From Candidatus Aceula meridiana (GTDB lineage: Bacteria > Omnitrophota > Gorgyraeia > Zapsychrales > Aceulaceae), in the NCBI GenBank assembly GCA_030765185.1, contig JAVCDE010000030.1, positions 1-48,481 on the forward strand: a stretch of DNA of 48,481 nt, read 5' to 3'. The notes beneath the pieces were generated by a model that made no database searches, had not been told where the DNA came from, and saw only the letters and a program-made list of their open reading frames with translations. Numbering within the stretch: position 1 is the stretch's first letter; each line of letters opens with the position of its first letter. The position numbers and the translations under genes are program-made. Positions 1 to 48,481 of the stretch are shown in pieces.

Positions 1-1
1 A

Positions 2-460
2 GAAATTGAAACTTCTGAAATGTTTGAACTTCAGTTGGTCAACGCGATTGCTCCTTTTGTTTTATGCAATAAATTAGAGCCTATGATGAAACGCGATTTT
101 ACCGGAAAAAAACATATGGTCAACGTCAGTGCGATGGAAGGCAAGTTTCATAGGTTCAAAAAAATTGATCGCCACCCGCATACGAACATGGCAAAAGCCG
201 CGCTTAACATGCTGACACATACGTCTGCGGGGAGTTTGGTGAAAGATGGTATCTATATGAATGCTGTCGATACGGGGTGGGTGACGGATGAAGATCCTGC
301 GCATCTTTCACAGCAAAAGCAAAAGATGCATGACTTTCAACCACCGCTTGATATTGTCGATGGGGCAGCGCGCGTGTGCGATCCTTTCTTTGATGGAATT
401 AATACAGGAAAACATTGGTGCGGAAAATTTTTGAAAGACTATTCCCCGATTGATTGGTGA
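2..460 (+). CDS. SDR-family oxidoreductase, C-terminal part (5' end outside the window)
   Basis: The frame is open from base 2, so the gene begins upstream of the window; the ATG at 20 is internal. The visible part has the short-chain dehydrogenase pattern: a catalytic-Ser strand (VNVSAMEG) and then the helix with the catalytic Lys ([10 protein letters not shown]). The Tyr expected four residues before that Lys is a Thr (T-N-M-A-K), so the canonical YxxxK motif is absent. A Rossmann fold with NAD(P) binding is expected from the family, but that half is off the window. The substrate cannot be deduced. The missing Tyr suggests either an atypical SDR subgroup or a non-redox role. The next gene starts about 90 bases downstream. 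Confidence 0.75.
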
Positions 461-504
461 TTGGAGAAAAGAGAAGGGGAGCATAGGGGGGGCAGAGTCC
501 TAAT

Positions 505-533
505 TTGATAATAATTGCCTAACCATTTTTAAT
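505..533 (+). promoter_or_regulatory. Putative sigma-70-type promoter
   Basis: TTGATA (505-510) and TTTAAT (528-533) are separated by 17 bases and lie 20 bases before the S4-domain ATG. The spacing is ideal and the boxes are moderate matches. It would serve the broken S4 gene and the downstream yciH and TPR genes. Confidence 0.35.
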
Positions 534-552
534 TTTATTCATTACGTTTATT

Positions 553-944
553 ATGCAGAAAAGGGATCAAAAAGATTTAGTCAGGATTGATCGTTGGTTA
601 TGGGCGGTAAGAATTTGTAAGAAGCGTCCAATGGCTGCCGATTTATGTAAACGTCAGCGCGTTAGTATAGACGGTCAACATGTTAAACCTTAACGAGAAG
701 TTAAGCTTGGACAAACCATAACACTTAAACGGGATGGTATTACATGGCAGTATAAAGTTCTTAAATGTATTACTAAACGTGTTGGCGTTAAGTTGGCTGT
801 TACTTGTGTTGAAAATTTGACTGAACAGGAAGAGCTTGATAAGTTAAAAATAGTTAAAACAGGGTTGACCCTGAGATGTGCAAAGGGCAAGGACGTCCAA
901 CTAAGAAAGAGCGTCGTTCGTTAGATGCGTTGCGCGATATTTAA
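553..944 (+). pseudogene. S4-domain RNA-binding protein (HslR/Hsp15-like), broken by a stop and a frameshift
   Basis: The frame starting at ATG 553 gives a clear S4 RNA-binding domain (RIDRWLWAVRICKKRP, later RVSIDGQHVKP). It then meets TAA at 691-693, exactly where family members read a small residue before R-E-V-K-x-G. The same frame continues after the stop with REVKLGQTITLKRDG. Near base 865 one base appears to be missing: reading moves to another frame, which gives the family-typical tail DPEMCKGQGRPTKKERR and then SLDALRDI, ending at TAA 942-944. Homologues are ribosome-associated heat-shock proteins that bind free 50S-nascent chain complexes. Two independent lesions make a pseudogene likely, although assembly errors are possible. 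The remnant ends 2 bases before yciH. Confidence 0.8.
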
Positions 945-946
945 AA

Positions 947-1315
947 ATGATCGAAATTCCTGATTCTATATTTTCAGTCAATCAAGACGGTGTGGCTGTA
1001 TGCCCAAAATGTCAGAAGCCGATTAAAGAATGTAGTTGTGTTTCTTATGATCCCTCACAGCCAAAGTATGATCAATTTGCTTTAACGATACGATTAGATT
1101 CGCGTAACCGTAAAGGAAAAAAAGTGATGATAATTGAAGGCTTGCCAAGGGATGAGGTGTATTGCAAAAAGTTGGCCAAAATTCTTAAAACAAAGTCTGG
1201 ATGTGGCGGGACTTGTTATGTGGATGAGTCCGGTGGCAGTATCGAGCTTCAAGGTCAAAAATGGGAATTAATTAAACAATTACTTTCAAAGGAAGGTTTT
1301 GTTCATATTCATTAA
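947..1315 (+). CDS. yciH: SUI1/eIF1-family translation factor (YciH-like)
   Basis: A 122-aa protein. The N-terminal third carries a Cys cluster (CPKC at about 20-23 followed by CSC at about 30) of the kind seen before the SUI1 domain in bacterial YciH. From about residue 48 onward is the SUI1 fold, with the GCGGTCY loop and the strand G-Q-K-W-E-L-I. YciH/SUI1 proteins bind the small ribosomal subunit and affect start-codon fidelity in vitro. The ATG lies two bases after the end of the broken S4 gene, so the two form one transcription unit concerned with translation. The TPR gene follows 14 bases later. Confidence 0.9.
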   Translation: MIEIPDSIFSVNQDGVAVCPKCQKPIKECSCVSYDPSQPKYDQFALTIRLDSRNRKGKKVMIIEGLPRDEVYCKKLAKILKTKSGCGGTCYVDESGGSIELQGQKWELIKQLLSKEGFVHIH

Positions 1316-1329
1316 GGAGAGCGTGGTTT

Positions 1330-1926
1330 ATGGAACATAGTAATTTTTCTAAACTAAGACGGGATCTTGATGAGGCCATTACATACGCAGGTGTTTCGAC
1401 GGCTGAGCAAATAGTTGAAGAAGGCTTACATGAGGCGCAGAGTCAGGAAATTTTAGGTGAGATCATGTATTTTAAAGCTCAAAAAGAAATTATTAAAGGA
1501 AATTATGAGCAGGCTATTCAATTCCTATTGCGTGCTATAGAACATAATCAAAGCGATGGAGCGGCCTATAATGATCGGGCTTTATGCTTGATTGAGCTAG
1601 GTGCAGATGAAGATCAAGTTTTGGCTGATTTTGATAAGGGGATTGAAGTGGAGTCAGATTACGCGACCGCTTACCACAACAAAGGCTGGTATTTAAATCA
1701 GCTTGGAGCGCATGATGAGGCGATATTGTATTTTAAGAAATCTCTTAAGCTTGAGCCCAATCGGGCTGTGACGTATGAGAATTTGGCAGATGCTTATCTT
1801 AATTTAGGTAATAAACAAAAAGCAATTGAGGCATTTCAAAAAGCTATAGAAGTGCTTAATTTACGTTATACAGATATCAAAGATCAGATTGAGGCTAAGA
1901 TTAAAATAATAACTGACAGCGAATAA
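1330..1926 (+). CDS. Tetratricopeptide-repeat protein
   Basis: A 198-aa soluble protein with no signal peptide. About four consecutive TPR units cover residues 40-185. They are recognisable from the recurrent A-x-x-x-x-G-x-x-x-x-A pattern, for example HNKGWYLNQLGAHDEA and LADAYLNLGNKQKA. TPR domains are protein-protein interaction scaffolds, and the partner is unknown. An AAGGAG-type Shine-Dalgarno (1313-1319) precedes the ATG by about 10 bases, overlapping the end of the SUI1 gene. The gene is cotranscribed with the SUI1 gene, so a role around translation or stress is possible but unproven. Confidence 0.8.
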   Translation: MEHSNFSKLRRDLDEAITYAGVSTAEQIVEEGLHEAQSQEILGEIMYFKAQKEIIKGNYEQAIQFLLRAIEHNQSDGAAYNDRALCLIELGADEDQVLADFDKGIEVESDYATAYHNKGWYLNQLGAHDEAILYFKKSLKLEPNRAVTYENLADAYLNLGNKQKAIEAFQKAIEVLNLRYTDIKDQIEAKIKIITDSE

Positions 1927-1938
1927 AGAGGCTGAGCA

Positions 1939-1965
1939 TGATAGGGCTCCGTCCCTTATCATTTT
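1939..1965 (+). terminator. Weak intrinsic terminator
   Basis: TGATAGGG (1939-1946) pairs with CCCTTATCA (1953-1961), with one bulged base, and TTTT follows. It closes the S4-yciH-TPR unit 12 bases after the TPR stop. Confidence 0.4.
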
Positions 1966-1980
1966 AATAAATTTAAATAT

Positions 1981-3393
1981 ATGGAAATGATAAATAAAAA
2001 ATCTGGTGGCATTAAGGAGATGATTTTCATCGCCTTCCCGATGCTTGTCTCTCATGCGTGCGATACAACCATGATATTCACAGACCGCATGTTTTTGTCG
2101 AGACTTGGTTCTTTTCAGATGAATGCAGCTATGGGGGGAGGCATGTCTTCTTTTGTAATGTTGTCATTCTTCTTGGGGCTAACAGGGTATTCAACAGCCT
2201 TAGTTGCGCAATATTTGGGATCACAACAAAAACAAAGGTGCGCGCGCGTGACTACACAGAGTTTGATTATTTCCTTTGCAGCTTACCCGCTTATCTTATT
2301 GCTTAAGCCAATTATGCTGATGATCATGAACGCTTCCGGAATTGATCCGCAGCAATTACATTATCAAACTCTTTATTTTAACGTAATTATCTTCTCAGTG
2401 ATTATAACCTTAACGAGAAGTTCTTTGAGTGGATTTTTTTGTGGAATTGGAAAAACGAGAATTGTTATGATAGCGGCAATTGTCTCTATGATTTCCAATA
2501 TTATTCTCAATTATATTTTGATCTTTGGAAAACTTGGTTTTCCTGCGCTCGGAATACAAGGGGCGGCAATAGGAACTATTATCGGGGGGCTCTGCGGAAT
2601 TGGAGTATTATTAAGCTCCTATTTTAGCAAGGCATTGGTTAAGGAATTTAATACACTCAAAGAGTTTGCTTTTGATAAAGAGGTTATGGCGAAATTATGG
2701 CGTTTTGGTTCTCCTTCGGGTGTGGAGCTCTTTTTAAATTTCTCTGCATTTACCTGTATGGTTTATTTGTTCCATTCGCAAGGTGCAGTTGCTGCGACAG
2801 CCGTAACCATTATGACGAGTTGGGATATGGTATCTTTTGTTCCTTTGCTTGGCGTTGAAATTGGCGTTACGAGCTTGGTGGGGCGTTATATGGGTGCAGA
2901 GCGATCAGACATTGCGCATAAATCTACGATGTCTGGATTAAAACTTGGTGGCATGTATTCAGGGATAATCTTTATCATCTTCATATTTTTCCCTCAACAG
3001 TTGGTGGGATTGTTCCAGCCTGCGATTGTCACTAATGTATACACAGAGGCATTTCCTACTGCAGTTATGATGTTGCGCATTGCTTGCTTGTATGTATTTC
3101 TTGAAGCTGTGATTGTGACTCTTGTAGGGGCCTTAAGAGGCGCCGGTGATACTCTCTGGAGCATGTGCTTAACCGTCGGATTACACATTATGATTGTAGT
3201 CGTTCAATATATCTGTCTCATTATTTTAGGGATGTCCATTATCCATACATGGATCATGATTGTGATAGCATTTTTTGTAGGAACATTCTTTATCTATTTA
3301 CGCTATGCATCAGGCAAATGGAAAGAGATTAAGGTTGTTTCAAATGTTTCAGACGTGGTTCTTGTAGATGGTTTTCATGATGTAGAATTGTAA
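1981..3393 (+). CDS. MATE-family multidrug/cation antiporter
   Basis: A 470-aa polytopic membrane protein with about 12 hydrophobic helices arranged as two similar halves. The N-terminal helix carries the MATE hallmark region (IAFPMLVSHACDTTMIFTDR), and the second half repeats the pattern (WRFGSPSGVELFLNF). MATE proteins export organic cations, drugs or metabolites using Na+ or H+ gradients. Length is normal for the family (about 440-480). There is no clear ribosome binding site before ATG 1981, and ATG 1987 is a close alternative. It stands 54 bases after the TPR gene, behind a weak terminator. The substrate cannot be read from the sequence. Confidence 0.9.
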   Translation: MEMINKKSGGIKEMIFIAFPMLVSHACDTTMIFTDRMFLSRLGSFQMNAAMGGGMSSFVMLSFFLGLTGYSTALVAQYLGSQQKQRCARVTTQSLIISFAAYPLILLLKPIMLMIMNASGIDPQQLHYQTLYFNVIIFSVIITLTRSSLSGFFCGIGKTRIVMIAAIVSMISNIILNYILIFGKLGFPALGIQGAAIGTIIGGLCGIGVLLSSYFSKALVKEFNTLKEFAFDKEVMAKLWRFGSPSGVELFLNFSAFTCMVYLFHSQGAVAATAVTIMTSWDMVSFVPLLGVEIGVTSLVGRYMGAERSDIAHKSTMSGLKLGGMYSGIIFIIFIFFPQQLVGLFQPAIVTNVYTEAFPTAVMMLRIACLYVFLEAVIVTLVGALRGAGDTLWSMCLTVGLHIMIVVVQYICLIILGMSIIHTWIMIVIAFFVGTFFIYLRYASGKWKEIKVVSNVSDVVLVDGFHDVEL

Positions 3394-3427
3394 TTATAGA
3401 GTTAATCTGTTTTTAACTTTACCGATT

Positions 3428-3767
3428 ATGGCCTGTATAGGAGTTCTTTCCGGGATGCTTGGTATCACAGGAGGAGTTATAAAATTACCGCTTATGGTTC
3501 TTTTTTTGCGGCGTGCCGATGGATATCGCTATTGCTACCTCTACGGTTATGGCGGCAATAACAGCACTTTTTGGTTTAGGTGGGCATTTTATGGCAGGAC
3601 AGTTTGACCTATCTATGATTGCGCCTTTGGCATTAGCGGCATTAATCGGCGGCCAGATTGGAAGTAGGATATCTATCAAGAGTGATAAAGCTAAACTCAA
3701 AAAATATTTTGGATTTGCATTATTGGTTATTGCGGTAAAAATATTAATTGGTTTAATTGGGAGGTAA
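3428..3767 (+). pseudogene. Short TSUP (TauE/SafE-like) permease, frameshifted
   Basis: From ATG 3428 one frame reads MACIGVLSGMLGITGG and then VIKLPLMVLF, the first helix and Gly-rich loop of TSUP permeases. At the run of seven T (3501-3507) this frame goes out of register. The continuation, FFCGVPMDIAIATSTVMAA and onward to 3767, lies in another frame, and removing one T restores a single 113-codon reading frame. Small TSUP proteins of about 120 aa commonly accompany ArsE/F/G-type genes. No Shine-Dalgarno precedes 3428. An internal GTG at 3513 opens the second part alone. Either a recent homopolymer frameshift or a sequencing slip would explain this. Confidence 0.65.
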
Positions 3768-3770
3768 GAA

Positions 3771-4001
3771 ATGAAAATCGAAATATTAGGAATGGGCTGT
3801 CCAAAATGTAAAGCGCTTTACGATAATGCTCAATCTGCGGTTAAGGAAGCTGGAGGCGAAGCCGAAGTTATAAAGGTTGAAGATATGGACAAGATAACGG
3901 ATTATGGGGTTATGACAACACCTGCCTTGGTTGTTGATGGAGAGGTTAAGGCAGCAGGTAAAGTTAGCACGGTTGAAGAAATAAAAAGATATATCAGCTA
4001 A
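3771..4001 (+). CDS. arsE: Small thioredoxin-like protein, ArsE-type
   Basis: A 76-aa thioredoxin-fold protein beginning MKIEILGMGCPKCKALY, with the CPKC redox motif at residues 10-13. A cis-Pro element (MTTPALVVDGEV) follows around residue 50. It is the small 'thioredoxin family' type found beside ArsF/ArsG-like genes. It starts 3 bases after the TSUP remnant and 16 bases before the ArsF-like gene, so it sits in one operon. In the described ArsEFG system these proteins reduce nitro-substituted aromatic arsenicals before export. Here the role is inferred from synteny only. A general electron donor to the CcdA-like neighbour is an alternative. Confidence 0.7.
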   Translation: MKIEILGMGCPKCKALYDNAQSAVKEAGGEAEVIKVEDMDKITDYGVMTTPALVVDGEVKAAGKVSTVEEIKRYIS

Positions 4002-4017
4002 TAATCGAGGGGGTTTT

Positions 4018-4446
4018 ATGAAAAAAGCATCCGTTCTTGTTTTGATTTTATTAACATTCTTGTCTTTTGACGCCTTTGGTCAGGAGCAATCGGCTGATAA
4101 GATTGTCGTTTATTATTTTCATGGGGATTTTCGTTGTCAGACTTGCATGACAATCGAACAGCAAACAAAAGAAGCGATATTCCAGAATTATAAGGCAGAG
4201 CTTGATGAGGGCAAGATAGAAGTCAAGGTTGTCAATTATGACATAAAAGAAAATAAACATTTTAAGAAGGATTACGGTCTTTTTACAAAATCGGTTGTTT
4301 TGTCGTTAGTCCAAGGTGGTCAAGAAACAAGTTTTAATAATTTGCAGGATGTATGGCAGCTTGTTCGGAACAAAGAGCAATTTGGAGAGTATATAAAGAG
4401 CGAAACACAAAAATATTTAGATATGCTTTCCAAGGAGGAGAAGTAG
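4018..4446 (+). CDS. arsF: Secreted thioredoxin-like protein, ArsF-type
   Basis: A 142-aa protein with a signal peptide (residues 1-21, KKASVLVLILLTFLSFDAFG, then QE), so it acts in the periplasm. The mature part begins with a redox-like motif: YYFHGDFRCQTC contains a CxxC at about residues 39-42. The sequence fits the ArsF-type 'nitrophenyl compound nitroreductase subunit' family found beside ArsG. A Shine-Dalgarno (GAGGGGG) precedes the ATG. It lies between ArsE- and ArsG-like genes with tight spacing. The enzymatic role is inherited from family naming, so confidence in the reaction is lower than confidence in the family. Confidence 0.7.
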   Translation: MKKASVLVLILLTFLSFDAFGQEQSADKIVVYYFHGDFRCQTCMTIEQQTKEAIFQNYKAELDEGKIEVKVVNYDIKENKHFKKDYGLFTKSVVLSLVQGGQETSFNNLQDVWQLVRNKEQFGEYIKSETQKYLDMLSKEEK

Positions 4447-4448
4447 TA

Positions 4449-5135
4449 ATGATTTTATTTTCAGCTTTGTGGTTAGGTATCCTTACTTCAATCAGTCCGT
4501 GTCCTCTTGCGACAAATATTGCCGCAGTTTCTTTTTTATCAAAGCGTATAAGCCATCCCAAAAAAGTTTTTGCCTTTGGGATGGCTTATACTTTTGGGCG
4601 TATGATGACATACGCCGTTTTAGGAGTAATTATTATCCTGTCGCTTGTAAGTATTCCAAGTATTGCAAACTTTTTTCAAGAATATATGAATAAAATCTTA
4701 GGACTGTTGCTTATTATTGTAGGTTTATTTCTTTTAGATGTTTTTAAGATTAAAATGTCAGGCTTAGCTATCTCTCAAGAAAAACAACAGTCATTGGCAG
4801 CGTCTGGTATCGGTGGTTCATTTGCTTTAGGTGTTATTTTTGCCCTTTCCTTTTGTCCTATATCGGCTTCACTCTTTTTTGGGAGCTTGATTCCTTTGGC
4901 CTTGAGCAGCAAGGTTGGCATTGCCTTACCGTTTTTGTATGGATTGGGGACAGGATTACCAGTTATTATTCTTGCTTTAGGAATAGCTTTGGGAGTGACA
5001 AAGGCTTCTTTTTGGTTTAAGAAAATGAGCAGTCTTGAAAAATATACTAAGAAAATAACAGGAATTATTTTTATTCTAGTGGGCCTTTATTATGTATGGA
5101 CGCATATTTTGTTAACTTTAATTATTAGGAGATAG
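4449..5135 (+). CDS. arsG: CcdA/DsbD-like membrane permease, ArsG-type
   Basis: A 228-aa membrane protein with six hydrophobic helices in the CcdA/DsbD transmembrane arrangement. There is a Pro/Cys element in helix 1 (TSISPCPLATN) and a matching one in helix 4 (LSFCPISASLFF). The start at 4449 is chosen because AGGAGG (4434-4439) sits just upstream and the ArsF-like stop lies 2 bases before it. An upstream in-frame ATG at 4353 is inside the ArsF-like gene. ArsG-type proteins are described as aromatic arsenical permeases; CcdA relatives carry electrons across the membrane to periplasmic thioredoxins, which would fit the ArsF-like partner. Confidence 0.75.
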   Translation: MILFSALWLGILTSISPCPLATNIAAVSFLSKRISHPKKVFAFGMAYTFGRMMTYAVLGVIIILSLVSIPSIANFFQEYMNKILGLLLIIVGLFLLDVFKIKMSGLAISQEKQQSLAASGIGGSFALGVIFALSFCPISASLFFGSLIPLALSSKVGIALPFLYGLGTGLPVIILALGIALGVTKASFWFKKMSSLEKYTKKITGIIFILVGLYYVWTHILLTLIIRR

Positions 5136-5138
5136 TTT

Positions 5139-5585
5139 ATGAGTCAAGGAGCAGATAGAAACATGTCTGTGTTTGAGAAATATTTGACACTATGGGTTCT
5201 ATTATGTACCGGAGCAGGTATTATGCTTGGCAAAGTTGCAATTATAGATGTTTTTACATTGGCCAATGACCAATCTGATGCTTATGATTGTATTGAGAAG
5301 TTGAGAGACCCTTCACATGTTCATACTTTAACCTTGGACGAACTGCAAAGCATAGCAACCCAAGCGGGTTTAGCTAATTTGGAAGTAAAGTTTTATAAAG
5401 TAGAAATCGCACTTGAAGAACAGCTCAAGGCTTCCTTCCCAAAGGAGAAAGATGATTTTGAGAAAATTCGCCAAGCGGCGATTGATGATATTGGAAAAGA
5501 TAGATTAGGGTGGGGGTTACATCTTAAAGGACGAGATATTTATACATCATTACCGATAGCAGTTATTGTAGGAGAAAAGGTTTAA
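5139..5585 (+). CDS. Chimera: Acr3 N-terminus fused to the C-terminus of a SAM methyltransferase
   Basis: A 148-aa frame with a good ribosome binding site (AGGAGA) and start. Residues 9-32 (SVFEKYLTLWVLLCTGAG, then IMLGK) match the cytosolic start and first helix of Acr3 arsenite exporters. From the GK at about residues 31-32 the sequence abruptly becomes the last strand and C-terminal part of a class I methyltransferase (VAIIDVFTL, KLRDPSHVHTLTLDELQS, DRLGWGLHLKGRDIYTSLP). The join is in frame, as expected from a deletion that removed most of acr3 and the first part of a methyltransferase gene. Neither activity can remain: Acr3 lacks nine helices and the methyltransferase lacks its SAM-binding motifs. 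The product may be inert. Confidence 0.7.
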   Translation: MSQGADRNMSVFEKYLTLWVLLCTGAGIMLGKVAIIDVFTLANDQSDAYDCIEKLRDPSHVHTLTLDELQSIATQAGLANLEVKFYKVEIALEEQLKASFPKEKDDFEKIRQAAIDDIGKDRLGWGLHLKGRDIYTSLPIAVIVGEKV

Positions 5586-5590
5586 AAACC

Positions 5591-6394
5591 ATGAAAAAAA
5601 TTCTTCATATGAGTGATTTGCATATTGGCTATAGGAATTCTAAGGATAAGTTCTTGAAAATAATTGATGAGCTGCCTATTGATAAAAAAGAAGCTTCCAA
5701 ATACGTTGTTATTATTACAGGGGATTTAGTAAATAATGCTAATAAATTTGGAAGTTATGAAGAGGCCAAGGAGGGGTTAGCTTATTTAAAAAAGCGAGGA
5801 TTTCATGACGTTTTGATCGTGCCTGGCAATCATGATTATGGGTCAGGAACAAAAGGGCATAAGAAGTTTGTAAGGAAAGTTCAAGAAGCATTTTATGGAA
5901 AAGAGATTGTTTTTCCAACGGTGGATATCATTAGTCGTATGGCTTTTATTGGCTTAGATTCAATGGCCCAAGAGCTTAATTGGTATGATGCTCTTTTCTC
6001 AGAAGGAGAATTAGGTAAAAGGCAGCTTGAGAGATTAGGAGAAATTTTTTTGAAAGATAGAATTAGAGCCTGCACCAAAAGGGTCGTTTATTTGCACCAT
6101 CATCCTTTTCAATGGCGCCCGCTTCATCAATTGAAAGATTCTCGTAAATTAAAAAGGGTTCTTAAAAAGGCAATGGAAAGCGGCGTATCCATAGATGCAT
6201 TGCTGTTTGGCCATAATCATCAGGGAGGCTCTTATAATGGACGATGGGATATTCCTCGCTGTTATGATGCGGGGACAACGACTTTAAAAGCTCGTTCAAA
6301 ATCTATTAGTTGGGCACCTTGGTTCAATATCCGTTCATCTACCCGCGTCATTGATTTATCTCGAAATCCTAGTCATGATTATATTCTCTCTTGA
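5591..6394 (+). CDS. Calcineurin-like metallophosphoesterase
   Basis: A 267-aa protein with the complete five-motif signature of the binuclear-metal phosphoesterase superfamily: D9-x-H11, G44-D45 with N48, G79-N80-H81-D82, the HHHPF element near 167, and GHNH near 208. This resembles class III cyclic-nucleotide phosphodiesterases and related phosphohydrolases. The substrate cannot be decided. There is no signal peptide, so it is cytosolic. It starts 5 bases after the Acr3/methyltransferase chimera stop and is presumably cotranscribed with it. All metal ligands appear intact, unlike the damaged genes just upstream. Confidence 0.85.
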   Translation: MKKILHMSDLHIGYRNSKDKFLKIIDELPIDKKEASKYVVIITGDLVNNANKFGSYEEAKEGLAYLKKRGFHDVLIVPGNHDYGSGTKGHKKFVRKVQEAFYGKEIVFPTVDIISRMAFIGLDSMAQELNWYDALFSEGELGKRQLERLGEIFLKDRIRACTKRVVYLHHHPFQWRPLHQLKDSRKLKRVLKKAMESGVSIDALLFGHNHQGGSYNGRWDIPRCYDAGTTTLKARSKSISWAPWFNIRSSTRVIDLSRNPSHDYILS

Positions 6395-6459
6395 TGAGAT
6401 TTTTCATAAATAAGTTTGAAATGCATTAATATTTAGAATAAAAAAAGGAGATAAAGATT

Positions 6460-6909
6460 ATGTTTAAAGAATTTAAGGAGTTTGCGGTAAGAGGCAATGT
6501 TGTTGATATGGCCGTTGGTGTTATTGTGGGGGCTGCCTTTGGTAAGATTGTATCATCTATCGTTTCAGATGTTTTAATGCCGCCATTAGGCGCGTTGACG
6601 AACGGAATTGATTTATCAAATCATTTCATTGTTCTCAAAGGTGAGGGTGTTTATCAAACTCTCGCGGCTGCCAAAGCCGCGGGTGCTATTACGCTGAACT
6701 ACGGTGTCTTTTTAGATAATATTATTAGCTTTTTGATTGTTGCTTTAGTTGTATTTATTTTGGTTAAGCAAATTAATCGGCTAAAAAGAAAAGAGGACAC
6801 CGCCTCGATTAGTCCCACGCAAAAGTCGTGTCCGTTTTGTTTTCAGAGTATTTCAATTAAAGCGTCGCGTTGTCCATTCTGCACATCACAGGTTAATAAC
6901 GCAGATTAA
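6460..6909 (+). CDS. mscL: Large-conductance mechanosensitive channel MscL with C-terminal zinc ribbon
   Basis: A 149-aa protein. Residues 1-105 are MscL: the amphipathic start ([20 protein letters not shown]), the pore helix TM1, the periplasmic loop, and TM2 (about 82-103). The channel opens under membrane tension and releases solutes on hypo-osmotic shock. Instead of the usual short cytoplasmic helix alone, the tail carries two CPFC knuckles (124-127 and 138-141), a four-Cys zinc-ribbon-like module. A strong Shine-Dalgarno (AAAGGAG) precedes the ATG. It forms a single-gene unit closed by the hairpin at 6945. Confidence 0.95.
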
Positions 6910-6944
6910 ACAACACAATAGCTTGTAAAAGCGATTCAACACAA

Positions 6945-6980
6945 AGAGACCGCCCCTTAAAGGGCGGTCTCTTCTTATAT
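6945..6980 (+). terminator. Intrinsic terminator of mscL
   Basis: AGAGACCGCCC (6945-6955) pairs perfectly with GGGCGGTCTCT (6962-6972), followed by a T-rich stretch. It lies 36 bases after the mscL stop. Confidence 0.85.
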
Positions 6981-7046
6981 CTTCTGAGTTTAATTGCAAT
7001 CTTCAACTTCTACCAGAAAAAATCGTGAAGATAAAGGATAATCCGA

Positions 7047-7052
7047 TATAAT
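7047..7052 (+). promoter_or_regulatory. -10 box directly before the secreted-protein gene
   Basis: A perfect TATAAT ends 7 bases before ATG 7060, which puts transcription start on or next to the start codon. The -35 region around 7023-7029 is poor. No Shine-Dalgarno is visible before the ATG, which fits a leaderless mRNA. Confidence 0.5.
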
Positions 7053-7059
7053 AGCTTTT

Positions 7060-8676
7060 ATGAAATTCGTGAGTATTTTTTTTCTCTCTTTTTGTATTCT
7101 TGTCCAAAGCGCTCAAGCGCAGACATTAACTCCTAGCCTTAAAGTCAATTCTGTTAATCCTAAGGTCGTCAACTGGCTTAAATCAAATCTCTCTTCTACA
7201 GGACTACCTTTTAGTTTTCAGATACCTGAAAATAAGAGGAAAGAGGCGTATTTAAAAATGGAAGATTCATTTTCTGTAACCGGAATTGTTGAGCGGATGA
7301 TTGTTGGAGAAGGTACCTCAATCTATGATATCGCGGTTTGGCAGATTGTTCTTACCATGTTAGGCGGTAAGGAAAATTTAGAGCGAGCTTTTTCTCCTGT
7401 TAATATTTATTGGCAAGGTCAGCTAGGTGAGCTTTATAATATCCGGGCTGGTTTTTCGGGCCAGCCTTTTGTTTATAATCCTCACTATCCAGGGGCGGTA
7501 ACATCAAATCTTAAAAAGTTTGGGAAAAGGGGTTTTGTCTTTCGCATTTTAAATGCAAATGGAAAATATCGAACAGAAGATCCGCTAGATGGTAAGACAG
7601 AGTCTGATGGATTTCCTAATTCTGCGCGTATTCACTGGGAAGATTGGAAACCAATCGCCGGAGAAAATGCCTGGGTTGTTATATCGGCTCTTCAATTATT
7701 TCATAAGAAATATTATCAAGGCGACGGCACTTATCAAAAATCTTCTAAAGCGATAGAATTGTCTTTGGCTAAAGAGATTGCACGGGCAGGCCTTTTTCTT
7801 CAAGCGAGAAATGGGGGCATCCGTATGGCACCGCTGGGCACGTATTATTATTTAATTGATATTGATGAGACTTTGTCTATGGGTAAGATTACGCAACAGT
7901 TAGACGATTACGCGAAAAAGGTTTCAGAGGGAGAGGTTAAGAGGTCAGAAAAAAAGCGATACATTAAAGACAAGGCATATTTGGAGCATCACATTTGGTA
8001 CTATGAAGAAATTTCATCAGAAAATAATTTATCTTGGTATGCGGCCTTGCGAATGCTTTATGACATAACAGGTAAAAAGATCTATAAAATGGGAATGAGG
8101 GACATAGAGTCTTATATGAAATCAGTTTGGAATCCAAAAGAAAATTATTTTTATCAAGGGGCTCATTTTGTTAACGGAAAGTGGCAGTCTAATACGAAAC
8201 ATTTTGCAACTGATGTTCAGAATTGGGCCATTATTGTTTTAGGGCCTAAAAAGCTTGATCAATGGTTTGGTGTTGGGACAGCTTATAAAATATGGAGGGC
8301 GACAAAGAGAATATCCGGAGTGGTTAATAAAGAAGGAGACATATTAGGCGTTGGCTTTAGCAGAGAGAAGGAAAGGATTTCTATCGAATGGACAGCAGGC
8401 GCGATCTTTGCTTTGCGAGCCCTTGTTAATTATTATCAAGAGAGTCATCCTTCTTGGGCCAAACAGGCTGAGCGCGATATTAAGACGATGCGAAACGCGA
8501 TGGAGACGTATAAAATTGTTGTCTCGGAAAGTGAAGAATCTTATTCCTATTCTTCCAGGCGGGATTGGATTCCGTTTGGTTGGTTTTCACACGACCCTGA
8601 GGTCTTAAGTCTTGTTTCATCCGCGTGGATTGTTCTTGTGGATACTAATTTTAATCCTTTTTACTTTCCAAAATAA
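7060..8676 (+). CDS. Secreted protein of unknown function, possibly alpha/alpha-toroid-like
   Basis: A 538-aa protein with a clear signal peptide (residues 1-20, cleavage after AQA). No catalytic signature is recognised. The mature part is rich in aromatic residues and has repeated helix pairs such as ENAWVVISALQLFHKKYY, NLSWYAALRMLYDITGKK, and SIEWTAGAIFALRALVNYYQ. Helical hairpins with conserved Trp/Tyr are typical of (alpha/alpha)6 barrels such as glycoside hydrolases, epimerases and lyases acting on polysaccharides, so a carbohydrate-active fold is a guess. It lacks a visible ribosome binding site. The CDP-alcohol transferase gene starts 2 bases after its stop, suggesting a cell-envelope role. 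Confidence 0.6.
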   Translation: MKFVSIFFLSFCILVQSAQAQTLTPSLKVNSVNPKVVNWLKSNLSSTGLPFSFQIPENKRKEAYLKMEDSFSVTGIVERMIVGEGTSIYDIAVWQIVLTMLGGKENLERAFSPVNIYWQGQLGELYNIRAGFSGQPFVYNPHYPGAVTSNLKKFGKRGFVFRILNANGKYRTEDPLDGKTESDGFPNSARIHWEDWKPIAGENAWVVISALQLFHKKYYQGDGTYQKSSKAIELSLAKEIARAGLFLQARNGGIRMAPLGTYYYLIDIDETLSMGKITQQLDDYAKKVSEGEVKRSEKKRYIKDKAYLEHHIWYYEEISSENNLSWYAALRMLYDITGKKIYKMGMRDIESYMKSVWNPKENYFYQGAHFVNGKWQSNTKHFATDVQNWAIIVLGPKKLDQWFGVGTAYKIWRATKRISGVVNKEGDILGVGFSREKERISIEWTAGAIFALRALVNYYQESHPSWAKQAERDIKTMRNAMETYKIVVSESEESYSYSSRRDWIPFGWFSHDPEVLSLVSSAWIVLVDTNFNPFYFPK

Positions 8677-8678
8677 TT

Positions 8679-9260
8679 ATGTGCATTATCAAGTATATTC
8701 CAAACGTATTAACATTTTTTAGATTTGTTATCTCTGCAATGCTTGTTTTTGATGCGATTGATGGGCAGGCTTCAGCGTATTTTGCGCCATTATTTATTTT
8801 GGCTGCCTTAACGGATTTTCTAGACGGTTTTATCGCGCGAAAATTTAATGTCATGAGTGTCAGGGGTGCGATGTTAGACGGATATGCGGATATCGCGCTT
8901 TATTGTTCTGTGTTGGTGTGCATTTGGTTTTTATTTCCATACACGGCGAAGAAGTATCTGATTACTTTTGTGGGATTAATTGGTTTGCAGATTTTTTCTT
9001 GGGGTTTTTCATATCTTAAGTTTAAGCGGATTACCAGCTACCACACTTATAATGCGAAATTCTGGGGTCTTATGCTGTTTGTTTCGATTGGATTTCTTTT
9101 TGTTTTTTCAAACGACTTTTTACTAGTTCCAATGTTTATTATTGCTGCCATTTCTTTGGTGGAAGACATTGCGATTACGAGTGTTCTGCCTTGCTGGAAG
9201 AGTGACGTAAAAAATTTTGTCAGGGCTTTGCGGATTCGCAAGGAATATGTAAAATTGTAG
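8679..9260 (+). CDS. CDP-alcohol phosphatidyltransferase family protein
   Basis: A 193-aa membrane protein with several helices and a complete family signature: D46-x2-D49-G50-x2-A53-R54-x8-G63-x3-D67-x3-D71. These enzymes transfer a phosphatidyl group from a CDP-alcohol to a second alcohol (for example PgsA, PssA, Pis). The acceptor cannot be deduced, and the length is near that of phosphatidylglycerophosphate synthases. The start has no Shine-Dalgarno and sits 2 bases after the preceding stop, so it is probably translated by coupling. It is the last gene of the pair before the cold-shock promoter region. Confidence 0.85.
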   Translation: MCIIKYIPNVLTFFRFVISAMLVFDAIDGQASAYFAPLFILAALTDFLDGFIARKFNVMSVRGAMLDGYADIALYCSVLVCIWFLFPYTAKKYLITFVGLIGLQIFSWGFSYLKFKRITSYHTYNAKFWGLMLFVSIGFLFVFSNDFLLVPMFIIAAISLVEDIAITSVLPCWKSDVKNFVRALRIRKEYVKL

Positions 9261-9274
9261 ATATATTAATAGAA

Positions 9275-9303
9275 TTGACATTTTAAATCATTGAAAAATA
9301 ATC
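9275..9303 (+). promoter_or_regulatory. Possible distal promoter of the cold-shock gene
   Basis: A perfect TTGACA (9275-9280) is followed 16 bases later by AATAAT (9297-9302), or 17 bases later by ATAATC. If used, the csp transcript would have a leader of about 200 bases. Confidence 0.3.
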
Positions 9304-9346
9304 ATTTGAGGTGATTTTGGTATTTTTAGTGGTACAAAAGTAATTG

Positions 9347-9374
9347 TTGACTTAATAGCGAAATCATATACAAT
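9347..9374 (+). promoter_or_regulatory. Main promoter of the cold-shock gene
   Basis: TTGACT (9347-9352) and TACAAT (9369-9374) are separated by 16 bases. Transcription would start near 9381, giving a 5' leader of about 125 bases. A long structured leader is typical of cspA-class mRNAs. Confidence 0.6.
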
Positions 9375-9421
9375 AATCACAGTACAAGTCGAGATGAGTA
9401 AATTAAGAAGAGGGATCTGAT

Positions 9422-9454
9422 TCCACAGGGGAGAAGTTTTTCTTGTGGATTTTT
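9422..9454 (+). promoter_or_regulatory. Terminator-like hairpin in the cold-shock leader
   Basis: TCCACA (9422-9427) pairs with TGTGGA (9444-9449). Inner AGAA/TTCT pairs extend the stem, and TTTTT follows at 9450-9454. It lies inside the csp leader, upstream of the ribosome binding site, where it could attenuate transcription or act as a temperature-dependent structure. Confidence 0.4.
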
Positions 9455-9507
9455 GTTTTTGTTCTGTCATCGTTTACTCGCGCTTAATAGGAAAGGAGGG
9501 TAAACTA

Positions 9508-9711
9508 ATGGCAAAAGGAAAAGTAAAGTGGTTTAATGACCAAAAGGGTTTTGGATTCATCGCTCCTGAAGACGGAAGCAAAGATTGTTTCGTTCATCAT
9601 AATGAAATTCAAGGAGACGGTTTTAAGTCTTTAAGTGAAGGACAAGACGTTGAATTTGAAATGGGCGAAGGACCAAAAGGCCCACAAGCAACAAATGTAA
9701 GAAAAGTTTAA
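9508..9711 (+). CDS. Cold-shock protein (CspA family)
   Basis: A 67-aa protein with a single cold-shock OB fold. It contains RNP1 (KGFGFIAP) and RNP2 (CFVHHNEI) and the typical start [16 protein letters not shown]. It binds single-stranded RNA/DNA and acts as an RNA chaperone. The start at 9508 is chosen because AAAGGAGG lies about 8 bases upstream and the product matches the normal family length. The upstream in-frame ATG at 9445 lies in the leader. The long leader, hairpin and dedicated terminator suggest a monocistronic, post-transcriptionally controlled gene. Confidence 0.95.
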
Positions 9712-9724
9712 CTTTTCTTCTTGA

Positions 9725-9757
9725 TAGGGCCCGGTATTCTACCGGGCCCTACTTTTA
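9725..9757 (+). terminator. Intrinsic terminator of the cold-shock gene
   Basis: TAGGGCCCGGTA (9725-9736) pairs perfectly with TACCGGGCCCTA (9740-9751) around a three-base loop, followed by CTTTT. Confidence 0.85.
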
Positions 9758-9831
9758 TCCAGCCTTGTTTTAAATCGTAACAAATAAACCGCACAAGTAT
9801 TAATAGCATTAGCACAAAAGGGTGACAAACT

Positions 9832-11451
9832 TTGATTTCATGTAATGATGTATCTCTACAATACGGACAACAAAAACTTTTTTCAAAAGTAAATGCTGTT
9901 TTTAATCCGGGCAATTGCTACGGATTAATTGGGGCCAATGGTTCGGGTAAATCCACTTTTTTAAAAATTCTATCGGGTGAGATTGATACAACCACAGGCG
10001 AGGTTAGCATTTCTAAGGGTAAGCGCATTTCGATTCTAAAGCAGGATCAATTTGCTTTTGATAAATTCTCCGCACTAACGACTGTGATTATGGGACATCA
10101 AAAGCTTTATAAGATTATGACTGAGAAAGACGCGATTTACGCGAAGGAAGATTTTTCTGATAAAGATTCAGAACGTGCCGCGGAGTTAGAGGGTGAGTTT
10201 GCTGATTTAGATGGGTGGAATGTTGAGGCGGAAGCCGGAAAGCTCTTAAGCGATTTAGGACTCCCTAAAGATTTTCATGAAGTCCCGATGAAACAACTTG
10301 AGGCAGGTGTCAAGGTACGAGTGCTGTTGGCGCAGGCATTATTTGGAAATCCGGACATTCTTCTTTTGGACGAGCCTACCAATCATCTGGATTTAGAAAC
10401 CAGTATGTGGTTGGAAGAATTTTTATGTAATTTTGAAAACACAGCGATTGTTGTTTCTCACGACCGCCACTTTTTAGATAAGGTTTGCACGCACGTGGCA
10501 GATATTGACTTTGGAAAGATTCAGCTCTACAGCGGTAATTATAGTTTTTGGCAGGAATCAAGCCACCTTGCGCTTAAACAGCGCGGGGAGGAAAACAAAA
10601 AGATCGCAGACAAACGAAAAGAGCTGCAGGATTTTATCAGACGTTTTAGTGCCAACGCGTCAAAATCAAAACAGGCCACGAGTCGCAAAAAGATTTTAGA
10701 AAAGCTTACCCTAGAAGATATCAAGCCATCGTCACGAAAATATCCTTATATTAATTTTGAACAAGAGCGCCCGGCAGGAGACGATATCTTACGTATTGAA
10801 GGCCTGTCAAAGTCGGTTGAGGGGCAGGTTATTTTTAAGGATTTAGACATCACAGTGGACAATGGCGACAAGATTGCTTTTGTGGGGCCGAATGACGTGG
10901 CCAAGACAACTTTGTTTCAGATTTTAATGGGAGAGAGTGCCGCCGACAAGGGAAGTTTTCGTTGGGGTATATCAACTAGCCAATCGTATTATCCAAAGGA
11001 TAACGCGGAATATTTTGACGTTGAGTACAATCTTTTAGATTGGTTACGCCAGTTTTCGGATAACACCGATGAAAACTTTGTGCGTGGATTTTTGGGGCGA
11101 ATGCTTTTCTCCGGAGAAGAATCTTTTAAGCCTGTTAAGGTTTTGTCGGGAGGAGAAAAAGTAAGGTGTATGCTTTCAAGAATGATGCTTGCGCAGGCCA
11201 ATGTGTTGATTTTAAACGAGCCGACAAACCATTTAGATTTAGAGTCGATTACATCGCTTAACCGTGGCCTTGAAAAATTTAAAGGTACGTTTCTTTTTTC
11301 TTCACACGATCATAAGTTAATTCAGTCTGTGGCAAACCGTATTATTGAAATCACCCCTAAAGGCTATATTGACCGCGCTGATACAACGTTAGATGAATAT
11401 CTAGAAGACGAAAATATTGGGAAGCGCAGACACGATCTGGGGATTCGGTAG
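9832..11451 (+). CDS. ABC-F family ATPase (translation factor type)
   Basis: A 539-aa soluble protein with two ABC ATPase domains joined by a charged helical linker (about residues 235-290) and no membrane segment: the ABC-F architecture of ribosome-binding proteins such as EttA, Uup and YbiT. The first domain has Walker A GANGSGKST (34-42) and Walker B LLLDEPTNHLD. In the second, Walker A is altered to GPNDVAKTT and Walker B reads LILNEPTNHLD (Asp to Asn); the first signature is QLEAG instead of LSGG. These deviations recur in one ABC-F branch, so it may still be functional. The start codon is TTG, as no in-frame ATG precedes the conserved start. A terminator follows at 11490. Confidence 0.9.
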   Translation: MISCNDVSLQYGQQKLFSKVNAVFNPGNCYGLIGANGSGKSTFLKILSGEIDTTTGEVSISKGKRISILKQDQFAFDKFSALTTVIMGHQKLYKIMTEKDAIYAKEDFSDKDSERAAELEGEFADLDGWNVEAEAGKLLSDLGLPKDFHEVPMKQLEAGVKVRVLLAQALFGNPDILLLDEPTNHLDLETSMWLEEFLCNFENTAIVVSHDRHFLDKVCTHVADIDFGKIQLYSGNYSFWQESSHLALKQRGEENKKIADKRKELQDFIRRFSANASKSKQATSRKKILEKLTLEDIKPSSRKYPYINFEQERPAGDDILRIEGLSKSVEGQVIFKDLDITVDNGDKIAFVGPNDVAKTTLFQILMGESAADKGSFRWGISTSQSYYPKDNAEYFDVEYNLLDWLRQFSDNTDENFVRGFLGRMLFSGEESFKPVKVLSGGEKVRCMLSRMMLAQANVLILNEPTNHLDLESITSLNRGLEKFKGTFLFSSHDHKLIQSVANRIIEITPKGYIDRADTTLDEYLEDENIGKRRHDLGIR

Positions 11452-11489
11452 TAGAAGAAAAAAGTAAGGAACATAGGTCTTGAACATTC

Positions 11490-11519
11490 GGGCCGGCTTT
11501 TAAGAAGCCGGCCCTTTTT
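11490..11519 (+). terminator. Intrinsic terminator of the ABC-F gene
   Basis: GGGCCGGCTT (11490-11499) pairs perfectly with AAGCCGGCCC (11505-11514), followed by TTTTT. Confidence 0.9.
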
Positions 11520-11566
11520 GTTTCAAGTTTGTTTCAAGTTAAGCATTTCTCCTTTAGGGAAGATTC

Positions 11567-11595
11567 TTGACGAAAACCTAGCGCAGGCATATACT
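11567..11595 (+). promoter_or_regulatory. Promoter of the small membrane protein gene
   Basis: TTGACG (11567-11572) and TATACT (11590-11595) are separated by exactly 17 bases. The predicted leader is about 98 bases to GTG 11700. It contains a Shine-Dalgarno-like GGAGGAATAGGG near 11620 with no evident gene after it. Confidence 0.55.
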
Positions 11596-11699
11596 TAGTG
11601 AAACCCGCGTCGTTTAAAACGGAGGAATAGGGAGAAGAAAATAATTTCACAAGTAGGCGGTAAGGCTGTTTTAGAGGATTGGGATAAGCAAGGGAGCCA

Positions 11700-11990
11700 G
11701 TGGAAAAAATAAAGAATTTTATAGGGTTCGCTTTAATTGCCCTCGCGATTTTTTGGTTTGGGCACATCAGTGTTTTTATTCAGAAGTCACTTAAAACTTT
11801 TCAACAAATTCAGGAACAGGGTCCTTCTTATGTTCAGATTTTTGTCTTTTTGAACGTGGTTTTTCCCATCATCTGCCTGGCAGGGATTTTAATCGGAGCG
11901 ATTTTGATTCTCCGCAACAATAATTGGGGATATTATATAGGATTTATTTCTGTGCTTGGTTATGCGGCCGTGCAGTTTTTATCTGGGTAA
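11700..11990 (+). CDS. Small membrane protein of unknown function
   Basis: A 96-aa protein with a GTG start (11700), preceded by GGGAGCCA. Three hydrophobic segments are visible: about residues 5-25 (FIGFALIALAIFWFGHI), 44-66 (FVFLNVVFPIICLAGILIGA) and 73-95. No family motif is recognised. It follows the terminator of the ABC-F gene and has its own good promoter, so it is an independent unit, possibly read together with the DUF1456 gene. Confidence 0.6.
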   Translation: MEKIKNFIGFALIALAIFWFGHISVFIQKSLKTFQQIQEQGPSYVQIFVFLNVVFPIICLAGILIGAILILRNNNWGYYIGFISVLGYAAVQFLSG

Positions 11991-12117
11991 GAGCAAGGCA
12001 GTTGACTAATCTGTGTTAGTTTGGGATGGCGTGGAATCTCGGCTGCGCTGGACAAACTCGCTCGGCAATCTATGTCGCCTTTGGCGAAATAAGAAGAGAA
12101 GATAAGGAGCTCGTTTA

Positions 12118-12351
12118 GTGACCAACAACGATATATTAAAAAAGATCAGGGTTGCGTTAAAGCTTAGAGACACAGATATTGTTGATATCTTAAAGCTGGC
12201 TGATTTTGAAATAACAAAATCTCAGCTTTCGGCAATATTTAGAAAAGAAGACCACGAAAAATACGTTAAGTGTGGCGATCAGATTTTAAGACGCTTCTTA
12301 AACGGTCTTATTATCAAACATCGTGGTAAAGAATTCTATAACTCTAAGTAA
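12118..12351 (+). CDS. Single-repeat DUF1456 (YehS-like) protein
   Basis: A 77-aa protein with a GTG start behind AAGGAG (12103-12108). It matches the DUF1456 repeat, with NNDILKKIRVALKL at the start, a KEDHEKYVKCGDQ centre and LRRFLNGLI near the end. Well-known members such as E. coli YehS are about 150 aa and contain two such repeats. This one has a single unit, closest to the second repeat (C-G-D-Q-x-L-R-x-F-L). The function of the family is not established. No second repeat is encoded in the 127 bases upstream. The next gene begins almost immediately downstream. Confidence 0.75.
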   Translation: MTNNDILKKIRVALKLRDTDIVDILKLADFEITKSQLSAIFRKEDHEKYVKCGDQILRRFLNGLIIKHRGKEFYNSK

Positions 12352-12369
12352 TTAATGTCCGGAGAATCT

Positions 12370-13242
12370 GTGAAGAAATTAATAACCATTTTGACTCTGT
12401 TGCTTTTGTCAACATTTGCGTTTGCTCAAGAGAATTCATTATATGAATACAGCGAACTTCCTGATGTTTGCTTTTTTCCAATTTTGGAGGCGCGATGGGA
12501 TGGTAACGGGGTGACTGTTCAGGATTTCAAAAAGTTTACAGAGGACCAAAGGGCTATGTTTGTCGCAGAAGGCATGTCCGAGATAGAGTGGAATACAAAT
12601 TCAAGTATTGAGTATTCGGGGTTAAAAATATTATTGATGAAAGTGGAGAAAAGCGTAGTTGCATTTGTTAGCAAAAACCCTGATACTAAAATGCTGATGA
12701 TACAATTTTTTCAGAAATTCCTCAAAAGCAGAGGAATGCTGATAGAAAATGACGAGATGAATCTTGAGGAAATATGCGAGGGGATTTATTGCAGGAAAGT
12801 TGACTTTAAATTAAAGCAAGAAGATGGGTCTGTGCAAGACGTATCTTTTTCTAAAGTTCCTGTTGCGCAAGAGGGTGCGGTAGTAATTTTTCCAGGTGAA
12901 ACAATTTATTTAGAGGCAGATGAGGGGGAGAATAGCCTAGAAAATCTTCGGGCTGTGGAATCGTTGGTGAATCCAGATAAGACCCTTGTTTTTAAATTTA
13001 GCCAAGAGGAAGACTCTGCGAAGATGACCTTAAATGTTGAAAAGAATCCATTTTCAAAGGCAATAAAGTATCATGCTGAAATAGTTTTTCCGAACGGTGC
13101 GCTTCAACAGACAAGTACCTGCCCGGTTCGCCCCGGGATCGGAGTTTATGAACTTTGGCCTCATCCAATATTTCAAATGCTTTTAAGAGATTTTCGATTG
13201 TTTCCTGAAGGAGACCCAGCAGTTGAGAAGTGTGAATATTAA
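12370..13242 (+). CDS. Secreted protein of unknown function
   Basis: Signal peptide MKKLITILTLLLLSTFAFAQ at the start, so it is exported. GTG 12370 is preferred over ATG 12355 because GGAGA (12361-12365) is well spaced from it and the signal peptide then begins normally. The mature part, about 270 aa, has no recognised motif. It contains several Cys: two close together in EEICEGIYC, one in TSTCP, and one near the C-terminus. It looks like a periplasmic mixed alpha/beta protein. It follows the DUF1456 gene by a few bases and precedes lemA by about 50. Confidence 0.55.
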   Translation: MKKLITILTLLLLSTFAFAQENSLYEYSELPDVCFFPILEARWDGNGVTVQDFKKFTEDQRAMFVAEGMSEIEWNTNSSIEYSGLKILLMKVEKSVVAFVSKNPDTKMLMIQFFQKFLKSRGMLIENDEMNLEEICEGIYCRKVDFKLKQEDGSVQDVSFSKVPVAQEGAVVIFPGETIYLEADEGENSLENLRAVESLVNPDKTLVFKFSQEEDSAKMTLNVEKNPFSKAIKYHAEIVFPNGALQQTSTCPVRPGIGVYELWPHPIFQMLLRDFRLFPEGDPAVEKCEY

Positions 13243-13289
13243 AAAGGTGTAATAATTAACAATTTTAAATAATTTACTGGAGGTAAGAT

Positions 13290-13832
13290 ATGCTTATTTT
13301 ATTAATTATTGTTGTAGTTGTGGGTACGGGCCTAGTTATGTTTTACAATAAAATGGTTCAGGGACGTGTTCACGTGCAAGAGGGCTGGAGCGGTATTGAT
13401 GTTCAACTTAAGAGGCGTCATGACCTTATTCCAAATTTAATTGAGACCGTCAAAGGATATATGAAGCACGAGCAAGAAGTTTTAGAAAAAGTTACAGAAC
13501 TGCGTACTCAAGCTATCCATTCGACGAACATGAAAGGCCGTGCGGCTGCAGAAGGCGGGCTGACACAAGCGCTAAAGTCTATTTTTGCCGTGTCTGAGGC
13601 TTATCCAGATCTAAAGGCAAATCAGAATTTTCTTTCACTGCAGCAAAGTCTAGCGACTATTGAAGACGAGATTCAACTTGCAAGACGGTATTATAACGGA
13701 ACGGTACGCAATTATAATATTTCGATTCAAACTTTTCCAGGTAATATCATTGCCGGAGCTTTTCATTTTAAAGTTGAGGAATTTTTTGAGGCAGATGAAG
13801 ATGACCGCGAAGTTGTAAAAGTCAAAATATAA
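13290..13832 (+). CDS. lemA: LemA family protein
   Basis: A 180-aa protein with one N-terminal membrane helix (residues 1-20) and a helical body. The family start is clear: YNKMVQGRVHVQEGWSGIDV and then QLKRRHDLIPNLIETVKGY. A second conserved part is ARRYYNGTVRNYN. LemA proteins are membrane-anchored helical bundles of uncertain role, usually encoded with a DUF2207 or TPM-type protein, as here (30-base gap). A Shine-Dalgarno (GGAGGT) precedes the ATG. Confidence 0.93.
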   Translation: MLILLIIVVVVGTGLVMFYNKMVQGRVHVQEGWSGIDVQLKRRHDLIPNLIETVKGYMKHEQEVLEKVTELRTQAIHSTNMKGRAAAEGGLTQALKSIFAVSEAYPDLKANQNFLSLQQSLATIEDEIQLARRYYNGTVRNYNISIQTFPGNIIAGAFHFKVEEFFEADEDDREVVKVKI

Positions 13833-13862
13833 ACCTCATCGTTTTATTTTAAGGAGGGGATT

Positions 13863-15623
13863 GTGAGAAGAAAATTTTTTATTACCATTGGCTTGATTCT
13901 CGGAGTTTTGGTTTTTATTGCTTTTTCTTCAGGTGTTGTTTTTGCCCAAGATTTGGAAAAGATTCTTTCCTTTAATAGCGAAATCAGAGTTTCTCCTGGT
14001 GGGACATTGACCGTAACGGAAACCATCCGCGTTAAAGCCCTGGGCAGTAAAATTAAACATGGAATTTATCGTGATTTTCCAACGCGCTATAAGGACAGGT
14101 TGGGAAAAAACCGCGTTTCTGGATTCCAGGTTCTTAATGTTTTGCGTGATGGAAAGCCTGAGCCCTACCATATCAGGGGTATTTCAAACGGCCGGCGTGT
14201 TTATATAGGCGATCCTAACGGATATCTGCGTTCTAGTGAATATACTTATACTTTGACCTACTGGACGGACCGGCAAATAGGTTTTTTTGACAGCCACGAT
14301 GAACTTTATTGGAATGTAACCGGAAATGGGTGGGAATTTCCCATTGAACAGGTATCGGCTACAGTGGAATTGCCCGAAGAGATTCTAGGTCGCATTAATG
14401 GCCTCAATGCATGGGTAGGTTATCAAGGCTCGCGCGAGCAGGGATCTTTTGGTAATTATGATGGTTTTGGTAGGCCGCTTTTTAGAAGCACGCGTCCTTT
14501 GCACCCAACGGAAGGCTTTACTATTGCGATTTCCTGGCCTAAGGGTTATATTGCGCCGCCTACCTTGATTCAACGAATACGATACTTTCTAAGAGACAAC
14601 CAAGGAGTGATTTTTGCACTTTTTGGGTTGCTTGTTGTCCTTGGGTATTATGTGCTGGCGTGGTATTTTTTCGGAAGAGATCCTAAGAAGGGAACTATTA
14701 TTCCGCTTTTTTATCCACCTGAAAAAATTTCTCCGGCGATGATGCGTTGCATTTTTAAAATGGGATATGATAATAAGGCGCTAGCTGCTGCAATTTTGAA
14801 CTTGGCTGTCCAAGGTTGTTTGAAAATTGAGGAAGAGGCGACTCTTTTGGGGTTTGGAAGAAATTATAAAATTAAGAAGACTGAAAAAAGCGCAAGTGAG
14901 CTTCCTCCGGGAGAAAGCGGGTTGATGTGGAGTCTTTTAGGAAGTGACGAGGAGCTTGAGCTTTCAAATAAAAATCATGTACGTATCAGTGCGGCCACGA
15001 ACCGTTTTAAGAATTCAATTCAACGAAAAACCGAATCTGTTTATTTTGCATCGAATATCGGATATTTTATTATCGGTGTTTTGCTTTCCGGAGGGCTTAT
15101 CTTCTTGACCTTAAAGCTTACAGAATTATCACTCCTTTCAGCCGGCTGGGTGGCGTTGTTGTGGTTGATCCTTCTTTTATCAAACGCATTGTTTTATTAT
15201 CTTCTTAAAGCGCCTACGATTCAGGGGCGTAAGCTTATGGATAAGATGGAAGGCTTTAAGATGTTTTTATCTGTGTCGGAGAAAGATAGAATGAATATGC
15301 TTAATCCTCCGGAGAAAACGCCTGAGCTTTTTGAGAAATATTTACCATTTGCATTGGCCTTAGACGTTGAGAACAAGTGGGCTGAGCAATTTTCTGATGT
15401 ATTTGAACGTCTTTCTCAGCAGGGCACAGAGTATCATCCTTGTTGGTATTATGGTAGTTCCTGGAATAGGATTAACGCGGGTGGATTTGCCGATAGTCTT
15501 GGCAGCAGCTTTTCCGGCGCGATCGCCTCTTCGGCAATGGCCCCTGGCTCAAGTTCTGGCTTTGGGGGCGGTGGAGGCTTTTCCGGTGGAGGAGGTGGCG
15601 GAGGTGGCGGAGGTGGCTGGTAA
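13863..15623 (+). CDS. DUF2207 membrane protein with Gly-rich tail
   Basis: A 586-aa protein with GTG start behind AAGGAGGGG. A signal peptide (1-28) leads into a DUF2207 extracytoplasmic domain (for example TETIRVKALGSKIKHGIYRDF). A helix follows around residues 247-270, then a cytoplasmic part containing two more helices (about 402-450), and a C-terminus made almost only of Gly, Ser and Trp. This is the standard partner of LemA. The Gly-rich tail is typical for the family and may tether or cluster the protein. The molecular function is not known. Confidence 0.9.
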   Translation: MRRKFFITIGLILGVLVFIAFSSGVVFAQDLEKILSFNSEIRVSPGGTLTVTETIRVKALGSKIKHGIYRDFPTRYKDRLGKNRVSGFQVLNVLRDGKPEPYHIRGISNGRRVYIGDPNGYLRSSEYTYTLTYWTDRQIGFFDSHDELYWNVTGNGWEFPIEQVSATVELPEEILGRINGLNAWVGYQGSREQGSFGNYDGFGRPLFRSTRPLHPTEGFTIAISWPKGYIAPPTLIQRIRYFLRDNQGVIFALFGLLVVLGYYVLAWYFFGRDPKKGTIIPLFYPPEKISPAMMRCIFKMGYDNKALAAAILNLAVQGCLKIEEEATLLGFGRNYKIKKTEKSASELPPGESGLMWSLLGSDEELELSNKNHVRISAATNRFKNSIQRKTESVYFASNIGYFIIGVLLSGGLIFLTLKLTELSLLSAGWVALLWLILLLSNALFYYLLKAPTIQGRKLMDKMEGFKMFLSVSEKDRMNMLNPPEKTPELFEKYLPFALALDVENKWAEQFSDVFERLSQQGTEYHPCWYYGSSWNRINAGGFADSLGSSFSGAIASSAMAPGSSSGFGGGGGFSGGGGGGGGGGGW

Positions 15624-15668
15624 AAAGAACAAAGGAGAGAATTAAGTAATTTTTTTAAAGTGTTGTGG

Positions 15669-15674
15669 TAGAAT
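15669..15674 (+). promoter_or_regulatory. Extended -10 promoter before the Lys-rich micro-protein
   Basis: TGG precedes TAGAAT (15669-15674), giving an extended -10 element. Start would be near 15681, so the hairpin at 15695-15765 lies within the 5' leader. Confidence 0.35.
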
Positions 15675-15694
15675 AAAAAATGTTAAACAGAGAA

Positions 15695-15765
15695 AATAAT
15701 AATTTATCCAGTGAGGCTGGATTAATCCGTCTGCCGTGATTTAGAGGCTGGCTCATGAAATGGAG
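15695..15765 (+). promoter_or_regulatory. Structured leader, diverged copy of the recurrent element (E3)
   Basis: ATCCAG and CTGGAT form a six-pair hairpin around TGAGG, directly followed by TAATCCG. A second stem follows, GTCTGCC (15728-15734) with GGCTGGC (15745-15751), then CTCAT and a GGAG ribosome site. The hairpin ATCCAG-N5-CTGGATTAAT occurs identically in stem and flank at 39231-39250. The element precedes the micro-protein start. Confidence 0.4.
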
Positions 15766-15771
15766 AGTGTT

Positions 15772-15936
15772 TTGGCAAAAGATAATTATTCATATCAGAA
15801 ATATCAAAAAGAATTAAAGAAGAAAAAGAAGGCTGAAGAAAAGATGAAAAAAAAGTTAGCCAAAAAAGAAGCAGAGGCTGCCGCTGCGGCTAATCCTGAA
15901 GTTAATCTTGAAGTTGCACCTGAAGAGGCAAATTAA
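15772..15936 (+). CDS. Lys/Ala-rich micro-protein
   Basis: A 54-codon frame starting at TTG 15772, with GGAG (15762-15765) at correct spacing; ATG 15760 in the same frame is a less well placed alternative. The product starts MAKDNYSYQKYQKELKKKKK, continues as a highly charged Lys/Glu/Ala helix, and ends in an acidic tail (EVAPEEAN). It looks like a family of short Lys-rich proteins seen in environmental bacteria. Function is unknown; the charge suggests binding to RNA or other acidic polymers. It is preceded by a structured leader and followed by the fluoride riboswitch. Confidence 0.6.
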   Translation: MAKDNYSYQKYQKELKKKKKAEEKMKKKLAKKEAEAAAAANPEVNLEVAPEEAN

Positions 15937-16021
15937 GAGAATTGAGAATTTAAGGTTTTAGCAGGATAATTTTAAAAATTTTTAATATGGATTTCTTAGG
16001 CTTCAGTGCATAATAATTCAT

Positions 16022-16093
16022 AAATGGCGATGAGGTTCGCCGACGTAACCGCCTAATGGCTGATGACCTCTACTTTCACAGTAGAGGTTTTTT
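16022..16093 (+). promoter_or_regulatory. Fluoride riboswitch (crcB motif) with terminator 1
   Basis: The stretch 16025-16073 matches the fluoride aptamer closely: TGGCGATGAGG, then TTCGCC, a linker, ACCGCC, a short loop, GGCTGATG and ACCTCTAC. P1 pairs GGCG (16026-16029) with CGCC (16038-16041), and P3 pairs GCC (16051-16053) with GGC (16058-16060). The pseudoknot pairs GAGG (16032-16035) with CCTC (16067-16070). CCTCTAC (16067-16073) can instead pair with GTAGAGG (16081-16087) followed by TTTTTT, an intrinsic terminator. Fluoride binding should therefore keep transcription on. It lies upstream of a cation/proton antiporter, a gene class known under fluoride control. Confidence 0.93.
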
Positions 16094-16130
16094 AAATCCT
16101 CTACAATAAATGTGGAGGATTTGTTTTTTT
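16094..16130 (+). terminator. Second intrinsic terminator of the fluoride leader
   Basis: AAATCCTCTACA (16094-16105) pairs with TGTGGAGGATTT (16111-16122), 12 pairs including one G-T, around a five-base loop. A run of seven T follows at 16124-16130. The left arm contains a second copy of CCTCTAC (16098-16104), which can also pair with GTAGAGG (16081-16087) of terminator 1. Confidence 0.65.
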
Positions 16131-16145
16131 CAGGAGATCTATCTT

Positions 16146-17804
16146 ATGGCATTAAGTATCGCAGAATTAATCATTTTAAGCTTGATTGTTGACTGGCTGT
16201 TTCGCCGGTGCAATATTCCGGGACTGGTGGGTATGCTTTTGGTGGGTATTGCCATCGGCCCATATGTGTTGGGACTCTTGAATCCGGCTTTAATATCCGT
16301 TTCGTCGGATTTGCGAATGATCGCGTTGATTGTGATTTTGCTGCGCGCTGGTTTTGAGCTGAGCAAGGAAACATTACGTAAAGTCGGATTTCACGCTTTT
16401 TTACTTTCCTTTATCCCTGCCATTTTTGAGGGTGTCGCAATTACCTTTCTTGCTCACTCTTTTTTGCATTTAAGTTATATGGAATCGGCAATTTTAGGCT
16501 CAATCCTTTCTGCAGTTTCTCCTGCGGTTGTAGTCCCTTTGATGATACGGTTCATTGAACAGCGTAAGGGAGTAAAAAAGGGAATCCCAACCCTTGTATT
16601 GGCGGCGTCTTCTATTGATGATGTTTTTGTTATCGTGATTTACAGCGTCCTTATCGGTATGTACACAGGCACAAAAGTGAACATTGCCTGGAAGCTTTTG
16701 GGAATTCCGGTCTCAATTTTTTCCGGCATTGCAGCCGGGCTTTTGATCGGGTTTATTCTTTACCGGATCTTTGAGAAATTTAACCCCCGAGCAACCAAGC
16801 GTCTTTTAGTTATTCTGGGTGTTTCCATCTTGTTTGTGAGCATTGAGCACTGGATGGAACCATTTTTTCCTTTTGCGGCGTTGTTGGCGGTCATGGCCAT
16901 CGGTTTTGTAATTTTGGAACGAAACGAGCACATGGCACACGAAATGTCTTTGAAGCTCGGCAAACTGTGGGTTTTTGCAGAAATTATTTTATTTACGCTT
17001 GTTGGGGCGCAGGTGAATTTGCAGGTTGCTCTAAAGGCTGGCTTGATGGGGAGCCTGATTGTATTCTTGGGCCTCATCGCCCGTAGTATAGGAACGTATC
17101 TTTCTTTGTTAAAAAGCAATCTGACATTTTCTGAAAGAATTTTTGTTGTGATTGCCTATCTGCCTAAAGCCACGGTTCAAGCCGCGATTGGAGGTGCGCC
17201 GCTTTTGGCCATGAAGCTCGCCGGCATGAACACGCAGCCTGGTGAGGTGATTTTGGCAGTGGCGGTCTTAAGTATTCTTTTAACGGCTCCGGTTGGCGCT
17301 TGGGCCATTGCTTTTGTCGGTAACCGTGTTTTAAAGATCGCGCCTTTGGGTTTTGAAAAAGGTCGCGAAAAAAAAGAGGTCACACAAGATGACATTATGA
17401 ATTCTTTTCAAATAAGCGCGTTGATGGATAGGGACATCCCCACAGTCCGCGTAGGCGATTCGATTGAAAAAGTCTTGAATTATTTCTCGAATTATGATTA
17501 TTTGATTTGTTCGGTCGTTGATCTAAAAAACAAATTTGCTGGCATTATAAAACTCGAACATATTCGGGCGATTTTAAATGATCGTAGCTCTTGGAAAATT
17601 GTTTTAGCACATGATGTTATGCAGCCTTTGGCTCAGATTGCCTGTCCGTCGTTTTCCTTGAAAGAGGGGATGACAATAGCACAAGATTTAGAATTAGAGG
17701 AAATTCCTGTTGTTGACCAATCCTCAAAAAAGATTGTTGGTATCTTGGATATCCGTAAGGCCAAAAAATTCTTAGAACAAGAATCTTTGGAATTACGGCA
17801 GTAA
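16146..17804 (+). CDS. Cation/proton antiporter with C-terminal CBS pair, fluoride-controlled
   Basis: A 552-aa protein. Residues 1-400 are a CPA-type sodium/proton exchanger with about 12 helices; the ion-binding helix carries Asp-Asp (AASSIDDVFVI), and PKATVQAAIGGAPLL marks a later conserved helix. Residues 420-545 hold two CBS domains, likely sensing nucleotides. The start at 16146 has AGGAG (16132-16136) at good spacing and gives a normal N-terminus; the in-frame codon at 16110 lies inside the terminator hairpin. The riboswitch indicates a role in fluoride tolerance, perhaps by ion or pH balance. No CrcB or CLC-F gene is present in the window. Confidence 0.88.
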   Translation: MALSIAELIILSLIVDWLFRRCNIPGLVGMLLVGIAIGPYVLGLLNPALISVSSDLRMIALIVILLRAGFELSKETLRKVGFHAFLLSFIPAIFEGVAITFLAHSFLHLSYMESAILGSILSAVSPAVVVPLMIRFIEQRKGVKKGIPTLVLAASSIDDVFVIVIYSVLIGMYTGTKVNIAWKLLGIPVSIFSGIAAGLLIGFILYRIFEKFNPRATKRLLVILGVSILFVSIEHWMEPFFPFAALLAVMAIGFVILERNEHMAHEMSLKLGKLWVFAEIILFTLVGAQVNLQVALKAGLMGSLIVFLGLIARSIGTYLSLLKSNLTFSERIFVVIAYLPKATVQAAIGGAPLLAMKLAGMNTQPGEVILAVAVLSILLTAPVGAWAIAFVGNRVLKIAPLGFEKGREKKEVTQDDIMNSFQISALMDRDIPTVRVGDSIEKVLNYFSNYDYLICSVVDLKNKFAGIIKLEHIRAILNDRSSWKIVLAHDVMQPLAQIACPSFSLKEGMTIAQDLELEEIPVVDQSSKKIVGILDIRKAKKFLEQESLELRQ

Positions 17805-17815
17805 AAAGATATAAT
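17787..17815 (+). promoter_or_regulatory. Promoter of the response regulator gene
   Basis: TTGGAA (17787-17792), inside the end of the antiporter gene, and a perfect TATAAT (17810-17815) are exactly 17 bases apart. Transcription would start 0-3 bases before ATG 17825, giving an essentially leaderless mRNA. No Shine-Dalgarno is present. Confidence 0.6.
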
Positions 17816-17824
17816 ATAAAAGCT

Positions 17825-18493
17825 ATGCGTGTATTATTAATTGAGGACGAAAAGAAAGTCGCAAGTTTTATCAGGCGAGGATTAAAAGAAAAAGGTTTTG
17901 CCGTTGATGTTGTTCATGACGGTGAAAAAGGACTTTTTTCCGCCGAGATTAATCCTTATGACCTTATCATCTTGGACATTATGCTTCCCGGAAAAGATGG
18001 AATTTTTATTTGCCGACAGTTGCGTAAGAAAAACATTGTGACTCCCATTCTAATGTTGACTGCGCGAGATGATGTCGAGGATAAAGTATCTGGCTTAGAT
18101 TCAGGCGCGGATGACTATTTGACAAAGCCTTTTGAATTTGCGGAATTTTTAGCCCGAGTAAGGGCACTCACGCGGAGAAAAGGGAGTCCGAAAATAACAA
18201 CTTTAAGGGTTGCCAACCTCAAGCTCGATCAAGTAACGCATAAAGTTACACGCGCCGGTAAAGAAATTGATCTTACAGCCACGGAATATTCTCTTCTTGA
18301 ATACCTCATGCTTAATGCCAATCAAGTTGTTACTCGGACAATGATATCAGAACATGTGTGGAGTGAGGATTTTGACAGTTTTTCAAATGTGATTAATGTC
18401 TATGTAAACTATGTACGAAAAAAAGTAGACGCAGGATTTTCTGAGCCACTTATTCATTCCATCCGCGGTACAGGGTATATCTTAAAAGGATAG
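17825..18493 (+). CDS. OmpR/PhoB-type response regulator
   Basis: A 222-aa protein. The receiver domain (1-115) has the acidic pair E7-D8, phospho-acceptor D51, T79 and K101. The winged-helix DNA-binding domain follows (about 125-222; LTATEYSLLEYLMLNANQVV, ending IHSIRGTGYIL). It is a transcription regulator activated by phosphorylation. The partner kinase starts 5 bases downstream. It has its own promoter with no leader. Targets cannot be deduced, though this type often controls envelope or metal-stress genes. Confidence 0.95.
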   Translation: MRVLLIEDEKKVASFIRRGLKEKGFAVDVVHDGEKGLFSAEINPYDLIILDIMLPGKDGIFICRQLRKKNIVTPILMLTARDDVEDKVSGLDSGADDYLTKPFEFAEFLARVRALTRRKGSPKITTLRVANLKLDQVTHKVTRAGKEIDLTATEYSLLEYLMLNANQVVTRTMISEHVWSEDFDSFSNVINVYVNYVRKKVDAGFSEPLIHSIRGTGYILKG

Positions 18494-18498
18494 GTAAA

Positions 18499-19965
18499 AT
18501 GCGGTTTAATTCTATTCGTTTCAAAGCCAGTGTCCTTTATTCAACCATTCAGATTATTATTCTTGTGGTATTTAGCGCTGTTGTGTTTTTTAGCGTCCGC
18601 GCAATGCTTTATCATGATTTAAACCAAGATTTAAAAATAAAAGCCGAGGAGGTTGCGGGAATTTTGAGCGCGTACCAGCAAGTACAACGCGTTAAGGAAT
18701 ACCCTGTAAGGCAAATTTTGGGGATATTAAAAGGAGAGGGCGCCGCAGCGAGCCAAAAAATGATCATTGATGAATTATGGCGGTCTCAGCTTGAGGTGTT
18801 AAATTTAAAAAACGATTTTATCAATATATTGAATATTAATGGGCGGGCGGTTTTAAGTTCAAATAATTTTAAGAAAAATGTCGAGGATTTGTTTAAAAAG
18901 CAGTTTCCCTTTGTCCAGAATGACGTCATCTATAAAACATTAACAAGCGAAGGGTACCAGCTACGCGCTATTAACTTACCCATCAAATTTTATGATTCAC
19001 CATTAGTTATTCAGATTGGTACCCCTGTCGAATCCATTAGCAATATTCTTGACGGTCTATTAGCTTTTATGATCGTGACTGTCATCGCCTTCCTTTTGCT
19101 AACAAGTTTTGTCGGCCGAATATTTGTTGAGGATGCCCTAAGGCCTGTTCGTGAAGTGTCTGATCTCGCAAACAGCATCTCATATAAGGATTTGAACCAG
19201 CGAATCGAAGAGAAAGAAATCGATGTTGAGATGAAGCAGTTGGTCACGTCTTTTAATTCTATGATAAACCGGCTTGCGCAATCATTTGGGCATATCAATG
19301 AGTTTAGCTCTTATGCCGCCCATGAGTTGAAAACACCGCTCGCGATTATGAGAGGTGAAATTGAGCTGGCGCTAGAAGAAGACAAAACAACGGAATATTA
19401 TAAAAATCTTCTAAATGGTTGCCTCGAAGAAATTGACCACATGATTAAAGTGATTAAGGATTTGCTACTATTGGCAAAGCTGGACTACAAGCCGGAAATT
19501 TTTAAATTTGAAAAGTTAGCCCTTGTTCCTTTTTTAGATGAGATTTATGAACATAGTAAGGTGCTGGCGGAAACAAAGAAGATTAAAGTCCGAAAAGATT
19601 TTCCTCAAAAGGAAATAATCCTCAACGCGGATAAAGTGCATCTGCGACGGCTTTTCTTTAATATTTTGAGCAATGCCATAAAATTTACTCCTTCGCGCGG
19701 GAGCATTGACATAAAAATCGCTTTGCGTGAAGCAAAGTGTTTTATTGACATCACAGACACTGGAAAAGGAATATCTAAAGGAAACCTCAAGCGAGTGTTC
19801 GACAAATTCTTTCGCGTTTCTGATGCGCAGCAGCAAGAGGAATCGAGCGTTGGGCTGGGGTTAAACATTGCCCTTTCCATTGCAGAAGCTCATGGCGGCA
19901 AAATTAACGTAAGAAGCAATCTTCAGCAAGGAACAACTTTCACGGTTGCCCTTCCTTTGGCGTAA
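18499..19965 (+). CDS. Membrane sensor histidine kinase
   Basis: A 488-aa protein: N-terminal helix (about 11-33), a periplasmic sensor of about 140 residues, a second helix (about 180-202) and HAMP (RPVREVSDLANSI). HisKA follows, with phospho-acceptor H275 in AAHELKTPLAI, then HATPase_c with N box (NILSNAIKFTP), G1 box (DTGKGI) and G2 box (GLGLNIA). It phosphorylates the upstream regulator. The layout resembles the CusS/heavy-metal kinase group, but the sensor has no obvious ligand motif. Confidence 0.95.
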   Translation: MRFNSIRFKASVLYSTIQIIILVVFSAVVFFSVRAMLYHDLNQDLKIKAEEVAGILSAYQQVQRVKEYPVRQILGILKGEGAAASQKMIIDELWRSQLEVLNLKNDFINILNINGRAVLSSNNFKKNVEDLFKKQFPFVQNDVIYKTLTSEGYQLRAINLPIKFYDSPLVIQIGTPVESISNILDGLLAFMIVTVIAFLLLTSFVGRIFVEDALRPVREVSDLANSISYKDLNQRIEEKEIDVEMKQLVTSFNSMINRLAQSFGHINEFSSYAAHELKTPLAIMRGEIELALEEDKTTEYYKNLLNGCLEEIDHMIKVIKDLLLLAKLDYKPEIFKFEKLALVPFLDEIYEHSKVLAETKKIKVRKDFPQKEIILNADKVHLRRLFFNILSNAIKFTPSRGSIDIKIALREAKCFIDITDTGKGISKGNLKRVFDKFFRVSDAQQQEESSVGLGLNIALSIAEAHGGKINVRSNLQQGTTFTVALPLA

Positions 19966-20087
19966 CTTTCATCAATCTTCAATTCTACTTCCAAGAAAAA
20001 TAAGAAAATTTTAATTTTTTTTTAACACTCCTCTTATGGTCTGTCTGCTATAAATGTATTAGGACAAAAGATAAGAAGGGGGGGGAT

Positions 20088-20231
20088 ATGTTTGAGATTC
20101 TTATAATGATTGCTTGGATTGTTGGCATCGTGTTAGGGATTATGTGGTTATTTTTACCGTGGATTGTCATTTCCAAAATTGATGAAGTTATTGAAGAGTT
20201 GAGAAAATTTAATAAGAATGCACAAAAATGA
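20088..20231 (+). CDS. 47-residue single-helix membrane peptide
   Basis: ATG 20088 follows a G-rich Shine-Dalgarno (AAGGGGGGGG). Residues 1-29 form one hydrophobic helix rich in Ile, Trp and Leu (MFEILIMIAWIVGIVLGIMW). A short charged tail ends KFNKNAQK. The stop at 20229-20231 is followed by the ribosome binding site of the receiver gene 5 bases later. No family is recognised. Its position at the head of the receiver/Hsp20 operon suggests a membrane partner or regulator of those proteins. Coding status rests on the good start signal, the helix and tight spacing. Confidence 0.6.
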   Translation: MFEILIMIAWIVGIVLGIMWLFLPWIVISKIDEVIEELRKFNKNAQK

Positions 20232-20245
20232 TAAGGAGGCGGACC

Positions 20246-20659
20246 ATGAAAACAATTCTTGTTGTTGATGATAAGGAGAGAATTCGAAGGACGTACAATA
20301 GCGTTTTTACGAAAGAAGGCTACAGAGTCTTAGAAGCAAGCAACGCTGATGAGGCCAATGATGTTGTAACGTCTAATAAAATTGACTTAATGCTGTTGGA
20401 TATCGAAATGCCGGATGTGAATGGTACGATTCTGTACGATGTCACGAAACTATTTAGAAAAGATCTTAATATTATTGTTTCAAGCGTGTATTCTCTAGAT
20501 GATCAAAGATTTCTTATTAAAAATGCCGATGATTATTTTGATAAATCCGAGGGGATTAAAGTTTTGAAGGAAAAGGTTAGTAGGGCTTTATCAAACGGAA
20601 AGCATAAGAAAGATGAAACAGGAGGAGGCCATGAAAACCGTTTTGATGATGCAGGATGA
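20246..20659 (+). CDS. Stand-alone receiver-domain protein (first of a pair)
   Basis: A 137-aa protein that is only a receiver domain: acidic pair D8-D9, phospho-acceptor D52 (LDIEMPD) and a Lys in the non-standard context YFDKSEGIK in place of the usual T-K-P. ATG 20246 is chosen because AAGGAGG precedes it by 7 bases; ATG 20228 would skip the site. With no output domain, it should act by protein-protein contact, like CheY or a phosphotransfer relay. The next gene encodes a close paralogue sharing the D-K-S-E-G-I element. Confidence 0.88.
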   Translation: MKTILVVDDKERIRRTYNSVFTKEGYRVLEASNADEANDVVTSNKIDLMLLDIEMPDVNGTILYDVTKLFRKDLNIIVSSVYSLDDQRFLIKNADDYFDKSEGIKVLKEKVSRALSNGKHKKDETGGGHENRFDDAG

Positions 20660-21158
20660 AAAGATGGCTGAAAGAGGCATCGAAAATGGCATTAGTCGTC
20701 TGTCCAATGTAAGAGAACCTTGGGGGGCAAACTGCGCCTCTTCAGAAAATTCTAAACGGCACAAAGAAATTGTTGTTATTGATGATGAATCCAAGACAAG
20801 AGAATTATTTTCTAATGTTTTTTTCAAGGCTGGTTATAATACTGTTTCTTTTGGCGACAATGCATCGGCGATAAGGTACTTAAGAGACATTAGTCATGTC
20901 ATCGATTTGCTCGTTCTTGATTTAAACATGCCAAATGTAAACGGACGTTTTTTTTGTGAAATGACAAGAGCAAAGCATCCTCTGGCAAAAATATTAATTG
21001 CAAGTAATTATGCAACTGATGTTCAGCGATACTTGATTTTTGATGCAGATGCTTATTTTGATAAATCTGAAGGAATCAAGGCGTTGAGAAAAAAGGTAAG
21101 CAACGTATTGTCAACAAGAACAAAGGAGGAATCCGGGAAGGAGGAGGAGGATGACTAA
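20631..21158 (+). CDS. Stand-alone receiver-domain protein (second of a pair)
   Basis: A 175-aa protein. Residues 46-170 are a receiver with acidic pair D51-D52, phospho-acceptor D97 (LDLNMPN) and the same YFDKSEGIK context as the upstream gene, so the two are tandem duplicates. The first 45 residues are extra. They begin MKTVLMMQDEKM, resembling the MKTILVVDDKER start of the upstream protein, and look like a remnant of another receiver start. ATG 20631 has AGGAGG just before it and overlaps the preceding gene by 29 bases. The downstream Hsp20 gene overlaps the end of this one. Confidence 0.85.
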   Translation: MKTVLMMQDEKMAERGIENGISRLSNVREPWGANCASSENSKRHKEIVVIDDESKTRELFSNVFFKAGYNTVSFGDNASAIRYLRDISHVIDLLVLDLNMPNVNGRFFCEMTRAKHPLAKILIASNYATDVQRYLIFDADAYFDKSEGIKALRKKVSNVLSTRTKEESGKEEEDD

Positions 21159-21861
21159 CAAAATTATTATTGTCGGGGTTATTGGCGTTTTGGTTGTTGG
21201 GTTAGTCTTGCTAGGATTCGAAGTAAAAAATTTAAGGCGTGAGGTTGTTCAACTATCAAGGAGGCCTATCGCCTCTGCGGTTGCATTAAGGCAACAACCG
21301 ATGGCTCGCTCCAGGCAGCCTCAGCCGAGGCAAATGCAGCCAAAGCAAACGCAGCCAAGACAGGCACAATCAAAACAAATGCGGCCGCAGGATCCACGGA
21401 TGTCTTTTTATAGCCAATGGGATCCCTATGCAGAAATCACACAAGTCCAGAACCAGATGAGACAATTGCTTGATGAAGAATCTCAGGGGGGATTATGGTA
21501 TCAAGAGCTTCCTTCGGGGAATAGCTATACCTTAAATTCAGACGTGAAAGATGATAAAGATAAATACATCATCAACGTGGATATTCCCGGCATGGAGAAA
21601 GAAAACATCAATGTTGAGGTAAGAAGCAACACGTTGATTGTTTCCGGTGAGCGTAATAACGCAAAAGAGCAGGAGGACGCAAACTACTACAAGCAAGAAC
21701 GCAGCTTTGGTTATTTTTCTCAAGCTTTTCCGCTACCTGATGATGCGGATGCTTCGGGAATTTTCGTTGAATACAAAAAAGGAGTTTTGACAATTGAAAT
21801 TCCAAAATTAGAAAAATCGAATATTCCGCAAGAGCAATCGAAAAAAATAACCGTTCAATAA
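21151..21861 (+). CDS. Membrane-anchored small heat-shock protein (Hsp20/alpha-crystallin)
   Basis: A 236-aa protein. Residues 4-26 form a transmembrane helix (IIIVGVIGVLVVGLVLLGF). Residues 40-85 are a low-complexity Gln/Pro/Arg/Met linker with QPRQ-, QPKQ- and QSKQ-type units. An alpha-crystallin domain occupies about 128-236 (YIINVDIPGMEKENINVEV, later GVLTIEIPK). Ordinary bacterial Hsp20 proteins are soluble and about 150 aa, so the anchor and linker are additions. It probably holds unfolding proteins at the membrane. The ATG overlaps the receiver stop by 8 bases and has GGAGGAGG upstream. A terminator follows. Confidence 0.88.
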   Translation: MTNKIIIVGVIGVLVVGLVLLGFEVKNLRREVVQLSRRPIASAVALRQQPMARSRQPQPRQMQPKQTQPRQAQSKQMRPQDPRMSFYSQWDPYAEITQVQNQMRQLLDEESQGGLWYQELPSGNSYTLNSDVKDDKDKYIINVDIPGMEKENINVEVRSNTLIVSGERNNAKEQEDANYYKQERSFGYFSQAFPLPDDADASGIFVEYKKGVLTIEIPKLEKSNIPQEQSKKITVQ

Positions 21862-21887
21862 AGTTCTTTTGAGATGCGTCACCTAAT

Positions 21888-21972
21888 GGGCCGCCTTTAA
21901 AAAGGCGGCCCGTGTTTTGTCCTTATAAAAAAATTTAAAAACTTTGCCCAATTTCTTTGGGCAAGTTAAAAT
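21888..21972 (+). repeat. Terminator-promoter cassette, copy A
   Basis: GGGCCGCCTTT (21888-21898) pairs with AAAGGCGGCCC (21901-21911) as a terminator of the Hsp20 operon. After a conserved AT-rich spacer it continues into a promoter: TTGCCC (21944-21949), 17 bases, TAAAAT (21967-21972). The whole 85-base unit recurs at 24095-24179 with most positions identical. It insulates the operons and starts the next one (hflKC). Confidence 0.7.
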
Positions 21973-22047
21973 TTCTCATTCCGCGCTTCGCGTAGCAACT
22001 TGTGAGCATTTTATTCCCCAAAGGTGCGTGTTCATTTTTAATAAGAG

Positions 22048-22075
22048 TTGACAAAAAAGCGAAGTAACGTACAAT
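22048..22075 (+). promoter_or_regulatory. Proximal promoter of hflKC
   Basis: TTGACA (22048-22053, perfect) and TACAAT (22070-22075) are 16 bases apart. Transcription would begin at about 22081-22083, on the hflK ATG (22082). No Shine-Dalgarno is present, so the transcript is probably leaderless. A longer transcript could come from the cassette promoter at 21944. Confidence 0.65.
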
Positions 22076-22081
22076 TACATC

Positions 22082-23080
22082 ATGAACTTTCAAATACCTG
22101 ACACACCAGAAGAATTATTTAAACAAGGGAAAAAATACATGCCCAAAGTTAATAAGGGAATGTCTTCGGCCGTTTTTGGGATTATAGCTGTAGGCCTTTT
22201 GATTATATCAAGTTTTTATTCGGTTGGCCCTGATGAAGTTGGTGTTATCCGCCGTTTTGGAAGATATGTTAAGACAACCCAGCCGGGTTTACACTGGAAA
22301 CTTCCTTTTAACATAGAGAAGTTAAACAAGGTAAAGGTTAAAAGAATCTACAAAGAAGAGTTTGGATTTAAAACCCTGCGCGCTGGTGTTAAAACACAAT
22401 ATTCCTCCAAGGCGTATGCCGAAGAGTCGCTTATGCTAACGGGTGATTTGAATGTCGTAGACGTCAACTGGATTGTGCAGTTTAAACTTGAAGATCCGGT
22501 CAAGTCTTTATTTAATATCCGAGCGGTAGAAGCAACGGTTCGAGATATTTCCGAAGCTGTCATGCGTGAGATTATCGGAGACAGTTCTGTTGAGGAAGCC
22601 TTAACAACACGCCGTATTGAGATTAATCAAGAAACACAAGATAAAATGCAGGAAATTTTAGATAGTTATAATATCGGTATTCGCATTGTTACCGTAAAGC
22701 TGCAGGATGTGAATCCTCCGGATGCGGTTAAAGCCTCATTTAACGAGGTTAATGAAGCCAAGCAGGAAAAAGAAAAGGTCGTTAATCAGTCTTGGGAGGC
22801 CTATAACAAAGTTATCCCTAAAGCGCGTGGAGAAGCAGAGAAGACGATTCGGGAAGCGGAAGGGTATTCGCTAAATCGTATTAATCGGGCCAAGGGTGAC
22901 GCTGCTAAATTTAGTGCCACATGGAACGCATATAAGGAAGCCAAGGACGTAACTTCAAAACGAATGTATCTTGAAACACTTTCGGAAGTGCTACCTAACG
23001 CAGGAAAAATTTATGTTATGGGGCCAGAAGGAAATAATTTATTGCCGCTGCTCAACCTAACGCAAGAGGGTCAAAAATAA
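22082..23080 (+). CDS. hflK: HflK, SPFH/prohibitin-family modulator of FtsH
   Basis: A 332-aa protein with one N-terminal helix (about 28-46) and a band-7/SPFH domain starting YSVGPDEVGVIRRFGRYV. A coiled region (EAKQEKEKVVNQ) and alanine/glutamate-rich helix follow. With HflC it forms a large membrane-bound cage around FtsH on the periplasmic side and modulates proteolysis. It overlaps hflC by one base (TAATG). If the leaderless start is not used, ATG 22139 (after AAGGGA) is an alternative start. Confidence 0.92.
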   Translation: MNFQIPDTPEELFKQGKKYMPKVNKGMSSAVFGIIAVGLLIISSFYSVGPDEVGVIRRFGRYVKTTQPGLHWKLPFNIEKLNKVKVKRIYKEEFGFKTLRAGVKTQYSSKAYAEESLMLTGDLNVVDVNWIVQFKLEDPVKSLFNIRAVEATVRDISEAVMREIIGDSSVEEALTTRRIEINQETQDKMQEILDSYNIGIRIVTVKLQDVNPPDAVKASFNEVNEAKQEKEKVVNQSWEAYNKVIPKARGEAEKTIREAEGYSLNRINRAKGDAAKFSATWNAYKEAKDVTSKRMYLETLSEVLPNAGKIYVMGPEGNNLLPLLNLTQEGQK

Positions 23081-24033
23081 TGACAAAACTTACAAGTATA
23101 TTATTGGGCCTTGTTGTGCTGGTAGTAGCTATCTTTGCTAGCGGAATTGCTTATACTGTTGATGAGACTCAGCAAGTTGTTTTGACACAATTTGGTGAGC
23201 CAATTGGTAAACCGATTACGCAGGCGGGTTTGTATTTTAAATTACCATTTATTCAGGTTGCTAATTATTTTGATAAAAGAATTTTGCAGTGGGACGGTGA
23301 TCCTAATGAGATTCCGACCCTTGATAAAAGATATATCTGGGTTAACACAACAGCACGCTGGCGAATCGTGGATGCGTTAAAATTTATGCAATCCGTTGGA
23401 ACAGAGACTGGTGCTTATGCGCGGCTCGACGATGTTGTTGACGCGGCGACGCGTGATGCAATTTCTAATTTAAAGCTCGTTGAGACAGTCCGCAATTCAA
23501 ATCGTTTACAAGAGAAATCTATGAATATTAAGAAAACAGAAAATATTGGATCAGAAGACACCAACATTGAGAAAATCGATGTGGGGCGCAGGGCACTTAC
23601 CCGTGATATTTTAAAACGTGCTTCTAAGATTACGCCACAATACGGCATTGAGCTTGTTGACTTGAGAATTAAGAGGGTTAATTATGTTGAAGAAGTGCGT
23701 CGAAAAGTTTTTGATAGGATGATTTCAGAGCGTAAGCGAGCGGCTGAGCAATATCGATCTGAGGGTCAGGGAAAAAAGGCTGAAATTGAAGGCCAAACTG
23801 GCAAGGGACTTCAGGAAATTAGTTCTGAGGCTTACCGCAAGGCTCAAGAAATAAAGGGACAGGCTGATGCTAAGGCAATTAAAATTTATGCTGATGCCTA
23901 CAATAAAGATCCTGAGTTTTACTCTTTTTTAAAGACCTTAGAGACATATCGTAAGACCATTGGTCCTAAGACAACGCTTATTTTAGATACTGACAACGAT
24001 TATTATCGATATTTAAAAAGTATTCATAATTAA
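23080..24033 (+). CDS. hflC: HflC, SPFH/prohibitin-family modulator of FtsH
   Basis: A 317-aa protein: N-terminal helix (4-24), then a band-7 domain (DETQQVVLTQFGEPIGKPI) with the family pattern RRVNYVEEVRRKVFDRM and the RKRAAEQYRSEGQGKK helix. The C-terminus (FLKTLETYRKTI) is typical of HflC. It partners HflK in a membrane cage. The start overlaps the hflK stop, implying coupled, near 1:1 translation. A terminator cassette follows. Confidence 0.93.
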   Translation: MTKLTSILLGLVVLVVAIFASGIAYTVDETQQVVLTQFGEPIGKPITQAGLYFKLPFIQVANYFDKRILQWDGDPNEIPTLDKRYIWVNTTARWRIVDALKFMQSVGTETGAYARLDDVVDAATRDAISNLKLVETVRNSNRLQEKSMNIKKTENIGSEDTNIEKIDVGRRALTRDILKRASKITPQYGIELVDLRIKRVNYVEEVRRKVFDRMISERKRAAEQYRSEGQGKKAEIEGQTGKGLQEISSEAYRKAQEIKGQADAKAIKIYADAYNKDPEFYSFLKTLETYRKTIGPKTTLILDTDNDYYRYLKSIHN

Positions 24034-24094
24034 TAATTGTTGGTAGAAAAGGGAAGCCTTTTCTGGTGAAATGGAAAAAAATGTGAAAAGTTAA

Positions 24095-24179
24095 GGGCCG
24101 CCTTTAAAAGGCGGCCCTTGTTTTGACCTTATAAAAAAATTTAAAAAACCTTGCCCGCTTTCTTTTTGCATGTTAGAAT
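24095..24179 (+). repeat. Terminator-promoter cassette, copy B
   Basis: AAGGGCCGCCTT (24093-24104) pairs with AAGGCGGCCCTT (24108-24119), ending hflKC. TTGCCC (24151-24156), 17 bases and TAGAAT (24174-24179) form a promoter for the phosphate-symporter gene. It is the second copy of the 85-base unit at 21888. Confidence 0.7.
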
Positions 24180-24242
24180 TCCGCTGAAAACTGAAAAGCA
24201 CTTTCCTAAAATGCGGCACCAAATTAACAAGCGAAGGGACAC

Positions 24243-25949
24243 ATGATTACTAAAGACCTGATATTTTTATTGGTTGGAGGGCTCGCCTTTTTCTTTTTCG
24301 GTATGAAAACGATGTCCGAGGGCCTTAAGAAGGTTGCCGGGGATCGTCTTAAGAATATTTTGCATATGGCGACAAAAATTCCAATTGTTGCTTTGCTCGT
24401 CGGAGCAGGTGTGACGTGTCTCATTCAATCCTCGAGTGCCACAACAGTTATGGTCGTTGGTTTTGTTAATGCAGGGCTTCTTGTTTTAAAGCAGGCGATT
24501 GGCGTTATTATTGGTGCGAACATCGGAACAACATTCACCGCCTGGCTTGTGTCGGCCATGAGCGTTTTTAAAATTTCTCATTACGCGCTTCCGATTGTTG
24601 CGATTGGTTTTGTTTTAAACTCGTTTGGTAAAACAAAGAATGCTAAATTTTGGGGTCAAATCCTGATGGGGTTTGGTATTTTGTTTGTGGGTCTAAGCTA
24701 TATGAAAGAGGCTTTTGAGCCTTTAAAGGACAGCCAGCAGGTTAAAGATCTTTTTGTTACCTTCAGTAATAATCCGCTTTTGGGTATTTTGGTGGGTGTT
24801 ATTTTTACAGTTTTATTGCAAAGCTCAAGTGCCACGATTGCGATTGTTCAGGTTTTGGCTTTTAGTGGTCTAATTTCTTTTCCTGCAGCAATTCCTTTGA
24901 TATTAGGAGACAACATTGGAACCACGATTACGGCTCAGCTTGCCGCCATTGGAGGCAATACCAATGCGAAGCGCGCGGCAATGTCACATACAATATTTAA
25001 TGTTGTAGGTGTTTCGTATATGCTTTTTTTTGTTTACACAGGGTGGTATGTTAGATTTATTAATTTTATTATTCCTGGTGAAATTACTTTAAAAAATGTT
25101 ATGTTTTACATTGCAGTCTCGCATAGCCTTTTCAATGTTGTTAACGCTTTAGCATTTTTGCCGTTTATCGGTACTTTAGAAAAAATTTGTATCCGCCTTG
25201 TCCCTAGCAAGAAAGGGGCAATTGAAGCGGGACCGCAATACCTCGAAAAACACTTGCTAGACACACCGCCTATCGCGCTTGCGCAAGCTCAGAAGGAAAC
25301 GGTTCGAATGCTAAAAATAGCATCAGAGTCTGTTTCTGCTGCGGTTGAAAGCTTTTTGAAAAATAATTTGAGCAAGATAAAAATAATTTCTGAGCTTGAA
25401 GATGCGGTTGATAATCTTCAATCGGAAATAACTCAGTATTTAATTGAGCTTTCACAAAGAAATTTGGATCAAGAACAGTCTGAAGCCTTACCGGTTTTGA
25501 TTCATAGTGTAAACGACGTCGAGAGGGTGGGGGATCATTCTGAAAATATTGTTGCGCTTTCGGAGCGTAAGTTTGAAAAAAAACTTCCCTTTACGGATGA
25601 AGCTCTTAGGGAGTTAACTTTGATGTGGAACGAGCTGCATAGTATGATTCTAGAAACTGAGCAGGCCTTAGATAAAAGCGATGTCGACATCGCACAGAGC
25701 GTGCTTTCACGCGAGCAGCGCATTAATAAATTTCAAATTGATCTTAAAAAAGCACACGTGAGACGCTTAAACGCGGGGAACTGTAATCTTAAGTCTGGTA
25801 TCGTATTTATGGATTTTGTCGATAATCTTGAGAAAATAGGTGACCATCTTTCGAATATTGCCAAAGGCATTGTTGGCGGTATGAGATGGCAGTCAACCGA
25901 GAAGAGTGAAAAAGCAGAAGCCGCAGTTTTAAAGCCTCTACGTATATAA
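24243..25949 (+). CDS. Na+/phosphate symporter family protein with PhoU-like tail
   Basis: A 568-aa protein. Residues 1-320 are a NptA-type Na+/Pi cotransporter with an inverted repeat: QSSSATTVMVVGF in the first half and QSSSATIAIVQVL in the second are the paired substrate-binding motifs, together with GANIGTT and GDNIGTT. Residues 350-560 are PhoU-like helices (SVNDVERVGDHSENI, VDNLEKIGDHLSNI). It moves phosphate with sodium and may sense phosphate status through the tail. Transcription is expected from copy B of the cassette. Confidence 0.92.
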   Translation: MITKDLIFLLVGGLAFFFFGMKTMSEGLKKVAGDRLKNILHMATKIPIVALLVGAGVTCLIQSSSATTVMVVGFVNAGLLVLKQAIGVIIGANIGTTFTAWLVSAMSVFKISHYALPIVAIGFVLNSFGKTKNAKFWGQILMGFGILFVGLSYMKEAFEPLKDSQQVKDLFVTFSNNPLLGILVGVIFTVLLQSSSATIAIVQVLAFSGLISFPAAIPLILGDNIGTTITAQLAAIGGNTNAKRAAMSHTIFNVVGVSYMLFFVYTGWYVRFINFIIPGEITLKNVMFYIAVSHSLFNVVNALAFLPFIGTLEKICIRLVPSKKGAIEAGPQYLEKHLLDTPPIALAQAQKETVRMLKIASESVSAAVESFLKNNLSKIKIISELEDAVDNLQSEITQYLIELSQRNLDQEQSEALPVLIHSVNDVERVGDHSENIVALSERKFEKKLPFTDEALRELTLMWNELHSMILETEQALDKSDVDIAQSVLSREQRINKFQIDLKKAHVRRLNAGNCNLKSGIVFMDFVDNLEKIGDHLSNIAKGIVGGMRWQSTEKSEKAEAAVLKPLRI

Positions 25950-25966
25950 AAGATAAATTTTCAGGA

Positions 25967-26740
25967 ATGCTCAAAAAATCAAATCTGTCTAAAGAATTTG
26001 CCGCCATTTCAAGCCGAATGGGTAAAGCCATTGGCGATTACGATATGTTTCAGGATGGAGACAAGGTGTTAGTGGCGGTGTCAGGGGGCAAGGACAGCTT
26101 GTCTCTTTTACGCATTCTACAGTTTCGTCAGAGTTTTATTCCGATAAAGATGGAATTTTTGGCGGTCTTTGTTGATAGCGGTATTCCAGATTTTCCTGTG
26201 GAAAAGTTAGAAAGTGTTTTTAAGCAGCTTGACGTTCCGTATCGTATTGAAAAGAATGATTTTTTAGGGGAAAAAAGTTTTGAGGATGTTGATTGTTTTT
26301 GGTGTTCCTGGAACAGACGAAAGGTTCTTTTTGGGTTGGCGCAAAGGCTTGGGTTTAACAAAATCGCGTTTGGACATCATTTAGATGATATTGTTGAGAC
26401 AGTACTGCTGAATCTTTTTTATCAGGGTGAAATTGGTGCAATGAAGCCCAAACAAGAGCTTTTTGAGGGGAAGATGTGTATTGTCCGCCCTTTAGCGTAT
26501 GAAAAAGAGGAGAATATCTTAATTTTCGCTAAGCAGGAGGGGCTTGATGGTTTAAGCAAATATTATTGCCCGCAAAATGATAAGTCGAAGAGGATGCAGG
26601 TTAAGAAAATGCTCGCAGAGCTTGAGCAAGAGAATCCAGCTATTAAGATTAATATCTTTAAAAGTCTTCAAAATATTAAGGAAGAGTATTTGTTGGGTTT
26701 TCCTGAAAAGGCCGGCGAAATTCTGAAAAAAGTATTGTAA
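25967..26740 (+). CDS. TtcA-like PP-loop ATPase (tRNA thiolation type)
   Basis: A 257-aa protein with the PP-loop SGGKDS (about 36-41) and the TtcA pattern of Cys motifs (CFWCSWNRRKVLF), followed by FGHHLDDIVETVLLNLFY and CPQNDKSKRMQV. TtcA thiolates cytidine 32 of tRNA using an iron-sulfur cluster. The Cys pair fits that cluster, although other thiolation enzymes of the same fold are possible. It starts 17 bases after the symporter gene. Its stop codon lies inside the -35 box of the aldolase promoter. Confidence 0.82.
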   Translation: MLKKSNLSKEFAAISSRMGKAIGDYDMFQDGDKVLVAVSGGKDSLSLLRILQFRQSFIPIKMEFLAVFVDSGIPDFPVEKLESVFKQLDVPYRIEKNDFLGEKSFEDVDCFWCSWNRRKVLFGLAQRLGFNKIAFGHHLDDIVETVLLNLFYQGEIGAMKPKQELFEGKMCIVRPLAYEKEENILIFAKQEGLDGLSKYYCPQNDKSKRMQVKKMLAELEQENPAIKINIFKSLQNIKEEYLLGFPEKAGEILKKVL

Positions 26741-26762
26741 AGAGCTGTATTTGCAGTATACT
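26735..26762 (+). promoter_or_regulatory. Putative promoter of the aldolase gene
   Basis: TTGTAA (26735-26740, overlapping the previous stop) and TATACT (26757-26762) are 16 bases apart. The leader would be about 40 bases, ending with AAGGGGAGGAAG before ATG 26810. Confidence 0.45.
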
Positions 26763-26809
26763 AAAATTTCAATCCAAAGTTTTAAATTAACAAATAAGGG
26801 GAGGAAGCA

Positions 26810-27820
26810 ATGTCCGTATCATACAAAGATTTAGGTTTAGTAAATACCCGAGAAATGTTTAAAAAAGCTATGGCTGGCAAATATGCGGTTCCGGCTTATA
26901 ACTTTAACAATATGGAACAAATTCAGGCCATTATTACGGCTTGCTTAGAGACCCAGTCGCCTGTTATTTTACAGGTTTCTTCTGGTGCTCGTAAATATGC
27001 GGACCAGACACTTCTTCAATATATGGGCCAAGGTGCTGTTGAAATGATGAAAGTACACGCTAAAGCAAAAGGATTAAAAGAAATTCCAATCGCTCTTCAT
27101 CTTGATCATGGTGATACATTTGAACTTGCTAAATCTTGTATTGATAATGGATTTTCTTCTATTATGATTGACGGTTCACATCATCCATATGAAAAGAACG
27201 TCGAGCTGACACGTCAGGTTGTTGATTACGCACATGAGCGTGATATTACCGTTGAAGGTGAGTTGGGTGTTTTAGCCGGTATTGAAGATGATGTTGTGGC
27301 TGAAAAATCAACTTACACAAAGCCAGAAGAGGTTGTGGACTTTGTTGAGAAAACAAAGGTTGATTCTTTAGCGATTTCGATCGGAACATCACACGGAGCC
27401 AATAAATTTAAGCCTGAGCAATGTACAAAAAACGCTGATGGTGTTTATATTCCGCCAAAATTACGATTTGATATTTTAGAAGAAATTGAAAAGCAAATTC
27501 CAGGGTTTACGATTGTTCTTCATGGCTCATCGTCTGTTCCAATGGAAGCTGTCAACATTATCAATGCCAACGGGGGAGCTCTTAAAGATTCTGTAGGAAT
27601 TCCTGAAGAGCAACTTCGTAAGGCTGCGCAATACAATGTTTGCAAGGTTAACATTGATTCTGATGGACGTCTTTGGATGACTGCGGCAATTCGTAAGCAT
27701 TTTAATGATAAGCCGGGTGATTTTGATCCACGGCAATATCTTGGGCCGGCCCGTATTGCTTTAATTGAAATGTATAAGCACAAAAACCAAAACGTTTTGG
27801 GTTCTGCCGGAAACGCATAA
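26810..27820 (+). CDS. Class II fructose-bisphosphate aldolase
   Basis: A 336-aa protein with the zinc-aldolase signature: start VPAYNFNNMEQIQAI, the metal/phosphate site LHLDHGDT, SIMIDGSHHPYEKNV, GVLAGIEDD, ISIGTSHGAN and the phosphate loop VLHGSSSVP. It splits fructose 1,6-bisphosphate to DHAP and glyceraldehyde 3-phosphate. A strong ribosome site precedes it. The neighbouring split transketolase and the pyruvate kinase further on suggest a sugar-phosphate region. Confidence 0.95.
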   Translation: MSVSYKDLGLVNTREMFKKAMAGKYAVPAYNFNNMEQIQAIITACLETQSPVILQVSSGARKYADQTLLQYMGQGAVEMMKVHAKAKGLKEIPIALHLDHGDTFELAKSCIDNGFSSIMIDGSHHPYEKNVELTRQVVDYAHERDITVEGELGVLAGIEDDVVAEKSTYTKPEEVVDFVEKTKVDSLAISIGTSHGANKFKPEQCTKNADGVYIPPKLRFDILEEIEKQIPGFTIVLHGSSSVPMEAVNIINANGGALKDSVGIPEEQLRKAAQYNVCKVNIDSDGRLWMTAAIRKHFNDKPGDFDPRQYLGPARIALIEMYKHKNQNVLGSAGNA

Positions 27821-27864
27821 ATTTTAAGACTTATCTTTAACATATATAAGATCTAAGAAAAGCT

Positions 27865-29535
27865 ATGTTTAGGAGTTTAAGAAGAATATTTCTTCCTCTC
27901 ATTTTTGCCTGTCTGTTGCTTGCAACGTTTTGTTGTATTCCTTCCATTTCTTACGCAAAAGCTAATCAAAGCGACGATGCGATTTGCACAGTATACATTA
28001 CCGGCATCGGATGCCACAATTGTGCGATTGTTGATCCTGTTTTGTTTGTTGAGTTAACAACGCTTTATCCTAACCTTGTTATTTTTGAATATGAAATTTA
28101 TCAGGGAAGAGAAGAAAATGCTGAAACTAAGAAAGAATATTTTGATCATTATTGGGGTCCTGATCACCACGGAGTCCCATTTTTAATTCTTGATAAAGAA
28201 AATACAGCCATGGGAAAGTTTAAGGTTTTAAAGCTGGCCCAGTCTATTGAAAATGTATCGTCTAATCCTTTCCCGCTGGCTAATGGGGAGTCTGTTTCAC
28301 TTTCAAAATTAGATTTTGCGGCATTGCCGGGCAAGGTAAATATTTGGACAAAGAACCGTGTTTTAATGACAAAAGATGCCGACGGTGATTCTAAAGCTTT
28401 ACGGAGGCTTTTAGTTGAGCCTGATATTCGGCGTGTGCTTCGAGGCGTATCCTATGAGGAGATAGAGCCGGTTCCTGTTGCGATATCTGAAGATGAAATT
28501 GCATTTGAGAATGCTGTTCAGATCGGCAGCTGGACTCTTCAGTGGAATGGACAGGCCTTAAGGCTGACTGAAAATTTAAGCCGTTCTTTTAAAAAAAGTA
28601 TTCATTGGGTTTTTGCGGCACTGGTTGGACTCATGGTTGCCATTTCCATTTTTAGGCTAGAGCGGACACAGAAAGGCCTTGAAGTAAAATTACGTCAGAT
28701 AAAAAAGAAAAAAATGGACTATGTTGCCATTTTAGGTGCGACAGTTTTTCTTTTTGCTTTCTTTATATTTGCCAAAAACGCTTCTCCGGACTATTTGGAA
28801 CATTTAGGATATAAGATGCCTTTGGCGAGCTTTACGTTCTTTATCGCGCTTGTTGATGGGTTTAATCCTTGCAATATGTTTGTTTTAACATGTCTGATGG
28901 CACTTTTGATTTCAACTTCAGATTCTCGCTTAAGGCTTTATATTGTTGGTCTAAGCTTTGTTTTGATGGTTTTTATGATTTATTTTCTTTTTATGGCGGC
29001 TTGGCTTAATGTTTTTACTACAATTAGTTTTATCGCGCCACTTAGGATTGCTATTGCCATTTTAGCTTTGGTTGCTGGAGTCATTAACTGTAAAGAATTA
29101 TTATTTTTCAAGAAGGGGATTAGTCTGACTATCTCAGATCAGCATAGAGGTCCCTTGATGAAGAAAGTTTATAGCATGAAGGGAATTATTCAAAAAGGGT
29201 CGTTTCCCGTCCTTGTTCTTTCTTCATTGGCTTTAGCTGCGTTAGCTTCTTTGGTTGAATTGCCTTGCACGGCAGGATTTCCCATTATTTACACGGGTAT
29301 TTTGTCGAGTAAGGTTTTAGAAAGCTCTTTTTCGTATTACGCATACCTGTTGTTTTACACTAGTGTTTATGTGATGCCGCTTGTTGTTATTATTAGCATC
29401 TTTATTTTAGCTTTTAAAGGGCAGCCGATTTCACAGCGCCAGATGGAAATTCTAAAGTTTATCGGTGGCTTGATTATGATTCTTCTTGGCATTATACTGT
29501 TGGTTAATCCGCAGTTGGTTGGCCTGGGTCTTTGA
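27865..29535 (+). CDS. Secreted thioredoxin-like domain fused to a CcdA/DsbD-like membrane domain
   Basis: A 556-aa protein. A signal sequence or first helix (1-31) is followed by a thioredoxin-like region with CxxC at C50-x-x-C53 (TGIGCHNC) and cis-Pro (HHGVPFLIL). Helices lie around 246-264 and 287-304. The C-terminal part (about 320-556) has six helices, with N-P-C in GFNPCNMFVL and a matching P-C-T in VELPCTAGF. These are placed like the redox Cys of CcdA/DsbD. It may pass electrons from the cytoplasm to an extracytoplasmic thioredoxin. There is no Shine-Dalgarno, and a TATAAG (27845-27850) sits close upstream. Confidence 0.7.
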   Translation: MFRSLRRIFLPLIFACLLLATFCCIPSISYAKANQSDDAICTVYITGIGCHNCAIVDPVLFVELTTLYPNLVIFEYEIYQGREENAETKKEYFDHYWGPDHHGVPFLILDKENTAMGKFKVLKLAQSIENVSSNPFPLANGESVSLSKLDFAALPGKVNIWTKNRVLMTKDADGDSKALRRLLVEPDIRRVLRGVSYEEIEPVPVAISEDEIAFENAVQIGSWTLQWNGQALRLTENLSRSFKKSIHWVFAALVGLMVAISIFRLERTQKGLEVKLRQIKKKKMDYVAILGATVFLFAFFIFAKNASPDYLEHLGYKMPLASFTFFIALVDGFNPCNMFVLTCLMALLISTSDSRLRLYIVGLSFVLMVFMIYFLFMAAWLNVFTTISFIAPLRIAIAILALVAGVINCKELLFFKKGISLTISDQHRGPLMKKVYSMKGIIQKGSFPVLVLSSLALAALASLVELPCTAGFPIIYTGILSSKVLESSFSYYAYLLFYTSVYVMPLVVIISIFILAFKGQPISQRQMEILKFIGGLIMILLGIILLVNPQLVGLGL

Positions 29536-29682
29536 GAATCAAAAAACTTCCTATACTTTTTTAAAAGAATTTGTTATACTCGGTTGTCTTTTGGGCCACG
29601 CGTGTTCGCCTAGAGCTAAAATTTTAAGGTAACGCGAATCGGCACCAAAATATTTTTAGATTTAAAAATAGTGGTATTTTTT

Positions 29683-29756
29683 GGGCCATTAGCTCATCTT
29701 GGTAGAGCACCTGACTCTTAATCAGGGGGTGGGAGGTTCGAGTCCTCCATGGCCCA
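29683..29756 (+). tRNA. tRNA-Lys (anticodon CUU)
   Basis: Acceptor GGGCCAT (29683-29689) pairs with ATGGCCC (29749-29755), and A 29756 is the discriminator. The D arm contains TAGCTCATCTTGGTAGAGCA. The anticodon arm CCTGA/TCAGG encloses CTCTTAA with anticodon CTT, and the T arm is GGAGG-TTCGAGT-CCTCC. The 3' CCA is not encoded. It lies between the CcdA-like gene and transketolase. A TATACT box at 29575-29580 upstream may be its -10, with a long pre-tRNA leader. Confidence 0.95.
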
Positions 29757-29784
29757 TTTAATTTAAAATATGAAAGGGGATTGC

Positions 29785-30618
29785 GTGAGCGCCAAAAAAG
29801 TTGACATCTCGTCTTTAGAAAAGAATGCAAATCAATCTCGAAAAGAAATCCTTCAGATTACTAATTCGGCTGGATGCGGTCATCCCGGCGGATCACTTTC
29901 TGCTGTTGAAATCTTAACCACGCTTTATTTTTATAAACTTAATCATAAACCGGAAGATCCTTTTTGGAGCGAGAGAGACAGGATGATTGTTTCCAAAGGC
30001 CATGCCTCGCCGGTCACATATTCTGTTTTAGCCAGTTGTGGATATTTTCCTAAAGAAGAATTGGCGACGTTCCGAAAACTTGGAAGCCGTCTTCAAGGCC
30101 ATGTTCATCGCAAGGTACCAGGTGTTGAGCTCAATACTGGGTCTTTGGGCCATGGGTTGTCCGTGTCAAACGGCATTGCTTTAGCTGCAAAGATGAAAAA
30201 AAAGGATTTTAAATCCTATTGCTTAATGGGAGATGGAGAGATTCAGGAAGGTTCAGTCTGGGAAGCTGCAATGACTGCGGCGCATTTTAAGCTGGATAAT
30301 GTTTGTGCGATTATTGATTATAACAAGATTCAGGAAAATGGGTTAGTCAGCGACATTATGGGGCTAGAGCCTTTGGCAGAAAAATGGAAAAGTTTTGGAT
30401 GGGAAGTCGTTGAAGTAGACGGGCACAACTTTGACGAACTTATTTCAGCTTTTGATAAATTTGGCACTGTTAAAGATAAGCCGTTTGTGATTATTGCTCA
30501 CACGATTAAAGGTAAGGGTGTTTCTTTTATGGAAAATACACAGAAGTGGCATGGGAAGGCTCCAAACGATGAGCAATTAAAAGATGCGCTCGCAGAGCTC
30601 GAAGGGAAGGCAGCTTAA
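29785..30618 (+). CDS. Transketolase, N-terminal (thiamine-diphosphate binding) subunit
   Basis: A 277-aa protein from GTG 29785. That start is chosen because AAAGGGG precedes it by 6 bases and it gives the usual N-terminus; ATG 29770 is an alternative. It carries the substrate/cofactor motifs AGCGHPGGSLSA, KGHASPVTYS, GSLGHGLS and the ThDP motif GDGEIQEG with the Asn in DYNKIQ. It interconverts sugar phosphates in the non-oxidative pentose pathway together with the next gene. Splitting transketolase into two polypeptides is common in archaea and many bacteria. The stop overlaps the next start. Confidence 0.94.
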   Translation: MSAKKVDISSLEKNANQSRKEILQITNSAGCGHPGGSLSAVEILTTLYFYKLNHKPEDPFWSERDRMIVSKGHASPVTYSVLASCGYFPKEELATFRKLGSRLQGHVHRKVPGVELNTGSLGHGLSVSNGIALAAKMKKKDFKSYCLMGDGEIQEGSVWEAAMTAAHFKLDNVCAIIDYNKIQENGLVSDIMGLEPLAEKWKSFGWEVVEVDGHNFDELISAFDKFGTVKDKPFVIIAHTIKGKGVSFMENTQKWHGKAPNDEQLKDALAELEGKAA

Positions 30619-31553
30619 TGGAAATGATACCAACACGAGATGGATTTGGTAAAGGATTGGTAGAGCTCGGCAGAGAACGAGACGACATTGTTGTTGTTTC
30701 AGCGGATCTCGAAGATGCAACACGTGCTGAATATTTTAAGAAAGAATTTCCAGATAGATTTTTTTCTGTTGGAATCGCTGAGCAAGATATGATTGGAACG
30801 GCTGTGGGTTTAAGCCTTGAGGGCTATGTTGCGTTTACGAATTCTTTTGCAGTATTCTTGACAAATCGTGCATATGACATGATTCGCATTGATGTTTGCC
30901 AGAATAACGCGAATGTGAAGCTTGTTTGTTCTCATGGCGGAATTACCGTTGGGGAAGATGGTGCTACTGCGCAATGCTTGGAAGATTTTGCAATTATGCG
31001 TGTTTTACCTAATATGAAAGTAATCTGTCCTGCAGATAGCATTGAAGCGAAGAAAATAACGAAATTAATCGCGCAGGATTATGGCCCATTTTATGTTAGA
31101 ACAAGCCGAGCTGCGTTGCCTGTTTTAAGCAAAGAAGATGATGAGCTTGTTATTGGAAAAGCGAATATTTTACGACCTGGAAAAGATGTTTCTTTGATCG
31201 CCTGTGGAGTTATGGTTTCAGAGGCCTTGCAGGCAGCGGAGATATTAGAAAAACAAGGGATTGACGCTCGCGTTGTTAATATGCATACCATCAAGCCTAT
31301 TGATCAGGAGGCAATTATCGCTTGTGCAAAAGAGACGGGTGCTATCGTAACCGCAGAGGAGCATCAAATCACCGGTGGTCTAGGAAGCGCAGTTGCGGAA
31401 GTTTTAGTGCAGAATACGCCTGTGCCGATGGAGATGGTTGGAATCAAGGATACCTATGGAGAGACAGGAGATCCTGAAGGACTTTTAAGGAAATATCACC
31501 TTAAAGATGTTGATATCGCTGCAGCAGCTAAAAAAGTTATGAAGCGTAAATAA
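30618..31553 (+). CDS. Transketolase, C-terminal (pyrimidine-binding) subunit
   Basis: A 311-aa protein with the pyrimidine-binding domain and the transketolase C-terminal domain. It has catalytic-site elements GIAEQDMIGTAVGLS and SHGGITVGEDGATAQ, and the C-terminal EEHQITGGLGSAVAE. The ATG overlaps the N-terminal subunit stop (TAATG), which implies coupled translation of the two halves. The terminator at 31571 ends the pair. Confidence 0.94.
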   Translation: MEMIPTRDGFGKGLVELGRERDDIVVVSADLEDATRAEYFKKEFPDRFFSVGIAEQDMIGTAVGLSLEGYVAFTNSFAVFLTNRAYDMIRIDVCQNNANVKLVCSHGGITVGEDGATAQCLEDFAIMRVLPNMKVICPADSIEAKKITKLIAQDYGPFYVRTSRAALPVLSKEDDELVIGKANILRPGKDVSLIACGVMVSEALQAAEILEKQGIDARVVNMHTIKPIDQEAIIACAKETGAIVTAEEHQITGGLGSAVAEVLVQNTPVPMEMVGIKDTYGETGDPEGLLRKYHLKDVDIAAAAKKVMKRK

Positions 31554-31570
31554 TATTAATGTGAAGAATA

Positions 31571-31604
31571 AAGCCCGCCATTGTTATAGTGGCGGGCTTT
31601 TTTT
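31571..31604 (+). terminator. Intrinsic terminator of the transketolase operon
   Basis: AAGCCCGCCA (31571-31580) pairs perfectly with TGGCGGGCTT (31590-31599), and a T run follows. Confidence 0.88.
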
Positions 31605-31614
31605 GTTTAAAAAG

Positions 31615-31643
31615 TTTCAAAGTTAATAAAAAAATGTTAAAAT
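31615..31643 (+). promoter_or_regulatory. Putative promoter of the lipoprotein gene
   Basis: TTTCAA (31615-31620) and TAAAAT (31638-31643) are 17 bases apart, just after the terminator. An AAAGGGAG ribosome site precedes GTG 31672. Confidence 0.4.
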
Positions 31644-31671
31644 AAAGAATAAATACAAAAAGGGAGAAATT

Positions 31672-32316
31672 GTGAGAAATATTGTTTTTAAACGATTTGG
31701 AAGAAATTTTATTTTTTTGATTTTGGTTTTAATGCTTTTTGGCTGTGGAGATAAAAAAGAAATTTATACTAATCGTGCATTTGATATTAAATTTCAGTAT
31801 CCACCTGATTGGGATAAAAAAGAATATTATGGAGAGACTATTGCAACCTTCTTATTTCCAAAGCAGAGCAAGACTGACCTTTTTACAAAGAATGTTAATT
31901 TTACTGTTCAAGATATTGGATATTTAACAAATTTGGATACCTACACCGAAGCAGTCGCTGATACAATAAAGAAGATGGGAGAGCTTCCAGAAGTACATCA
32001 AAGAATGATAAGGGACGGGTATCGAAACATTGGAGGACGCCAGGGTTACGAAGTTGTCTACACTCTTACAAGATATGGTATTCCTGAAGAAATAGTGAAA
32101 GAGCTATCAGAAAGTAAAGAGCTAGCGGAGGCTGGGATTGCAAAGGAGCTGATTGATAATCGGGTTGATACCGAAGGTCAGACATTCCAAATTCTTCAAG
32201 CATGGACAATTTATGATGGACGTGCCTATATTTTTACATACTTAGCTCCTGGGGATAAATTTGACACTTCTTTTGAGAGCGTAGAAGCATTGATAAAATC
32301 CATTCGGTTTATTTAA
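31672..32316 (+). CDS. Lipoprotein with PsbP/DUF1795-like domain
   Basis: A 214-aa protein with GTG start. Residues 1-25 form a signal sequence ending in the lipobox LFGC (Cys about 25), so the mature protein is lipid-anchored. The rest resembles PsbP/Mog1-type beta folds: an early FDIKFQYPPDWDKKEY strand pair, GGRQGYEVVYTLTRYG, and a final SFESVEALIKSIRFI. The role is unknown. It lies 3 bases before the zinc-ribbon membrane protein gene, with which it probably shares a transcript. Confidence 0.75.
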   Translation: MRNIVFKRFGRNFIFLILVLMLFGCGDKKEIYTNRAFDIKFQYPPDWDKKEYYGETIATFLFPKQSKTDLFTKNVNFTVQDIGYLTNLDTYTEAVADTIKKMGELPEVHQRMIRDGYRNIGGRQGYEVVYTLTRYGIPEEIVKELSESKELAEAGIAKELIDNRVDTEGQTFQILQAWTIYDGRAYIFTYLAPGDKFDTSFESVEALIKSIRFI

Positions 32317-32319
32317 AGC

Positions 32320-33042
32320 ATGAAAGAATGCCTATCGTGTCAGATTTTTTATCAAGAATCAACCATGTCTTGTCAAAAATGCGGCAAACCTCTTGAAGAG
32401 ATTAGCTTACAGCAAGCACTCGCGCATACGCGTATGAATATTCTACGAAAAATCTCAAAAGAAAAAGATTTTAAGGTTCTTGACCCGCAGACGCAATATA
32501 TTATTGCCAGCTATTTCGGTGACCATTCGTTATTTTTATTTTTCGATATGAATAAGAATCATATGAAATATGGAAAGAAAATTACACGTTTTTTTATTCA
32601 GCCGATCAACATGACCTGCGTTTTTAATATTCCCTGGTTTCTCTTTAATATGATTTACTCTAATTACTTTCATTATCGCTATACGCAATTTTGTGAAACG
32701 TGTCAGTGTAAGCATATTCCTGGCCGTCATTCATCGCAAGAGTGTGAGTACAATTTAGGCTATTTTCATATTCTTCGTGATGTCCTCAATGGAAATATTA
32801 TTCAGACAAAGAAAATTTATCAAAAGTTTCTCGAGAAAGATAAAAAGGGGCATCATCGAAATCCTTACGAAGATTTATGTCAGCGTCCTGTTCGAATGGA
32901 AACTTTTCTTGATTTACTGTCGATAGGATTCTCAATTTTTCTATGGATTTACTTAACCGTTTATGTCAGTTTTCCGATGGCAAAATCTTTTGTGCAAAAG
33001 GTACAAAATCCTAATGTTTACGAATGGAGCTTTTTTAATTAA
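32320..33042 (+). CDS. Zinc-ribbon membrane protein of unknown function
   Basis: A 240-aa protein. An N-terminal Cys pattern, CLSC at about 4-7 then CQKC at about 18-21, forms a probable zinc ribbon. A second set, CETCQCKHIPGRHSSQEC, lies around residues 125-145. Hydrophobic segments occur near 90-110 and 200-222 (FLDLLSIGFSIFLWIYLTVY). No known family is recognised. It has no clear ribosome site and starts 3 bases after the lipoprotein stop, so it is probably coupled. The patatin gene follows 5 bases later. Confidence 0.6.
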   Translation: MKECLSCQIFYQESTMSCQKCGKPLEEISLQQALAHTRMNILRKISKEKDFKVLDPQTQYIIASYFGDHSLFLFFDMNKNHMKYGKKITRFFIQPINMTCVFNIPWFLFNMIYSNYFHYRYTQFCETCQCKHIPGRHSSQECEYNLGYFHILRDVLNGNIIQTKKIYQKFLEKDKKGHHRNPYEDLCQRPVRMETFLDLLSIGFSIFLWIYLTVYVSFPMAKSFVQKVQNPNVYEWSFFN

Positions 33043-33047
33043 TTATT

Positions 33048-35219
33048 ATGCCCAAATCCGTGTCTGTTATTGATAAAATTTTTTTGATTCGCCAGATTCC
33101 AGTTTTTCGTAATCTTAACTGGCTGGATCTTCATTTTGTTGCAGGGAAGGCGACTTTTTCTGACTATACAAAAGGGGATTGCATTTACAGGAAAGGTGAT
33201 CCGCCAGATGCATTTTATTGTGTTGTGTCTGGCCGTCTTTCGGCTTACACATTTGAAGGCGACAAAAAAGAAATCATCGAATATATTTATAAGGGAATGC
33301 ATTTTGGAATTATTTCTCTTTTGACAGGGGAGCCGCATTCTTTAAGCTTTGAGGCGCTAAACGATTCTGTTCTTTTGCGTATTGAGAAAGAAAAAATTTT
33401 TGAAATCTTAAAAAGAATTCCTCGTATCGGTGTGGACTTAACATATAGTTTATCGCGACGCGTTAAGAACCTTGAGCAGAAAAAAAAGGCAATTTTTGAA
33501 AGTACGATTATTTCTGTTTACAGCCCTCTTCGAGGAACAGGAAGTTCTCTTTATGCGCTTCACCTTGCTTTTGAGCTTAAGAGCGCGACGAATAAGAAAA
33601 TTCTTTTTGTTGGGATGGAAAGCGTAGCAGCATCTCAAGGGCAGCCTGATTGCGAACAGCGGGCTTTTCAATGGAAACAGCCGCCTGTTGATTTCTTTTT
33701 AGTTGCAGAGAACTCTGAGAAAGCCCTAAATTCTATAGAAAAAAGTACGGAAGGTATTCCTGACCTCTTAAATGTTTGTTTCGATCTGAGCCAGGAACAT
33801 TTTTCTGAGCATGTTAGTCGGTTTGTTAGTAGCTTGGCGAATGACTACCACTATATTATTTTAGATCTGCCTAATCAGATGGATCGTTTTGTTTTTAGTT
33901 CTTTGACACAATCTGACGAGGTTCATCTTGTTGCGCGTGAAAATAAAGAAGAGCTTAAAGCTTTGGCATCTTTATTAAACGAGCTTAAAGATTTTTTTAA
34001 CCCAAACCTTGCGGGTGAACATGCTTCTTGCCCTAAAACTGCAGAGCAAAAGAATGCCAAGCGCAAAATACCCTTGGCGGGGTTAATCCCCCAAGCCGCA
34101 ACAAGTTGCGATGCTGCGGCCCTAGGAACGGATTTTGCTGACACAAAATCCGGGTTTAAGAAAGATATTATCACTGACCGTGTTAAAATTTTTATTAAAG
34201 AGCAGGAGAGGCAGAAGCCGATTGCCTACAAGCGGATTAATCAAATTATTGAGTATGACATTTATGGGAAGCTCCCGTATATCAAAGAATCAGAAATAAC
34301 GAGGAATTTTAATTCAGAGAAATTGAATGCCAAGCTTGTACTGCAGTCGCATCTTTTTGTTCAGGCTATACGTAAGACTGCGAGGGAGATTGGAGGAGTT
34401 CGTGTTGGATTGGTTTTAGGAGGAGGGGCAGCGCTGGGATTTTCGCATATCGGTGTTTTAGATGTTTTGGAAAAAGAAAACATTGCAGTGGATATGATTG
34501 TGGGCAGCAGCGTTGGTTCTATTTTGGCAGGATTTTGGGCGCTAGGACATAATGCAAAGCAGATTGGAGAATGGTCTAAAGAATTCAGAAGCAAGTCAAA
34601 GTGCTTAAGTCTCTTAGATATTATCTTTCCTCGCTCTGGGCTTATTGCCGGATGGAGTATTCAAAGGTGGCTGCGGCAAAAAATTGGAAAATCTATCTTT
34701 TATGAAACCAAGATTCCTTTAAAAATTGTTGCTTTTGACCTTAAAAGACGGGAGGAGGTTGTCATAAACGGGGGCGATGTGGTCTCCGCGCTACGAAAAA
34801 GTATTTCAATCCCCGGCGTTATGCGCCCGATTGTTTGTGATGATCAAGTTTTAGTCGACGGTGGTATCTTTAATCCACTGCCCACAAATGTTTTAACAAG
34901 CCTAGGAGTACGAAAAATTATTGCTGTTAATATTTTAAAGTCACCAGCAGATGTTCGAATGGATCAGGAAAGAAAATCTCAAAAGAATGCAAAGAAGAAA
35001 ACATTTTCTCCGAACATTTTTGACATCTTGGTACACAGCTTCTTAACTCTTGATTATATTCTAGCTGAGCAGCGTGCGCAGCAGGCAGATATTCTTATTC
35101 ATCCTGATTCATGTGGGGTGGATTGGTACGAGCTTTATAAAGCTGATGAGCTTATTGAAAAAGGACGGCAGGCTACGTATGCCGTTTTAGATGATATAAA
35201 GAAGCTGATGAAAAGTTAA
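33048..35219 (+). CDS. NTE-like patatin phospholipase with cNMP-binding and MinD-like domains
   Basis: A 723-aa protein in three parts. Residues 10-130 form a cyclic-nucleotide-binding domain (YRKGDPPDAFYCVVSGRL). Residues about 150-330 resemble a MinD/CpsD-type ATPase fold, but the P-loop is degenerate (PLRGTGSSLYALHLA, no Lys). Residues 445-640 are a patatin lipase with oxyanion GGGAALG, nucleophile S488 in GSSVG and D604 in VDGG. The Ser-Asp dyad is intact, so lysophospholipase activity is likely. The layout parallels neuropathy target esterase, where nucleotide-binding domains precede the esterase. There is no signal peptide. A linker near 335-390 contains a low-complexity stretch. Confidence 0.88.
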   Translation: MPKSVSVIDKIFLIRQIPVFRNLNWLDLHFVAGKATFSDYTKGDCIYRKGDPPDAFYCVVSGRLSAYTFEGDKKEIIEYIYKGMHFGIISLLTGEPHSLSFEALNDSVLLRIEKEKIFEILKRIPRIGVDLTYSLSRRVKNLEQKKKAIFESTIISVYSPLRGTGSSLYALHLAFELKSATNKKILFVGMESVAASQGQPDCEQRAFQWKQPPVDFFLVAENSEKALNSIEKSTEGIPDLLNVCFDLSQEHFSEHVSRFVSSLANDYHYIILDLPNQMDRFVFSSLTQSDEVHLVARENKEELKALASLLNELKDFFNPNLAGEHASCPKTAEQKNAKRKIPLAGLIPQAATSCDAAALGTDFADTKSGFKKDIITDRVKIFIKEQERQKPIAYKRINQIIEYDIYGKLPYIKESEITRNFNSEKLNAKLVLQSHLFVQAIRKTAREIGGVRVGLVLGGGAALGFSHIGVLDVLEKENIAVDMIVGSSVGSILAGFWALGHNAKQIGEWSKEFRSKSKCLSLLDIIFPRSGLIAGWSIQRWLRQKIGKSIFYETKIPLKIVAFDLKRREEVVINGGDVVSALRKSISIPGVMRPIVCDDQVLVDGGIFNPLPTNVLTSLGVRKIIAVNILKSPADVRMDQERKSQKNAKKKTFSPNIFDILVHSFLTLDYILAEQRAQQADILIHPDSCGVDWYELYKADELIEKGRQATYAVLDDIKKLMKS

Positions 35220-35251
35220 CTTTTTGCTAAAATATAAAAAAGGAAAAATTC

Positions 35252-35602
35252 ATGGAGCATACGATACGCCCTTGGGGCGAATATAAGAAATTATTTCAAG
35301 AAGCTGGTGTTTGGGTTAAGCGCGTTGAAGTTAAACCCAGCGCACGGCTTAGCCTTCAGAAGCATAATAAAAGATCTGAGAAATGGATTATTGTTAGCGG
35401 AACAGGAAAGGCTGAGGTTGCAGGCCAGGAACATATTTTGAATCCTGGGAGTATTATTGATGTATCTTCTGAGGTTGTTCATCGCATAACAAATATTGGA
35501 AAAAATCATCTTGTTTTTATTGAAGTTGCCTGTGGAAGTTACCTTGGAGAAGATGATATTATTCGCCTTCAGGACGATTACGAGCGCGAGGACATGCCTT
35601 GA
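35252..35602 (+). CDS. Mannose-6-phosphate-isomerase-type cupin
   Basis: A 116-aa single-cupin protein resembling the C-terminal isomerase domain of bifunctional GDP-mannose pyrophosphorylase/phosphomannose isomerase. It has RPWGEYKKLF, RLSLQKHNKRSEKWIIVSG and a C-terminal cupin strand pair (HRITNIGKNHLVFIEV). The His and Glu metal ligands are visible (LQKHNKRSEKW). It may isomerise fructose 6-phosphate and mannose 6-phosphate. The next gene starts within its stop codon. Confidence 0.85.
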   Translation: MEHTIRPWGEYKKLFQEAGVWVKRVEVKPSARLSLQKHNKRSEKWIIVSGTGKAEVAGQEHILNPGSIIDVSSEVVHRITNIGKNHLVFIEVACGSYLGEDDIIRLQDDYEREDMP

Positions 35603-35907
35603 CGAAAGTTATAGTGGCGTCAGCTTACAAACGCCTTAAGGCGATTCATAAACTTTCGCAAAATTATAACGGTCCCATAAAACATCAGCATGAACAAAGG
35701 CTTCTTTCGCTCATGCGAAAACATATTGATGAGATTGAAGAGCTTTATAAAAATAGCGACCCGCATTATTTAGTTGAGACAGGAGATTTAGGTATTTTGT
35801 GCTTTGAGATGCTGCTGGAGAGTAAACGTTCCCTTGATGATGCGATGATGACTTGTTTTGAGCGTTATGAGAAAAAATTAAAAAAATTAAGTGAGGAAAA
35901 TAAATGA
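35599..35907 (+). CDS. Small helical protein of unknown function
   Basis: A 102-aa predominantly helical, charged protein. The TTG start at 35599 overlaps the cupin stop (TTGA), and the end overlaps the pyruvate kinase ATG. The overlap on both sides supports coding. There are no recognised motifs; the N-terminal KRLKAIHKLSQNYNG and C-terminal EKKLKKLSEENK helices are basic. It probably has a structural or regulatory role. The TTG start is the only candidate that gives full length. Confidence 0.55.
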   Translation: MTKVIVASAYKRLKAIHKLSQNYNGPIKHQHEQRLLSLMRKHIDEIEELYKNSDPHYLVETGDLGILCFEMLLESKRSLDDAMMTCFERYEKKLKKLSEENK

Positions 35908-36974
35908 AAAGGGCTAGAACAAAAATTATTTGTACTCTTGGACCGGCGAGTAGCCGTATTACGGTTTTAAGAAAAATGGTTACCTCCGGTATGGATGTTG
36001 CGCGATTAAATTTTTCTCATGGAACACATAAGAGTCATTTTGAAATGATTCATTTTCTTCGTCTGATTAATAAAAAGCATCGACGCAAAGTTCTTATTTT
36101 ACAGGATTTGGAGGGATTTCGTATTCGCATTGGAGAGCTGGGAGATAAACCAGGACGAAAGGTTGAACTTAAGAAAAAACAAATTATTTACCTGACAAAC
36201 AAAAGAAAGGACAGTGGAAAAAACATTATTCCTTTTGATTATAAAGGCCCGCTAAAAGATATTAAAGCTGGCCACGATATTTATATTGATGATGGCAATA
36301 TTGCTTTGAGAGTTAGATCTGTTTCTGAGAAATATTTAAAAGCTGTTGTGATTATTCCTGGCACAATCAAAGAGCATAAGGGTATGAATTTACCGGATAC
36401 GACTTTACGCTTTCAAGGGGTTTTACAAAAAGATAGGATGGATTTAGCTTTTGGATTAAAACATAATGTTGATTTTGTTGCACAATCTTTTGTAAGAAAC
36501 AAGCAGGATGTCTTAAGCATTCGTGACCTTATTGACTTAAGCGGAAAGAAATGTCAATTGATTGCAAAGATTGAAAATCGAGAAGGCCTTGAAAATCTTG
36601 ACGGCATCCTTGATGTTGTTGACGGCATTATGATTGCCCGAGGCGATCTGGGCGTCTCACTTCCTATTCATAAAATTCCGATTATTCAAAAATTAATTAT
36701 TAGGCGATGTAAACAGAGAAAAAAATTTGTTATTACCGCAACCCAAATGCTTGAGAGCATGACAGACCATATTCGGCCAACCAGGGCAGAGGTCAGCGAC
36801 GTGGCTAATGCCATCATCGACGGCAGTGATTACACCATGCTTTCAGGGGAGACTGCTGCCGGCAAGCACCCGGTTGATGTAGTCGGCATGATGAATGCTA
36901 TTGGACGATATACGGAAGATTTTTTAAAAATTAAAAATGCAAAAATTGATGAATTAATAAAGACAGCAAAATAA
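35904..36974 (+). CDS. Short pyruvate kinase lacking the C-terminal domain
   Basis: A 356-aa protein with the catalytic TIM barrel and B domain of pyruvate kinase: RLNFSHG, IAKIENREGLENLDG with the catalytic Lys, MIARGDLGVSLP, TATQMLESM and SGETAAGKHPVD. Full-length enzymes are about 470 aa; the approximately 120-residue C-terminal allosteric domain is missing here. The usual DTKGPEIRTG loop reads QDLEGFRIRIG, which replaces the Lys of T-K-G-P. It would make pyruvate and ATP from PEP and ADP if active. The changed loop and lost regulatory domain may mean altered regulation. It overlaps the helical protein gene by 4 bases. Confidence 0.88.
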   Translation: MKRARTKIICTLGPASSRITVLRKMVTSGMDVARLNFSHGTHKSHFEMIHFLRLINKKHRRKVLILQDLEGFRIRIGELGDKPGRKVELKKKQIIYLTNKRKDSGKNIIPFDYKGPLKDIKAGHDIYIDDGNIALRVRSVSEKYLKAVVIIPGTIKEHKGMNLPDTTLRFQGVLQKDRMDLAFGLKHNVDFVAQSFVRNKQDVLSIRDLIDLSGKKCQLIAKIENREGLENLDGILDVVDGIMIARGDLGVSLPIHKIPIIQKLIIRRCKQRKKFVITATQMLESMTDHIRPTRAEVSDVANAIIDGSDYTMLSGETAAGKHPVDVVGMMNAIGRYTEDFLKIKNAKIDELIKTAK

Positions 36975-36978
36975 AAAA

Positions 36979-38820
36979 ATGGAAAAGCTTAAAAAAGAGT
37001 TAAATGTCTTTGACGTTTTTAGTATCGCCTGCGGAGCTATGATTAGTTCCGGAATTTTTATCTTACCAGGGTTGGCTTTTGGAAAAACGGGACCGTCTGT
37101 TTTTTTGTCATACTTTTTTGCCGGTGTCATCGCCTTAATCGGCGTTTTTAGTATTGCTGAGCTTACTACTGCAATGCCTAAGGCTGGTGGAGACTATTTT
37201 TATATTACGCGAACGCTTGGACCTCTAATTGGAACGATTTCTGGTATTTTAAGCTGGATCGCGATATCACTTAAAACAGCATTTGCTATTTTTGGTATTG
37301 CTGGCGTTATTCATTATTTTACTGGGTGGGATATTTTTGCAGTTGGAATTATTGTAACATTGTTTTTTGTATTCTTAAATTCTATTGGAATTGGTTTGGC
37401 AAGTAGGATTGATGTAATTATTTTTATTATTATGCTTCTGTTAATTTTTGTTTATATATTCTTTGGAATTACAAAAGTTTCCATTTCCCACTTCGAGCCT
37501 TTTACCTATAACGGAACGAATGCTATTTTTTCAACCGTGGGTTTTGTTTTTGTTTCCTATGGTGGTCTTGTGAAAGTGGCCGCGCTTTCCGAAGAGATGA
37601 AGAATCCTCAAAAGACACTTCCTTTGGCCTTGATTAGTTCTGTTATTTTTATTGGATTTCTTTATGCTCTTGTCATGTTTGTTGTTGTCGGCACCTTGAC
37701 ACCGGAAAAACTTTCGTCATCTTTCACTCCAATTGCAGACTCTGCTTCAAAGTTCTTAGGCGAACCAGGTTATCTCTTGATGATTATTGCTGCAATGTTA
37801 GCATTTATAACAACAGCTATCGCCGGGATGATGTCTGCTTCGAGGTATCCTCTGGCACTCAGTCGCGATTTTCTTTTTCCTAAAATTACAGCGTATATTA
37901 GCAAGCGATTTCATACGCCGCTTATTTCAATTTATATCACTGGAGCACTTATCATAGGCGCTCTGTTTCTTGAGCTTGAAATGCTTGCGAAAGCTGCCTC
38001 TGCAATCATGATGACAACGTATTTGCTTTCAAGCCTCGCTGTTATTATTTTGCGGGAAAGTAAAATTCAGAACTATCGACCAACATTTAGAGTGCCGCTA
38101 TATCCATATGTGCCTATTTTTACGATTCTTGTTTTTGGATTTCTTATTGTAGACCTTGGGCTTCAGGCTGTTGAGATCAGCTTGTTTTTTGTTGCTTTCG
38201 CGTTTTTTGTCTATTTTTTTTATGGACGTCGAACCGAAAAGAAAGAGTACGCGCTTTTACATCTTGTTGCGCGTATTACGAGTAAAGAAATTACTGGCGA
38301 TCATCTTGAAGATGAGCTTAAAAATATTTTACACGAGCGTGACAATGTTGTCTTAGACCGATTCGACCATCTTTTGAAATCTGCGAGTATCCTTGATGTT
38401 GAAGGCCCAATGGCGCTAAAAGATTTTTTTAGTGTGGTTGCCGATGAACTTGCGCTCGATATTCATCTTTCAAGTGAAGAGACATACAAATTGCTGGAAA
38501 AACGTGAAAAAATAGGGTCCACGGGAATTACGCCATTTGTCGCGATTCCTCATATTATTATTCCCGGGACAAAGACATTTCACTTGATGGTCGTTCGTTG
38601 CTGCGGTGGAATCTTTTTTTCAAAGGAAAATCCTAAAATTAAAGCCATCTTTTTTCTTTTAGGATCTAAGGATGAGCGTAACTTTCATCTTCAAGCGTTG
38701 GCATCAACCGCGCAAATTGTTCAGGGAAAAATGTTTGAGCGTCGGTGGGTGGACGCTCGAAATACAAATAATCTTCGGGATATTCTTCTTTTAGGCGAGA
38801 GGAAAAGGTTTCTTGCCTGA
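36979..38820 (+). CDS. APC-family permease fused to a PTS EIIA-like domain
   Basis: A 613-aa protein. Residues 1-430 are an amino acid/polyamine permease with 12 helices, starting FDVFSIACGAMISSGIFILPG, the APC substrate-binding helix. Residues 455-605 match the type-2 PTS EIIA fold, with H525 in VAIPHII as the expected phospho-acceptor. This fusion suggests control of uptake by a PTS phosphorelay. No EI or HPr gene is seen in the window. The stop overlaps the next ATG. Confidence 0.85.
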   Translation: MEKLKKELNVFDVFSIACGAMISSGIFILPGLAFGKTGPSVFLSYFFAGVIALIGVFSIAELTTAMPKAGGDYFYITRTLGPLIGTISGILSWIAISLKTAFAIFGIAGVIHYFTGWDIFAVGIIVTLFFVFLNSIGIGLASRIDVIIFIIMLLLIFVYIFFGITKVSISHFEPFTYNGTNAIFSTVGFVFVSYGGLVKVAALSEEMKNPQKTLPLALISSVIFIGFLYALVMFVVVGTLTPEKLSSSFTPIADSASKFLGEPGYLLMIIAAMLAFITTAIAGMMSASRYPLALSRDFLFPKITAYISKRFHTPLISIYITGALIIGALFLELEMLAKAASAIMMTTYLLSSLAVIILRESKIQNYRPTFRVPLYPYVPIFTILVFGFLIVDLGLQAVEISLFFVAFAFFVYFFYGRRTEKKEYALLHLVARITSKEITGDHLEDELKNILHERDNVVLDRFDHLLKSASILDVEGPMALKDFFSVVADELALDIHLSSEETYKLLEKREKIGSTGITPFVAIPHIIIPGTKTFHLMVVRCCGGIFFSKENPKIKAIFFLLGSKDERNFHLQALASTAQIVQGKMFERRWVDARNTNNLRDILLLGERKRFLA

Positions 38821-39179
38821 TGAACGTTGCTGTGATTGGTGCCTCAAACAAACCAGAACGTTATTCCTATAAAGCTATTAAGCTTTTATCAGAAAAAGGG
38901 CACGTTGTTTTTCCTGTTCACCCACGCATTAAAGACATTGAAGGCCAAAAAGTTTATGCACGTGTATCCGATATTAAAGAACCGATTGATACAATAACAT
39001 TTTATGTTGCAACAAACATTTCTGACAGCATAGCCGATGACGTCCTTGCTCAAACCCCTCAAAGAATTATTTTCAATCCGGGTGCTGAAAATAAATTACT
39101 TTTTGAAAAAGCAAAAACTGCTGGCATACATGCCATAAATGCCTGCACACTCGTCCTTTTAAAAACCGGACAATTTTAA
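38820..39179 (+). CDS. CoA-binding domain protein
   Basis: A 119-aa single Rossmann domain of the CoA-binding family (YccU-like): start VAVIGASNKPERYSYKA, then HVVFPVHPRIKDIEGQ, and IIFNPGAENKLL. The family binds CoA but its physiological role is poorly defined. The ATG overlaps the permease stop, so it is cotranscribed. The C-terminus (CTLVLLKTGQF) is normal for the family. Confidence 0.9.
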   Translation: MNVAVIGASNKPERYSYKAIKLLSEKGHVVFPVHPRIKDIEGQKVYARVSDIKEPIDTITFYVATNISDSIADDVLAQTPQRIIFNPGAENKLLFEKAKTAGIHAINACTLVLLKTGQF

Positions 39180-39189
39180 TAGCGACTCT

Positions 39190-39207
39190 TTAGTATTTAT
39201 ACTAAAA
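39190..39207 (+). promoter_or_regulatory. Perfect inverted repeat, possible operator
   Basis: TTTAGTAT (39190-39197) and ATACTAAA (39200-39207) form a perfect eight-base palindrome around two T, in the gap before the ACT gene. It could be an operator or the start of the promoter region; no T run follows, so it is not a terminator. Confidence 0.3.
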
Positions 39208-39230
39208 TAGAATTATATATTATAAAGGAT

Positions 39231-39357
39231 ATCCAGAAAAACTGGATTAATTGGCAATTGAAACCATCATCAATCCCGATACCTTCCGGGTATGGGATTA
39301 ATTCGTGCGACTGATTTAACGTGGCCCACAGGCTCCGTAGATTAGGCACTCATTAAG
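39231..39357 (+). promoter_or_regulatory. Structured leader of the ACT gene, recurrent element (E1)
   Basis: Three stems lie before the ribosome site. The first is ATCCAG/CTGGAT (39231-39247). The second is ATCCC(G)ATACC with GGTATGGGAT (39273-39298), followed by TAATTCG. The third begins GTGC (39305-39308) and ends GCAC (39346-39349). TCATTAAGGAGG then gives the Shine-Dalgarno. The layout matches 43743-43836, including the flanks AATTGAAA and GGGAT-A/T-AATTCG, while the stem sequences differ in compatible ways. Confidence 0.5.
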
Positions 39358-39366
39358 GAGGCGATT

Positions 39367-39771
39367 ATGACGAATGTAATGCTTGAAAGCCAGCTGCAGA
39401 TTCGAGTAACCAATGATGTAGGAACCTTAGCGCAGATAACTAACACGATTTCCTCATCCGGAATTAATCTTGTCGCTGTTTGTGCGTATGCGGTTGATAA
39501 TAATGGGATGATTATGTTTGTTACCGAGGATAATAAGAAGGCAAAGAAATTATTAGAGTCAAAAAATTACAATGTTAACGAAGAAGAAATTGTTCTTTTA
39601 ACCCTAGATAATAAGCCAGGGACTCTTCAGGCGATAACACAGCGCATTGCTGATTCGGGTATTGATTTAACTTTGGTATATGGAAGTGTTGAGCCAAAAG
39701 GTAAAAAAAGCCAGATTGTTTTAATTTCAGAAAATAATGCAGCTGTTTTGGCAGTTGTAAAAATGATGTAA
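39367..39771 (+). CDS. Two-ACT-domain protein
   Basis: A 134-aa protein containing two ACT repeats and nothing else: residues 8-68 (LQIRVTNDVGTLAQITNTIS) and 75-134 (VLLTLDNKPGTLQAITQRIA). ACT domains bind amino acids and regulate enzymes. With no catalytic part, this would be a stand-alone sensor. A Shine-Dalgarno (AAGGAGG) precedes the ATG and ends the structured leader. The ligand is unknown. Confidence 0.88.
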   Translation: MTNVMLESQLQIRVTNDVGTLAQITNTISSSGINLVAVCAYAVDNNGMIMFVTEDNKKAKKLLESKNYNVNEEEIVLLTLDNKPGTLQAITQRIADSGIDLTLVYGSVEPKGKKSQIVLISENNAAVLAVVKMM

Positions 39772-39820
39772 TGCCTTTCAAGCGTTTATTCCATTTAAAT
39801 TTCGGGAATAAGGAGAAGAA

Positions 39821-40243
39821 ATGACAGCTTTTTTATGGGCTATCATCACGGCGTGTATTTGGGGAATTGTTCCTATTCTTGAAAAAACAGGACTGCTTAA
39901 GGCAACACCCCTTGCAGGTTTGTTTTATCGCTGCCTAGGTGTTTTTCTTGGATTTATTGTTTTGATGACTTTTCTTGTTAAACCAGCTGAAATTAAAGCC
40001 GTTGATTTAAAATCTGCTTCTTTTTTAATTTTAGGTGGATTTTTAGCAAGTTTTGTTGCGCAGATGACATTTTATAATGCTTTAAAACAAGGAGAGGTTT
40101 CACGAATTATGCCCATTGCGGGAAGCTTTCCTTTGATTGCGTTTATTTTAGGAATTTTGATCTTAGGAGAATCTTTCTCTTGGATAAAAATGGCTGGTGC
40201 GATGTGTATTGTTACGGGAATCATCGCTTTGAAATTGGGATAA
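39821..40243 (+). CDS. Small EamA-family transporter (half-size)
   Basis: A 140-aa membrane protein with five helices. It matches one EamA repeat: start AFLWAIITACIWGIVPILEK, later ASFVAQMTFYNALKQGE and the closing KMAGAMCIVTGIIALKL. Usual EamA transporters have two repeats (about 290 aa). Single-repeat forms must dimerise, like small multidrug transporters. A good Shine-Dalgarno (AAGGAGAAG) precedes the ATG. The substrate is not evident. Confidence 0.85.
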   Translation: MTAFLWAIITACIWGIVPILEKTGLLKATPLAGLFYRCLGVFLGFIVLMTFLVKPAEIKAVDLKSASFLILGGFLASFVAQMTFYNALKQGEVSRIMPIAGSFPLIAFILGILILGESFSWIKMAGAMCIVTGIIALKLG

Positions 40244-40260
40244 TTCTTCTTGGTTATTAA

Positions 40261-40593
40261 ATGCGTATTTGGGACATATCACCAAAATATCTTTGCCGTT
40301 CACATCTTTTAGGTGAACACCGAGAACTTCATGCCATTTGGATAATTTTATCGAAGAATAAAAAAGGTTATTCGCGCCATCCTGAAACTTTGCGCTGGAA
40401 AGGAAAGCTTAAAGCTCTGTATGTCCGTCATGAAAAACTTGTGTTAGAAATGCAAAGACGGGGATATCGGCATTTAAGCCCGTTGGATAAAAGGCAGGCA
40501 AAAGGAATTGCGAGGCAAACGCAATATGTTGATAGCATTAAGCAGCAGCGCATAATACTTCTTCAAAAAAAATGTAATTGTAAAATATCATGA
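40261..40593 (+). CDS. Pyrimidine-dimer DNA glycosylase/endonuclease V family protein
   Basis: A 110-aa protein resembling the bacterial relatives of T4 endonuclease V: MRIWDISPKYLCRSHLLGEH with HRELHAI, a GYSRHPETLRWKGKLKALY core, and RHEKLVLEMQRRGYRH. T4 enzymes remove UV pyrimidine dimers using an N-terminal Thr-2, here Arg-2, so this bacterial group may act differently or bind without the same chemistry. It starts 17 bases after the EamA gene without a clear Shine-Dalgarno. Its stop overlaps the MetH-activation ATG. Confidence 0.85.
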   Translation: MRIWDISPKYLCRSHLLGEHRELHAIWIILSKNKKGYSRHPETLRWKGKLKALYVRHEKLVLEMQRRGYRHLSPLDKRQAKGIARQTQYVDSIKQQRIILLQKKCNCKIS

Positions 40594-41204
40594 ACGTAAA
40601 ATTATTCAAGTCAATATCTATTGAGCCGAACAAAAACAATATCTACCGGCATTTAGGATATTCAAAAGAAAAGACTGAAGTTCACGGCGTTATGCGTGAT
40701 CAAGTTGATTGTTATATCGACGATTCTTTATCTGTTATTGATTTAAAAGGGGTGGCGGAAGTTTTGACTGTTAAAAAAGCGGATGAAGAGAGAATTGAGC
40801 TTGAAGGAGATATTATTTTTAAGAGTAAGGGTCTGGCTCAATTTTTAAAGGGATCAAATGAAGTTCTTCTAATGGCAACAACAGCTGGAACGCAAATAAT
40901 GGAGGAAATACAAAAGAATTCTTCGTCAGGCGATTTGGTTCGTTCGGTTATTTATGATGCCACCGCAGGCGAGATGGTTGATGATGCTTTGACATGGATT
41001 ATGAATTATTATAAAGGAGAGCTTGTTCGAAAAGGCAAACAGCTTGATCCTCGTCGTTTTTCTTGCGGATATGGAGATTTTGCACTTGAAGAGCAGAAAA
41101 TATTCTGGGACATTTTAAAGATGAAAGATTTAGGCGTTCAAATAACTGATTCTTATTTACTTGTTCCCGAGAAATCGGTAACAGCGATTACCGGGATTCG
41201 ATAA
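40590..41204 (+). CDS. Vitamin B12-dependent methionine synthase activation-domain protein
   Basis: A 204-aa protein resembling the separate reactivation module of MetH. Features include a central strand EVLLMATTAGTQI, the GEMVDDALTWI helix, and the conserved RRFSCGYGDF turn near 155, a SAM-binding region in MetH. It would bind SAM and re-methylate inactive cob(II)alamin of the downstream enzyme, which has no such domain. It overlaps the glycosylase gene and lies 5 bases before metH. A reductase partner is not seen in the window. Confidence 0.85.
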   Translation: MNVKLFKSISIEPNKNNIYRHLGYSKEKTEVHGVMRDQVDCYIDDSLSVIDLKGVAEVLTVKKADEERIELEGDIIFKSKGLAQFLKGSNEVLLMATTAGTQIMEEIQKNSSSGDLVRSVIYDATAGEMVDDALTWIMNYYKGELVRKGKQLDPRRFSCGYGDFALEEQKIFWDILKMKDLGVQITDSYLLVPEKSVTAITGIR

Positions 41205-41209
41205 AAAGT

Positions 41210-43597
41210 ATGGCAAAGATTAAAAATCTACTTAAAAAGCGCATTGTTGTCTTAGACGGTGCAACTGGCACAGAATTACAAATGCGAGGCATGCCTAAGG
41301 GTGCTTGCCCTGAGAAGTGGTGTTTGAAAAATCCTAAGCTTCTATCGCAAGTACATAGAGACTATCTAGCGGCAGGGTCGGACATTGTTTATACATGTAC
41401 TTTTGGCGCTAATCGCTATAAGCTCGCAGAGTATGGTGTCAAAGATATTCGTGGGACAAATCGTCGACTTGCGCAGATTGCTAAAAAAGCTGTTGGCAAC
41501 AAGGCTCTCGTTGCCGGTGATATAGGGCCAACTGGAAAATTTATTGAACCCTTTGGGCCGTTAGCGTTTGATGAGGCTGTTAATGCATTTAAAGAACAAG
41601 TTAAGGGTTTGATTGATGGCGGCGTGGATCTTTTTGTTATTGAAACCATGATCGATGTTCAAGAGGCAAGGGCAGCTTTGATTGCCGTTAAGGAACTTAC
41701 TGCTAAGTTTACAATGGTCACCATGACCTTTGAGCAGGATGGACGGACATTAAACGGCACAGATCCTCTGACAGCTTTAATAACATTGCAAAGCCTTGGG
41801 GCTGATGCGGTGGGCTGCAATTGTTCAGCTGGGCCAAAGGAGATGCTTAAATTTATCGCGTCATTAACGCCGTATGCAAAAGTTCCACTTGTAGCAAAAC
41901 CGAATGCCGGAATACCAAAGCTTGTTGACGGAAAAACTATTTTTGACATGCCTCCAAAAGTGTTTGCGTCTTACGCCAAGCGGTTCGCTAAGCTTGGTGT
42001 TTGTTTTATTGGCGGCTGCTGCGGAACAACTCCAGAGCATATTGTAAATCTAAAGCAAAATCTTAAGGGCGCTAAACCTGCAAAAAGTAAACGCAGCGCT
42101 ATAAGTGCGCTAAGCTCTGCCCGCGATAATATTGTTTTAGAAAAAAGAAAAAATATAGCTCTTGTTGGTGAATGTATTAACCCGACAGGAAGAAAAGCTC
42201 TTCAGGCAGAATTATGCCAAGGAAAAACAACGATTATCCGTCAGCTAGCAAAAGAGCAGGAGAGGCGAGGGGCAGATATTTTGGACGTTAATGTTGGCGC
42301 ACCTGGCATTGATGAAGTTACGATGATGAAAAATACGGTTAATCTTTTATCGGTTGCAACGAGCTTACCGCTTGTTATTGACTCTCCAAATATAAAAGCG
42401 GTTGAAACGGCTTTACGTGTTTATCCTGGGCGAGCGCTGATTAATTCTATTTCAGCTGAAAAAGAAAAGATTGAGAAACTTTTGCCCGTTGCGGCTAAAT
42501 ATGGCGCTATGTTTATTTTATTGCCCTTAGGGTTTAAAGGAATTCCTAAAACTTTTCAAGAACGCAAAAAGAATGTTGAATACGTTTGGGCAAAAGCAAA
42601 AAAGCTTGGAATTCAAAAAGAAGACATTATTATTGATGGGCTTGTCATGGCAATTTCATCGTTAAAGAAAGCAGCTATTGAAACAATTAAAACAGTTGCC
42701 TGGAGTATGAAAACTTTTAAATGTAATACCATTGCAGGGCTTTCCAATGTTTCTTTCGGTCTTCCGCAACGCTCTGTTTTAAATTCTACATTTTTAGAAA
42801 TTCTAAAGAAAAATGGTCTTTCTTTGGTTATCGCAAATCCAATACGAATTACAAAAGGGTACTCTAAGAAGGCTGCTGATGTTCTCTTAAATAGAGATAA
42901 GGATGCCGCGAGGTATATTGCACATTTTAGCAAACAGCCAAAACAGGAATTAAAATCAGAGCTTAGGGATCTTTCGGCTAAGGAAAAAGTATGCAAAGCT
43001 ATTTTAGAAGGAAATCGCGAGGATATTGTTTCGTTTGTTAAAGAGTTGCTCTCAATCGGTGTCTCGGCTAAAGATATTGTCTATAAAAGCATGATTCCCT
43101 CAATTAATAAAGTCGGAGATTTTTTTGATCAAAAGAAATATTTTCTACCTCAGTTGATTGCGAGTGCTGAAGCTATGAAAGCGGCGTTTCATTTTTTAGA
43201 ACCTCGACTTCAAGAAAAAGGTGGAGAGAAAATTAAGAAAACTGTTGTGATTTTAGCGACGGTCAAGGGCGACATTCACGATATTGGGAAAAATATTGTT
43301 GCTTTGATGCTTAAAAATCATGGGTTTGATGTTGTTGATTTAGGCCACGATGTTGATCCAAAAAAGATCATTTCAGAAATTAAGCGCCACAAAAGTCCAA
43401 TTGTTGGCCTGTCAGCTTTGATGACAACAACAATGGTCAGCATGAAAGATGTTATCAACGAAGCAAAGAGACAAAAGCTTTCCTGTCGCTTTATGGCAGG
43501 CGGAGCTGTTATAACTCCAGATTACGCAAAGTCGATTGGGGCCAAATATTCAGCAGATGGTGTTTCGGCTGTTAAGGTCGCGAAATGTTTAAGCTAA
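41210..43597 (+). CDS. metH: Cobalamin-dependent methionine synthase without activation domain
   Basis: A 795-aa protein. Residues 1-285 are the homocysteine methyltransferase domain with zinc-ligand Cys in GCNCSAG and GGCCGT. Residues about 300-580 are the pterin-binding (methyltetrahydrofolate) domain (VGECINPTGRKAL, DVNVGAPG). Residues 600-680 form the cap helices, and 680-795 the B12-binding domain, where H690 in DIHDIG is the cobalt ligand. Full-length MetH is about 1,200 aa; the missing SAM/activation domain is encoded immediately upstream. No cobalamin riboswitch is visible. It methylates homocysteine to methionine. Confidence 0.95.
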   Translation: MAKIKNLLKKRIVVLDGATGTELQMRGMPKGACPEKWCLKNPKLLSQVHRDYLAAGSDIVYTCTFGANRYKLAEYGVKDIRGTNRRLAQIAKKAVGNKALVAGDIGPTGKFIEPFGPLAFDEAVNAFKEQVKGLIDGGVDLFVIETMIDVQEARAALIAVKELTAKFTMVTMTFEQDGRTLNGTDPLTALITLQSLGADAVGCNCSAGPKEMLKFIASLTPYAKVPLVAKPNAGIPKLVDGKTIFDMPPKVFASYAKRFAKLGVCFIGGCCGTTPEHIVNLKQNLKGAKPAKSKRSAISALSSARDNIVLEKRKNIALVGECINPTGRKALQAELCQGKTTIIRQLAKEQERRGADILDVNVGAPGIDEVTMMKNTVNLLSVATSLPLVIDSPNIKAVETALRVYPGRALINSISAEKEKIEKLLPVAAKYGAMFILLPLGFKGIPKTFQERKKNVEYVWAKAKKLGIQKEDIIIDGLVMAISSLKKAAIETIKTVAWSMKTFKCNTIAGLSNVSFGLPQRSVLNSTFLEILKKNGLSLVIANPIRITKGYSKKAADVLLNRDKDAARYIAHFSKQPKQELKSELRDLSAKEKVCKAILEGNREDIVSFVKELLSIGVSAKDIVYKSMIPSINKVGDFFDQKKYFLPQLIASAEAMKAAFHFLEPRLQEKGGEKIKKTVVILATVKGDIHDIGKNIVALMLKNHGFDVVDLGHDVDPKKIISEIKRHKSPIVGLSALMTTTMVSMKDVINEAKRQKLSCRFMAGGAVITPDYAKSIGAKYSADGVSAVKVAKCLS

Positions 43598-43603
43598 AAA
43601 AGG

Positions 43604-43686
43604 GCCTCCGATTTAAGTTATTCGGCTCACGAACGGTCTCTTGCGAGCCTAAGTTCGAATTCGTATCACAATCTTCAATCGGAGGC
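43604..43686 (+). other. Long hairpin after metH, related to the recurrent leader element (E4)
   Basis: GCCTCCGATT (43604-43613) pairs perfectly with AATCGGAGGC (43677-43686), and inside it GGCTC pairs with GAGCC. The interior shares TTTAAGTTAT and, further on, GGTCTC with E2 at 43786-43810. It lies 7 bases after the metH stop. Only a weak T stretch follows, so it is not a classical terminator. A tRNA-like GTTCGAAT occurs but the arms do not fold as a tRNA. Confidence 0.45.
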
Positions 43687-43742
43687 TATTAGATTTCTCT
43701 GGAAATTTTGACTAAAATCATTTAAAATCGACGTAATAAATA

Positions 43743-43836
43743 AATTGAAATCCCGACATGCTTCGCATGCGGGATAAATTCGCACTTTTAAGTTATGTCG
43801 CGAAGGTCTCCATAACTTAAGTGCTCATTTAGGAGG
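43743..43836 (+). promoter_or_regulatory. Structured leader of the SnoaL-like gene, recurrent element (E2)
   Basis: ATCCCG(A)CATGC with GCATGCGGGAT (43750-43775) is a strong stem closed by TTC, and AAATTCG follows. A second stem pairs GCACTT (43782-43787) with AAGTGC (43819-43824) and AAGTTATG (43790-43797) with CATAACTT (43811-43818), around a 13-base loop TCGCGAAGGTCTC. TCATTTAGGAGG then provides the ribosome site. The arrangement mirrors E1 at 39273-39363. Confidence 0.5.
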
Positions 43837-43840
43837 ACTT

Positions 43841-44260
43841 ATGGAAAATTATATTTCAATCAACAAAGAATGGACCGATGATCAAAAAGAAATTTGGGCT
43901 GTTATCGAAGACCACTGGGAATGTCTAACAAAGGGCAAGGTCGACAAGTTTAAAGAATTTATTCATCCGGATTTTGTTGGATTTGGTCATGAAAGTCCAT
44001 ACCCAGTTGATCAGGGATGGCTCAATCATTGGGTCGGTTTTTGGTCAAAGAGCACAACTTTTTTGATTCATGCTTTAAAGCCGCAGCACATTGTTATCCA
44101 CGGCGATATCGCCATTGTGCAATATTATCTTTTTACCATTACAAAAAATGATGTTTCAGCCGGAAATAGCTCAATTCGCCGATACACCATGACTTGGAAA
44201 AAAGAAAATAATCGCTGGCGCGTGATTGCAAGCCATAACAATCTTCAGGGCGAGCACTAA
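43841..44260 (+). CDS. SnoaL-like/DUF4440 (NTF2-fold) protein
   Basis: A 139-aa single-domain protein of the NTF2 fold: DQKEIWAVIEDHWECLTKGK and the strand FIHPDFVGFGHESPYP, ending WKKENNRWRVIASHN. Members include polyketide cyclases and binding proteins of unknown function. No catalytic role can be named here. It is preceded by the E2 leader and a good Shine-Dalgarno. A hairpin AAGATAC/GTATCTT lies just after the stop (44259-44289), with no T run. Confidence 0.8.
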   Translation: MENYISINKEWTDDQKEIWAVIEDHWECLTKGKVDKFKEFIHPDFVGFGHESPYPVDQGWLNHWVGFWSKSTTFLIHALKPQHIVIHGDIAIVQYYLFTITKNDVSAGNSSIRRYTMTWKKENNRWRVIASHNNLQGEH

Positions 44261-44336
44261 GATACTGCCTCGTGCATGAAGCGTATCTTGTACCGCAAGC
44301 CATAATATAACTAATTAAAAAACTTGGTGTTGATTC

Positions 44337-44948
44337 ATGACTCAAAATGATGGGCGAGTAAAGATTGAGGCACCTTTGGGTGTAGCGCAAGTGCTTTTGC
44401 ATTGCTGTTGTGCACCATGCGCAGGTGAAATTGTTGAGGCGTTATTGGATTCTGGAATCATACCAACGTTGTTTTTTTATAATCCAAATATTTATCCACG
44501 CAACGAATATGAGCTTCGCAAGAAAGCTGTAAAGGATTTTGCGGATAAAAAAGACGTTGCATTTGTTGATGGAGATTATGATGATGCGGTGTGGGCTGAG
44601 GCAACTGCTGGATTTGAAAATGAGGAGGAAGGTGGGATCAGATGCGAAAAATGTTTTTTTATGCGCCTTAGTCGTTCAGCACAGTATGCCAAAGAAAACG
44701 ATTTTAAAATTTTTACAAGCACACTTGGAATTTCGCGTTATAAAAATTTTGAAAAGGTTAGTGAATGCGGTCATCTTGCAGCTAAAAAACACGGAATTAT
44801 TTATTGGGATCATAATTGGCGTAAAAAAGGTGGGTCGCAGCGTATGTATGAAATTGCCAAACAAGAGAAATTTTACGCACAGAATTATTGTGGCTGCAAG
44901 TTTTCTTTAAAATCAAGAAACAAGCAAGAGGAGAGCATTTTAAAGTGA
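44337..44948 (+). CDS. queH: QueH epoxyqueuosine reductase
   Basis: A 203-aa protein with the QueH Cys/His motifs: HCCCAPC at 22-28, RCEKCFFMRL near 102, and NYCGC near 186. These bind an iron-sulfur cluster and a second metal. QueH reduces epoxyqueuosine to queuosine in tRNA, the last step of queuosine synthesis. It is an alternative to QueG and contains no cobalamin. The stop overlaps the SET-gene start (GTGA). Confidence 0.93.
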   Translation: MTQNDGRVKIEAPLGVAQVLLHCCCAPCAGEIVEALLDSGIIPTLFFYNPNIYPRNEYELRKKAVKDFADKKDVAFVDGDYDDAVWAEATAGFENEEEGGIRCEKCFFMRLSRSAQYAKENDFKIFTSTLGISRYKNFEKVSECGHLAAKKHGIIYWDHNWRKKGGSQRMYEIAKQEKFYAQNYCGCKFSLKSRNKQEESILK

Positions 44949-45508
44949 GAGCAACAACAAGTCCATACATTTTAAAAAGAAAATCAAAGATTCATGGCTG
45001 GGGGGTTTTTGCCAAGAAGGATATTCCTAAGGATACGAAGATTATTGAATATGTCGGCGAAAAGGTTACTAAAAAAGAATCTGACCGTCGCAGTGATTTA
45101 ACGCTTCATAAAGCTAACAAAAATGAAAAGCATGGATCAGTTTATATTTTTGAGCTTAATAAGCGTTACGATATTGATGGTAATGTTTCTTGGAACACAG
45201 CACGCTTGATTAATCACACTTGCAACCCAAATTGTGAATCGCATTTAATAAACGGACATATTTGGGTTGTGGCTATGCGCGATATCAAAAAGGGTGAGGA
45301 GTTATCCTATAACTATGGATATGGTTTTGAGGATTACCATGAGCATCGATGCCGTTGTGGAGCTCATAATTGCGTTGGTTATATCTTAGATGAATCTCAT
45401 TGGCATAAATTGAAAAAAGTCCAACTTTTACAAGGGTATGGAACAGGTGCAAAAACTAAGCCACGACCAAATCGTAAAAAGACAAAACGCTCAAAGAAAA
45501 AAGCCTAA
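44945..45508 (+). CDS. SET-domain lysine methyltransferase-like protein
   Basis: A 187-aa protein from GTG 44945. That start is preferred because AGGAGAG lies upstream and the start overlaps the queH stop; the in-frame ATG at 44888 lies inside queH. SET motifs are complete: KIHGWGVFAKKDIPK, RLINHTCNPNCES (SAM/pseudoknot region), GEELSYNYGYGF, and a post-SET Cys cluster RCRCGAHNC that closes the active site with zinc. A Lys/Arg-rich tail (about 165-187) follows. It should methylate protein lysines, though the target is unknown. The end overlaps the SpoU gene. Confidence 0.9.
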   Translation: MRATTSPYILKRKSKIHGWGVFAKKDIPKDTKIIEYVGEKVTKKESDRRSDLTLHKANKNEKHGSVYIFELNKRYDIDGNVSWNTARLINHTCNPNCESHLINGHIWVVAMRDIKKGEELSYNYGYGFEDYHEHRCRCGAHNCVGYILDESHWHKLKKVQLLQGYGTGAKTKPRPNRKKTKRSKKKA

Positions 45509-45983
45509 GCTTGGCTTTTGCGCGGTCTTAAATAATATTCGAAGCCTTTATAACGTGGGTTCGATTTTTCGCACCGCTGATGCTGTTGGATTAGAAAAAC
45601 TTTGGCTTTGTGGCATTACAGGATGCCCGCCTGCGTCGATGATTAAAAAGACCGCCTTGGGCGCAGAAGAGACCGTTGTGTGGGAACATCGCGAAGATGC
45701 TGTTGAGCTTGTGCGAGAATTAAAAAACAAGGGCTATCAGATTGTTTTGCTTGAGCAAATTAAACAGAGTGTCTTATATGAAAAATTTAAACCAAAGGCA
45801 CCTATCTGTTTTGTTTTAGGAAATGAAATTACCGGTGTCAGCGATGAGCTTTTAAAATTGTGCGACAAGGCAGTTGAGATTGAAATGATGGGGCTTAAAA
45901 ATTCTTTAAATGTTTCTGTCGCCTTTGGAATTTTAGCGTATCACATCAAAGGTGCCTTAAGGCAAAAGGACACAGAAGCATAA
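45438..45983 (+). CDS. SpoU/TrmH-family RNA 2'-O-methyltransferase
   Basis: A 181-aa SPOUT enzyme with motif 1 NIRSLYNVGSIFRTADA, motif 2 CFVLGNEITGVSDELL and motif 3 EMMGLKNSLNVSVAFGI. These form the knotted SAM site of tRNA or rRNA 2'-O-methyltransferases. The start at 45438 overlaps the SET gene by 71 bases in another frame. It is supported by the family-like N-terminus KLSHDQIVKRQ. The SET basic tail and the SpoU N-terminus therefore share DNA. The target nucleoside is unknown. Confidence 0.93.
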   Translation: MEQVQKLSHDQIVKRQNAQRKKPKLGFCAVLNNIRSLYNVGSIFRTADAVGLEKLWLCGITGCPPASMIKKTALGAEETVVWEHREDAVELVRELKNKGYQIVLLEQIKQSVLYEKFKPKAPICFVLGNEITGVSDELLKLCDKAVEIEMMGLKNSLNVSVAFGILAYHIKGALRQKDTEA

Positions 45984-45997
45984 GAGGTAGCAAAATA

Positions 45998-46954
45998 TTA
46001 CTGTGTTTGTGAAGCGCTTTCTCGCTGACGATCCATTTGCGCTAGCCAAAGACTTCCAAAGATTCCTAAAACGAAAAATAAAAAAGCAAAAATAACTGGT
46101 GGTGTTATTGCCGGGGGGAGTGTATTAATTTCTTTAAAAGCAAGAATTTCATTTTTAAATCCGGTTGGACAGGATAAAATTTCTTTCCATGGCCATATTT
46201 TGAACAAGGAGCCCGCTACCACTCCTGATAAAACACTAAGCGTTAGATCATGATGATGCTTTAAAAGCCATCGCAAAAGGTGAACAAAAGTTAATAGGCC
46301 CGTAATGCAGCCCATGGCAATAATCAAAAGGGCACTAAAATTTCGTTCGCTTACAGCCGTGATTATAAATTCATATTTTCCGAGAAGAAGCAAAATAAAT
46401 GCCCCGGAAATACCTGGTAAAATCATTGCGCAAATAGCAATAACACCGCTAAGAAATAAAAACCACCATGTTTCAGGTGTTTGCATCGGCAAAGCCTTTG
46501 TTAATTGAAACATGACAATCGCGCCTAATAGTCCGTATACTATTTTAATAAAACTTTTTTTCTGGACTTTTTGAAAGATGATAAAAATTGTTGTCAGAAT
46601 AATGCCAAAAAAGAACGCATGGACAAAGACCGGATGATTTGTTAGAAGCCATTTTAAAGGATGGGACAAAGAAAAAATCGCGGATAAAATTCCTGATAAT
46701 AAAATTAATATAAATTTCCATCCGGTCTTTGAAAAAGCATCTCTCAACTGACCTTTGGCCAGTCCTTTAAGAAATCCTATATTAAAAGAAGAAATGGACT
46801 CAATAAGCTCCTCATAAATTCCCATCAAAAAAGCTACCGTCCCACCCGAAACTCCCGGAATGACATCGGCTACGCCCATACAAAACCCTTTTAAAAAGAT
46901 TGCTATATTATCTATTATTTTTTTCATATTTTTAGAATTTTGGATACAATACAT
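45998..46954 (-). CDS. DUF368 membrane protein
   Basis: A 318-aa protein with about 8-9 helices and the DUF368 signature near the start (GFCMGVADVIPGVSGGTVAF) and again in the middle (MILPGISGAFILLLLGKY), two copies of the P-G-x-S-G motif. Members are proposed polyprenyl-phosphate flippases; here that is only a family possibility. It converges on the SpoU gene, with a gap of 14 bases and no visible terminator. ATG 46927 (MKKIIDNIAIF) is an equally plausible start. Confidence 0.9.
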   Translation of the reverse strand: MYCIQNSKNMKKIIDNIAIFLKGFCMGVADVIPGVSGGTVAFLMGIYEELIESISSFNIGFLKGLAKGQLRDAFSKTGWKFILILLSGILSAIFSLSHPLKWLLTNHPVFVHAFFFGIILTTIFIIFQKVQKKSFIKIVYGLLGAIVMFQLTKALPMQTPETWWFLFLSGVIAICAMILPGISGAFILLLLGKYEFIITAVSERNFSALLIIAMGCITGLLTFVHLLRWLLKHHHDLTLSVLSGVVAGSLFKIWPWKEILSCPTGFKNEILAFKEINTLPPAITPPVIFAFLFFVLGIFGSLWLAQMDRQRESASQTQ

Positions 46955-47010
46955 TTTTTAATTTGTTACTGTTTAAAATTGAGATAGAAGTAGCTGGATC
47001 ATTTAAATAA

Positions 47011-48481
47011 TTATTGCGTCATAAGAATTGTTGGTGATGTACGCGAACCACGGCCGCCTAATAGAGTGTTTCTACCAGCTGGAAGATCGAAATACGTTGG
47101 ATGCGCATAAACGTATGCCGATGTTGCTGCTAAAGAGTGAGAACTGCCACGAAAGAATTGACTACCAGTTGTTACGGCACCATCTGAATAGCCAGGCCAA
47201 TCCGGATTATTCGCATAACCGCTTGATGTAAGTACCCCATCCCCATTCGACCCCTCAAAAAGTCGATTGTCAGAAGCTGTGACATCAACAGCCATTTCAA
47301 CAACATTACCACCTAGATTCATATTTCCGTAGTATCCCGCACCTGCTGCTGTGCGAGTGGACGCGGCATCGGCATAAGAGCCCACTCGAAATGGTCCAGC
47401 AGGAGAGCAGCTCGTATAGTTCAAATTTCCTTGATTTGGGAGTTCACTAGAGGTTCCGGCATCGGCAAGAGTCGTTGTAGCTTCAAGAGATGTAGTGCCC
47501 CAAACATAAATGTCACCTGATGTTTGATCTGGGCCGCGCGCAGCTTTTTCAAATTCTAATTCTGTCATTGGCCTAAGAGCTGCCCAATCTAAAAAGGCAG
47601 CTAAATCATTCGAATCTAAGAAATTCATCGCAACCCACTCGCCATCAGTAGTTTCATCAGGGGTTCCATTATCATTAAGGTCACAACCATAGCCAGAAGA
47701 AGTTCTGTAGACTCCACCACGATTTGAAACAGTTGCCTGATTGGTTGCAAAAGCACAATAATTAGCTGATGCTGATGCTGAGCATCTATTTTCTGCTTGT
47801 GCGCTATCAAGGTTATTTAAGAAGTCCCGATACTGACCTTGAGAAATTTCATATTTCATCAGATAGAAAGGATTATAGCCCTTGGGGAAAGTAGCCGGAA
47901 TTGTGTAGGGGCCGTCAGAAATATCATAATAACCCTTAGGAGTGTCCAGAGCGTTACCGTAAACTGTAATCGCATTTTCATTGTCAACAGGCCACCACTC
48001 TGTATAAGTTTTTGTACCTGATTGATTGTTGTAAAGAAAGCCCTGCCCACCAACAGCAGAAGGGCTGTTGGCTGTTGTTGTCGTTCCGGGCCCCATCGCC
48101 ACAAAAGATCCTTCAGGAATATAAACCATTTCAATAGCAAAAATTTTAAAGTCAAGGGCTGCATTCGCGACATCAATGGCTGTACCACCTGCAGCTACCA
48201 AGGCATCAGAATCGTGTCCATAATCCCAGGTAAAAGTAACGTATTGATTATCACCGGAAAGATCAGAGAGGTTAACGGTGCCACCACCGGCGTTAGCTTC
48301 AGAGCGTTGAAGAAAGAATCCTTTTTTATCTTTCGGAACAATAACATCAACTAAGCCTGATGGTGCTCCAAAACCTGTTGGGTTTGTCCCGGCTATTGAC
48401 ATAGTCGCATGACGCCATTCTGTATCATCAGGATGATAGTATTTTACAAAGACCCAAAGAGCATCATTGTTGGTGCCTGTG
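47011..48481 (-). CDS. SUMF1-domain (formylglycine-generating-enzyme-like) protein, N-terminal part missing
   Basis: The frame remains open to the right edge of the window (upstream on this strand), so the gene begins outside; ATG 48402 is internal. The first visible part is beta-rich and aromatic (ALWVFVKYYHPDDTEWRH). The SUMF1 domain follows: EMVYIPEGSF, FYLMKYEISQGQYRDFLNNL, LRPMTELEFEKAARGP, NLGGNVVEMAVD, FFRGSSHS and GGRGSR. The catalytic Cys pair of true formylglycine-generating enzymes is absent from the C-terminal region. It is more likely a structural or ligand-binding surface protein; such proteins are numerous in Omnitrophota-type genomes. Confidence 0.85.
   Translation of the reverse strand, partial: TGTNNDALWVFVKYYHPDDTEWRHATMSIAGTNPTGFGAPSGLVDVIVPKDKKGFFLQRSEANAGGGTVNLSDLSGDNQYVTFTWDYGHDSDALVAAGGTAIDVANAALDFKIFAIEMVYIPEGSFVAMGPGTTTTANSPSAVGGQGFLYNNQSGTKTYTEWWPVDNENAITVYGNALDTPKGYYDISDGPYTIPATFPKGYNPFYLMKYEISQGQYRDFLNNLDSAQAENRCSASASANYCAFATNQATVSNRGGVYRTSSGYGCDLNDNGTPDETTDGEWVAMNFLDSNDLAAFLDWAALRPMTELEFEKAARGPDQTSGDIYVWGTTSLEATTTLADAGTSSELPNQGNLNYTSCSPAGPFRVGSYADAASTRTAAGAGYYGNMNLGGNVVEMAVDVTASDNRLFEGSNGDGVLTSSGYANNPDWPGYSDGAVTTGSQFFRGSSHSLAATSAYVYAHPTYFDLPAGRNTLLGGRGSRTSPTILMTQ

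Follow-up and report, generated by a model that had tools for sequence, protein, structure and literature searches.

The window (the whole stretch of DNA analysed, 48,481 nucleotides) carries a fluoride riboswitch, recognised by its defining sequence features, and the interpretation that this riboswitch acts on two terminators through a relay strand is supported by computation. It is probably a fluoride ON-switch in which two intrinsic terminators, T1 and T2, stand in series, and in which one pseudoknot acts on both of them through the relay strand. The elements of the leader and the gene behind it are displayed in Table 1. The RF01734 match spans the full model (1-64) with a covariance-model score above the curated cut-off, and it is the sole aptamer of this class detected in the whole 1.9 Mb genome. 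The MFE structure of the leader (16017-16134, -43 kcal/mol, z = -6.2 relative to shuffles) consists of the aptamer helices, P1 and P3 both being present, together with T1 and T2. Among relatives, the pseudoknot pair GGAGU/ACUCC covaries to GAGGU/ACCUC. The promoter candidate is weak, because approximately 3 such sites are expected by chance in the region. Directly upstream of the leader lies a short reading frame rich in Lys, Glu, and Ala (15757-15936, + strand).

Table 1. Positions of the riboswitch elements and of the regulated gene in the window
Feature	Position	Strand	Details
Candidate sigma-70-type promoter	15942-15970	+	TTGAGA-17-GATAAT; 10/12 consensus
Fluoride riboswitch aptamer, RF01734	16017-16079	+	cmscan 53.0 bits against a gathering score of 34; E 5.6e-12
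Pseudoknot strand 1, GAGGU	16032-16036	+	in P1 loop; 5/5 complementary to 16066-16070
Pseudoknot strand 2, ACCUC	16066-16070	+	doubles as base of the T1 5' arm
Terminator 1 (T1) hairpin	16065-16089	+	terminator-like call; 10 bp; -12.9 kcal/mol; U-tract 16088-16093
Relay strand, GUAGAGG	16081-16087	+	T1 3' arm; also 5' arm of predicted antiterminator
CCUCUAC	16098-16104	+	T2 5' arm; also 3' arm of predicted antiterminator
Predicted antiterminator hairpin	16081-16087 with 16098-16104	+	7 bp; loop UUUUUUAAAU; -10.0 kcal/mol
Terminator 2 (T2) hairpin	16093-16123	+	terminator-like call; 13 bp; -15.6 kcal/mol; U-tract 16120-16130
Shine-Dalgarno-like AGGAG	16132-16136	+	9 nt 5' of ATG, from sequence
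Na+/H+ exchanger (PF00999) with CBS domain, regulated gene	16146-17804	+	Pfam E 1.6e-43 and 4e-09

The preliminary description had placed CCTCTAC at 16067-16073 and again at 16098-16104, with GTAGAGG at 16081-16087, and these positions are exactly right. It had also assigned the first CCTC to the pseudoknot, which agrees with the pairing found: strand 2 starts at A16066 and continues through the CCTC of the first CCTCTAC copy. The two terminators said to share a strand are both called as terminator-like hairpins, and the T1 3' arm and the T2 5' arm are complementary. The predicted antiterminator formed by these two arms is mutually exclusive with both T1 and T2.

From this arrangement a mechanism can be proposed. 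Without fluoride, the strand 16066-16073 would quit the pseudoknot and pair with the relay strand, giving T1, and polymerases passing T1 would then meet T2 as a second barrier. T2 would form in this state, since the relay strand is engaged in T1 and no competing partner is free for the 5' arm of T2. With fluoride, the pseudoknot would keep ACCUC, T1 would be blocked, and the freed relay strand would pair with 16098-16104 as this segment emerges. The antiterminator so formed would take the already spent U-tract of T1 as its loop, and would hold the 5' arm of T2 until polymerase clears the U-tract of T2. With both stops cancelled, the antiporter gene would be transcribed. T1 would serve as a terminator and at once as the anti-antiterminator of T2.

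To what extent this layout recurs was seen from RF01734 searches at the level of family, order, class, and phylum of the window (384 genomes in the phylum) and in a selection of other families. The tandem layout of T1 and T2 is present in 10 loci from 7 families: the window, L024, L029, L030, L034, L044, L046, L051, L112, and L113. All 9 leaders other than that of the window come from its phylum, and the GAGGU/ACCUC pseudoknot exists in all 10 loci. T1 alone is found in roughly as many other GAGGU-type leaders of this phylum as are tandem. The tandem form was not seen among the GGAGU-type leaders compared, nor in the 2 other phyla searched, one containing a Spirochaetales record and the other a Calditrichota record (82 genomes). 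In an IMG/VR pattern scan for the CCTCTAC triplet, 11 contigs matched and a fluoride aptamer was visible at the match in none of them; the GGAGT-type analogue of the triplet gave no matches there, and plasmid and phage searches with the window leader gave no useful match.

Several kinds of genes stand behind the 10 tandem leaders. Na+/H+ exchangers follow 4 of them (the window, L034, L044, and L112) and DUF6062 proteins another 3 (L029, L046, and L113), with enolase behind L024, histidine phosphatase behind L030, and glutamine synthetase III behind L051. Therefore, the platform is not tied to one gene. The preliminary description had pointed to other crcB leaders as the place to look for the repeat. 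The layout does exist in 9 relatives, but these precede genes other than crcB, and the switch of the window likewise precedes a Na+/H+ exchanger gene and not crcB. It is rather likely that a recurrent platform is represented here, distributed over several gene families within one phylum, in which two serial terminators are cancelled by a single strand held by the ligand, the 3' arm of T1 acts as the antiterminator relay of T2, and two efficiencies are multiplied without a second aptamer.

Taken by itself, the 7-bp match in the window is unremarkable, and the case is made by the relatives. At least 7 pairs with the window relay strand (G-U allowed) were formed by 54 of 805 random terminator 5' arms, a frequency that would suit a chance origin, in which two unrelated terminators happen to have a heptamer in common. 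Such an origin is extremely improbable and is excluded because the relatives carry the same layout. Additionally, the ordered triplet CCTCTAC-N(5-12)-GTAGAGG-N(5-15)-CCTCTAC occurs once in the 48 kb window and was absent from all 100 dinucleotide shuffles of it. A control of neighbouring terminators, based on all terminator-like hairpins on both strands of 2.75 Mb (approximately 1.0 Mb of the window's genome plus the other loci), also speaks against chance: 8 fluoride pairs shared a complementarity of 7-10 bp, and 31 unrelated non-fluoride pairs never exceeded 6 bp.

Whether the shared strand is selected was evaluated from an alignment of the 10 loci made with MAFFT, in which structure was not used. 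The preliminary description had expected the T2 arm to be conserved and to covary with the relay strand, and both are seen once the 9 further leaders are added. Of 80 cells (eight pairs in 10 loci), 78 are paired in the antiterminator helix (74 Watson-Crick), compared with 74 (69 Watson-Crick) in the T2 stem itself and 79 (71 Watson-Crick) in the T1 stem. One A.C mismatch in the helix belongs to L113. Sliding the partner strand by 1-3 columns reduces pairing to 39-55%. Two antiterminator pairs show two-sided compensatory change (A-U versus G-C). Among 500 shuffles, two doubly changed pairs were reached in 33 and the covariation score in 3; with so few pairs (2) and with related sequences in the alignment, covariation is support and not proof.

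The serious rival is a ligand-blind duplicate terminator. T2 would then be a local copy of T1, fixed and independent of the ligand, and its complementarity to the relay strand would be a by-product. A precedent for such behaviour is Bc1, a c-di-GMP-I riboswitch of the Bacillus cereus group, which resembles the window in having one aptamer and two Rho-independent terminators, 28 bp apart; in Bc1 the ligand unfolds T1 yet T2 stays intact and masks the response, whereas T2 of the window is predicted to be relieved through the relay strand (PMC11218506). T2 is also the more stable hairpin in the window, and its 5' arm resembles the T1 5' arm in all 10 loci. Since the loci are related and these arms are alike, part of the complementarity could come from terminator duplication. 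However, the outermost pair (column 62) has C in 7 of the 10 T2 arms, Watson-Crick with G of the T1 3' arm, where the T1 5' arm of the same seven loci has U in six and a non-pairing G in L051. Therefore, the T2 arm follows the 3' strand of T1 and not its 5' strand. Moreover, in L029, L030, L034, and L044 the T2 5' arm has 1-2 mismatches with its own 3' arm and matches the T1 3' arm fully, keeping the antiterminator helix whole. A T2 blind to the ligand would also leave the gene largely off. On this evidence the duplicate explanation is unlikely, and control of T2 through the relay strand is the preferred reading.

The relay logic put forward in the preliminary description was followed by folding the window transcript stepwise, with and without the pseudoknot strands blocked, and the predicted states were obtained. 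For the locked state, the strand-1 constraint was set at 16031-16035, within the P1 loop; the result was unchanged in a run constraining the ACCUC strand only. Without fluoride, T1 arises once its 3' arm emerges and reaches 0.99, and T2 arises when approximately 16116 has emerged, with polymerase near 16130 under a 14-nt footprint, and stands at 0.96-0.99 with polymerase near 16130-16132. When the pseudoknot is locked, formation of the antiterminator coincides with the emergence of 16102, and it remains at 1.00, compared with 0.00 for T2, up to the emergence of 16118. Only once polymerase is beyond the U-tract is it overtaken by T2. Stepwise folding gave much the same over footprints of 10-14 nt.

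At full length, T2 of the window wins at equilibrium even when the 5' strand of T1 is removed or locked, and its ligand dependence is predicted by folding during transcription. Because of the difference in stability between T2 and the antiterminator (Table 1), the second-stage control must be kinetic. Fluoride binding, termination at both sites, and this kinetic order are what we infer for the window switch. The window would therefore provide a direct test of kinetic control, as T2 is expected to prevail at equilibrium but not while transcription is in progress. The balance differs among the relatives. T2 is less stable than the antiterminator hairpin in L029, L044, L046, and L113, so that timing is less important in these loci. 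In six loci (L024, L030, L034, L044, L046, and L112), T1 can have an equilibrium competitor in the antiterminator when fluoride is absent, and the T2 backup may thus be weaker in them.

The position of T2 relative to the start codon bears on another explanation, namely that T2 is an inefficient terminator and that fluoride controls it mainly through translation or RNA stability, the helix of the T1 3' and T2 5' arms exposing or hiding the Shine-Dalgarno sequence. The T2 hairpin of the window ends approximately 9 nt 5' of AGGAG, and the start codons of L029, L030, L046, and L113 lie 0-10 nt from the T2 U-tract, as this explanation would have it. AGGAG of the window is nevertheless outside the T2 stem, and all 10 loci have a U-rich tract after T2. 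A mainly translational role is very unlikely because in three relatives (L024, L034, and L044) the start codon is 53-165 nt beyond T2, too far for direct sequestration. Termination at T2, relieved through the relay strand, accordingly remains the preferred reading.

Among the gene classes associated with fluoride riboswitches, Na+/H+ antiporters rank second, after exporters (PMC11139923). A scan of genome contigs with the window antiporter gave three relatives, one of which adjoins a fluoride aptamer of gathering score that is without T1 and T2. Homologues of the window antiporter with similar first residues are located behind fluoride aptamers in L037 (a Spirochaetales MAG), L087, L107, L112, and L198; 4 of these 5 are in other phyla, and some are without any terminator. 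DUF6062 genes were found repeatedly directly 3' of fluoride aptamers, confirmed by Pfam in the three tandem loci and probable in L041, L081, and L093, judged from similar N-termini. This hints at a fluoride-related role for the family.

The crcB fluoride switch of Bacillus cereus has a single terminator, whose 5' arm the pseudoknot overlaps (PMC11077080, PMC13273304), and its read-through without fluoride in vitro is 28% (PMC11077080), an example of the leakiness of riboswitches. Single-terminator fluoride switches are like the window in aptamer, in ON logic, and in overlap of the pseudoknot with the T1 5' arm, an overlap that is typical of fluoride switches acting on transcription. In the papers describing them one terminator is modelled (PK and P4), whereas the window has two (PMC11077080, PMC13273304). 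The 2026 study, in which 1901 fluoride-switch variants were profiled, does not mention in its text a second or tandem terminator or an antiterminator hairpin (PMC13273304).

Anti-antiterminator platforms resemble the window in their cascade of three strands, namely one held by the ligand, a relay, and the 5' arm of the terminator; the window relay strand is complementary to the T2 5' arm as well as to the strand held by the ligand. In anti-antiterminator fluoride leaders the first hairpin has no long U-tract and is no clear terminator, whereas in the window this hairpin is T1 itself. In the window platform a single stem serves as direct terminator and as anti-antiterminator. Fluoride leaders of the plain anti-antiterminator type seem to exist as well. 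In L085, L095, L101, and L106, from the phylum of the Spirochaetales record, the 3' arm of the first hairpin matches the terminator 5' arm by 6-10 bp; of the four matches, only that of L085 is not significant. Both platform types and the combined form are present in this set of fluoride leaders, which suggests that the two types are linked by an evolutionary path.

Outside riboswitches, the erm(K) attenuator is similar to the window model in that one event is thought to cancel serial terminators through alternative pairing. Its sensor is a ribosome stalled on a leader peptide, whereas that of the window is an Rfam aptamer. Two adjacent Rho-independent terminators are cited for erm(K) (PMC4335068). 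For the rimP-leader of Gammaproteobacteria, a second tandem terminator with a potential antiterminator is described, as in the window; the passage on it names no ligand aptamer and describes no shared relay strand (PMC2965389). The preliminary description knew of single-terminator fluoride switches but of no tandem form, and literature searches, in which subscription journals were thinly covered, likewise gave no riboswitch with one aptamer cancelling two terminators by a relay strand. If the mechanism holds, the efficiencies of two terminators governed by one pseudoknot would be multiplied with little additional sequence, and the tandem layout could be copied into synthetic switches.

Several other fluoride leaders have unusual arrangements. 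According to a review of tandem riboswitches, fluoride is among the classes not found in tandem (PMC9481103). Two fluoride aptamers follow each other on one strand, 66-138 nt apart, in L205 (1295-1362 and 1501-1568, +), L186 (1501-1567 and 1643-1707, +), L202 (1501-1603 and 1370-1434, -), and L091 (1693-1752 and 1501-1562, -), the second match being just under the Rfam cut-off in L186 and L202. L006 has identical copies of aptamer plus gene start at 1501-1563 and 1873-1935, 372 nt apart, which arose by recent duplication or are an artefact of assembly. In L010, L019, and L021, a terminator-like hairpin 3' of the aptamer repeats the CCGCC segment of the aptamer; judging from these letters, the 3' arm of the hairpin could pair with the aptamer, possibly as another switching design.
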